Source of the DNA: an uncultured bacterium
GTDB taxonomy: Bacteria > Patescibacteriota > Minisyncoccia > Phycocordibacterales > UBA918
Length of the DNA: 47,313 nucleotides
Reading direction: 5' to 3'
NCBI GenBank assembly: GCA_950073265.1
Contig: CATMPJ010000004.1
Coordinates: 1-47,313 of the forward strand
Shown here: positions 1 through 47,313 of the stretch, piece by piece
Layout: each line of letters starts with the position of its first letter
Position numbering within the stretch: the first letter of the stretch is position 1
Translations under genes and position numbers: made by a program
Notes under the pieces: generated by a model
What the model was told of the DNA's origin: nothing
What the model saw: only the letters and a program-made list of their open reading frames with translations
Databases searched by the model: none

Positions 1-1773
1 GAAATGATTGAAGATGCGCTTGGGCTCAAGATCTATCAATTAAAAAAGCAAGAAACCGATAGAAAGCTTGCAAAGACGCTAGAAAACATCTCGCAAGTCG
101 AATCACTGCGGCGCGAAGCGGCACCACATTTGCGATATTTGAAGAAGCAAGTTGAGCGCGCTGAACGTTCACTACAAGTCCAAGCTGAGTTAAAAACAGC
201 CTATATTGAATATCTGTGTCGTGAAGATACGTATATTGCAAAACGAACAGACATACTGACTAAGAGTAAGCAATCACCTCAAAAAACCTTAGCGGAGACT
301 GAAGACAAAATTGCCACAGTGCAGACGATTGTCGATGAGCAAGTAAAGCCACTTGAGGACAGTGCTGAGATACAGGAAGCTAAAGAGACTGCAGTAGCTG
401 CTACTGAAGCTTGGCAGCTGGCACAAAACGATATCAGTCAGCTAGAAGGACAGATAACGTTTCTAAAACGCCGACTTGAATCGCAAGAAGCTTCAAAAAC
501 AACAGTAAAGAAAATCATCTCTTACGACGCCTTATCGCAATTGGTTAGTGAGGTAGAAGAAAGTGTTGAGTCTGCTATGCGAAGCAATGATACTGCGTCG
601 CTAATGTCTTTGGTTCGTGATGTGGTAAAGAAATTAAAATCGTTCATCCAAGATAAGTCAGAAGAATTGCCTGAGCCGAGCGTCGAAGATGCTAAGGAAC
701 TAGACATGCTCGAAAAGAAATTGACGGTGGCCAAAGAAGAAATGATTCGCTTACTTGAGAAAAAGCAAACTGCCCAAGAGAAATTGTCCCTCTTACAATC
801 GTCACATGTGAACGAGCTACAAGAAAAAAGAGAAGCAGAAAAAGAACTGTTTGTGCTTATGCAACAGCGACGTGATATTGAAAGTACTTTGCGTACCATC
901 GATAGCGAATTAACTATGCTTGAACGTGACCGCGCTGATTTTAAATCTGAGCTTCAAGAGGCAGTCACTCTGATTGGCCGTGCTGCTGCGCAATACTACG
1001 AGCTAGAAATCCTCGATGAAAATGGAGAGAGGTTAGATAAAGAGGCAATTGTTGCAGAAGATAGAAATAAGCAACGTGAACGTCGCCATACTTTAGAGAA
1101 GCTGAAAATCCGCCTCGAAGAATTAGGTGTTGGCGGTACTGATGACCTGCTTAAAGAGTATAAAGAGGCGCAAGAACGGGATGAGTTCTTGGCAAAAGAG
1201 CTGTCTGATCTCAATCAATCAGTTCAGAACCTAAATACCTTAATTACCGAGATGCAGGCTAAGTTAGAAGAACAGTTTGTCGCAGGGGTGGATAAGATAA
1301 CTACCGAGTTCGATAAATTTTTTAAGCTCATGTTTGGTGGTGGGGCAGCAAAACTTGATCGGGTGACGGTTAAAAAACGTGGCGCAGATGATGAGGATAC
1401 TGAAGACGAGATAAGTCACGAAGGGGTAGAATTAAATGTAGCTCTCCCCAATAAACGGGTAAAAGGTCTTGAGATGCTCTCGGGTGGCGAACGGGCCCTC
1501 ACTTCAATCGCGCTTATTTTTGCCATGAGCCAAGTTAATCCACCGCCGTTTATCATTCTCGATGAGACTGACGCGGCGCTTGATGAGGCAAATAGTCGTC
1601 GTTATGGTGATATGATTGAAGCATTGGCACAAAAATCACAATTAGTACTTATTACTCACAATCGCGAAACAATGAGTCGGGCCGGGATTCTGTATGGCAT
1701 AACTATGGGGATAGATGGTGTGTCTAAAGTACTATCAGTTAAATTTGATGACGCAGTTTTAAATGCAAAGTAA
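1..1773 (+). CDS. smc: Chromosome segregation protein SMC (C-terminal part; gene truncated by window start)
   Basis: Open frame from base 1; IEDALGLKIYQLKKQETDRKLAKTLENI post-Walker A segment, long coiled coil, signature LSGGERALTSIALIFAMSQ and Walker B FIILDETDAALD. Confidence 0.9.
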   Translation, partial: EMIEDALGLKIYQLKKQETDRKLAKTLENISQVESLRREAAPHLRYLKKQVERAERSLQVQAELKTAYIEYLCREDTYIAKRTDILTKSKQSPQKTLAETEDKIATVQTIVDEQVKPLEDSAEIQEAKETAVAATEAWQLAQNDISQLEGQITFLKRRLESQEASKTTVKKIISYDALSQLVSEVEESVESAMRSNDTASLMSLVRDVVKKLKSFIQDKSEELPEPSVEDAKELDMLEKKLTVAKEEMIRLLEKKQTAQEKLSLLQSSHVNELQEKREAEKELFVLMQQRRDIESTLRTIDSELTMLERDRADFKSELQEAVTLIGRAAAQYYELEILDENGERLDKEAIVAEDRNKQRERRHTLEKLKIRLEELGVGGTDDLLKEYKEAQERDEFLAKELSDLNQSVQNLNTLITEMQAKLEEQFVAGVDKITTEFDKFFKLMFGGGAAKLDRVTVKKRGADDEDTEDEISHEGVELNVALPNKRVKGLEMLSGGERALTSIALIFAMSQVNPPPFIILDETDAALDEANSRRYGDMIEALAQKSQLVLITHNRETMSRAGILYGITMGIDGVSKVLSVKFDDAVLNAK

Positions 1774-1776
1774 GTT

Positions 1777-1890
1777 ATGAGCGAAAAAATCAGATCTAAC
1801 AATCACGAAAAGCCTTATCGACCGAATCACGAGATTACCCCTGAAGATACTGCAGAAATTTTAAGGGAAATTGCAGAAGAAGGAGAGTAA
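1777..1890 (+). CDS. Small 37-aa protein MSEKIRSNNHEKPYRPNHEITPEDTAEILREIAEEGE
   Basis: ATG 3 nt after the smc stop, uninterrupted to TAA; below the ORF-track size cutoff. Confidence 0.45.
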   Translation: MSEKIRSNNHEKPYRPNHEITPEDTAEILREIAEEGE

Positions 1891-1897
1891 CAAATTG

Positions 1898-1926
1898 TTG
1901 ACTTATTGTCAAAAATAGTATATAAT
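1898..1926 (+). promoter_or_regulatory. Sigma70-type promoter TTGACT-17-TATAAT
   Basis: TTGACT 1898-1903, 17-nt spacer, TATAAT 1921-1926, upstream of the HTH gene. Confidence 0.75.
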
Positions 1927-1935
1927 AAATGTAGT

Positions 1936-1960
1936 AAGGCATCATAGTGATGCTTTTTCT
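1936..1960 (+). terminator. Hairpin plus U-run in the leader of the HTH gene (attenuator-like)
   Basis: GGCATCA-tag-TGATGC followed by TTTTT just after the predicted TSS. Confidence 0.5.
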
Positions 1961-1977
1961 CAAAAGAGGAATGGACA

Positions 1978-2292
1978 TTGATACAGCTGCCAAGAGAAGC
2001 GTTTCGAAAGTCGGGCAAGGGTCGCGATGGAACATCGGTCGGGGATAAACTCCTCGACGATGTCCGAGGCCATGTATGGAAGCGGTACGGCGGTCGATTC
2101 GAGGAACTGGCTGTCGAGGCTGGTCTTCACGAGAAGACGGTCGAAAAATTCGCGTGGGGTGATACCAAGAAGCCTCACTTCGAAACCGTCGCTCGTCTGC
2201 TTGCGGCACTTGATCTGCTTGACCTGCTGAAGCAGGTCTTGCTGACCGAGATGCCGGTAACTCGAGCACAGGCACAGCAACGCAAGCGCTAA
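1978..2292 (+). CDS. Small XRE-like helix-turn-helix protein (TTG start)
   Basis: 104 aa; ELAVEAGLHEKTVEKFAWGDTKKPHFETVARLLAALDL resembles an XRE-type HTH; AAAGAGGA SD 7 nt before TTG. Confidence 0.6.
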   Translation: MIQLPREAFRKSGKGRDGTSVGDKLLDDVRGHVWKRYGGRFEELAVEAGLHEKTVEKFAWGDTKKPHFETVARLLAALDLLDLLKQVLLTEMPVTRAQAQQRKR

Positions 2293-2335
2293 TAATTCAA
2301 ACCGACCGGCATCTATCGGTGTCGGTCGGAAAGAG

Positions 2336-2380
2336 AAAAGCCGATATCACAATAGGGTGATATCGGCTGTTTTTATTTTT
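2336..2380. terminator. Bidirectional intrinsic terminator between HTH gene and rnr
   Basis: AAAAGCCGATATCAC-aatagg-GTGATATCGGC then TTTTTATTTTTT. Confidence 0.85.
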
Positions 2381-4316
2381 TAGAAGTTAGTAGTTCGAAG
2401 TCGAGTTGTCGTTCGTCTTTATCGGCACGCAACAGCTTCACACGCACCTCATCACCTAAGCGGTACACTTTGCCAGTCTTTTTGCCTTTGATGCGGTATT
2501 TGCTCGCTTCATGTTCAAAGTAGTCGGACTTGATGCTAGAGAGTCGCACCATACCATCAGCCAGGGTATTCTTTTCTTGTACGTAGATACCCCAGTCGGT
2601 GACGCCGGTGATCACACCTTCAAATTCTTCACCAATGTGATTCATCAAATACTCAACTTGCTTGAATTTAATTGAATCGCGTTCGGCTGACACTGCTTCC
2701 ATTTCTCGCTCAGAGGATTTTACCGATATCTGTTCGAACTTCGCTGCTTCCTTTTGCCCAATAGCAGAACCATCAAGATGGCGCCGCAGCATGCGGTGTG
2801 CCATGAGGTCGGGGTAGCGCCTGATTGGTGAAGTGAAGTGGGTGTAGTACTTAAAGGCTAGGCCAAAGTGGCCGATGTTTTTAGTCGAATAAACTGCTTT
2901 GGCCATGCTGCGAATGCTGGCGGTCTTGATAAGATTTTCTTCCGGTTTACCCTCGACCTCCTTTAAGAGTTCATTAATAGCAGTTGCTTTTACGTAGCCT
3001 TTTTTAGTCTCAAATTCATGACCAAGGGCATGTACAAAGGTAGCGAGTTCTTCAATCTTGTCTGGATTTGGTACGTCGTGAATGCGATATACAAAAGCCA
3101 ACTCTTGATTTTTTGATTTAGCTAATTTGTTGATGAAGGTGGCAACTTCACGGTTGGCAAGCAACATGAAGTCTTCAATCATCATCATGGTTTCGGTGCG
3201 CACTTTGGTGAAAGCTCTGATTGGTGCACCACGTTCATCAAGTTCAAATTTAACTTCTGGCTGCTCAAAGGCGATAGCGCCGTTGGCATAACGCTTGCGG
3301 CGTAAAATTCGCCCAAGCTTCATCATCTGGTTGAGTTCATCCAGAAATTCGCCCGATTGTGTATCGAGAACTTGCTGGGCTTCCTCGTAAGAAAAGCGCT
3401 TGTCAGAGTGAATAATGGTTTGGCCATACCAAGCGTCTACTACGCGAGCGTCATCATCTAGTTCAAACACAGCAGAGAAGGCGAGGCGGTCTTCATTAGG
3501 GCGCAGGGAACACAGATCATTTGAAAGCACTTCCGGTAACATCGGAATCACGCGATCTACCAGATATACAGATGTACCTCGCTCACGTGCTTCTTGATCG
3601 AGTGGTTCGCCTTCGCGCACGTAATGAGATACATCAGCGATATGAATACCGACTTCGGTATTACCGTTTTCAAGCGTCTGGATTGAGAGCGCATCATCAA
3701 AATCTTTCGCGTCGTGCGGGTCGATAGTCATTGTCGTCACGCCACGAAAGTCTCGGCGTTTTGGATCCTTGAGGGCGTCAGCAAAAATCTGCTCTTTGTT
3801 TTCGTATAGTTTGTGGGCGGCTTCCTGAACTGATTCAGGAAACGCTTTTGAGAAACCGCCACTACGGATAATTGCTTGCATTTCGGTTTCGTGGTCGCCA
3901 GCGTGCCCTAGTGTCTCAACAATCTTAGCCAATGGTGGCAATGTCGGTGTCTTCCAGCTTTCAATCTCCACCACCACCTTCATGCCGATGTCATTTGGTG
4001 TAGCGTTAGGAAGAATGGGCTTAATATGGAGTCTGGAGTTATCAAGCTTTACCTGTAACACTTTTTTGCCATCGACAGTGTCTTCGACTACGTTTCCGAT
4101 TAGTTCACGATGAGCTGGTTTAATAACGTGATTAACTATGCCTTCTTGTCGTTTACCGGCTTGTTTTTTCTTGAGGGTGACTTCGACTAAGTCTCCATCG
4201 AACGCGAAGCCAAGGGCTTCGCGTTCGATAACCACATCTTCTTCATGATCGGGATGTTTTAGGAAGCCAGTCCCTTTACCACGCACCATAATTGGGCCTT
4301 CAATAGTTTTTTGCAT
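2373..4316 (-). CDS. rnr: Ribonuclease R (RNB-family 3'-5' exoribonuclease)
   Basis: TIDPHDAKDFDDALS, HYTHFTSPIRRYPDLMAHR and C-terminal S1 domain. Start set at MQKTIEGPIMVRG (4316), 7 nt after TATACT; the longer ORF start is doubtful. Confidence 0.93.
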   Translation of the reverse strand: MQKTIEGPIMVRGKGTGFLKHPDHEEDVVIEREALGFAFDGDLVEVTLKKKQAGKRQEGIVNHVIKPAHRELIGNVVEDTVDGKKVLQVKLDNSRLHIKPILPNATPNDIGMKVVVEIESWKTPTLPPLAKIVETLGHAGDHETEMQAIIRSGGFSKAFPESVQEAAHKLYENKEQIFADALKDPKRRDFRGVTTMTIDPHDAKDFDDALSIQTLENGNTEVGIHIADVSHYVREGEPLDQEARERGTSVYLVDRVIPMLPEVLSNDLCSLRPNEDRLAFSAVFELDDDARVVDAWYGQTIIHSDKRFSYEEAQQVLDTQSGEFLDELNQMMKLGRILRRKRYANGAIAFEQPEVKFELDERGAPIRAFTKVRTETMMMIEDFMLLANREVATFINKLAKSKNQELAFVYRIHDVPNPDKIEELATFVHALGHEFETKKGYVKATAINELLKEVEGKPEENLIKTASIRSMAKAVYSTKNIGHFGLAFKYYTHFTSPIRRYPDLMAHRMLRRHLDGSAIGQKEAAKFEQISVKSSEREMEAVSAERDSIKFKQVEYLMNHIGEEFEGVITGVTDWGIYVQEKNTLADGMVRLSSIKSDYFEHEASKYRIKGKKTGKVYRLGDEVRVKLLRADKDERQLDFELLTSKK

Positions 4317-4332
4317 TGCGCGCAGTATAACA

Positions 4333-4361
4333 TTGATGTGTACAAATAAAAGTTGTATATT
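4333..4361 (+). promoter_or_regulatory. Sigma70-type promoter TTGATG-17-TATATT (for an sRNA candidate)
   Basis: TTGATG 4333-4338, 17-nt spacer, TATATT 4356-4361. Confidence 0.6.
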
Positions 4362-4367
4362 ATTTTC

Positions 4368-4434
4368 GTCCTTCGGGACGGTTTCTCCAGAAGCCGGACC
4401 CCTTCCACCGACACGGTAGGGGTCCTTTTCTTTA
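4368..4434 (+). ncRNA. Candidate intergenic small RNA with three hairpins
   Basis: CGTCC-ttcg-GGACG; GGTTTC-tcca-GAAGCC; GGACCCCT-tcc-ACCG-aca-CGGT-AGGGGTCC followed by TTTTCTTT; consensus promoter upstream and no ORF. Confidence 0.55.
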
Positions 4435-4444
4435 CTATTTCCTA

Positions 4445-4472
4445 TTGACCTTTTTGGCTTATCTGCTATGCT
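4445..4472 (+). promoter_or_regulatory. rpsP promoter TTGACC-16-TATGCT
   Basis: -35 4445-4450, -10 4467-4472. Confidence 0.7.
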
Positions 4473-4483
4473 AGGCGCCACTT

Positions 4484-5008
4484 ATGTTAATGATGCGATT
4501 ACAGCGTGTGGGCCGCAAGAACGATGCTTCGTTCCGAATTGTGGTAACCGACAAACGCACCGGTCCAAAAAGCGATAAGCATGTCGATCGTCTTGGTTCA
4601 TACAATCCAAAAATGAATCAGGTACAACTCGATGCTGCAAAGGCAAAAGACTGGATTTCTAAAGGGGTGCAGCCGTCAGACACGGTGTACAACATCCTGG
4701 TGGGACAAGGCGTGATTGAAGGTAAGAAACGCAATGTTCTACCAAAAAAATCACCAATTATTGATGAAGAAGCGATAAAACGAGCTGAAGAAGAAGCTAA
4801 GGCCAAGGCTAAAGAAGAAGCGGAAGCAGCCGCTACGGCGCCAGCCGAAGAAGTCGTTGAAGAACCAACAGACACTGTAGAAGTCGATGTTGTGGCAGAC
4901 GAATCAGATCCAACCGACCACAGCGAGACAGCCGAAGAATCAGAAGAAGTAAAAGAAAAAGAAGCCGCAGAAAAAGCACAAGCCGCCGCTGATGCAGAAG
5001 CAGACTAG
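4484..5008 (+). CDS. rpsP: 30S ribosomal protein bS16 with long Ala/Glu/Lys-rich C-terminal extension
   Basis: MRLQRVGRKNDASFRIVVTDKRTGPKSDKHVDRLGSYNP; true start may be the ATG at 4490 or 4493. Confidence 0.93.
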   Translation: MLMMRLQRVGRKNDASFRIVVTDKRTGPKSDKHVDRLGSYNPKMNQVQLDAAKAKDWISKGVQPSDTVYNILVGQGVIEGKKRNVLPKKSPIIDEEAIKRAEEEAKAKAKEEAEAAATAPAEEVVEEPTDTVEVDVVADESDPTDHSETAEESEEVKEKEAAEKAQAAADAEAD

Positions 5009-5037
5009 TTAGCTAATGCACTAGGATGTATTGACTC

Positions 5038-5063
5038 AAAAAGCATACAATCGTATGCTTTTT
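5038..5063 (+). terminator. Intrinsic terminator after rpsP
   Basis: AAAAAGCATAC-aatc-GTATGCTTTTT. Confidence 0.75.
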
Positions 5064-5117
5064 GTATAGCGCGCTGTTGTTGCAGCGACGGCTTGCTTAA
5101 CGAATAACTACAGAACT

Positions 5118-5471
5118 ATGGAAACTTACGAAGACAAGCAATTTCTCGAAAATGTTGTAAAGTCATTGGTAGACAACCCAGACAGCGTAAAGATTGATCG
5201 CACGGTTGATGAGATGGGTGTGCTTCTAACCCTCGACGTCCATGCTGACGATATGGGTAAAATAATTGGCCGCTCAGGTAACACCGCCAAAGCAATCCGC
5301 ACACTATTGCGGGTCGTAGGTATGAAGAATGACGCTCGCGTGAATCTAAAAATCAACGAACCGGAAGGTGGTAAGGGTATGAGTCAGGAAATGTCAGACG
5401 CTATGCGTGAAGACAATCCGTCTTCAGAGCCTAAATCTCTCGACCAGGCCATCGAAGACCTGAAGATATAA
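5118..5471 (+). CDS. khpA: KH-domain RNA-binding protein (KhpA/YlqC family)
   Basis: GKIIGRSGNTAKAIRTLLRVVG KH GxxG motif, located after rpsP. Confidence 0.85.
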   Translation: METYEDKQFLENVVKSLVDNPDSVKIDRTVDEMGVLLTLDVHADDMGKIIGRSGNTAKAIRTLLRVVGMKNDARVNLKINEPEGGKGMSQEMSDAMREDNPSSEPKSLDQAIEDLKI

Positions 5472-5498
5472 ACTGACGAATAACATCGTCGCTACAAC

Positions 5499-5543
5499 AA
5501 AAACAGCACTCACTGGACAGTTGTCCCACTCGTGCTGTTTTTC
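5499..5543 (+). terminator. Intrinsic terminator after khpA
   Basis: AACAGCAC...GTGCTG followed by TTTTTCTTT. Confidence 0.65.
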
Positions 5544-5597
5544 TTTAGGCTCCTTGTTCTTCATCCAGTTTCTAACTTCATGAAGACTATGAATGGT

Positions 5598-5632
5598 AAA
5601 AAGCACGGCGGCCCTTGGCCGCCGTGCTTTTT
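5598..5632. terminator. Strong intrinsic terminator
   Basis: AAAAAGCACGGCGGC-ccttg-GCCGCCGTGCTTTTT. Confidence 0.75.
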
Positions 5633-5650
5633 CTATGCTAGGCTTTTTCT

Positions 5651-6079
5651 ATGCAAAAAGGATTCGATTATATAGGTGTTTGCGTTTGCTTCTATTGTCA
5701 TGACGGTAAAGGCAATTATGTCTTCCACAAAAGAGGTGAAGCGTGTCGTGATGAGTCTGGTGTTTGGGATGGCGGCGGAGGAGGAGTCAAGCATGGAGAA
5801 TCAATCGAAGAAACAGTTAAGAGGGAAGTATTAGAGGAGTACGGCACAGATCCTTTGGAGATAGAGGAACTAGGTTATTCTGATGTATTTCGTGATTTTG
5901 ACGGAAAGAAAAGTCATTGGGTAGCGTTTAGATTCAAGGTGCTCGTTGATCGAGAGCAAGTAATCAATAATGAGCCTCATAAGCGTGAAGAGTTAGGCTG
6001 GTTTAGAATAGACTCATTACCAACCCCGCTTCATTCCCAAATTCCGGGAGAGTTAGAGAGATTTAAAGATAAATTATAG
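5651..6079 (+). CDS. NUDIX hydrolase
   Basis: Nudix box GVKHGESIEETVKREVLEEYGTD. Confidence 0.88.
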   Translation: MQKGFDYIGVCVCFYCHDGKGNYVFHKRGEACRDESGVWDGGGGGVKHGESIEETVKREVLEEYGTDPLEIEELGYSDVFRDFDGKKSHWVAFRFKVLVDREQVINNEPHKREELGWFRIDSLPTPLHSQIPGELERFKDKL

Positions 6080-6080
6080 T

Positions 6081-6752
6081 ATGCATTTTCATATTATTAC
6101 GTTGTTCCCTGAAGTGTGTGAGCCGTATACAAATTCAAGTATTTTAGGTCGTGCTCAGAAAACTGAGAAAGGAAAGGGTGCCAAAAGTCGTGGAAAAAAG
6201 ATTTCGGTGAGCTACTACAATCCACGTGATTTCTCGACCAATAAACATAAAAAAGTAGATGATAGGCCGTATGGTGGTGGTCCCGGCATGGTAATGCAAG
6301 CAGAGCCAGTTTTAAAAGCATGGCAAAAAGCAGTCGGCCGAAAGAAAGATCAAAAGAGAATAAAGACGTTAGTGATGGGTCCACGAGGTAAAAAATTCGA
6401 AACCAAAATGGCTAAAGATTTGGTTAAAAAGTACGACCATCTCGTAGGCAGTAGTGGCCGCTATGAAGGGATTGACACACGCGTGCAGAAAGCTCTCAAA
6501 GCCGAGGAGATCTCAATCGGTGATTACGTACTGACCGGAGGTGAATTGCCAGCACTAGCAATTGTGGATTCGACGGCGCGGCAGGTCCCGGGTGTCCTTG
6601 GTGAATTCACTTCACTCGAAGAAGAGCGAATCTCGAGTAATGAAATGTACACCCGTCCTGAAACAATTGAATGGAAAAAGAAAAAACTTAAGGTTCCGAA
6701 GGTGTTCACCTCTGGTAATCATGCGGAAATAGACAAAAAAAGAGCACGATAA
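6081..6752 (+). CDS. trmD: tRNA (guanine-N1)-methyltransferase TrmD
   Basis: MHFHIITLFPE, DRPYGGGPGMVM, SIGDYVLTGGELPALAIVD. Confidence 0.94.
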   Translation: MHFHIITLFPEVCEPYTNSSILGRAQKTEKGKGAKSRGKKISVSYYNPRDFSTNKHKKVDDRPYGGGPGMVMQAEPVLKAWQKAVGRKKDQKRIKTLVMGPRGKKFETKMAKDLVKKYDHLVGSSGRYEGIDTRVQKALKAEEISIGDYVLTGGELPALAIVDSTARQVPGVLGEFTSLEEERISSNEMYTRPETIEWKKKKLKVPKVFTSGNHAEIDKKRAR

Positions 6753-6767
6753 GATTCTTGAGAAACA

Positions 6768-6793
6768 CAAAAAGCGGCCGGAGCCGCTTTTTG
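6768..6793 (+). terminator. Intrinsic terminator after trmD
   Basis: AAAAAGCGGC-cgga-GCCGCTTTTT. Confidence 0.8.
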
Positions 6794-6995
6794 CTGAACT
6801 TGATGGAAAGATGAACTTACCCATCGGTTAGTGTTCTGTTATACAGCTTCCGGAGAAGATATATAGGTAATGAACATAAACAACTAGTTCGTACCATCTA
6901 AACTACAACGTAGAGCTTTAATTTAGTGGTATATACATAGTACTCCTGTCTCTGAGGTTGAACACTTGTGAAAACAAAAAAATGTTTTGTATTAA

Positions 6996-7032
6996 AAAAG
7001 CAACGGCGGACCAGTGAAGATCCGCCGCGGTT
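6996..7032 (-). terminator. Terminator of the 7052-7462 gene
   Basis: On minus strand, GGCGGATC...GTCCGCC followed by GTTGCTTTTTT. Confidence 0.6.
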
Positions 7033-7051
7033 GGAGCCAAGTGGCTCTGGG

Positions 7052-7462
7052 CTAGTAGGGGAGGAGTGAGCGCATCCACTCGCCCCAGATAATTGCTGTT
7101 GCTAGCGCCAGATGCCCGAGCAGGCTGCTGAGGAAGTAAAAGTTTACACCCTCGCGCAGCATGTATGGATATGGGTCCCAGGGATAGTTCTGGTCCTGGT
7201 ACATGTGGGTAGCGTTTGCTGCCAGCCACGTAACCATCACACTAGCGATGACCGAAGCTGTAGCAATGGCATCTCCCGTAGGCCACGCCAGACTGAAAAG
7301 GTATAGCATAGCCAGCACGCTGAGGATACTCAGCAAACCACGGGTCTTTCGGCCAGCCGGCCCATTGCGGTGTCGCAAGAGATAAACAAGCTGACTAGTG
7401 CCAGTGACAGCGATAATGCACCAGCTGAGGTTGTTTAGTAAAAAACGAAGTACTTCTTCCAT
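7052..7462 (-). CDS. Small multi-pass membrane protein, unknown function
   Basis: MEEVLRFLLNNLSWCIIAVTGTSQLVYLL..., several hydrophobic segments; SD GGGAGA 6 nt before ATG 7462; TTGACT-17-TAGTGT upstream. Confidence 0.7.
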   Translation of the reverse strand: MEEVLRFLLNNLSWCIIAVTGTSQLVYLLRHRNGPAGRKTRGLLSILSVLAMLYLFSLAWPTGDAIATASVIASVMVTWLAANATHMYQDQNYPWDPYPYMLREGVNFYFLSSLLGHLALATAIIWGEWMRSLLPY

Positions 7463-7495
7463 CGTAGGTCTCCCAAAAATGTTCAAGCGACCCTC

Positions 7496-7524
7496 ACACT
7501 ACAATTAAAAAACGAAAGAGTCAA
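7496..7524 (-). promoter_or_regulatory. Promoter TTGACT-17-TAGTGT of the 7052-7462 gene
   Basis: Minus-strand -35 at 7519-7524, -10 at 7496-7501. Confidence 0.55.
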
Positions 7525-7533
7525 TTATCACTC

Positions 7534-7562
7534 TTGCAATATAAAGATTCTACAGGTATACT
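7534..7562 (+). promoter_or_regulatory. Promoter TTGCAA-17-TATACT
   Basis: -35 7534-7539, -10 7557-7562, about 200 nt before rpoB. Confidence 0.7.
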
Positions 7563-7568
7563 ACCGCC

Positions 7569-7680
7569 CACGTACGCAGTAATGCGATCTCCGAATGTGT
7601 TGTGGGGGAGAGATTGAGTAGAAGCCAGGGGTGGTTTCTGTGCCGCGGAAGTAAAAATCACGAAGTGATGTTTTTATTTA
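7569..7680 (+). ncRNA. Candidate small RNA or rpoB upstream attenuated leader
   Basis: Starts after a consensus promoter; hairpins CGCA-gtaa-TGCG, ATCTC...GAGAT, GAAGCCA-gggg-TGGTTTC; ends in AAAAATCAC-gaa-GTGATgTTTTT. Confidence 0.5.
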
Positions 7681-7765
7681 TCGGGTAGACAAAGTGGTGA
7701 ATATAGAAAAGCGCAGACGCGTGCTTTTTGTGTTTAACACTTTCGCTACATAATTATTTTGTTGT

Positions 7766-10700
7766 ATGGACACCAAAGAACTATCGGTGGGACACTGGCC
7801 ACAAAAGCGCTTTGAGAAAAGCGCAGCGGCACGGGTACCGCTACCAGATCTCATTGAGCCGCAACGTGAATCATATAAATGGTTCACTGAGCAAGCGCTC
7901 AAGGAGGTATTTACAGAATTTTCGCCAATTGCTGACTACTCAGAAAAGAAATTTGAGATGCAATTTAAGCGTTACGATATTAGTGAACCAAAGTACTCAC
8001 CAGAGTTTGCTAAGGAAAATAAACGTACCTACGAAGCGTCTCTTCGTGCGACCGTTGTTTTGAAGAACAAAACCTTCGAAACAGAAAAAGAGCAAGAAAT
8101 CTTCATGACCGATATCCCGGTAATGACTGATAATGGTACCTTCATCATCAATGGTGTGGAGCGGGTTATCGTTCCGCAACTTGCCCGTAGTTACGGTATC
8201 TTTTTCACTACTTCTGAATCAAAAGGCAAGACCATGTTCGGTGCCAAAATTATTCCAGCCCGCGGCGCTTGGGTGGAAATTGAGTCTGAAGCCGATGGAG
8301 TAATTTATGTAAAGATTGATCGTAAGAAAAAATTCCCAATTTCTTCACTCTTACGTGTGCTTGGAGTAGAAAAAGACGCTGACATGATTAAACTCATGAA
8401 GGGGGTCGAGCGCGGTGAAGAGTACATGAAGGCTACGCTTGAAAAAGATCCAGCCAAGACAGTAGATGACTCATACATTGAAATTTACCGACGACTACGC
8501 GACGGTGATCTTGCGACCGTTGATAATGCTCGTGAGTTCGTAAATTCTATTTTTGCTCCAGAGCGATACGATCTTTCTGAAATCGGTCGTCATCACTTCA
8601 ACAACCGTTTTGATTTACCAAACACGAAGAAAGCAGATGATGTACGCACAGTCACTATTGAAGACATGCGTCTTATTTTGACCCACATCGTTGAGAGTAA
8701 TCACGACAACTCGGCCCTGCCTGACGATATCGACCATCTTGGTTTCCGCCGAGTTCGTTACTTTGGTGAAATGCTTCAGCAACGCGTCCGAGTCGGTATG
8801 ACTCGCATGAAGCGAAATATTCAAGATCGTATGTCTACGATTGAGGCAGAAACCCAGCTGCCAATGCAAATCATCAACCCACGACCACTGCAGGCTGCAA
8901 TCAAAGAATTCTTCACCACCAACCAACTCTCACAATTCTCACAACAACAAAATATCCTTGCCGAAATTGAACACCTTCGAACACTTTCTGCGCTTGGTCC
9001 GGGTGGTCTTACTCGGGAACGAGCTGGTTTTGAGGTGCGTGACGTTCACACGTCTCACTACGGACGACTTTGTCCAATCCACACTCCAGAAGGTCCAAAC
9101 ATTGGTCTAATCCTTCGTCTTTCAATGTACTCTCGAGTAAACCGATTCGGTATTATTGAGACACCGTACATTAAGGTAGAAAAAGGGAAGGTAACCGACG
9201 AGGTTGTCTACCTAAATGCACACGAAGAAGAAAAATTCACCATTGCTCATGCAGCGGTTGAGATAACTGATGCTGGTAAAATCAAGGCAGACTTAGTTGA
9301 AGCTCGACACAAAGGGGAGCCACGTATCGTGGAAGTAAAAGAGGTGCAGTATATGGATATTGCAACCAATCAACCATTCTCTGTTGCGACCTCAATGATT
9401 CCGTTCTTGAACCACGACGACGCCAACCGCACACTCATGGGTTCAAACATGCAGAAACAAGCGACGCCTTGTATCGTTCAAGAAGCACCGTTGGTGTCTA
9501 CTGGAGTTGAGGGTATGGCTGCACGTGATATTGGACGTGTGATCTATGCACAAGAGGCTGGAGAAGTGACTGAAGTTGATGCTAAGAAAATTACAGTGAA
9601 GAACAAGGCGGGCAAGAGTCACACCTATCCACTAACACAATTCCAGCGAACCAATGACTTCTCAGCGTTTTATCATCGAGCGGCTGTGTCAGTTGGGCAG
9701 AAAGTAAAACGGGGTGATTTACTTGCAGATACTTCTGCAACCGATAATGGGCAAATTGCCGTAGGGCAAAACGCTCTTGTGGCTTTCATGTCTTGGAACG
9801 GCGCCAACTACGAAGACGCGATTATTATTTCTGAGCGTCTAGTAAAGCAAGCTAAGTTTTCAACTATTCACCTTGATGAACTTGAGGTGTCAGTTCGCGA
9901 TACTAAACTTGGCCCAGAAGTAACCACTCCAGATATTCCAAACGTATCTGAAATCAAACTCCGTAACCTCGATGAGACCGGTGTCATCCGCATTGGTGCC
10001 GAAGTACGTCCCGGAGATATTTTGGTCGGTAAAGTGACACCAAAAGGTGAGACACAACTTTCTCCAGAAGAACGCTTGCTTCGTTCGATTTTTGGTGAAA
10101 AAGCTAAGGACGTAAAGGACACCTCATTGCGCCTTGAAGCGGGTAAGCGCGGTCGCGTGATTGGAGTGAAAATCTTCTCACGTGAAAACGGTGACCAACT
10201 CGACAGCGGTGTCATCAAGCGTATTCACATTACTATCGCACAGGTACGTAACGTATCTGTAGGTGATAAGCTTGCTGGCCGACACGGTAACAAGGGTGTT
10301 ATTTCTCGCATCCTTCCTGAAGAAGATATGCCGTTTACTGAGGACGGCCGACCAATCGACGTGCTCCTCACACCATTGGGTGTTCCGTCACGTATGAACC
10401 TGGGACAGATTCTGGAACTCCACCTTGGTATGGCAGCAAACACGCTTGGATTCCAAGCGGTGGTTCCACCGTTTGCTGGTGCAAACGAAAATGACGTTAA
10501 GGCAGAACTTAAAGCTGCCGGCTTACCTGAAGACGGCAAACTACAGCTGCGCGATGGTCTCACTGGCGAACAGTTCGCGCAGAAGACAGCGGTTGGATAC
10601 ATGTACATCTTGAAGCTACACCACATGGTGGAGGACAAGATTCACATGCGCTCTATTGGTCCGTACTCTCTTATCACTCAGCAACCACTTGGTGGTAAGG

Positions 10701-10966
10701 CTCAGATTGGTGGACAACGCTTCGGAGAAATGGAAGTGTGGGCGCTTCTTGGTTACGGAGCTGCCTACACTCTTCGAGAGATGCTTACGATTAAGTCTGA
10801 CGATATCGTCGGACGTAGCGCAGCTTTTGACGCTATCGTGCGAGGTGAAAAGATCTCTCACCCACATACGCCAGCTGCCTTCAACGTCCTTGTTAATCAA
10901 CTGCGTGGTCTTGCGCTTGAGGTAAAACTCGAACGAGAAGATCGTCGTAATTATGAGACCAAATAA
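7766..10966 (+). CDS. rpoB: DNA-directed RNA polymerase subunit beta
   Basis: Full-length RpoB, e.g. RPLQAAIKEFFTTNQLSQFSQQQNILAEIEHLRTLSALGPGGL, GDKLAGRHGNKGVISRILPEEDMPF. Confidence 0.98.
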   Translation: MDTKELSVGHWPQKRFEKSAAARVPLPDLIEPQRESYKWFTEQALKEVFTEFSPIADYSEKKFEMQFKRYDISEPKYSPEFAKENKRTYEASLRATVVLKNKTFETEKEQEIFMTDIPVMTDNGTFIINGVERVIVPQLARSYGIFFTTSESKGKTMFGAKIIPARGAWVEIESEADGVIYVKIDRKKKFPISSLLRVLGVEKDADMIKLMKGVERGEEYMKATLEKDPAKTVDDSYIEIYRRLRDGDLATVDNAREFVNSIFAPERYDLSEIGRHHFNNRFDLPNTKKADDVRTVTIEDMRLILTHIVESNHDNSALPDDIDHLGFRRVRYFGEMLQQRVRVGMTRMKRNIQDRMSTIEAETQLPMQIINPRPLQAAIKEFFTTNQLSQFSQQQNILAEIEHLRTLSALGPGGLTRERAGFEVRDVHTSHYGRLCPIHTPEGPNIGLILRLSMYSRVNRFGIIETPYIKVEKGKVTDEVVYLNAHEEEKFTIAHAAVEITDAGKIKADLVEARHKGEPRIVEVKEVQYMDIATNQPFSVATSMIPFLNHDDANRTLMGSNMQKQATPCIVQEAPLVSTGVEGMAARDIGRVIYAQEAGEVTEVDAKKITVKNKAGKSHTYPLTQFQRTNDFSAFYHRAAVSVGQKVKRGDLLADTSATDNGQIAVGQNALVAFMSWNGANYEDAIIISERLVKQAKFSTIHLDELEVSVRDTKLGPEVTTPDIPNVSEIKLRNLDETGVIRIGAEVRPGDILVGKVTPKGETQLSPEERLLRSIFGEKAKDVKDTSLRLEAGKRGRVIGVKIFSRENGDQLDSGVIKRIHITIAQVRNVSVGDKLAGRHGNKGVISRILPEEDMPFTEDGRPIDVLLTPLGVPSRMNLGQILELHLGMAANTLGFQAVVPPFAGANENDVKAELKAAGLPEDGKLQLRDGLTGEQFAQKTAVGYMYILKLHHMVEDKIHMRSIGPYSLITQQPLGGKAQIGGQRFGEMEVWALLGYGAAYTLREMLTIKSDDIVGRSAAFDAIVRGEKISHPHTPAAFNVLVNQLRGLALEVKLEREDRRNYETK

Positions 10967-10977
10967 CTTTCATCTGT

Positions 10978-13900
10978 ATGGCTGAACAAACATTCAAAAA
11001 ACCACCGATGATTCCAACCAACTACACTGGGGTTCATCTAAAGTTGGCTTCACCAGAAACCATTCTCGACTGGTCATCAGGTGAGGTTACAAAACCAGAA
11101 ACAATTAACTACCGTACCCAACGACCGGAAAAGCACGGACTATTTGACGAACGTATTTTTGGTCCAGTTGAAGACTACGAATGTTCTTGTAAAAAATATC
11201 GTGGTATCCGATATAAGGGTATTGTGTGTGAAAAATGTGGTGTAGAAATTACCCGTGCAATAGTGCGACGTGAACGCATGGGTCACATCGACCTTTGCGT
11301 GCCAGTCTCACACATTTGGTTCTTGCGGGGTATTCCAAGTCGAATCGCGATGATTCTTGGTATTACTGCATCTTCAGTAGAGAAAGTGATTTACTTTGCT
11401 GGATACATTGTGACCAAAGTTAGTGAATCTGACCGCACTCGCATCTTGGCTGAGCTTGAAAATGAGTACAAGACAAAACTGAAAAGCTTACAAAACGAAG
11501 AAGCACGCGATGCACTAAAAGAGCGTTTTGACGAAACTAAGAAAGAAATCAACAGCATCCAACAAGGTATCGTGCTTGATGAAATGAACTTTCATAAGTT
11601 CTCAATTAAGTACTCAACCTTGTTTGAAGCTCGTATTGGTGCTGAAGCAATCTTCGACTTGTTTAAGCAGCTTGATGTAGCGAAGCTGATTGAAGAACTA
11701 GAAGATCGCTACACGAAGGCTGGCGCGATGGAGCGAGCAAAGCTCGACAAGCGTCTAGCTTTGCTGCGCGGTATGCTTTCCGCTGGTGTTCGTCCCGAAT
11801 GGCTCTTCCTCACTCGCATCCCAGTAATCCCTCCAGCGATTCGTCCAATGGTGGCGCTTGAAGGAGGTCGTCATGCATCTTCTGATCTTAACGACCTGTA
11901 CCGACGCGTTATCAACCGAAATAATCGTCTAAAGAAACTGATCGACATCATGGCACCAGACGTTATTCTTCGAAACGAAAAGCGTATTCTGCAGGAGGCG
12001 GTAGATGCACTCATCGATAACTCGATTCGTCATGGTGGTGGCGCCTACTCAGCAATGAGCGCAGCGCAGCGACGTCCGCTTAAGTCACTTTCTGACTACC
12101 TAAAAAGTAAGCAAGGCTACTTCCGCCAAAACCTACTCGGTAAGCGTGTGGACTATTCGGGCCGTTCGGTGATTGTGATTGGTCCAGAACTGGCACTTGA
12201 TCAATGTGGTCTACCTAAGCACATGGCACTGGAATTATTCCGACCGTTTGTGGTGGCTGAGCTTCTTAAGCAAGAGTTGGCCTACAACATCCGTGGCGCC
12301 GGTCGTCTCGTTGAGGATGGCGTGCCTGAAGTCTGGGCTATTCTTGAAAAGATTATCAGCGGCAAGCACGTACTTCTTAACCGTGCACCAACGCTTCACC
12401 GACAAGGTATCCAAGCCTTTCGCCCAGTGTTGATTGAAGGCAACGCGATTCAGGTGCACCCACTCGTCTGTCGCGCGTTTAACGCAGACTTCGACGGAGA
12501 CCAGATGGCGGTACATGTACCACTTTCTGAAGAAGCACAACTTGAAGCCAAAAACATTATCTCTGCTAACAAGAACATTCTTAAGCCAGGCTCCTCAGAA
12601 CCAGTCGTATCTGAAAAGCTTCTTGATATGGCTCTGGGAGCCTACTGGATGACAAAGGTAGTAGAAGGTGCAAAAGGTGAAGGGAAGTACTTTGCTTCAC
12701 CAAACGATGCAATTAATGCCTACGACTATGGTGTAATTGATTTCCGTGCAAAAGTACACGTACTTGCAACTGATACGCCAAAATACGCACAATTTGAAAA
12801 CGGTCTCTTTGAAACAACTGTTGGACGACTCTTGTTCAACTCAGTGCTTCCAAGTGATCACTCATTTATTAATGACGTTGTTGTGCAGAAAACACTGTTC
12901 CAAATCATTATTGATATCATCGATGATCGAGGTTCAGAAGCGGTCCCACCAATTGTCGACCGGCTGAAGCGTTTTGGTTTCAAATACGCAACGGTATCAG
13001 GTACGACGTGGGGTATCGATGATGTGATTGTGCCAGAAAAGAAAGAGGTAGTTATCGAAGCGGCACGAGCTGAAGAGCGCGACATTATTGCGCACTACGA
13101 TGAAGGGTTGCTTTCTCGAGACGAGCGGCGACGGATGATTGTAGAAATCTGGCTACGCGCTAAATCGGATATTGAAAAACTTCTACCGGAAACACTCGAT
13201 GAAGATGGTTCTGCATATGAGATGTGGAAGTCTGGAGCTCGAGGTTCTCTTGGTCAGATTGCTCAGATGGCCGGTATGAAAGGTTTGATTGTAAACACAC
13301 GTGGTGAGACAAACGAGACCCCAGTAATTTCTTCATTCAAAGAAGGTCTTTCACCAATCGAGTACTTCAACACAACTCATGGTTCTCGTAAAGGTCTAGC
13401 TGACACCGCGCTTCAAACTGCGAAAGCTGGTTATCTTACTCGTCGTCTCTTCGTGGTGGCACAGGACGCTATCATTACTGAAGATGATTGTAAAACCAAG
13501 GCCGGTACTTCTATTAACCGTATCTCTGCTTCAGGTATCGAGATTGCCTTCTCAAAAGCAATCAAAGGCCGTATCTTGGCGGAAGATGCTCTTGATGCGA
13601 AAGGCACTGTTCTCTTCAAGAAGGGGCACTTATTATCACGTCGTGACGCTATCGCTGTTGAAGAAACTACCTGTGAATCAGTAGTCGTGCGTTCACCGAT
13701 GACCTGTAACACACTCCGTGGTGTGTGCCAGAAGTGTTATGGTATTGACCTTACTACCAATGACATTGTTGATATTGGTGAAGCAGTAGGAACTGTTGCT
13801 GCACAAGCGATTGGTGAGCCGGGAACTCAGCTTACTATGAACACAAAGCACGCCGGTGGTGCTGCCTCAGCTGGTGGAGACGTAACCCAAGGCCTTCCAC

Positions 13901-14646
13901 GTGTAGAAGAGGTATTCGAAAAGCGTCAACCAAAAATTCCAGCTGTAATCAACAAGCATGAAGGACAGGTGGTTGAAATTCGAACAGAAGGACGTGAACG
14001 AATTATCGTTATCGCCCCAGACATGCAAGCTGCTGGCGCACCAAAGAAAAAGGATAATATCGAGTATCCTGTACACTTCCGTCGTACTGTTGCGGTAGCA
14101 AAGGGTGACACAGTTGTTCCTGGTCAGTTGATGACCGACGGTTCTGCTAACCTTCCAGACCTCTTTAAGTTTGGTGGAAAAGAAGTAACCCAAGATTACA
14201 TTATTTCTGAGGTGAACAAGATTTACGAACTTCAAGGTGTAACCATTGCTCGCAAGCACATCGAATTGATTGTGAAGCAAATGATGTCACGCATGAAGGT
14301 GACTGATCGCGGTGATAGTCGTTTCGCTAATGGCGAAGTAGTGGAAGAGTGGATCTTGGCACAAGAAAATGAACAGCTCAAAGCAGAAGGCAAGTCTATT
14401 GCTAAGGGTGAACGTCTGATTCTTGGTATTACCGAGACGTCGCTTTCACGCAAGAGTTTCCTCTCAGCCGCATCGTTCCAGAACACAACCCGTGTTCTCA
14501 TTAACGCAGCTGTAAAGGGAAGTCATGACAATCTTGCTGGTTTGATGGAAAACGTCATTATCGGTAAACTGATCCCAGCTGGAACCGGTTTTGAAGGAAG
14601 CCGCAAACACGAAATGATTGAAGAATTTCAAGCGACGCAAGAGTAA
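10978..14646 (+). CDS. rpoC: DNA-directed RNA polymerase subunit beta'
   Basis: [16 protein letters not shown] catalytic motif; Zn motifs [20 protein letters not shown] and [13 protein letters not shown]. Confidence 0.98.
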
Positions 14647-14663
14647 GCTTTAGATTCTAAAAT

Positions 14664-14707
14664 ACACATAATAAAAACCTGCATTGCTGCAGGTTTTTAT
14701 TATGTGT
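14664..14707. terminator. rpoC terminator, perfect 20-bp inverted repeat
   Basis: ACACATAATAAAAACCTGCA-ttgc-TGCAGGTTTTTATTATGTGT. Confidence 0.9.
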
Positions 14708-14752
14708 TGGTTTATTTTCACTAAAACTAAAATGCGGGTATACTAAGCAACA

Positions 14753-16456
14753 ATGAATGATGCGGTGCAACAGATTAAAGACCGGTTGGATATTGTGGAA
14801 GTGATTGCGCCATATGTTGAACTGCAAAAAGCGGGTAAAAACTACAAAGGCAAGTCACCGTTCACGACTGAGAAAACGCCATCATTTTTTGTCTCACCAG
14901 ATCGCGGTATGTATTACTGCTTTTCTACCTCACAGGGCGGTGACATGTTTACGTTTATCGAAAAGATGGAGGGTGTAGACTTTAAGGAGTCTCTACGGAT
15001 TTTGGCACGAAAAGCGGGTGTAGAGTTGGTGCCGGAAGCGCCGGAAAAAAAGACGGCCCGCGATCGTGCTTACAGTGCGCTACAGCATGCAACTGATTTC
15101 TATAAAGAATGGCTAGCAAAAACAGCGGCCGCAAAAGAGTATTTGGAAAATCGAGGGGTCTCAGAGCTTACTATCGAGAAGTGGCAGATTGGGTTCGCAC
15201 CAGGTCCACCAGAGCACAGTTGGCGCATGGTCAAGGAATACTTGGAAGGCAAAGGATACAATAAAGAGGAGCTGCTAAAGGTTGGGCTGATTAAAAATAC
15301 TGAAGGAGGTAAAGAACCTTTTGATGTGTTTCGTGATCGAATCGTGTTTCCGATGGCTGATTCAGGCGGGAAGGTGGTGGCTTTCTCTGGACGTATTTTA
15401 CATCCCGATGAAAAATCTCCAAAGTACGTTAACTCGCCAGAAACAGAATTATATAAAAAATCCGAGCTACTCTTTGGTTACGATAAAGCAAAGCAGGGGA
15501 TCCGAAACTTGGATTTCTCGCTGATTGTAGAAGGTCAATTTGATGTGGTGATGTGTCACCAAGCGGGGTATGGAAACGCGGTTGCTGTTTCTGGTACCGC
15601 GCTTACTCCACACCACGTAAAACTTCTGGAAAGATTGTCTGATCGAGTGGTGTTGGCGCTTGATGCCGACAAGGCTGGGATTGCTGCGATGCAGCGGGCC
15701 GCCGATGTAATGTTGCGTCGCGGTATTGACGTAAAAGTGGCAATTATGCCCGAAGGGAAAGATCCAGCTGATATCATTCAAAAAAATAAAGATGATTTTA
15801 AAAAGATAGTAGGAAAGTCAGCGCACGTAATTGAGTTCTTATTGCAAATACTGAAGCAAAAGTATAGCGACGAACGGACACTCAAGTTAAAGACGAGAGA
15901 CCAGATTCTTCCATTCGTACTCCTGTTACCTAATCGAATGGATCAAGAGCACTTTGTTGGAGTGATTGCTAAAGAAATTGGTAGTAGCAAAGACGCTATT
16001 CGGTTTGAGTTAGACCGCTTACGTGAAGATGGTAATAAGCAGACCGATAACGAAAATGAAGAGAAAAAAGCACCAGTTAGTAAAAGTAGTCTGTTTGAAA
16101 AAACCTACACGTACTTGCAAGCGGTCAAAGAGATACAGCCAGAAACCAAACAACAAATTGACGCAGCCTTAGCGGTGTTCGCACAATATCTTGAGTACCC
16201 AATTGTTTCTGTTGATGAGCTAAGTCGCGCTACTTTTGAGTTGTCTGATTCTTTTAATCACAGAAAAGAGCATGATATCTATACTGAGATAGCAGGGGAA
16301 ATGAATCGTTTCCATGAAGAAGCAGCAAAGCAACTCTTAGCTAAAGTAAGGACGACTCATGACGATTGGACGATTGATACCGAAGCGGTTGCTTTACATC
16401 AAAAGGCAGAAGCGATGCGCCGAGAGCGGCCATATACTGCTGATAATTTAATGTAA
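14753..16456 (+). CDS. dnaG: DNA primase DnaG with degenerate CHC2 zinc-binding site
   Basis: GKSPFTTEKTPSFFVSPDRGMYYCFSTSQGGDMF; TOPRIM IVEGQFDVVMCHQAG and LALDADKAG. Confidence 0.95.
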   Translation: MNDAVQQIKDRLDIVEVIAPYVELQKAGKNYKGKSPFTTEKTPSFFVSPDRGMYYCFSTSQGGDMFTFIEKMEGVDFKESLRILARKAGVELVPEAPEKKTARDRAYSALQHATDFYKEWLAKTAAAKEYLENRGVSELTIEKWQIGFAPGPPEHSWRMVKEYLEGKGYNKEELLKVGLIKNTEGGKEPFDVFRDRIVFPMADSGGKVVAFSGRILHPDEKSPKYVNSPETELYKKSELLFGYDKAKQGIRNLDFSLIVEGQFDVVMCHQAGYGNAVAVSGTALTPHHVKLLERLSDRVVLALDADKAGIAAMQRAADVMLRRGIDVKVAIMPEGKDPADIIQKNKDDFKKIVGKSAHVIEFLLQILKQKYSDERTLKLKTRDQILPFVLLLPNRMDQEHFVGVIAKEIGSSKDAIRFELDRLREDGNKQTDNENEEKKAPVSKSSLFEKTYTYLQAVKEIQPETKQQIDAALAVFAQYLEYPIVSVDELSRATFELSDSFNHRKEHDIYTEIAGEMNRFHEEAAKQLLAKVRTTHDDWTIDTEAVALHQKAEAMRRERPYTADNLM

Positions 16457-16466
16457 AAGACGAATC

Positions 16467-16494
16467 CCCGCTCAGCGTAATGCCAAGCGGGGTG
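16467..16494 (+). terminator. dnaG terminator hairpin
   Basis: CCCCGCT-cagcgtaatgcca-AGCGGGG then TGTTTT. Confidence 0.6.
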
Positions 16495-16512
16495 TTTTCA
16501 TAGGCACAAAGC

Positions 16513-16641
16513 CTAATGATCAGGCGTGATCGGCACCTCGTCTCTTCTCGAAGTCGTGTAGAGCAGGCTGACGACCATGATGATTGCGGCGATGATCAGC
16601 AGTATAGCCACAATGTTTTGGAGGGAACTGGATTCGAGCAT
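16513..16641 (-). CDS. 42-aa single-TM small protein MLESSSLQNIVAILLIIAAIIMVVSLLYTTSRRDEVPITPDH
   Basis: Manual minus-strand translation; SD GGGAGA upstream of ATG 16641; absent from the ORF track (too short). Confidence 0.6.
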   Translation of the reverse strand: MLESSSLQNIVAILLIIAAIIMVVSLLYTTSRRDEVPITPDH

Positions 16642-16729
16642 GTATTCATCTCCCAATTTATCCAGATATGGATTAATCCTGGATAATCTAATTAATACAT
16701 AAAATAAGGCAATTTGCTAGTTGATAGGG

Positions 16730-16757
16730 TAGACAACTAAATATTTTCCTGTATAGT
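16730..16757 (+). promoter_or_regulatory. rpoD promoter TAGACA-16-TATAGT
   Basis: -10 ends 9 nt before ATG 16767. Confidence 0.65.
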
Positions 16758-16766
16758 GTGTCGCAC

Positions 16767-18128
16767 ATGGCAACCAAAAAAGCCACAAAGAAAGTTGCAA
16801 AAAAAGCGGTAAAAAAGACCGCAACACCAAAGAAAAAAGCTACCGTAAAGAAAGCTGTGACAGCTAAAAAAGCCGTAGCAAAGAAAGCCCCTGCTGCCAA
16901 AAAGACCGCAGTAAAGAAAACACCAACCAAGAAGGTTGCAAAGAAGCCAGTTTCAAAAACCACCAAGAAAGTCGCTAAGAAAGCGGCTGTAAAGTCTTCT
17001 CCAAAAAAGACCGCAGCAAAAAAAGCTGAGGACAAACCAAAGAAGCTGACCCGGAGTGAGAAGTTGCTTGAGATGAAGGCTGCAGACTTAATGCAGCTGG
17101 GTCGCGAGCGGGGCTATGTAACCTATGACGAGCTGCTGCGCTCGTTTCCAGAAATTGAAAAGAATGTTGACTTCTTAGATACACTCTACGAGCGATTTAA
17201 TATTGCCGGCATTGATGTGCTCCAGAGCGGTGGAATGCTCGGAGCTGATCCGAGTGCAGAAGTGATTGCACAAAAGAATTCATTTAAGCGAAGTGATAGT
17301 GGTTATGACTCAATTCAAATGTATTTGCGAGAAATTGGTCAGTACCCGCTTTTAAATGCACATGAGGAAAAGGTGCTCGCTAAGCGTATCGAAGATGGAG
17401 ATGATGAGGCGCGTAACTTGCTGGCGCGTGCCAACCTACGTTTGGTGGTTTCGATCGCTAAAAAGTATGTGGGCCGATCACCAGACTTAACGCTACTTGA
17501 CCTTATTCAGGAGGGAAATCTTGGTCTCTTTAAAGCGGTTGATAAATTCGACTTCACGAAAGGCTTTAAGTTTTCAACGTACGCGACATGGTGGATTCGC
17601 CAAGCCATTACTCGCGCGTTGGCTGATCAGTCTCGAACCATCCGCATCCCGGTTCACATGGTAGAAACTATGGCTAAGTACAAGCAGGTTTCTCGTCGAT
17701 TGGCGCAAGATCTCGGCCGTGATCCAATGCCCGAAGAAATTGCCACTGAGATGCAAGTAGAGGTTGAAAAGGTGTACCAAATTGAGAAGATCTCTCAAGA
17801 CACCATCTCACTCGAATTGCCAGTTGGTGACGATGATGATCGTTCTCGTCTTTCTGACTTTATCTCTGACGACAAAATAACTTCACCCGATCAAGAGGTG
17901 GCACATAGTATTCTGACCGATCAAATCACAGAAATTCTCGACACGCTATCTGAAAAAGAACGAAAAATTCTTGAGATGCGTCACGGATTGCTTGATGGTA
18001 CATACCACACACTCGAAGAAGTAGGTAAAGAATTTGGCGTAACTCGAGAACGTATCCGTCAAATTGAAGCCAAAGCACTTGAGAAAATTCGTCAACACGA
18101 CAAGGCGCGGAGACTCAAGTCGTACTAA
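16767..18128 (+). CDS. rpoD: Housekeeping RNA polymerase sigma factor (sigma70/SigA) with Lys/Ala-rich N-terminal tail
   Basis: [77 protein letters not shown]; region 4 [19 protein letters not shown]-terminal ~85 aa of [10 protein letters not shown]-type repeats. ATG at 16767 preferred over GTG 16758. Confidence 0.96.
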
Positions 18129-18191
18129 CCGCAATGTAAGCAATTTTATTAATAAAGCGCTGGCAACGTATTTGCGTTATACTAAGCGTTA

Positions 18192-21188
18192 ATGTCAAAA
18201 AGTAGGGACACCAGCGCTTTTGAAGCTACATACAAAACCTTAAACGCAGAGCAAAAAAAAGCCGTCGACATCATTGAAGGACCGGTGATGGTAGTGGCTG
18301 GTCCCGGCACAGGGAAGACACAAATACTGACCCTGCGCATTGCAAATATTCTGCGAGAGACGCAAGCTAAGCCAGAAAATATCCTCGCGATTACCTTTAC
18401 TGACGCAGGAGTAAAAGCTATGCGTCAACGACTCAAATCACTGATTGGTGAAGCAGCTTTTGACGTGCGAATAAGCACTTTCCATGCTTTTGCAGACAAT
18501 CTTATTCGTCAGTATCCTGAGGCCTACGAGAAGATAATTGGTGGCAGAGCTGCTTCTGAAATTGAACGTATTCAGTTAATTGAAACTATTCTTACAGATA
18601 CGACATTCAAGGCTGTGCGCCCGAGTGGTGATCCAGCCTACTATGTACAACCGCTGCTGCGAGCAATACAGACACTTAAGCAAGAAAATATAACACCAGA
18701 CACATTTTCAGTTGCGGTTAGTAAACAAGCTAACGCGCTGTTAGATATTGAGCAATATCATGAAAAAGGAGCACATAAGGGCAAGGAGCGTGGAGAGTAT
18801 AAAGACGCAGTCAAGAAGTTAGAGCGTAATCAAGAGCTACTCACAGTGTATAAGCGCTATGAGCAGCTCATGCGAGAACAAAACTGGTACGATTTTGACG
18901 ATATGATACTTGAGACCGTTGTTGCGCTAGAAAAAAACGAGGACATGTTGCGAGACTTACAAGAACAATATCAGTATGTACTGGCTGACGAACATCAAGA
19001 TGTGAATGGCGCGCAAAACAGAATTTTAGAATTATTAGTACATTTCCATGACGCACCCAATATATTTGTAGTAGGCGATGAAAAACAAGCCATATACAGG
19101 TTTCAGGGTGCATCACTAGAGAATTTCTTATATTTCGAAACAGCTTTCCCCGAGGCGGTGACTATTTCATTGACTAAAAACTATCGTTCAGGACAGAGTA
19201 TTTTGGACTCTAGCCAATCAGTCATTGCTAGTGAAGATGAATCGCTGCGTCAACTGCGCATCCCACTCACTGCGGCTGCGGTGGATTCTGCAATCGTGGA
19301 AGTGTCGTCTTTACCACACGTGAGCATGGAACAGTCTTGGATAATATCAGAAATTGAAAAGCAGTTAGCTCAAGATATTCAAGCAAACGAAATCGCTATA
19401 ATAGTTCGCACCAACAAAGAAGTTGAGCAGTACACGACGGCGCTACGAAAAAAGGGAATTGCTGTTGCTCCGTCAGCTGACAGCGATATTCTTGAACACC
19501 CATTGCTGCATAGCGTGGAGACACTTATCAGTAGTGCGGTAAATCCACTTGACGATGCAGTTATTACCCAACTGCTACATGAGCCGTATTGGGATATCGA
19601 ACCTAAAGATATATCAAAAATATTTACCTCTGCAACGAGAAATACGAAAATAAGCGCAATTCTTCATGACCCGGCACAGCTTGATGTCGCTGACGTCAAT
19701 GTCGACTCGCCGGTGCGCAGTATTATTCCTCTTCTGCAGGGTATTAAGAAAAGAACGCTCACCACAGCGCCACATCGTTTGGTTGAAATGTTGCTGGTAG
19801 AAAGCGGGTTGGTGACGCATGTGCTTCAATCTGATCCACAAGAAGGTGTGCGGGTATTGCGACGTTTGTACGATGAAATAGAAGCTATGGTTGAACGTAA
19901 AGAGGTCTCCTCGTTACGCGATGTGCTTCGACAGATTCAACTGCACAAACAATACGGCGTTTCTCTCCCAGCTCCATATATTTCCTACGGTGAGGCTGCA
20001 GTGCAGGTTACCACAGCCCACAAAGCAAAAGGATTGGAGTACGAGATTGTGTACGTTCCGAATATGACTGATTCAAATTGGGGTGGTAAGCGCCAGCGGC
20101 AATTATTTGATTTACCAATACTACGATATAACACTAATCAGCTGCCTGAATTAGAAGAAGATGAACGTCGACTCTTTTATGTAGCAATGACACGCGCTAA
20201 GGGCAAACTGGTGCTTACAAGCGCCGAGACCAATAGTACTGGTAGAGAGCTCGTGCCGTCACGTTTTCTGGATTTGATCCCAATCGAATTAATTACAGAG
20301 ATAGATACAACCAATTTTGTGAAAGAGTTTAGCCCTCTTGATTCTCTTATGGGCGTTCTCCCGGTTCCAGCTGCCCATGAAATTATGCTTCAAGTCTTAA
20401 GCGAACGAGGATTGTCGCCAACCGCTTTAAACAACTATCTAAAAAGTCCGTGGGAATATTTTTTCAAAAACGTACTTCGTGTGCCACAAGCAAAGACCAC
20501 TGAGCTCCAATTTGGGACTGCCGTGCACGAAGTTCTTGAGTTGCTGGTGCGCCATCATTCAGCGGATTCCGTAGATGCTTGGTTGTCACTTGTCCCAGCA
20601 TTATTTACAAACGTGCTGAATAAAATGGCCTTAACCGATGAAGAGTATACACGATTACATGAACGTGGTTGTGCAGCGCTGGCTACGTACATTCCACATC
20701 TTAAAAATAATGCGAGTAGTGAAGCTAAAACTGAGTACCAGGTTGAAGCGTTTTTAGAAACAGGCTTAGATACTCTTCCTGAGATACGAATCACAGGAAA
20801 TCTAGATAGAATTGATAATAAAAATGGTGTTATTACACAGGTGGTGGATTATAAAACAGGTAAGCCAAAAACTCGCGCGACCATTGAAGGAAAGACTCAG
20901 GCCAGTAATGGGGAATATAAACGGCAGCTTGTATTTTATGCGTTGTTACTTTCGCTACAGAAAAATGAAGACAAGCATTGCCAAACAGGGGTTATTTCAT
21001 TCGTTGAACCTGATACACATGGGGTGATAAAAGAAGAGGTGTTTGAAATTATAGAAGAAGAGATAATTACGTTGCGAAACGACATTGTTCGGGTTGTACA
21101 AGAAATCGTTGAAAATCGTGCATTATTGGGAGGTTGCGATGAAACGGTTTGTAATTATTGTCACCTCGTTCCAGCGTGGACACAGTAA
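18192..21188 (+). CDS. UvrD/PcrA-like superfamily 1 helicase fused to a PD-(D/E)XK nuclease domain
   Basis: Walker A VVAGPGTGKTQILTLRI, LADEHQDVNGAQ, VGDEKQAIYRFQGA, AHKAKGLEYEIVYV; C-terminal GTAVHEVLE...VVDYKTGKPK and CDETVCNYC. Confidence 0.92.
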   Translation: MSKSRDTSAFEATYKTLNAEQKKAVDIIEGPVMVVAGPGTGKTQILTLRIANILRETQAKPENILAITFTDAGVKAMRQRLKSLIGEAAFDVRISTFHAFADNLIRQYPEAYEKIIGGRAASEIERIQLIETILTDTTFKAVRPSGDPAYYVQPLLRAIQTLKQENITPDTFSVAVSKQANALLDIEQYHEKGAHKGKERGEYKDAVKKLERNQELLTVYKRYEQLMREQNWYDFDDMILETVVALEKNEDMLRDLQEQYQYVLADEHQDVNGAQNRILELLVHFHDAPNIFVVGDEKQAIYRFQGASLENFLYFETAFPEAVTISLTKNYRSGQSILDSSQSVIASEDESLRQLRIPLTAAAVDSAIVEVSSLPHVSMEQSWIISEIEKQLAQDIQANEIAIIVRTNKEVEQYTTALRKKGIAVAPSADSDILEHPLLHSVETLISSAVNPLDDAVITQLLHEPYWDIEPKDISKIFTSATRNTKISAILHDPAQLDVADVNVDSPVRSIIPLLQGIKKRTLTTAPHRLVEMLLVESGLVTHVLQSDPQEGVRVLRRLYDEIEAMVERKEVSSLRDVLRQIQLHKQYGVSLPAPYISYGEAAVQVTTAHKAKGLEYEIVYVPNMTDSNWGGKRQRQLFDLPILRYNTNQLPELEEDERRLFYVAMTRAKGKLVLTSAETNSTGRELVPSRFLDLIPIELITEIDTTNFVKEFSPLDSLMGVLPVPAAHEIMLQVLSERGLSPTALNNYLKSPWEYFFKNVLRVPQAKTTELQFGTAVHEVLELLVRHHSADSVDAWLSLVPALFTNVLNKMALTDEEYTRLHERGCAALATYIPHLKNNASSEAKTEYQVEAFLETGLDTLPEIRITGNLDRIDNKNGVITQVVDYKTGKPKTRATIEGKTQASNGEYKRQLVFYALLLSLQKNEDKHCQTGVISFVEPDTHGVIKEEVFEIIEEEIITLRNDIVRVVQEIVENRALLGGCDETVCNYCHLVPAWTQ

Positions 21189-21213
21189 AAAAACTCGGCA
21201 TGTGCCGAGTTTT
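21187..21213. terminator. Bidirectional terminator between convergent genes
   Basis: AAAAAACTCGGC-atgt-GCCGAGTTTTTT. Confidence 0.88.
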
Positions 21214-21217
21214 TTGT

Positions 21218-21967
21218 TTACTGTGCAGGAGTGGTTTGCACGGTACCTTCAAGCTGTCCAATAAGGTTTTCTACAATACCTTTAACAATGTCATATGGTT
21301 GTGCACCGTTAATTACTGCTTGTTGGTCACCTACAATCAGTACGCTATAAGGTGTGCCGTTTGCTCCGATATTAAATGCATCTTGTACACTTGCTGAGAC
21401 GCGTTCTTCCATCTCTGTGCCGTTCATACAAGCGGCGTAAGCGTCTACATCTACACCTACTGTCTCTACGTAGTCAGGGATCTTGGTAACATTCGTGGCT
21501 TCATCCAGTTCCCGTTCTTCAAATATCAGATCAGTGAAGTCCCAAAAAGCATCGTTACCACCAAGAGATCCGACACACAATGCCGCTTCTGAAATCTTTG
21601 GGGAATTAGGGTGTAGCTGTCCGAGTGGAAAATGTCGATAGACCCAAGCGACCTTGCCCGTAACTCCATACTCATCCATGATTCTTTTGAGGGTATTGTG
21701 GTACTCCTTACAGAATGGACAGTCATAATCAGAGTACTCTATCAATAGAATCGGTGCATTTGGGTTGCCACGAATATAGTCCATATCGGTGACTGGTTTT
21801 GGCGTGCTTGAGAGGATGCCTTCATTTTGCTCAGGAGTATTAGCCTTTTGAGCTGCCGGCTCTTCGTTTTGGGTGGTAAAAAATATCGCAATGGCAATCA
21901 AAGCAAAACCGAAGACAATAGCTACCGGTATTGCAATAGATGAACGTGGTGTTTGTGATGGCTCCAT
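21218..21967 (-). CDS. Membrane-anchored DsbA-family thiol oxidoreductase
   Basis: N-terminal TM; YSDYDCPFCKEYHNTLKRIMDEYG (CPFC) and GTPYSVLIVG cis-Pro region. Confidence 0.88.
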   Translation of the reverse strand: MEPSQTPRSSIAIPVAIVFGFALIAIAIFFTTQNEEPAAQKANTPEQNEGILSSTPKPVTDMDYIRGNPNAPILLIEYSDYDCPFCKEYHNTLKRIMDEYGVTGKVAWVYRHFPLGQLHPNSPKISEAALCVGSLGGNDAFWDFTDLIFEERELDEATNVTKIPDYVETVGVDVDAYAACMNGTEMEERVSASVQDAFNIGANGTPYSVLIVGDQQAVINGAQPYDIVKGIVENLIGQLEGTVQTTPAQ

Positions 21968-22031
21968 AGAGAAACAATTACTAAGAAATTATGAAAAAAT
22001 TATATCATATAGGTGGTATACTTTTTAAAAT

Positions 22032-22841
22032 ATGGAAATAAGTGACGGTATTATTTTGGGGTTAATTCAGGGTATAACAGAATTTTTGCCGATTTCTTCT
22101 ACCGGGCACTTGGTTTTGGTGCGAGAGCTGATGGACATTAGTTCACTCAATATGTTGGCTGTCGACGCCGTTTTACACTTAGCCACTACAGCTGCAATCA
22201 TCATCTACTTCTGGACTGACTTATGGGTTTTGCTACAGGCGTTATTACGTAAACTTGGTCGACTGCCGGTAAACGAAAAAGATTTATTGCTGGTCTATGC
22301 GCTTTTGGTTGGTACAGTACCAGCTGTTGCTTTTGGTTTATTACTTGAATCTCACATGGAGCGGTTTCAGACACCACTTATTGTGGGTACCTTTTTAGGA
22401 ATTGCAGCCCTCTTTTTCTTATTTGTTGAATGGAGGTATTTAAAACGGCCTGAACACGGTAGTGTTACGCTCAAAAGAGCGTGGCAAGTTGGTTTGTTTC
22501 AAGCGCTGGCTTTGATTCCTGGACTATCACGTTCAGGCACTACCATTGCTGGTGGTATGTTGCTTGGCATGTCACGTTATGAAGCGTCCAGATTTTCTTT
22601 CCTGTTAGCAATCCCGATCACCCTCGCGGTTGGTAGTAAGAAAACAATTGAATTACTTTCAACTGACAATGCAGTAGAGTGGATTCCCTTGATGGTAGCG
22701 GCTGGTGTATCATTTTTCTCAGCGCTGATTGTCATCCATTATTTCCTTAAGTTTATTCGTAAATACACCCTATGGCCGTTTGTCTGGTACAGCCTGCTAC
22801 TAGCCAGCTTCATTTGGTACGTTTCATTTTTTGCTGTCTAG
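22032..22841 (+). CDS. uppP: Undecaprenyl-diphosphatase UppP/BacA
   Basis: GLIQGITEFLPISSTGHLVLVRELM and ALIPGLSRSGTTIAGGMLLG. Confidence 0.95.
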   Translation: MEISDGIILGLIQGITEFLPISSTGHLVLVRELMDISSLNMLAVDAVLHLATTAAIIIYFWTDLWVLLQALLRKLGRLPVNEKDLLLVYALLVGTVPAVAFGLLLESHMERFQTPLIVGTFLGIAALFFLFVEWRYLKRPEHGSVTLKRAWQVGLFQALALIPGLSRSGTTIAGGMLLGMSRYEASRFSFLLAIPITLAVGSKKTIELLSTDNAVEWIPLMVAAGVSFFSALIVIHYFLKFIRKYTLWPFVWYSLLLASFIWYVSFFAV

Positions 22842-23413
22842 AAAAGCAACGAGTGTGTCATAGCGCTTTCCTCCTTCTCTTCCCAGTGAGCGATATTTAG
22901 CTTAAGTTCACGCTTGCGGTGCCCGTCTTTGAAGAGAATATGACCATTCTTCCGTGCGTAATCAAATACTTTTTTTGTCACTCGCACGTCCTGTTCACAG
23001 TATTTCATTACTTCTTTGACTTTACCTTCGCGCCACCAGCGGACGGCCTGCAGGCCGTCCGCTGATTTTTTGGCACCGACCGTTGCCTGTGCAACAGAGT
23101 CGAGTCGCAGACGCCGGCCCAACGCTTCTTTAATGTCTTCAAGAATATCAATACTTTTGATCTGAGTTAGATCGCCAGGATAGTATTTATTCAAAAGGGG
23201 GATATCAAAATGGTTTGAGTTATAGCCGACTAACGCGTCAGCTTTTTCAATGATTGGCCAAAGTGTGTCGATGTCATCGATAGTGACCGTGGTGTATTTG
23301 TCAGTTTCGCTGTCATACACCGTAGCCACAGATATATCGAGGGCGGCTGGGTCAGACGAGTTTATCTCCTGGAAAATGTTTTGAGTTTCAAGGTCAAAAA
23401 CGATATAGCGCAT
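22838..23413 (-). CDS. RNase H-like 3'-5' exonuclease (DEDD/YprB-like)
   Basis: YIVFDLETQN, LVGYNSNHFDIPLL, YCEQDVRVTKKVFDYA. Start MRYIVFDLE at 23413, 7 nt from TACAAT. Confidence 0.78.
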   Translation of the reverse strand: MRYIVFDLETQNIFQEINSSDPAALDISVATVYDSETDKYTTVTIDDIDTLWPIIEKADALVGYNSNHFDIPLLNKYYPGDLTQIKSIDILEDIKEALGRRLRLDSVAQATVGAKKSADGLQAVRWWREGKVKEVMKYCEQDVRVTKKVFDYARKNGHILFKDGHRKRELKLNIAHWEEKEESAMTHSLLF

Positions 23414-23435
23414 AGCGGGCATTGTAGCACAGTTG

Positions 23436-24617
23436 CTATTCAAATCTTTGGATTGAGTGTCCGTCAGTTTCGTCTATTACTATATAACCCGAAGCACCTT
23501 TTTTTCTTGCTGCTTCAATCTTTTTAGGCACTTGTCTGTCATTGTAATCAATTGAAACAACGGTACCAGCATTTTCTTGCCTGATTAAGGCTGCGATCAT
23601 TTGGGCTTTATTATCTTGATCAGGCTTGGTCGGAATCATGACTATATGCTCACTTTTAGTCTTTTTCATAGGTAAATTGTGTGTTTCGAGGAAGTCTCGC
23701 ATGGTTACATCGCCCATTCCAAAGCCGATACCCGATACCGGATCAGCACTAAAGAGACCGGTGAGATTATCGTAACGACCGCCACCAAGTAGAGAGCGGT
23801 TGTTTTCGCCGGAGACATCAAATATCTCAAAAATTACGCCGGTGTAGTAATCAAAGCCGCGTACAGTTGAGAGTGAGACTTTGGTGTTATTGATTCCAAG
23901 CTGCATTAGCCCAGCTAATACTTGGCCAAGGCGTGAGTCTGGTGCCGGATCAGATAATCCTAGATCAAATGGTTTGCCAGCAATTTTTTCAGCTTCCTCA
24001 TCGAAATTATCAATCTTTGCTTTACGATCAAGGAGATACAGCATGGCGTTGCTCTGTTCGTGGGTGAATCCTTCTTGCTCAAATCTCTCGTTCATCCACG
24101 CTCGGTCATTGATTCGGATTTCGAACATTTCTGGCTTCGCGCCAAAATCTAAAAGAAGTTGGTGGGCGAGCGCAATTATCTCTACATCTGCCGCCACGGT
24201 GTCGCTACCGAACATGTCGCAATTGAGCTGCCAGTGTTCACGTAAGCGTCCTTTTTGCGGTCGTTCGTAACGAAATAAATTTGGAATGGAGTACCAGCGG
24301 ACAGGGAAGGCAAGCTCCTTTTGTTTTTTAGCAATCATCCGCGCTACTGTTGGGGTCATCTCAGGACGGAGTGTTACTTCACGATCGCCACGGTCGGTAA
24401 ATGTGTACGTTTGGTCATTTACGATTTCTTCATTAACTGCTCCTTTGCTTTTGTACAAAGACGCCGGCTCAAGTACCGACGCGTCATAGCGCTCGTAGCC
24501 AAAACTTTCTGTGGTTTTACTCCAGGTGTCAAAAATATACTGTTGTATGGCCATGTCTTCGGGATAAAAATCACGAACACCTTTGTAGGGGTCAGTACTT
24601 AAGAAATCGTTACTCAT
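23436..24617 (-). CDS. hisS: Histidyl-tRNA synthetase
   Basis: TLRPEMTPTVARMIA, FRYERPQKGRLREHWQLNCDMFG, RGFDYYTGVIFEIFD. Start MSNDFLSTDPYKG at 24617. Confidence 0.94.
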   Translation of the reverse strand: MSNDFLSTDPYKGVRDFYPEDMAIQQYIFDTWSKTTESFGYERYDASVLEPASLYKSKGAVNEEIVNDQTYTFTDRGDREVTLRPEMTPTVARMIAKKQKELAFPVRWYSIPNLFRYERPQKGRLREHWQLNCDMFGSDTVAADVEIIALAHQLLLDFGAKPEMFEIRINDRAWMNERFEQEGFTHEQSNAMLYLLDRKAKIDNFDEEAEKIAGKPFDLGLSDPAPDSRLGQVLAGLMQLGINNTKVSLSTVRGFDYYTGVIFEIFDVSGENNRSLLGGGRYDNLTGLFSADPVSGIGFGMGDVTMRDFLETHNLPMKKTKSEHIVMIPTKPDQDNKAQMIAALIRQENAGTVVSIDYNDRQVPKKIEAARKKGASGYIVIDETDGHSIQRFE

Positions 24618-24680
24618 AGAGTGATTGTAGGGTAAGTCGCCAGGCAAATCAAATGACTATTTAATTTGGGTGACAACTAA

Positions 24681-25247
24681 TTATTCACGGGTAAAGGGAT
24701 CGATATGGAGTTTCGAAAGGCGCTTATCCATCGCGCTTTGAATCGTTGCTTGCAAACCACGTGGGTCTGGCATGCTAGTAGCTCTAAAATTATGATCGTG
24801 ATGGCCGGCTGTTTGGGCACTAATGGTGCCAAAGTTTAAAAAGGTGGGTAAGAGACCATTGATGTGGTACTGAATGTCTTGGAGTCGTTCCAGTCGAAAG
24901 ATAGATACAGTCCGATTAAAAAAGTGAATTTGGTCAACTGAGATAATTCGTCGGTCCGTTATCAGCCACAAGTCTAAATAATAGTGTGTCCATATAGTGA
25001 ACCCGCTCATGAGCGCAAGCAACAACCATGCAGCGACACCAAATGAAATTAGGCGACCGTTGAGAGCAATCTCTACCGTGCTGTTAGTAATGATGTCCAA
25101 CATAGACACGAGGCCAGCAGATAGCAGTAAGGGAATAATTGCGGCGATGGCTACAACAAGTAATTCTGCAACAATCACAAACCAATGCTTTCTAGCAGTT
25201 GCCAGCACCTCCTCTCCTGGTTCAAGTTGAATTTTGTCTAGCAACAT
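24681..25247 (-). CDS. PH-domain (YdbS-like) membrane protein
   Basis: Two TM segments then LWLITDRRIISVDQIHFFNRTVSIFRLERLQDI. Confidence 0.75.
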   Translation of the reverse strand: MLLDKIQLEPGEEVLATARKHWFVIVAELLVVAIAAIIPLLLSAGLVSMLDIITNSTVEIALNGRLISFGVAAWLLLALMSGFTIWTHYYLDLWLITDRRIISVDQIHFFNRTVSIFRLERLQDIQYHINGLLPTFLNFGTISAQTAGHHDHNFRATSMPDPRGLQATIQSAMDKRLSKLHIDPFTRE

Positions 25248-25250
25248 ACT

Positions 25251-25475
25251 CTATATAGCTACTGCAGCAGCGAGTACTAGTATTAATGGTATGGTCAAAA
25301 TAAAATACACCACGAATGTCATAAGGTTTATACGGGCATCATTTGAGTAGGTTCGCCAATGGTAAAACAAAACCATAGTAAAAATCACATAGATTCCCAC
25401 CATCATGTAGAACAGCAATAGCAGGCTACCTTGCCCGGTAAAAATGTCTGCGAATGGTGTTGGCACTGGCAGCAT
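25251..25475 (-). CDS. Small two-TM membrane protein
   Basis: 74 aa, two hydrophobic segments, between prmC and the PH-domain gene. Confidence 0.65.
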   Translation of the reverse strand: MLPVPTPFADIFTGQGSLLLLFYMMVGIYVIFTMVLFYHWRTYSNDARINLMTFVVYFILTIPLILVLAAAVAI

Positions 25476-25479
25476 ACAA

Positions 25480-26250
25480 TTATTCTAACACCAACACAGA
25501 ATATCGTTGGACGCCAAATTGATCTTTGTGGGTAGTGGTTTTAAAACCATGAGAAGCCGCTATGGCAGCGATGGCTTTGCTTTGTTCTGGCTCATGTTCA
25601 AGCCACAATTGTCCATCAGGGACGATGTGATATTTGGCTTCAGTGATGAGTTGTAAGATTATTTCCATGCCACCATGTCCACCAAACAATGCTAAGTGTG
25701 GTTCAAATCCACGAACGTTCTGATCCACACGATTGAGAGCGTCATCAATATATGGTGGATTGGCCAATATAAAGTGGTACTTGTCGTCTTTGTATGCACT
25801 AAAGAGATTGCTCTGCAACACTCTTGCGCGTGTTTTCTCGATATCGTTTTGCTCCACATTTTTATCAATTGTGGTGAGGTGCTGTTTATCAAGTTCAGCA
25901 AAATCGACCATGGTATTGGTGGTCTCTTTCAAAACCCCAACTCCCACACAGCCAGATCCGGCGCACATGTCAATGATTTTAAGTGGCTCAACTTCAGCGA
26001 GACCGAGTCCAGTTTTATGCGACTGGTACTGGCGTATTTCCGCTATTGCTTTTTCAGTCCAGTATTCGGTTTCGGTGCGTGGTATAAGCGGAAAACTGTC
26101 CAAATATATGGTTGTGTTTAGAAACGGAACATGACCGATTATATATCCAAGCGGTTCACCTAACGCCAATCTGCGGCAGTCGGCAAAGAAATCCATAGTT
26201 TTTTCTCCGCCATATTTCTCCTTGAGTAACCACTGCATTTCTTTTTCCAT
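25480..26250 (-). CDS. prmC: Peptide chain release factor N5-glutamine methyltransferase
   Basis: IIDMCAGSGCVGVGVL, FILANPPYI, PLIPRTETE. Confidence 0.9.
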   Translation of the reverse strand: MEKEMQWLLKEKYGGEKTMDFFADCRRLALGEPLGYIIGHVPFLNTTIYLDSFPLIPRTETEYWTEKAIAEIRQYQSHKTGLGLAEVEPLKIIDMCAGSGCVGVGVLKETTNTMVDFAELDKQHLTTIDKNVEQNDIEKTRARVLQSNLFSAYKDDKYHFILANPPYIDDALNRVDQNVRGFEPHLALFGGHGGMEIILQLITEAKYHIVPDGQLWLEHEPEQSKAIAAIAASHGFKTTTHKDQFGVQRYSVLVLE

Positions 26251-26303
26251 ATCCCTACAATGCTATCTATCGATTAAATAGTCAATCTGCTATACTGCAC
26301 GGC

Positions 26304-27077
26304 ATGGAAGCTATTACAGAACGAATCACTAGGAGATTGAAGGATCAGATTGTGGTGACAATAAACGTCTTACTGGTTACTTTTCTCTTTGCATACTTCG
26401 TAGAACTACCATTCTCAGTCAATACAGCATACCTAACGGTAGCAACATTCTTGTTTGCAATCTTTGCCAGTTTTTTCACTTCTCGGCAAAGCTCGCGACA
26501 CGATTCATTGCGCGAAAGTATTACCCAGTTTGATGGCAATCTCTCATCGATTTATCGAGGAAGTGGTAATTTAAGTCCTGCATTACAAAAAGAGATTGGT
26601 GAGATTATAACTACTCACTACGAGAATTTGCTTCGCTCACGAGATTGGACGTATCACATCGTGCATCCATCAGAAACAATTACCAAGATTCATCAGACGC
26701 TACGCAAACACGTGGGTGAAGAAATGGCGATGCCGGAGTTTAAGCGAACGAGTTTGATGCAAATGCAATGGTCTTTACGGGATTTGCAGCGGGTACGCAA
26801 AGATAAAATCTCATTAATGCGAGAGCAAGTACCTGCATTGCAGTGGATGTTACTAGTTCTTCTCGCTGTTATCCTCGTGGTTACGATTATGAGTATCCAA
26901 TCGCATACCGCAGTGGTTGCTTCGTTTCTAAAAGCATCCTTTGTGGTAGCGGTAGTCCTGGTGCTGGCTTTGATTCAAGATCTTAACCGACTAACGCTAT
27001 TTGAACGACTTATTGGAGAAGAATCTGCTCGTGATCTTTTAAAAACAATCAAACTAGAACAGTCTTTAAAAAAATAA
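26304..27077 (+). CDS. Membrane protein with two TM pairs and a central cytoplasmic region; unknown
   Basis: Hydrophobic pairs at both ends; leaderless-type TATACT 7 nt before ATG. Confidence 0.65.
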   Translation: MEAITERITRRLKDQIVVTINVLLVTFLFAYFVELPFSVNTAYLTVATFLFAIFASFFTSRQSSRHDSLRESITQFDGNLSSIYRGSGNLSPALQKEIGEIITTHYENLLRSRDWTYHIVHPSETITKIHQTLRKHVGEEMAMPEFKRTSLMQMQWSLRDLQRVRKDKISLMREQVPALQWMLLVLLAVILVVTIMSIQSHTAVVASFLKASFVVAVVLVLALIQDLNRLTLFERLIGEESARDLLKTIKLEQSLKK

Positions 27078-27091
27078 TTTTTACCATCCCT

Positions 27092-27841
27092 ATGAGTTCA
27101 CCAATGTTAGAAATCAAAAATCTAAAAAAAGTGTATGGCACCGGCAAGGATGCTAAGGTTGCTGTCGATGACCTCTCGCTTACCGTTGAGCGGGGCGCCT
27201 TTTTTGGGTTGCTTGGTCCGAATGGTGCAGGTAAGAGCACTACCATTCATTGTATTACTGGAATTGCACAACCAACCGAAGGCCAAATATTCATTGATGG
27301 TGTTGATGTTGTTAAAGATTATAAAACCGCGCGCCGTAAAGTGGGGCTCTCGCCGCAAGAGTTCAACATAGATTTTTTTGCGAAGGTCGACGACTTGCTT
27401 GACTACATGGGTGGGTACTACGGAATACCGCGAGCCGAACGAAAGACCAGAATCGATGAATTAATCAGTCGATTTAGTCTAGAAGAACATCGTGATAAGA
27501 AGTTTCAGAAATTATCTGGTGGATTAAAGCGACGGGCCATCCTCGCGCGCGCCTTAGTGCACACACCAGATTTACTCATTCTTGATGAGCCAACTGCGGG
27601 TGTTGACGTGGAACAGCGTCATGAGCTTTGGGATTATCTTCGTGAACTTAATAGTCGAGGTAAAACAATTATTCTGACGTCTCACTACCTCGAAGAGATT
27701 CAGGAGTTGTGTAACGAAATTGCGATTATTAATCACGGTAAGATCATCAAAGAAGGAACCAAAGCGGAGTTTATGCGAGACGGCAAATCTGTAGAACAAA
27801 CGTACCTTGAAATTACCCGTAATGACGATAAGAAAGCTTAG
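27092..27841 (+). CDS. ABC transporter ATP-binding protein
   Basis: GPNGAGKST, LSGGLKRRAILARALVHTPDLLILDEPTAGVD. Confidence 0.95.
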   Translation: MSSPMLEIKNLKKVYGTGKDAKVAVDDLSLTVERGAFFGLLGPNGAGKSTTIHCITGIAQPTEGQIFIDGVDVVKDYKTARRKVGLSPQEFNIDFFAKVDDLLDYMGGYYGIPRAERKTRIDELISRFSLEEHRDKKFQKLSGGLKRRAILARALVHTPDLLILDEPTAGVDVEQRHELWDYLRELNSRGKTIILTSHYLEEIQELCNEIAIINHGKIIKEGTKAEFMRDGKSVEQTYLEITRNDDKKA

Positions 27842-27842
27842 T

Positions 27843-28604
27843 ATGAATGCAATTGGACTTTTTACAATGTTGCGCCGTGAGGCAAAACGAACATTGCGAG
27901 TGGTGGTACAAACACTTATAGCGCCGACTGTTTCGGCGGCCTTGTATTTGTTTATTTTCGGTACAGTGATTGGCACAAAAATTGAAGACTTCGCTGGTGT
28001 GCCTTACATATCGTTCGTATTTCCTGGGGTTTTAATGTTGTCCATTATTAACGCGTCGTTTGCGAGCGCTTCATCAAACCTATACTTCATGCGCTTTACG
28101 CGCGGGATCGAAGAGATTTTAATTGCACCGTTTTCCTATCTTGAAATGTTGGTTGGATTCGTGGGGAGTGCAGTTGTTCGGGCTCTTATGGTGTCTGTAC
28201 TCATCCTCTTAACTGGCTTGGCGTTTGGGGCAGTCAGTCTGGTTAATCCGGTTGCGTTCTTTTTGTACGTTGCTGCTGTCGCCGCTATTTTTGCGATGCT
28301 TGGTATCATTGTGGCTTTGTGGGCAGAAGGGTTCGAGCAACTACAAGTCTTAAATACGTTTGTAATAACTCCATTGACGTATCTCGGCGGAATATTTTAT
28401 TCAATCACGTTCTTGCCGCCATTAGCGGCAGAGATCACCCGTGCCAATCCATTTTTCTATTTTGCTGACGGTATTCGAAGTAGCATGATTGGGTATAGCG
28501 AAGCTAATACTGCAATCGGACTTATTGTTATTGTCGGTTTGTTAGTGGGGCTCGCTATCTTAGTGACCACACTTTTTAGAAAGGGATGGAAAATACGCGC
28601 GTAG
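27843..28604 (+). CDS. ABC-2 type transporter permease
   Basis: Six-TM profile, YISFVFPGVLMLSIINASF, next to the ATPase. Start MNAIGLF at 27843. Confidence 0.9.
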   Translation: MNAIGLFTMLRREAKRTLRVVVQTLIAPTVSAALYLFIFGTVIGTKIEDFAGVPYISFVFPGVLMLSIINASFASASSNLYFMRFTRGIEEILIAPFSYLEMLVGFVGSAVVRALMVSVLILLTGLAFGAVSLVNPVAFFLYVAAVAAIFAMLGIIVALWAEGFEQLQVLNTFVITPLTYLGGIFYSITFLPPLAAEITRANPFFYFADGIRSSMIGYSEANTAIGLIVIVGLLVGLAILVTTLFRKGWKIRA

Positions 28605-28617
28605 ACGATAGTTTACT

Positions 28618-28651
28618 AACAAAGGCCGGCCGCTTTGCGGCCGGCCTTTGT
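28618..28651 (+). terminator. GC-rich intrinsic terminator
   Basis: AACAAAGGCCGGCCGC-ttt-GCGGCCGGCCTTTGTT. Confidence 0.85.
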
Positions 28652-28683
28652 TACAATTAAGACAAATACTTAATAAGTCCTTT

Positions 28684-29685
28684 ATGCAAAGAAACACAAA
28701 ACTATACGAAACAGTTGCGGCACTAATGGCCTCGGGAAAAGGCATCTTAGCGGCTGACGAGAGTGATGGTACAGCGGGGAAGCGTTTGGCGATGGTGCGT
28801 CTGGAGAACACTCCTGAGAATCGCCAAGATTTTCGAGAACTACTGTTTACTGCGCCCGATATCGAAAAATATTTATCAGGTGTGATCATGTTTGACTCAT
28901 CGATTCGCAACGAGACCGACGACGGAGTTTTGTTTGCTGATGTACTTACGGCCAAAGGTATAGTGCCTGGCATTAAGGTAGACAGAGGTACGCGCGCTTT
29001 GCAGGGCTTTAAAGATGAAGAAATTACTCAAGGACTTGATGATTTAGACAAGCGTTTTGCCGAGTACTATGACTTGGGTGCACGTTTTGCTAAATGGCGT
29101 ATGGTGGTTACCATTGATGAAGATAAAACCCCAACATACGAAGCCGTCAGAATGAACTGTGTCATGATGACACGCTATGCACAATTGGCTCAAGCGGCTG
29201 GTATTGTGCCGATTGTTGAGCCAGAGGTAATTCATGCCGGTGATCATTCGCTCGAAAAAGCCGAACTTGAAACCACGCGTACGTTACAGATTCTGTTTCA
29301 AACCCTGCAAGAATATCGAGTCGACTTAGCAGGGCTCATTCTTAAATCCTCTATGGTGTTGGCGGGTGATCGATACCAAAACCAGACTTCAGCGGAAGAG
29401 GTAGCCCAAGCAACTCTACGTACTTTCCACATGTCTGTACCACATGAGACAGGCGGTATTGTTTTTCTTTCTGGTGGACAAAGCCCGAAACGCGCAACTG
29501 AGAATCTTAACGCGATTGCAAAGTTAGGCGCACAACCATGGCCAATTACCTACTCATTCTCACGGGCGATTGAAGAGCCTTTCCTTAACGCATGGGCTGG
29601 AAAGTCTGAAAATAGTCAAAAAGCTCAAGAAGTACTGCTTGAGACCTGCAAGCAGAATAGCCTGGCCGCACAGGGAAAGCTCTAA
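28684..29685 (+). CDS. Fructose-bisphosphate aldolase class I
   Basis: GKGILAADESDGTAGKRLA, GIVPIVEPEVI, LILKSSMVLAG, GGIVFLSGGQSPKRATENLNAI. Confidence 0.95.
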   Translation: MQRNTKLYETVAALMASGKGILAADESDGTAGKRLAMVRLENTPENRQDFRELLFTAPDIEKYLSGVIMFDSSIRNETDDGVLFADVLTAKGIVPGIKVDRGTRALQGFKDEEITQGLDDLDKRFAEYYDLGARFAKWRMVVTIDEDKTPTYEAVRMNCVMMTRYAQLAQAAGIVPIVEPEVIHAGDHSLEKAELETTRTLQILFQTLQEYRVDLAGLILKSSMVLAGDRYQNQTSAEEVAQATLRTFHMSVPHETGGIVFLSGGQSPKRATENLNAIAKLGAQPWPITYSFSRAIEEPFLNAWAGKSENSQKAQEVLLETCKQNSLAAQGKL

Positions 29686-29705
29686 CTTTGCGCAAGCAGT
29701 ACCAA

Positions 29706-29732
29706 AAAAGGCGCGTCAGAGACGCGCCTTTT
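29706..29732 (+). terminator. Terminator after aldolase gene
   Basis: AAAAGGCGCGTC-aga-GACGCGCCTTTT. Confidence 0.85.
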
Positions 29733-29750
29733 CACTGAGAAACGAAAACA

Positions 29751-29791
29751 GCACCAGCACGGAAACCGGTGTTGTTTCCGCCCGCTGGTGC
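29751..29791 (-). terminator. Two-tier hairpin, terminator for the 50-aa ORF on the minus strand
   Basis: GCACCAGC...GGAAAC-loop-GTTTCC...GCTGGTGC then TGTTTT on minus strand. Confidence 0.6.
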
Positions 29792-29795
29792 CGGG

Positions 29796-29948
29796 TTATC
29801 TGTCGCGAATAATGCTCTTTGGCATCATTTCCGTTTCCTTAGTTCCGGTAGAGAAATGAGGCGACGGCTTTTGAACGTAAAATAAATATGCGACACATGT
29901 TAAAAGGAACAAGCCGACTGCGAGAAGTGTCCTTGGTTTAATTATCAT
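29796..29948 (-). CDS. 50-aa single-TM small protein MIIKPRTLLAVGLFLLTCVAYLFYVQKPSPHFSTGTKETEMMPKSIIRDR
   Basis: Manual minus-strand translation; strong SD GGGAGG 6 nt before ATG 29948; own terminator. Confidence 0.65.
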   Translation of the reverse strand: MIIKPRTLLAVGLFLLTCVAYLFYVQKPSPHFSTGTKETEMMPKSIIRDR

Positions 29949-30030
29949 TTTCAACCTCCCTCGTTACTATCTTTAAGATAATAGCACACCTATTGGGGCG
30001 GTAATATTTAATTTGAAAATCTAAGCAAAA

Positions 30031-30046
30031 GGCCCCCGCGGGGGCC
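30031..30046 (-). terminator. rpmG terminator
   Basis: GGCCCCCGCGGGGGCC palindrome followed by TTTT on minus strand. Confidence 0.65.
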
Positions 30047-30051
30047 AATAT

Positions 30052-30234
30052 TTACTTTTTCTTTTGTTTGTAGACAGTGTGCTTTTTAGCTACCGGATTA
30101 TATTTGGTAGTTTGATACTTTTTACTCGGGTCTTTCTTGTTTTTGTTGTTGAATCGAGTGTAGTAGACGTGACCTTTACCAACGCCTTTTTCGTCGCCGT
30201 CTGAAACCATCTTGATTAGTAAATCCTGTGACAT
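30052..30234 (-). CDS. rpmG: 50S ribosomal protein bL33 (Cys-free type)
   Basis: HVYYTRFNNKNKKDPSKKYQTTKYNPVAKKHTVYKQKKK. Confidence 0.8.
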   Translation of the reverse strand: MSQDLLIKMVSDGDEKGVGKGHVYYTRFNNKNKKDPSKKYQTTKYNPVAKKHTVYKQKKK

Positions 30235-30244
30235 AGTGCCGCAG

Positions 30245-30272
30245 ATTGTACCAAAAAGCGTTTTATTGTCAA
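30245..30272 (-). promoter_or_regulatory. rpmG promoter TTGACA-16-TACAAT
   Basis: Perfect -35; -10 ends 10 nt before ATG 30234. Confidence 0.85.
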
Positions 30273-30275
30273 TCT

Positions 30276-31082
30276 CTAATACTCCTTAGTCCAGGTTTTA
30301 TGTTCTGCACTGTAGGTACCTATTTTAGTGCGATGGATGTTCCAAGCTAAGCCACAGGTACCGACTTTCTTAGCAATAACTTCGCTTAAAGAACGCATGT
30401 AGGTACCGGAGGTGGCGCTACACATGAATGTCGCAATCTGGTAATGATTTGGCAGGGAAAAATTGTCTAGAACAGATTGCCAGTCTTGACGAACATCAGC
30501 TCGGCGAAAGTCGTTGCCCAAGGCCTTTCGTTTGTCTGTAACTGGAGGGATGGTATTGATCTTATCAAGGGCAGTCTCTACTGTTTCCGTTCGAGAAAGA
30601 GAGGTGAGTGACTCTAAGTGCAATTCGTATATGGTCGACTCTGCAGTTGGAATCTCTATCTCGTCTAGCCGATCTTCTAGTGTCCACGTATGCAGTGGTT
30701 TGCCTTGAACAGTCTTGCTTGAAAAATGGGGGTAGGGAAGCGAAACCTGACCAGTCAGTTTTATTGCAATATATTCAAGTTCTTCCCTAGAGATGCGGGG
30801 AACTTGTATTTCAGACTTTAACCTCCCGAGCACATCCGCAGTGTCAGAAGTAATACCGAAAAGTACTGAGAACGCGTATTCCTTATCAAGTCCATGATAC
30901 TCAGTTTGTTTTTTGCATTCAGCACCGATTAGGACCAGTAATTTTCCTGAGGCCATTGGGTCAAGACGCCCAGCGTAGGCGAGCGGCACATCCGCATACT
31001 GCGGGTGTGCCGCTCGCCACAATTCAGCACACACAAGCGGTGTCTGACCTACAGCTTTTTCTAAAACGACGTAAGGAAGCAT
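30276..31082 (-). CDS. truB: tRNA pseudouridine(55) synthase TruB
   Basis: LAYAGRLDPMASGKLLVLIGAECKK, DKEYAFSVLFGITSDTADVLG, SGTYMRSLSEVIAKKVGT. Confidence 0.9.
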   Translation of the reverse strand: MLPYVVLEKAVGQTPLVCAELWRAAHPQYADVPLAYAGRLDPMASGKLLVLIGAECKKQTEYHGLDKEYAFSVLFGITSDTADVLGRLKSEIQVPRISREELEYIAIKLTGQVSLPYPHFSSKTVQGKPLHTWTLEDRLDEIEIPTAESTIYELHLESLTSLSRTETVETALDKINTIPPVTDKRKALGNDFRRADVRQDWQSVLDNFSLPNHYQIATFMCSATSGTYMRSLSEVIAKKVGTCGLAWNIHRTKIGTYSAEHKTWTKEY

Positions 31083-31166
31083 CTAGCCAAGTGGGTTGCC
31101 CCCTAAGTAGGCATTTACGATGGCTAAAAGTATAAATGCGCCGAGCGCTAACAGTACGATTTTCAT
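31083..31166 (-). CDS. 27-aa hydrophobic peptide MKIVLLALGAFILLAIVNAYLGGNPLG, first cistron before truB
   Basis: Minus-strand frame ending TAG immediately before the truB ATG (TAG|ATG); TACAAT 10 nt upstream of its ATG. Confidence 0.5.
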   Translation of the reverse strand: MKIVLLALGAFILLAIVNAYLGGNPLG

Positions 31167-31225
31167 AGATACGTAGATTGTATCAAATCACAACACACAA
31201 TACCCAGTTTTTAAGCCCGTTTTTC

Positions 31226-31253
31226 TTGACTTTAAAGTGAAGCATAGTAGCAT
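31226..31253 (+). promoter_or_regulatory. V-ATPase operon promoter TTGACT-16-TAGCAT
   Basis: -35 31226-31231, -10 31248-31253; about 113 nt before the first cistron. Confidence 0.55.
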
Positions 31254-31372
31254 ACAGTCGCAAATACCCCCGGACTCCTTCGCGCGAATGTATTTGCTTG
31301 GTCAGCTATACAATTCAAACAGAAAAGCGCCATATTTCACATTACAAATTGATAGTTTAGGTATTAATATTT

Positions 31373-31678
31373 ATGACGGCTCTCGAAGAGATATTACAAA
31401 CGGAGCAAACTGCCGAAAAAGAAATCGCCAACGCAAAAGAAGTTGCCGCTGCAGCGGTCAGTGAAGCTAAGCAAGCTGCGAAAGAAAAGCTTTCTCAAGT
31501 AGATGCAGCATACGAATCTACAAAAATTGAAGCGCTAGAGAAACAGTCAGTTATGGCCGCAAAGGTTAGTGAAAAAATTACCACTGAATCAGAGCAACGA
31601 ATTAAGTCTCTGACCGCAAATTTTGCCGCAAAACAAGCAGCGCTTGTCCAAATGTTAAAGGATCGCTTCGTAGCTTAG
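31373..31678 (+). CDS. V-type ATPase small coiled-coil stalk subunit (H/G-like)
   Basis: 101-aa Ala/Lys/Glu-rich coiled coil, first gene of the ATPase operon. Confidence 0.65.
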   Translation: MTALEEILQTEQTAEKEIANAKEVAAAAVSEAKQAAKEKLSQVDAAYESTKIEALEKQSVMAAKVSEKITTESEQRIKSLTANFAAKQAALVQMLKDRFVA

Positions 31679-31699
31679 TCGAAGTCGTCACATTCTTGT

Positions 31700-33655
31700 A
31701 TGTCCATCGTTTCAATGCAGAAAGTAAGATTAATTGTTCACCAAGATGAGGTGGATACTGCTCTTGCAGTACTACAACGACATGGCGCGATGCAGTTCAC
31801 TGACGTCACGGATGAAACTATGGGAGACACGGCAGTAGTATTTCCACATGCGACGCTATTACCACGTGTGCAGCATGCTGCTAATTTTCTTTCTCAATAC
31901 TCACCGAACGTAGGTTTCTTTAAAGCTCTCCGTGAAGGCACGCGTACTAACATGTCAGAGAAAGCAGTACAAAAGAGAACTGCTGAGACAGACGACATCG
32001 AGTCAATTGTTGTTGATGTCGAGGCTCTTCAGGTAGAGTTTGCTGACAAAAACGAAATTATTCGTCGTCTTGAAGAACGTGAAGCAATACTTACTGTTTG
32101 GAAAGAATTGCCGTACAAGATATCAGAATTACACACTGGTTTAACGACAACTAGACTCGTCCGCAGGAATAATCCTCGTAAAGAAGATGTGTTACGAGAT
32201 ATTTTAGAAACTGCATTTAACGAAGCAAATATCTCTTATGCGATTACGCCAATTAGTACAGAGCTTGTGGCAGTTACCGTACTTAATGAAGAACTATCTG
32301 CGGCTATAACAGTGATTGAATCAATCAAAGCAGAATTGATTAGCACACCATTAGGTGAGGAAACGCCTGAGATAGAGCTTATTAAAGTGCAGGAATCGCT
32401 GGCCAAAATGCGAGGAGAGATAGCTCTATTACATGATCAAGCAGAACACTTCGCTATTACTCATTTAAAAACCCTGCAAATTGACGCGGAGTTGCTAAAC
32501 TGGGAGCGTAATCGATTTGCAGCACGAGCAACCAGTAAACAAACCACTTTCACAACGGTTTTTGAAGGTTGGCTTCATGCTGGTAAAAAAGACGCAGTAC
32601 TTGCTGATTTCGTTGCGCAAGACATCACTGCAATGTTAGTCGAAGCAGAAATTAAAGACGGAGAAGTGCCACCAGTAGAAATCGAAAACCACCCATTAGT
32701 GGCTCCATTTGAGGCGGTAACTAGACTGTATGGTATGCCAGGGTATAAAGATCTTGACCCAACAGTATTTTTGGCAGGTTTCTTTTTCCTTTTCTTCGGT
32801 CTTTGCCTTACTGATGTGGGGTATGGTCTCGCTCTTGTTATAGGCTCACTTTTTATTTTGCTCTTTACCAAAGTTGCAGCCGGGACACGCTTGTTTGCTA
32901 AGTTGTTACTCTTCATTGGTGCTTCAACAGTTGCAATTGGTGCACTATTTGGCGGTTATTTAGGGATTGCGCCAGAATCTCTACCCGCCCCGCTACAGGC
33001 TATTCAATTGTTTGACCCAATTGGTAACCCTCTCCCAGTATTTTATTTGGCGCTTGCATTCGGAGTGCTACAAGTAATGGTTGGGTTACTGCTTAAAATC
33101 TATAGCGATGCATGCAATGGCGATTTGCTTGGAGGTATACTAGATCAGGGTCCGTGGTTGCTTATGTTTGCTATTGGCATACTATACGTATTAACGGCAG
33201 TAGGGTATGTCTCAATCTTGACGATTAATCAAATTGGTAATTTAGCAATTGTCGGTGCAGTTCTAATTGTGCTCGCTGCCGGACGTAATGGGGAAGGTGT
33301 GTTTGGTAAAATCATTGCTGCCTTCCTCGGTCTCTATGCTGGAGTTGGTTTCCTTTCAGATATTTTGTCTTACTCACGTCTCTTGGCGTTGGGTCTGGCA
33401 ACGTCGGCTCTCGCTTTTGCCGTAAATCTTATCGCCAGCATGGTGCTTGGTGTGCCGTATATTGGCTTTATTTTGGCGGCTGTTATTTTCCTCATTGGCC
33501 ACGCTTTTACTCTTATCATTAACACGCTTGGAGCTTTCATTCATAGTGCTCGTCTCCAATTCGTTGAGTTCTTCAGTAAATTTATTGTTGGTACTGGAAA
33601 AGAATTCACACCACTCACTCGCTCCGAAGATTATGTTACGGTCGGAGACGATTGA
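31700..33655 (+). CDS. ntpI: V-type ATPase subunit I (a-type)
   Basis: Large N-terminal cytoplasmic domain; GFFFLFFGLCLTDVGYGL and SYSRLLALGLATSALAFAVN. Confidence 0.93.
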   Translation: MSIVSMQKVRLIVHQDEVDTALAVLQRHGAMQFTDVTDETMGDTAVVFPHATLLPRVQHAANFLSQYSPNVGFFKALREGTRTNMSEKAVQKRTAETDDIESIVVDVEALQVEFADKNEIIRRLEEREAILTVWKELPYKISELHTGLTTTRLVRRNNPRKEDVLRDILETAFNEANISYAITPISTELVAVTVLNEELSAAITVIESIKAELISTPLGEETPEIELIKVQESLAKMRGEIALLHDQAEHFAITHLKTLQIDAELLNWERNRFAARATSKQTTFTTVFEGWLHAGKKDAVLADFVAQDITAMLVEAEIKDGEVPPVEIENHPLVAPFEAVTRLYGMPGYKDLDPTVFLAGFFFLFFGLCLTDVGYGLALVIGSLFILLFTKVAAGTRLFAKLLLFIGASTVAIGALFGGYLGIAPESLPAPLQAIQLFDPIGNPLPVFYLALAFGVLQVMVGLLLKIYSDACNGDLLGGILDQGPWLLMFAIGILYVLTAVGYVSILTINQIGNLAIVGAVLIVLAAGRNGEGVFGKIIAAFLGLYAGVGFLSDILSYSRLLALGLATSALAFAVNLIASMVLGVPYIGFILAAVIFLIGHAFTLIINTLGAFIHSARLQFVEFFSKFIVGTGKEFTPLTRSEDYVTVGDD

Positions 33656-33684
33656 TCGTAATTTTATTCAGTTATAAAAGTTAA

Positions 33685-34176
<492 letters not shown>

Positions 34177-34187
34177 TTATTTGCTGT

Positions 34188-34760
34188 ATGTCTCAAAGCT
34201 CACTCATTGAAAAAATTAAACAAGGTGCCGCCAAGACGGTAGCAGAAATAGAAGCAGCAGCAGCGGCTGAGATTGCAACTATTGAACGTGAGACTGAGGC
34301 GGTACTTAAAAACAAGCAAGCAGAACAAGCAATTGCGATTGAAAAAGCAACGGAGCATGCAGCCCTTGTTGCTTCATCGAAGGCTAAGCAAGCTGGTAAT
34401 ATCGCATTTCAAAATGCTAAGCGTAAAGAAATCGATGGTGTATTTGCAGAGTTCCACACTGCAATAAAAAACTTAGAAAGTGATGAATATGTTGCTCTCA
34501 GCACGAAGCTCGCCGAGATAGCTGTTCCAGAAAAGGTAACGGCTACAGACGTATTTGCTCCAAAAGGACGAGTCGAAGAAACACAAAAGGTTCTAAAAAA
34601 GTTGCACATTGATGCCTCAATTACCGAAGTGACCAATCTGATAGCCGGAATGGTTGTGCATACTAAGGATGGTGTGTATGACGCGAGCTTAGACCGTATG
34701 TTGAGCGAACAGCGTCCTGAGCTGGAAATCGAACTAATGAACATGGTTGAAGCCAAATAA
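34188..34760 (+). CDS. ntpE: V-type ATPase subunit E
   Basis: MSQSSLIEKIKQGAAKTVAEIEAAAAAEI coiled coil, operon position. Start at 34188. Confidence 0.82.
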   Translation: MSQSSLIEKIKQGAAKTVAEIEAAAAAEIATIERETEAVLKNKQAEQAIAIEKATEHAALVASSKAKQAGNIAFQNAKRKEIDGVFAEFHTAIKNLESDEYVALSTKLAEIAVPEKVTATDVFAPKGRVEETQKVLKKLHIDASITEVTNLIAGMVVHTKDGVYDASLDRMLSEQRPELEIELMNMVEAK

Positions 34761-34761
34761 C

Positions 34762-35757
34762 ATGCAAACTTCATATATCTACAGTGTCAGTCGCGTAAAT
34801 ACGCTTAGAGAGTATCTGCTTACCAAAACAGATATTGAGCGTTTACTCGTGGCTGCACCTGGAGATGAATTGCACACAGCCCTGAAGGAAACCTATTTAG
34901 CACCGTATCTTACTCGTCTTGATGACGAAGATATGGCAAAGGCGATAGAGCTAACCCTTATTGATGCTAAACGGTTAGTGCACCAAATCGCACCGCACGG
35001 TGATATGTTCCGAGTTCTCTGGGTGCATTATGACATTCACAATTTGCGCGTCTTTGCAAAAGCACAGCATGAACAAATCACGTTTAGTGATTTGGCTCCA
35101 TATCTTTCCCAGCGTGGTGTCTATGACCCGGTGGTCTTATATGAAAATGCTGAGAACCGAACATTAGACTCTATGCAGGTTGGTTGGAAAGCACAAGAGG
35201 TTTTTGACAGAGCAGTTGCGCTGGTGCAGGAGGGCAGGTTAGAGGCTGTTGATGCGTTGTTCGATGTGTTGTACTTCGAAACGGCCAAAGCAATTGCTGA
35301 AAAAAGTGGCGATTTGTTCATCAAGCGTTTCGTTATAGCGAATATCGACATCTTCAATGTCAAAAGTCGGCTACGAGCATTATCGCATCAAGCGGTTGCT
35401 GATAATGGAGTTCATTTTATTGCTGGCGGAACCTTCTCAAAAGAGTCACTCGACACAAAAGATGACACACTAACAGCATTGTCTCGACTCGGTTCATCTG
35501 CACAGTGGACATCGGCGATAGAGCAGTACAGTAAATCTGGTAACACAACCAGCCTTGATGTGGCAGCAGATGAATATCTTATCGCTTTAGCTAAAGAAGC
35601 TAGTAGTGACATGTTTAGTTCCGCCTCGTTGGTACTCTATTACTTACTGTGTCGCCAGTCGGCAGCTAATGTGCGGACTATCGTTGTTGGTAAAAACAGT
35701 GGAATGTCAGAGGATTCTATTCGCGCTAACCTAAGAATGAGTTATGTCAACGAGTAA
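34762..35757 (+). CDS. ntpC: V-type ATPase subunit C (d)
   Basis: YIYSVSRVNTLREYLLTKTDIERLL, DIFNVKSRLRAL, operon position. Confidence 0.85.
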   Translation: MQTSYIYSVSRVNTLREYLLTKTDIERLLVAAPGDELHTALKETYLAPYLTRLDDEDMAKAIELTLIDAKRLVHQIAPHGDMFRVLWVHYDIHNLRVFAKAQHEQITFSDLAPYLSQRGVYDPVVLYENAENRTLDSMQVGWKAQEVFDRAVALVQEGRLEAVDALFDVLYFETAKAIAEKSGDLFIKRFVIANIDIFNVKSRLRALSHQAVADNGVHFIAGGTFSKESLDTKDDTLTALSRLGSSAQWTSAIEQYSKSGNTTSLDVAADEYLIALAKEASSDMFSSASLVLYYLLCRQSAANVRTIVVGKNSGMSEDSIRANLRMSYVNE

Positions 35758-36094
35758 AGAGTACAAAATTGCTATCATTGGTCCAACCGAAACCGTCTCT
35801 GGTTTCAAAGCTTTGGGTGCGGTGGCATACGATGCAACCTCAGGTGCACAAGCGATTGAACACTTGCGAGTGATTAAGGAAAAAACAAATGATCCAGATG
35901 CAAACGAACGCTACGCAGTGGTATGCATCATCGAAGATATTATGAAAGATCTCGATGAGACAGAATACGCAAAAGTAGCGACCGGTGCCTTACCAGCTGT
36001 AGTGTTACTTCCCGGTACAAACGGCAGCCAGGGCTATGCTATCAAACGTCTCCGACAGATGGCTGAACAGGCAGTCGGTGCAGCCATTATTTAA
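35744..36094 (+). CDS. V-type ATPase subunit F
   Basis: YKIAIIGPTETVSGFKALGAVAYDA...VVCIIEDIMKDL, operon position. Confidence 0.85.
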   Translation: MSTSKEYKIAIIGPTETVSGFKALGAVAYDATSGAQAIEHLRVIKEKTNDPDANERYAVVCIIEDIMKDLDETEYAKVATGALPAVVLLPGTNGSQGYAIKRLRQMAEQAVGAAII

Positions 36095-36123
36095 TTTATA
36101 CGTATTACAGGAATTATAAAACC

Positions 36124-37914
36124 ATGACTAAAACACAGAACAAAACAAATGAAGATATCGCCGGAGGTACTATCCTCCGCGTGACTGGCCCGCTGGTGCG
36201 TGCTAAAGGGATGGCCGAAGCCAAGCTGTACGAGGTAGTAAAAGTATCTGAGGAGAAATTACTCGGAGAAATTATCGAACTTCACGGCGACGAAGCAGCG
36301 ATTCAGGTATATGAAGAAACCGCTGGAATCGCGCCAGGTGATTCGGTGTACCGTACTGGTCGCACTATGTCGGTAGCGCTAGCACCAGGACTACTTGAGT
36401 CTATTTACGACGGTGTACAGCGACCACTGCAGAAAATCGAGGAAGTAGCAGACGGCTGTTATATCAAGCGCGGGATTGAAGCTGATCCAATTGATATGCA
36501 AAAGAAATGGAAGTTCACTCCAGTCGCTAAGGTGGGTGACAGCGTTTCAGGAGGAGATGTTCTCGGGGAAGTCCAAGAAACATCACTTATTGTGCACAAA
36601 GTCATGGTGCCACCAAACGAATCAGGAGTGGTTACTTCAATTCAGTCTGGTGAATTTATAGTGACGGAAGAAATTGCAACTCTAACAAAGGACGACGGTT
36701 CTGTGGCGTCCTTGCCAATGTTGCAATACTGGCCAATTCGCGTAGCTCGTCCGAAGGCGTCTAAGATTTTCCCAAGCGAGCCACTACGTACTGGTGGCCG
36801 TTCAATCGACACATTTTTCCCAATTGCAAAAGGTGGCGCTGGCTGTATTCCTGGACCATTCGGAGCTGGTAAAACCGTAACGCAGCAGTCAATCGCGAAG
36901 TACTGTGACGCGGAAATCATTGTATACATCGGTTGTGGTGAGCGCGGAAACGAAATGACTGAGGTATTGACTGAGTTCCCACACCTTATCGACCCAAATA
37001 CTGGCGAGCCGTTGATGAAGCGAACTATTCTGATTGCTAACACCTCAAACATGCCAGTAGCTGCTCGTGAAGCGTCTGTGTACACGGGTATTACAATCGC
37101 CGAATATTATCGAGACATGGGCTATAACGTAGCGCTGATGGCTGACTCAACTTCACGTTGGGCAGAAGCGATGCGTGAAATCTCAGGACGACTTGAAGAA
37201 ATGCCTGGTGAAGAAGGGTACCCAGCGTACTTGTCTTCACGAACTGCAGAGTTCTATGAGCGAGCAGGTATTGTAAAGACACTAGGTAGCGAAGGACGAA
37301 CCGGTTCACTTACTGTTATCGGTGCAGTATCGCCTCCAGGAGGAGACCTTTCAGAGCCAGTGTCTCAAGCGACCCTCCGTGTAACCAAGACATTCTGGTC
37401 ACTGGATTCAGATCTTGCCTACAAGAAGCACTTCCCATCAATCAACTGGCTGACATCGTACTCACTGTACGCACCAAACTTTGAAGGTTTCTGGAAAGAC
37501 GAAATCGCTCCAGATTTTGCTGCGGTGCGTTCAACCGCAATGAAACTGCTAGAACAAGAATCCAAATTACTTGAAATTGTACGTCTCGTTGGTATGGAGT
37601 CACTTTCTAACAGCGACCGTCTCGTACTTGAAGTTGCACGCATGATTCGTGAAGACTTCTTATTCCAAAACGCCTTCGATAAAGATGATGCGTATACACC
37701 ACTAAATCGCCAATACGGTATCCTGAAGTCAATTATGACGTTCTACGAAGCGGGACAGTCTGTGGTAAATAATCCGGAATTTGATTTCTCAGATTTCACC
37801 CAGATCGCAACGTACAGCGAAGTGGCCTCCCTCAAGGAAAAGCTTGATTGGGACATCAAAGATTATCAGTCATTCCAAGATCGCGTTAAGAGCGAAATCG
37901 AAGCCTTGGCATAA
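36124..37914 (+). CDS. ntpA: V-type ATPase catalytic subunit A
   Basis: [41 protein letters not shown]. Confidence 0.97.
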
Positions 37915-37928
37915 GTAATAAAATCAAC

Positions 37929-39320
37929 ATGAGTAACAAAGAATACAAATCAATTTCTTCAATCGCCGGACCGCTACTCGTCGTAGAGGGTGTTGACGGT
38001 GCAAAATATGAAGAGCTTGTTGAAGTAAACGTGCCCGGTGAAAGTAAGCCACGTTTTGGTAAGGTGCTTGATACTTCAAAAGATAAGGCAGTAGTTCAGA
38101 TGTTCGACTCGACTGCAGGTATGACTGCAGATGAAACACGAGTACGTTTCAAAGGAGAAACGCTTAAGCTTGGTGTATCTGAAGATATGCTTGGTCGGGT
38201 ATTTAATGGAGCAGGCGAGGTAGCTGATGGTGGTCCAGAATTGGTGCCAGAACAACGTCGCGACATTGCTGGAGAACCGATGAACCCATACTCTCGTGAA
38301 TTCCCAAACGACTTCATTCAGACTGGTATCGGTTCTATCGACGTAATGAATACACTGGTGCGTGGCCAGAAGCTACCAATTTTCTCTGGGGCTGGGCTAC
38401 CACACTCACGACTGGCTGCGCAGATCGCTCGACAAGCATCCGTAAAGGACGGTGCAGACTTCGCGATTGTGTTTGCGACACTTGGTGTATCTTTTGAAGA
38501 AGCTGAATACTTCCGACGTGAATTCGAAGAAGCGGGAGCGTTAGAGCGGTCGGTGCTCTTCATTAACACTGCGGCTGATCCGGTAGTGGAGCGTATTTCA
38601 ACGCCACGTATGGCGCTCACGACGGCAGAGTACCTGGCGTTTGAAAAGGGAATGCACGTACTGGTAATCCTTACGGATCTCACCAACTACTGTGAGGCGC
38701 TTCGAGAAGTGTCTGCAGCCCGCAAAGAAGTTCCGGGACGTCGGGGATATCCTGGTTACCTCTACACTGACCTTTCAACTATTTATGAACGAGCCGGTCG
38801 CGTGAAAGGGAAGGCGGGTACAATCACCCAAATTCCAATTCTGACCATGCCTGACGATGATAAAACGCACCCAGTACCAGACCTTACGGGGTACATTACT
38901 GAAGGTCAGTTCGTAATCTCACGTGAACTATATCGAAAGGGCGTGTTCCCACCGGTAGACGTGCAAGGTTCTCTATCACGACTCTGGTCAGCGGGAGTAG
39001 GTGAGGGGAAGACTCGCGCAGACCATTCGGCACTAAAGGATCAGTTGTTTGCATCATACGCAACCGGTCGAGAGGTGCGTGAACTCGCGGTGGTTCTTGG
39101 GGAAGCATCGCTTGATGATACTGACCGCGCACACCTCAAGTTTGCTGACGCATTCGAAAAAGAATTTGTTGGACAAGGTGAATACGAAAATCGCTCAGTT
39201 GAAGAATCTCTAGATATCGGCTGGAAGCTTCTCTCAATGCTTCCACGAACATCACTTAAGCGTGTAAAGGCTGAACAAATTGAACAATACATGCCTAAAA
39301 CTGAAGTAACTGCTGAATAA
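37929..39320 (+). CDS. ntpB: V-type ATPase subunit B
   Basis: [43 protein letters not shown]. Confidence 0.97.
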
Positions 39321-39325
39321 ATACC

Positions 39326-39961
39326 GTGGCTATTCTAAAAGTTAACCCAACTCGAATTGCTCTCCTTGGGCTCAAGAAAGAGCTCAAGGTAGCAAAAAAG
39401 GGACATAAGCTCTTGAAAGATAAGCGAGATGGACTCGTGAAGAAATTCATGACGGTTATCTATGAAGCAAAGAGCACCCGAGAATCAGTCGAAGAACGGC
39501 TTGGGGCTGCTTTTGATTCATATAGCCGCGCTAGCGCTATGACGGCTGCAGCAACACTGGACAGCGCTTTCTTAGCACCCAGTGCGAAGATTGATTTAGG
39601 GGTGTCGGTAAAAAGTGTTATGTCTGTAAAAATCCCTGAATTCACTGTAGAGAAGTCAGGTTCAGCTTTTTCGTACGGTCTCTACGAAACCACTGGTGAT
39701 CTTGATAACGCGATTGTAAAATTTGACGATGTCATCGTAGATATTCTTCGCCTCGCTGAGCTTGAGAAAACCGCCGAAAACTTGGCAGAAGAAATTGAAA
39801 AAACCCGTCGTCGTGTGTCAGCACTTGAAAACGTTCGGATTCCAAATCTCGAAGATACCATCAAATTCATTACTATGCAGCTTGATGAGCGAAATCGAGA
39901 TGCGGTGGTGTCTACCATGCGCGTTAAAGCCATGATCCTAGCCAAGGAGGAGAATTCTTAA
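39326..39961 (+). CDS. ntpD: V-type ATPase subunit D (GTG start)
   Basis: VNPTRIALLGLKKELKVAKKGHKLLKDKRDGL. Confidence 0.93.
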   Translation: MAILKVNPTRIALLGLKKELKVAKKGHKLLKDKRDGLVKKFMTVIYEAKSTRESVEERLGAAFDSYSRASAMTAAATLDSAFLAPSAKIDLGVSVKSVMSVKIPEFTVEKSGSAFSYGLYETTGDLDNAIVKFDDVIVDILRLAELEKTAENLAEEIEKTRRRVSALENVRIPNLEDTIKFITMQLDERNRDAVVSTMRVKAMILAKEENS

Positions 39962-40116
39962 AATTAACGCAACTGCACTGACTTCAGAATTTTACTCATT
40001 CAATGTACAGCCTGGTACGCCTCATTCACAAAGTTTTTCCAGCCCGCACAACTTCATCAAGTTTAAGAAGACATTTCTAACCAATGACATTTTTGTTAAA
40101 CTATGAATACAAAAAA

Positions 40117-40338
40117 TCAGCGCTCCTGAAATAGGGCGCTGATTTCGCTAATGGCTAGATTACCTATGGTTGACCGAGTTCGCTCGCTAACGACAAGGGA
40201 TACGATTGAAACAAGTAGCAATAAGACGCAACATGCTGCAATGAATCCTGAGACAAAACCATCTCTACGACCTTGTCCGTAATGACCGATTGCGGTCATA
40301 ATCTCGGTGTGGTTTTTGCACTGGCTGATGTTAATCAT
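40117..40338 (-). CDS. 73-aa single-TM small protein
   Basis: MINISQCKNHTEIMTAIGHYGQGRRDGFVSGFIAACCVLLLLVSIVSLVV...; SD AGGAGAG 6 nt before ATG 40338; perfect TTGACA farther upstream. Confidence 0.65.
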   Translation of the reverse strand: MINISQCKNHTEIMTAIGHYGQGRRDGFVSGFIAACCVLLLLVSIVSLVVSERTRSTIGNLAISEISALFQER

Positions 40339-40445
40339 TTGGAACTCTCCTCTCTTTTGGATTAGATTCAATATCACATGCAGTCACACCTTTTGTCAAC
40401 AACTCAATCGTTTGAGATACTTTAAGTGTTAAAGAAGGGATAATT

Positions 40446-41060
40446 TTAGAGCTCACAAGTTAAGCCGCAGCTTTCGGGCGGGGCTGTGCCGCGTTCAGGA
40501 CAGGTACCAGAGTAGATGCAAGATTTGTCGGTGACTTCAAGCAATAGTGCTTGGATAGTTTCATTGTCGTTCTTGTTTCCGAAGTAAATAAGAACTCGGT
40601 CTTCTTCCTGAGTTACGTATTCTGCAGGGTCCTCAATCCGCTCATCATTTACAAATACCATCAACTCATCAGTATCACTGTTTAAGAAAGTAACACCCGC
40701 GTCTGTGGTGATGCGGTCTGATCCAAGTGTAAAGCCTAACGAACCAAAGAAATCACCAAGGGTAATACCACGGTCGTGTCGATGAATAACATCATCATTG
40801 TTGTCATGAAGATGTACGTGTTTATGCAGTGTCTGGGTGTTGCTAGTTTGGTACTTATCGTCCGACAGGTCAATCCGTACGCCGTCGAGATATACTAAAA
40901 AGTCGCTGTGCACGTGCACTTCTTCTTCATTGTCAGCGTACCCAATTGGATGAGGATTGTTTTGCTGTTCAGAAAGATGAGCTGTTTCATTTATAAAGGC
41001 GTATATAAAAAGACCTCCTACCAGTATTCCGATTATAAAGGCAATAATATTTTGGTTCAT
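40446..41060 (-). CDS. Membrane-anchored His-rich protein with C-terminal Cys cluster; unknown
   Basis: N-terminal TM, EVHVHSDFLVYLDGVRIDLSDDKYQ, HKHVHLHDNNDDVIHRHDRG, CIYSGTCPERGTAPPESCGLTC. Confidence 0.7.
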   Translation of the reverse strand: MNQNIIAFIIGILVGGLFIYAFINETAHLSEQQNNPHPIGYADNEEEVHVHSDFLVYLDGVRIDLSDDKYQTSNTQTLHKHVHLHDNNDDVIHRHDRGITLGDFFGSLGFTLGSDRITTDAGVTFLNSDTDELMVFVNDERIEDPAEYVTQEEDRVLIYFGNKNDNETIQALLLEVTDKSCIYSGTCPERGTAPPESCGLTCEL

Positions 41061-41070
41061 AACAACTAAT

Positions 41071-41742
41071 CTACCAGTTTATTTCCGGTTTACCATGTTG
41101 GCGCAAATACTGATTTGTTTTTGAAAAATGTCCAGCATCAAAAAAGCCAGTATGAGCTGAGAATGGTGAGGGATGTGGTGCTTCGAGCACGAGATGTTTG
41201 TTGGTGTCAATAAGTGTCTTTTTAGAGCGAGCAAAGCTGCCCCAGAGTAAAAAGACTATATGCTCACGTTTGTCACTAATTTTTTTGATGACAGCGTCAG
41301 TAAATTGTTCCCAACCTCGGCCTTGGTGCGAGCCGGGTTTTGATTTCTCTACTGTCAGTGTGGCGTTTAGTAGTAAAACACCCTGCTTGGCCCAGCGTTC
41401 TAAATTACCGGAATCGGGTTGCTTGGTGCCAATGTCAGCTTCAATTTCTTTATAGATATTTTTGAGTGACGGGGGAATTCGAACGCCGTCAGCCACTGAG
41501 AATGATAATCCGTGTGCTTGGCCTTCGCCGTGGTACGGATCTTGTCCGAGTATAACGACGCGCACTTCACCCAGTGGGGTCAGATTAAATGCGTTAAAAA
41601 CCAGTGAAGCAGGCGGGTATACTGGCGGCTTGTTAAGAAGAAAGTCGGCCCTAATCTTTTCTGAAAGCTCTTTAAAGTACTCTTTATCAAACTCATCAGC
41701 CAAAGCCTCTTTCCATGAATATTCAATTTTTACATCTGTCAT
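41071..41742 (-). CDS. ung: Uracil-DNA glycosylase
   Basis: VVILGQDPYHGEGQAHGLSFSV, LLLNATLTVEKSKPGSHQGRGWEQFTD, HPSPFSAHTGF. Confidence 0.96.
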   Translation of the reverse strand: MTDVKIEYSWKEALADEFDKEYFKELSEKIRADFLLNKPPVYPPASLVFNAFNLTPLGEVRVVILGQDPYHGEGQAHGLSFSVADGVRIPPSLKNIYKEIEADIGTKQPDSGNLERWAKQGVLLLNATLTVEKSKPGSHQGRGWEQFTDAVIKKISDKREHIVFLLWGSFARSKKTLIDTNKHLVLEAPHPSPFSAHTGFFDAGHFSKTNQYLRQHGKPEINW

Positions 41743-41751
41743 AGCACTGGT

Positions 41752-42612
41752 TTATTTTTGACATCCTGGACAATAATGGGTCCCGCGACCTGCGCAGCGT
41801 ATTTTCTTGATGGTTGAACCACATCGGCTACATTTCGTCCCTTGCTGTCCAAATACTTGTAAATAATCGGTAAAGTTGCCGTTCTCGCCCCCGGTATCTT
41901 TGAAATGTTGAAAGGTGGTGCCACCAACGGCAATGCTTTCTTTCATAACGGATCCGGCGGCGCACAGCGCCGCCGCTTCTGCTTTGGTAACCCGATTTGC
42001 ACGCCTGGTGGGACGGACTTGAGCACGCCAGAGTGCCTCATCAACGTAAATGTTTCCGAGTCCTGCCACAAAGGATTGATCTAGCAGAGCCGCCTTAACC
42101 GAAGTCTTCCGTTTGCGTAATGTTTCTCCAAACCAGTCACAATCAAACTCATCATCAATGGGTTCAGGACCAAATTTCTCACGTGCTTCTGCTACTTCAG
42201 CAGCAGTCGCAAGTTTGGTATAACCAAACAAACGCATATCATTGTAGTGTAGGGCAGTATGATCGGTAAAATGAAACGTGACCCGAGTATGTCGAGTCGG
42301 TAAATCGAGGTCGACTTTAGTAAAAGTGTGACCCCCGCCAGCAACATCACCTTGCTTATCAACGTAAAAAAACTGGCCAGTCATCTTAAGGTGCGCCAGT
42401 AAGAATAAATCATTCTCATTTTCAAATGAGAAAATCATGAGTTTTCCAATTCGATCAATATCCTCAATTGTTTTATTGATGAGTCGGTCTTCGACTGATT
42501 CATCGAAAGCGACTGTCTTGTTGTGAAATATTTCAACACTATCAATTGTTTTGCCCACCACCTTATGGCGTAGCTGCATTCGTACATGTTCTACTTCCGG
42601 TAACTCTGGCAT
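41752..42612 (-). CDS. mutM: Formamidopyrimidine-DNA glycosylase
   Basis: MPELPEVEHVRMQLRHKVVGK; C-terminal zinc finger CSRCGSTIKKIRCAGRGTHYCPGCQK. Confidence 0.96.
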   Translation of the reverse strand: MPELPEVEHVRMQLRHKVVGKTIDSVEIFHNKTVAFDESVEDRLINKTIEDIDRIGKLMIFSFENENDLFLLAHLKMTGQFFYVDKQGDVAGGGHTFTKVDLDLPTRHTRVTFHFTDHTALHYNDMRLFGYTKLATAAEVAEAREKFGPEPIDDEFDCDWFGETLRKRKTSVKAALLDQSFVAGLGNIYVDEALWRAQVRPTRRANRVTKAEAAALCAAGSVMKESIAVGGTTFQHFKDTGGENGNFTDYLQVFGQQGTKCSRCGSTIKKIRCAGRGTHYCPGCQK

Positions 42613-42680
42613 GGTGTATGTATTGTACGCATTTGACTAAAAATTTCATCCCGTCCTCAAATACATGCTAGACTCACAAC

Positions 42681-43247
42681 ATGAAAACCCGCAGAAACAG
42701 GTTGATTGAATTTATTTTGGTAGTATCTATCATAGTAATAATTAGTTGCCTTCTATACTTTATTGGTGCAGAGCAAATTGTTGCGTATGTTGGGGTTGAA
42801 AACACCTATCTAGTACTCTTTTTTATCGCTTTATTTGGGGGCATGACTTCAGTTGGCGGCACATCGTATATTGCTTCAATTCTTACTTTCGTCAGTGGCG
42901 GCGCCGACCCTATGCTTGTTGCAGTAGCTGCCGGGCTAGGAACTGGTATTGGTGACACAGTGTATTTTTTGGCAGCTAAAAAAGGTAATAAGGTACTCTC
43001 GGAGGGTAGGATAAAACACTGGACAGAATCCTTCACTGCCTGGCTACGTTCCCACGGTGAAGCTTTTAAATTCTTTGTTATCTATCTTTATGTAGGCTTC
43101 ACACCATTGCCAAACGACCCTCTGACCATTGCTCTAGGGTTTGGTAACGCGCGCAAAAAAGTAGTGATACCGGCTTTATTTTTAGGAGATACGACATTAG
43201 CACTGCTGCTGGCCTTGTTTGGCAATAATCTACCATTTATTGGTTAA
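42681..43247 (+). CDS. VTT/DedA-like small membrane protein
   Basis: GLGTGIGDTVYFLAAKKG...YLYVGFTPLPNDPLTIALG. Confidence 0.75.
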   Translation: MKTRRNRLIEFILVVSIIVIISCLLYFIGAEQIVAYVGVENTYLVLFFIALFGGMTSVGGTSYIASILTFVSGGADPMLVAVAAGLGTGIGDTVYFLAAKKGNKVLSEGRIKHWTESFTAWLRSHGEAFKFFVIYLYVGFTPLPNDPLTIALGFGNARKKVVIPALFLGDTTLALLLALFGNNLPFIG

Positions 43248-43252
43248 TTGAG

Positions 43253-43280
43253 TTGAATTCTTTGGTATTTCCGGTACAAT
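43253..43280 (+). promoter_or_regulatory. Promoter TTGAAT-16-TACAAT for the tRNA-Asn locus
   Basis: -35 43253-43258, -10 43275-43280. Confidence 0.65.
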
Positions 43281-43310
43281 GCCTGCACTCACACGAGTGA
43301 GCTACATTTT

Positions 43311-43420
43311 TCCGCCGTAGCTCATGGTGGAGTGAGCCAGTCTGGGGGACTGGCGCAAGAGGTTGCCAGCTCGTTAGAGCGTCAACCTGAACAGCTTCTG
43401 TAAGAAGGTCGGCTGTTACG
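43311..43420 (+). ncRNA. Structured tRNA-like 5'-half relic with insertion
   Basis: TCCGCCGTAGCTCA and GTCGGCTGTTA shared with the tRNA-Asn downstream, separated by hairpin-rich sequence (GCCAGTC/GACTGGC, AGGTTG/CAACCT, AACAG/CTGTT). Confidence 0.4.
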
Positions 43421-43438
43421 TTTGAATAATTTTTGTGC

Positions 43439-43510
43439 TCCGCCGTAGCTCAGTGGTAGAGCAGTCGGCTGTTAACCGATTGGTCGTAGGTTCGAATCCT
43501 ACCGGCGGAG
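43439..43510 (+). tRNA. tRNA-Asn(GTT), CCA not encoded
   Basis: TCCGCCG acceptor, GCTC D-stem, TCGG-CTGTTAA-CCGA anticodon arm, GTAGG-TTCGAAT-CCTAC T-arm, CGGCGGA. Confidence 0.95.
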
Positions 43511-43513
43511 CAA
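43486..43513 (+). repeat. 28-nt direct repeat, copy 1 (3' half of tRNA-Asn)
   Basis: GTAGGTTCGAATCCTACCGGCGGAGCAA. Confidence 0.95.
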
Positions 43514-43617
43514 AGAAATTATTCTTCACTAAACGATTAGTTGTAAGCAAAGCTTGCTTGAACTGCATTCACAGCTTAAATGAATATGGGCATTCATTTT
43601 GCTATTCATTGGTTCAA

Positions 43618-43645
43618 GTAGGTTCGAATCCTACCGGCGGAGCAA
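43618..43645 (+). repeat. 28-nt direct repeat, copy 2 (tRNA-Asn 3' half duplicate)
   Basis: Identical to 43486-43513. Confidence 0.95.
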
Positions 43646-43649
43646 TATA

Positions 43650-43677
43650 TTTACATTAAAAAAATTAATGTTATAAT
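43650..43677 (+). promoter_or_regulatory. Promoter TTTACA-16-TATAAT
   Basis: -35 43650-43655, -10 43672-43677, before the SD-led gene at 43717. Confidence 0.65.
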
Positions 43678-43716
43678 AAAAATAGTATTCAATACGGCAG
43701 AAGAGGGGATATGTTC

Positions 43717-43980
43717 ATGTCGGTCGTTCATTATTTTCTAATCGCATTCGGTTTCATTCTTCTATTTCTAGGTTTTAGAAAAGCTTTTCAACTTGGACGT
43801 TATCACGAGCAGAATCGACACCGTCACAAGTGTCCGAAATGCAATACCATCTGGGAACATGGTGGGCTTGCTGTTCTGGTGTATAGAGCACACAATTGCC
43901 CGAACTGTGGAACTGAAGAAAGATATATATATCATGATCCTGCTCTAGATTTTCTCGAGATTATTTTCAAGTCTCGATGA
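43717..43980 (+). CDS. Small membrane protein with zinc-ribbon-like CPKC/CPNC pair
   Basis: MSVVHYFLIAFGFILLFLGF...HKCPKCNTIWEH...HNCPNCGTEERYIY; SD GAGGGG before ATG 43717 (43711 also possible). Confidence 0.65.
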   Translation: MSVVHYFLIAFGFILLFLGFRKAFQLGRYHEQNRHRHKCPKCNTIWEHGGLAVLVYRAHNCPNCGTEERYIYHDPALDFLEIIFKSR

Positions 43981-43992
43981 GTTCGAGTTCCG

Positions 43993-44042
43993 TCACCAGA
44001 AACGAAAACCAAAACTTCGTTTCGACGAGGTGGCGGTTTTTG
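43993..44042 (+). terminator. Terminator after the zinc-ribbon gene
   Basis: GTCACC-a-GAAACGAA...TTCGTTTC-gacga-GGTGGC followed by GGTTTTTG. Confidence 0.55.
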
Positions 44043-44156
44043 TTTATTTAGATGCCAGAAAAGTTCGAACATCATCCCATAAGGGGAGCAAACGATTTTG
44101 GCTATATTTAGCAACAAAAATTAGTTCGAGTCCTGCAAGCAGGGTATACTCTTTCC

Positions 44157-44804
44157 ATGGAAAATGAAGTGGTTTTTGTAGCGGGCATACATGGAAACGA
44201 AAGACTACCAGTTAAAGCATTACAGGATGCTGGTGTTAAATTTGTATTAGGAAACCCTGTTGCGTACGAGAAAAATGTAAGATTTCTTGATCAAGATCTT
44301 AATGCTTCTTTTGGAACCGAGAATGAAACATGTGAATCTAAAAGAGCGGCTGATTTATTAATGGTAATTCCAGAAGAGAAATTAGTGATTGATTTTCACA
44401 CAACAACCGCTGAGACAGAACCTTTTGTAATTATAGTTGATAAAGCTCAAGTCGACTTTGCAAAAAGTCTCGGTATTAAAAAGATCGTCTTGATGTCACT
44501 TAATATAAAATCCGGCAAATCACTCATCAACTATCGTAACGGGGTTTCGGTTGAACTCGGACATCACGAAGATCTTGAAAATTCATACAATCTTCCAATG
44601 TCGATTTCAACGAATTTAGGTAAAATATTTGAGTGTGATGAATATGAGTTGTATGAAGTTTATGATGTGATCAAGGAAGAGGGTAATTTTCAAAACTTTA
44701 AGGAGTGTAATGAGTCATTCGTTCCGATTCTGTACGGCGAGCATTCTTATAGAGATGAAGGTATATTTGGCTTGAAAGCTAAATCAGTCCTAAGTTTTAT
44801 TTAA
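44157..44804 (+). CDS. AstE/AspA-like (M14-type) zinc carboxypeptidase/deacylase
   Basis: VAGIHGNERLP, VIDFHTTTAETEPF, SVELGHHED. Confidence 0.7.
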   Translation: MENEVVFVAGIHGNERLPVKALQDAGVKFVLGNPVAYEKNVRFLDQDLNASFGTENETCESKRAADLLMVIPEEKLVIDFHTTTAETEPFVIIVDKAQVDFAKSLGIKKIVLMSLNIKSGKSLINYRNGVSVELGHHEDLENSYNLPMSISTNLGKIFECDEYELYEVYDVIKEEGNFQNFKECNESFVPILYGEHSYRDEGIFGLKAKSVLSFI

Positions 44805-44922
44805 ATAAAGTTCGCACCACAAGAGTATTTCCGAGTTCATACTCCCTGTAGTCATTGAATTCTAGGTCAACGTCATCCCTTGGTGAGCATAAAAATATAA
44901 TTTGTGCTATCTTTTTAAGACT

Positions 44923-45561
44923 ATGACATACACATTCACCGTAGAAAAAAGAGAAGGAAAAATAAGTGATGATGCACTCTGCATGGGTGTTGTCTCAGGT
45001 GCTGAAATGGATTCAGTGCCCGTACAAATGAATCGAAAGGATTTCGTAAAACTCGTACATGAGGCCGGGCAAAATAATATTGTGACCCTCACCGGACTTG
45101 ATAAAGACGTAGAAGTGACCATTAAGCATATTGAACAAGCCCCATTTACCAATGAAGTACATCACGTAGAATTTTATGCTCTAAAGCGTGGTGTAGATAT
45201 GAACGCGGACGTGCCGCTAACATTGGTTGGTGAAGCTCCGGCAGCAGATCTTGAAGCAATCATTAACCAGCCGGTACATAGCGTAAGTATCTCGTGTCGT
45301 CCTAAAGACCTCATTCAGGAAATTGAAGTCGACATGACAACGCTAAAGGAAATTGGCGATACTATCACTGTTGCTGATTTGAAGACACCATCTGGCATTA
45401 CTGTCACGATGGAACCAAGCACGGTATTGCTATCAGTTGCTGCGACAAAAGAAGCAGAGCCGGATGAAGACCCAGAACCAGTTGACGCAGCTGATGTGCC
45501 GGAAGTTGGAGAAGGGGATGCTGACTCGTCGGAAGCCACAACTGAAGAAAAAGAAGCGTAA
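44923..45561 (+). CDS. rplY: 50S ribosomal protein bL25/Ctc with acidic C-terminal tail
   Basis: APFTNEVHHVEFYALKRGVDMNADVPLTLVGEAPA; start MTYTFTVEKREGK at 44923. Confidence 0.88.
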   Translation: MTYTFTVEKREGKISDDALCMGVVSGAEMDSVPVQMNRKDFVKLVHEAGQNNIVTLTGLDKDVEVTIKHIEQAPFTNEVHHVEFYALKRGVDMNADVPLTLVGEAPAADLEAIINQPVHSVSISCRPKDLIQEIEVDMTTLKEIGDTITVADLKTPSGITVTMEPSTVLLSVAATKEAEPDEDPEPVDAADVPEVGEGDADSSEATTEEKEA

Positions 45562-45592
45562 TCATATTGATTACAGTACTTAGAAACTCGGA

Positions 45593-45967
45593 CTAACCGA
45601 GTTTTTGTTTACTTAATTTTTCTTCGACTATCATAATAAGTTCTTGAACACTTTTTATGTTGTTGATTTCTTCGCTACTCACTAAGATTTCTGGTAAGTT
45701 AGCCTTATTTGTTAATAGGATAGCAGGGAGTGAAATGTCTACAGCTGGATAGGAAGTTTTGAATTCGTCACGATGGAGAAAAGATTTCTTATAGGGAAGG
45801 GAATTGAGATATTCTTTCCACGGATTCTTCATCCTGATAGCGCCATACGTCACCATGCAGAGTTGACAGTCATACTTATCTGGAGCTGCTAATTTCTTAA
45901 CAAAGTCACTTGCGACTGCAAAAACGCTTGAGTCAGCATTGTAAACCAAGAGTAAGGTTTGTGACAT
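45593..45967 (-). CDS. 124-aa protein of unknown function with CQLC motif
   Basis: LLLVYNADSSVFAVASDFVKKLAAPDKYDCQLCMVTYGAIRMKNPWKEYL. Confidence 0.65.
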   Translation of the reverse strand: MSQTLLLVYNADSSVFAVASDFVKKLAAPDKYDCQLCMVTYGAIRMKNPWKEYLNSLPYKKSFLHRDEFKTSYPAVDISLPAILLTNKANLPEILVSSEEINNIKSVQELIMIVEEKLSKQKLG

Positions 45968-46087
45968 GTGCCAATACTAGCACACGCATTGGCAGGCATA
46001 CGTGAGATAAAAGTATGTTAGATTTGAATCACTGTACGAAAATAGTATAAAATTAAGTCTCGTTAAACCCTTGATAAATCTCCTGCT

Positions 46088-46426
46088 ATGAAAAAATCAC
46101 CTGAAAAAATTATTTCCGAACTTGAGACGATAGCAAATCTCATGGATTCACATTTTTCCATCGGCAAATTTACTTTTGGAATCGATGGGTTGATTGGTCT
46201 TCTTCCCGGAATAGGTGACACGCTGGGGGGCTTAATATCTGTCTATATCGTACTTAGAGGATATCAAGCTGGTGTCTCTAAAACTAAAGTCAGCAAGATG
46301 TTGTTACTGGTTTGGCTAGACGCTTTGTTTGGTTCGGTGCCTGTACTCGGAGACGTATTCGACTTCCTTTTTAAGGTCAATAAAAGAAACCTCGCGACGA
46401 TTAAAAAAGAACTTCGCGTGAGCTAA
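46088..46426 (+). CDS. DUF4112 family membrane protein
   Basis: FGIDGLIGLLPGIGDTLGGLISVYIV...DALFGSVPVLGDVFDFLFKVNKRN. Confidence 0.82.
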   Translation: MKKSPEKIISELETIANLMDSHFSIGKFTFGIDGLIGLLPGIGDTLGGLISVYIVLRGYQAGVSKTKVSKMLLLVWLDALFGSVPVLGDVFDFLFKVNKRNLATIKKELRVS

Positions 46427-46448
46427 AATATTATTTTTCCATATAAAT

Positions 46449-47300
46449 ATGCGTAATCTACAACTGCTAGTTAAAACCTCCCGACCCCACTTCTGGATAT
46501 ATGAAGCAGGTACTTTCTTACTCGGTGCTATCATCGCGGCAGTTTCAGTTTCAGAACTTATGACCAGCATAGTAATGCTGTGGGGCTTCTATTTCTTGAT
46601 TCCAGCCAATTTGCTCATCTATGGAGTCAATGACGTGTTTGACTACGAGACTGATATAAAAAATCCCAAGAAGATAACCTACGAAAGTGTCTTGCCAAAA
46701 GAAAAGCACCGTCTAGTGCTTTTGACAGTATTGCTGACTACAATGCCCTTCGTATACTTCACAACTCAATTTTCAATCTCTCAGTATATTGCAGTCGTTT
46801 TGTTCTGGTTTTGTGCGTTGTTTTACTCAATGCCACCAATCCGCGCCAAAGCCAGAGCTTTTGTGGACGGGTTATTTTCTGCGGGGCACTACGTCGCAAC
46901 GGGTATGTTTGGGTATTTCTTACTGCAGCCAGAGGCAGCGACTCCTTGGATTGCGATAGGTGGAGCGATGGCTTGGGCGATGGCTATGCACGCGTATTCT
47001 GCGGTACCTGACATAGAAGCTGATAGGGCAGCTAAACTGGAGACAACTGCAACTGTCCTGGGGGCAAAGCGGACATTATGGTACTGCACAGCCCTATACA
47101 CCATAGCTATGCTCGCAGGATATGTGCTATTCGGCTGGTTATCACTTATGCTTTTCGTCCCGTATCTATGTCTTATGTTTATTTCTTACCGGAAAGAAGG
47201 CCCGGCACTATTATCAGTGTATGCCTATTTTCCGTATCTAAATGCGTTTACAGGGATGATACTTTGTTTTATTGCCTTTTATAGTAACGGATGGTTATAA
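46449..47300 (+). CDS. UbiA-family prenyltransferase
   Basis: TSRPHFWIYEAG, YGVNDVFDYETDIKNPKK (NDxxDxxxD), YSAVPDIEADRAAKLETTATVLG; many TM segments. Confidence 0.85.
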   Translation: MRNLQLLVKTSRPHFWIYEAGTFLLGAIIAAVSVSELMTSIVMLWGFYFLIPANLLIYGVNDVFDYETDIKNPKKITYESVLPKEKHRLVLLTVLLTTMPFVYFTTQFSISQYIAVVLFWFCALFYSMPPIRAKARAFVDGLFSAGHYVATGMFGYFLLQPEAATPWIAIGGAMAWAMAMHAYSAVPDIEADRAAKLETTATVLGAKRTLWYCTALYTIAMLAGYVLFGWLSLMLFVPYLCLMFISYRKEGPALLSVYAYFPYLNAFTGMILCFIAFYSNGWL

Positions 47301-47313
47301 CTCAGTTAGTGGT

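Follow-up and report, generated by a model that had tools for sequence, protein, structure and literature searches.

A predicted short terminated transcription unit in a fast-changing slot between the divergent rnr and rpsP genes of a Patescibacteriota genome

The genes rnr (RNase R) and rpsP (ribosomal protein bS16) are divergent in the window, by which we mean the whole stretch of 47,313 nucleotides that was analyzed, and the 167 bases between them hold a plus-strand unit at positions 4333-4434. Is this unit a small RNA gene of its own, or does it belong to one of its two neighbors? The window comes from a genome of ~0.7 Mb in 30 contigs, of the Paceibacteria/Kaiserbacteria type. Small RNAs are little known in these streamlined, mostly uncultured bacteria, and our literature search found no study of sRNAs in them. 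The features of the locus are the following:

2373..4316, minus strand: rnr (RNase R), start ATG at 4316
4324..4332, minus strand: extended -10 box of rnr, TGTTATACT, from reading of the sequence; AGTATArCA recurs just 5' of rnr in relatives
4333..4361, plus strand: sigma-70-like promoter TTGATG-17-TATATT, 9/12 consensus matches, -35 at 4333-4338 and -10 at 4356-4361
4367..4380, plus strand: hairpin 1, CGTCC-TTCG-GGACG, with a C(UUCG)G tetraloop (sequence and fold)
4380..4395, plus strand: hairpin 2, GGTTTC-TCCA-GAAGCC, with the loop UCCA (fold)
4396..4433, plus strand: intrinsic terminator, made of hairpin 3 and a U-rich tail, -19.6 kcal/mol, z -3.71
4445..4472, plus strand: rpsP's own promoter, TTGACC-16-TATGCT (promoter scan), 3' of the unit's terminator
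4484..5008, plus strand: rpsP (ribosomal protein bS16), ATG at 4484

The predicted transcription start of the plus unit lies at about 4367-4369, and the promoter is found where the initial annotation had placed it. The unit thus appears to have its own promoter, as an autonomous intergenic sRNA gene does. The three consecutive hairpins announced for this region are also all present at 4367-4425. Hairpin 3, GGACCCCT...AGGGGTCC at 4396-4425, contains the inner hairpin ACCG-ACA-CGGT and is directly followed by the U-rich tail TTTTCTTT at 4426-4433, so that the unit has its own intrinsic terminator, another property of autonomous intergenic sRNA genes. As this terminator lies upstream of rpsP's own promoter, it cannot serve rpsP. 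A bidirectional terminator was rejected because the minus direction lacks a U-run. The region 4366-4434 folds at -31.9 kcal/mol (z -3.86), and none of 200 shuffles folded as well; this stability is owed mainly to the terminator hairpin, and the fold of the 33 nt before it (hairpins 1 and 2) is not significant when taken alone (z -1.48, P 0.09). A single fold dominates, the MFE structure representing 41% of the ensemble, and no competing antiterminator was seen in it. The RNA is nearly wholly paired, its loops being UUCG, UCCA and ACA, and the C-rich seed of some relatives (e.g. L033/L036) is not present unpaired in it.

We then looked at the coding question on both strands. No start codon is present between the predicted start and the terminator of the plus unit. 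On the minus strand, the frame upstream of rnr is open to 4481 in the window, and a more upstream start of rnr had been named beforehand as a possible refutation of an RNA. Such a start was rejected since the upstream peptide of relatives is short, stop-broken and dissimilar (in L002, a stop lies 8 codons upstream of the rnr start), while the N-terminus M-x-K-T-x-E-G is common to the window and its relatives and the frame upstream of it is not. Thus, rnr begins at 4316, the region 4333-4434 is not part of it, and the absence of an ORF and of any upstream plus-strand gene are both borne out. Neither strand offers a coding explanation, as expected for an autonomous intergenic sRNA gene.

The unit is tightly packed against the promoter of rnr. 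Its -35 begins at the base that directly follows the extended -10 box of rnr, whose position on the minus strand predicts an rnr transcription start at or adjacent to the ATG, ~50 bp from the predicted start of the unit. Two polymerases could not sit together at these starts, judged from the size of their footprint. Since the -35 of the unit abuts the divergent extended -10, the footprints would overlap and only one promoter would be occupied at a time, and we infer that the two promoters interfere or compete. This situation resembles the bidirectional promoters of E. coli and Salmonella, in which both divergent promoters cannot hold RNA polymerase and the RNA of one side is often non-coding (PMC12825309, PMC10268837). 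These published promoters share one near-symmetric -10 (PMC12825309, PMC10268837), their starts are usually 18 bp apart (PMC10268837), and opposed polymerases at E. coli shared promoters compete only if one direction is strongly activated (PMC12825309). Here, in contrast, the -10 boxes are separate (4324-4329 on the minus strand, 4356-4361 on the plus strand), and a bidirectional promoter of the published kind was rejected on account of both the -10 boxes and the spacing of the starts. The unit illustrates how a very compact genome keeps divergent promoters apart.

In order to place the unit among known RNAs, its sequence was compared with those of relatives and with Rfam. L002 and L019 fall in a single clade with the window, and all three retain the promoter in place and the terminator; their RNAs (71, 88 and 132 nt) are not alignable. 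No homologue of the window RNA was found among 99 relatives, the matches being limited to the start of rpsP and to one 28-nt piece in G068 (L016), which we took as chance because it lacks the promoter-terminator layout and lies in apparently repetitive coding sequence. Neither conservation nor covariation of the RNA could therefore be found in these 99 relatives. The RNA is single-copy in its genome, and a dispersed palindromic repeat (REP/MITE) was rejected on this basis. The Rfam search proposed in the initial annotation gave no family at cut-off. The best weak match, mmgR/suhB (RF00519), was rejected at 19 bits against a gathering cut-off of 41; ctRNA_p42d was also under its cut-off. The unit resembles mmgR/suhB by its length (~77 nt) and by a 5' hairpin and a terminator hairpin that align end to end, but the middle of the window RNA is paired and the host lineage is unrelated, so that the likeness probably reflects shared architecture only. 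With orphan intergenic bacterial sRNA genes, the unit shares its own promoter and intrinsic terminator, an intergenic position, the absence of an ORF and a folded product; unlike them, it has no conserved sequence or seed and is a prediction from sequence. Taken on its own as an sRNA candidate, the unit is of an ordinary kind. The proposed intergenic small RNA thus holds as an autonomous transcription unit, with promoter, terminator and no ORF, but is not supported as a conserved functional sRNA: it has no homologue in the genomes searched, the RNAs of its nearest relatives are unrelated, its 5' hairpins are not significant and no Rfam family reached its cut-off.

If the sequence of the unit is not retained, is its place? 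We compared 50 distinct rnr-rpsP intergenic regions, most of them from the window's family, the shortest of less than 100 and the longest of more than 1,100 bases; in most relatives, a promoter is found at the equivalent place 5' of rpsP. The slot has four kinds of content: nothing (e.g. L003, L006, L010); small ORFs, in most cases together with a terminator (e.g. L008, L026, L027, L031, L113, L117); long regions; and noncoding hairpin RNAs (window, L002, L013, L017, L019, L033, L036, L129, L130), most with a terminator call. The long slots of L011 and L014 have neither a clear ORF nor a terminator, and L011, the sister of L013, has no recognisable -10 either. The small ORFs are mostly dissimilar to each other, and seven small proteins of the slot had no match in Pfam. 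ORFs of ~76-190 codons occupy the slot in L008, L026, L027, L029, L031, L043, L047, L052, L113 and L117.

Promoter-like matches of the grade seen in the unit are common (6 found vs 4.7 expected in the 3.5 kb scanned), and it is their position in relatives that sets the unit above chance. The rnr -10 box could be identified by its pattern in 25 loci, of which 8 (window included) have a plus promoter starting 9-10 nt from this box vs 0.14 expected from shuffles, a count that overstates independence as the loci are related. In the tree, these loci are spread over several distinct branches, and the recurrent promoter feeds hairpin RNAs, small ORFs (L031, L052) or, once, nothing. A terminator was called in 7 of the 8 vs 10 of the 42 other regions (P 0.001), a comparison that ignores kinship and is partly an effect of length since short regions cannot hold a terminator. 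One of the seven calls, in L052, lies inside the small ORF, 3' of which a hairpin with a T-rich tail is also present; L005 has the promoter at the recurrent place without a terminator. That relatives carry unrelated small RNAs or small genes in the equivalent slot makes it probable that the unit is real. Its predicted elements, their order and their recurrence in position can be read directly from the DNA.

Some of the RNAs found in the slot of relatives look selected as RNAs, judging from their sequences. In L002, L013, L036, L033 and L008b, the portion 5' of the terminator is much more strongly folded than expected by chance. Moreover, L033 and L036 share a slot RNA with 3 pairs changed on both sides and none broken (z -11.3), and L013 and L017 share another with 4 such pairs and none broken (z -7.7); these counts are suggestive only, since each relies on two sequences and on a structure derived from them. 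The L033/L036 RNAs have in common a loop with a C-run followed by AGG, and the L013/L017 RNAs a stretch GCCCC..AAC..UG between hairpins 2 and 3.

We favor, with a probability of about 0.55, the reading that 4333-4434 is a genuine short terminated transcription unit in a slot of fast turnover, whose promoter competes with that of rnr and whose terminator shields rpsP. RNA polymerase would start at about 4368, make an almost entirely folded RNA of about 65 nt and stop at the intrinsic terminator (4396-4433), short of the separate promoter of rpsP. The terminator would keep the unit's transcription out of rpsP, insulation being its main use, and the RNA itself would be largely dispensable, lineage-specific and replaced in relatives by other hairpin RNAs, small ORFs or nothing. 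Insulation alone, however, does not require the degree of folding seen before the terminator in the five relatives cited above. The main rival is a functional small RNA whose targets in trans would be mRNAs or a protein, with a sequence evolving too fast to be traced across species. This possibility, which we hold only tentatively, is consistent with the autonomous, terminated and ORF-free unit, with the significantly folded RNAs in the equivalent slot of other species and with the alignable pairs L033/L036 and L013/L017, which show compensatory changes and no broken pairs. The window RNA itself argues against it, having no sequence homologue, no significant hairpins 1 and 2, almost no unpaired stretch as a seed and no Rfam match beyond the 19 bits of mmgR. 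A broader proposal seems unlikely to us: that in this family of Paceibacteria the slot gives rise again and again to short structured RNAs and small genes, with an rnr-locked plus promoter being reused for new, mutually unrelated RNAs, some of them acting on RNase R or ribosome economy. If a unit conserved in position and changing in sequence does adjoin a ribosomal-protein gene, it would offer a good opportunity to follow the emergence of small RNAs and small genes.

The other explanations are weaker still. The unit could be the remnant of a small gene that lost its ORF and left its promoter and terminator behind, since many relatives have small ORFs in an equivalent layout (L008, L031, L052, L113, L117) and L031 and L052 even share the promoter position; yet no trace of an ORF is left, and ORFs are scarce in the nearest relatives, L002 and L019, as well, so that the loss would be old and a useless terminator should have decayed, which makes this origin improbable. 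A leader or attenuator controlling the rpsP operon is more doubtful again: the unit is on the rpsP strand, upstream, readthrough of its terminator is possible and, like ribosomal-protein leaders, it is a structured RNA adjoining a ribosomal-protein gene, but it shows a single dominant fold with no competing antiterminator, and its RNA ends before the rpsP promoter and is therefore not part of the rpsP mRNA, for which reason a ribosomal-protein leader was rejected. Lowest of all we place a chance promoter-like match beside a random or relic palindrome, with no transcription; the abundance of such matches and the lack of sequence conservation agree with it, but the recurrent position of the promoter and the strength of the terminator do not.

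Other structured RNAs were encountered during these comparisons. In 5 loci, four from members of the genus and one from another genus, a ~90-nt element whose stem carries repeated GAGCGAG boxes is found 3' of the rpsP promoter and 5' of the rpsP ATG:

L019:2079-2168
L027:2915-3003
L113:1413-1503
L129:1850-1953
L008:1559-1645

Both sides are changed in 11 of its 21 predicted pairs. Its covariance model has matches in 68 of 397 genomes of the order (E <= 0.01, with rough E-values), at many places other than rpsP and with up to 8 copies per genome; several genomes have many, some in tandem. No match was found in the window's genome, nor any Rfam match in the loci scanned. The element looks like a dispersed structured repeat turned rpsP leader in some species.

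As to the standard RNAs of the window's genome (G000), RNase P RNA and 23S rRNA were found and SRP RNA (RF00169) had no match at E <= 0.001; it may be divergent or sit on missing sequence.

Finally, the slot of L129 and L130 holds an RNA of 246-269 nt; its end boxes are found again at other places in G006 and, in a looser form, in G104, G215 and G286. RNAs of 250-320 nt with a terminator, which have in common a GGAAGAAATCAAnnGAGATTCC box close to the 5' end and a CTAAACC box close to the 3' end, were located as follows:

L129, about 1525-1795
L130, minus strand
L150:1490-1740
L156
L157
L158, minus strand

The G215 copy weakly matches positions 233-470 of the bacterial 23S model (33.8 bits, under the cut-off, E 4e-9), and a complete 23S gene is present elsewhere in that genome; a free-standing mimic of 23S domain I is possible. 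Rfam scans gave no LSU match for the other copies, whose likeness to 23S is guessed from their boxes. L165 (G038:C3:52897-52967) also has a short match, to positions 2131-2210 of the 23S model (22.8 bits, under the cut-off), and is possibly an L1-type leader mimic.
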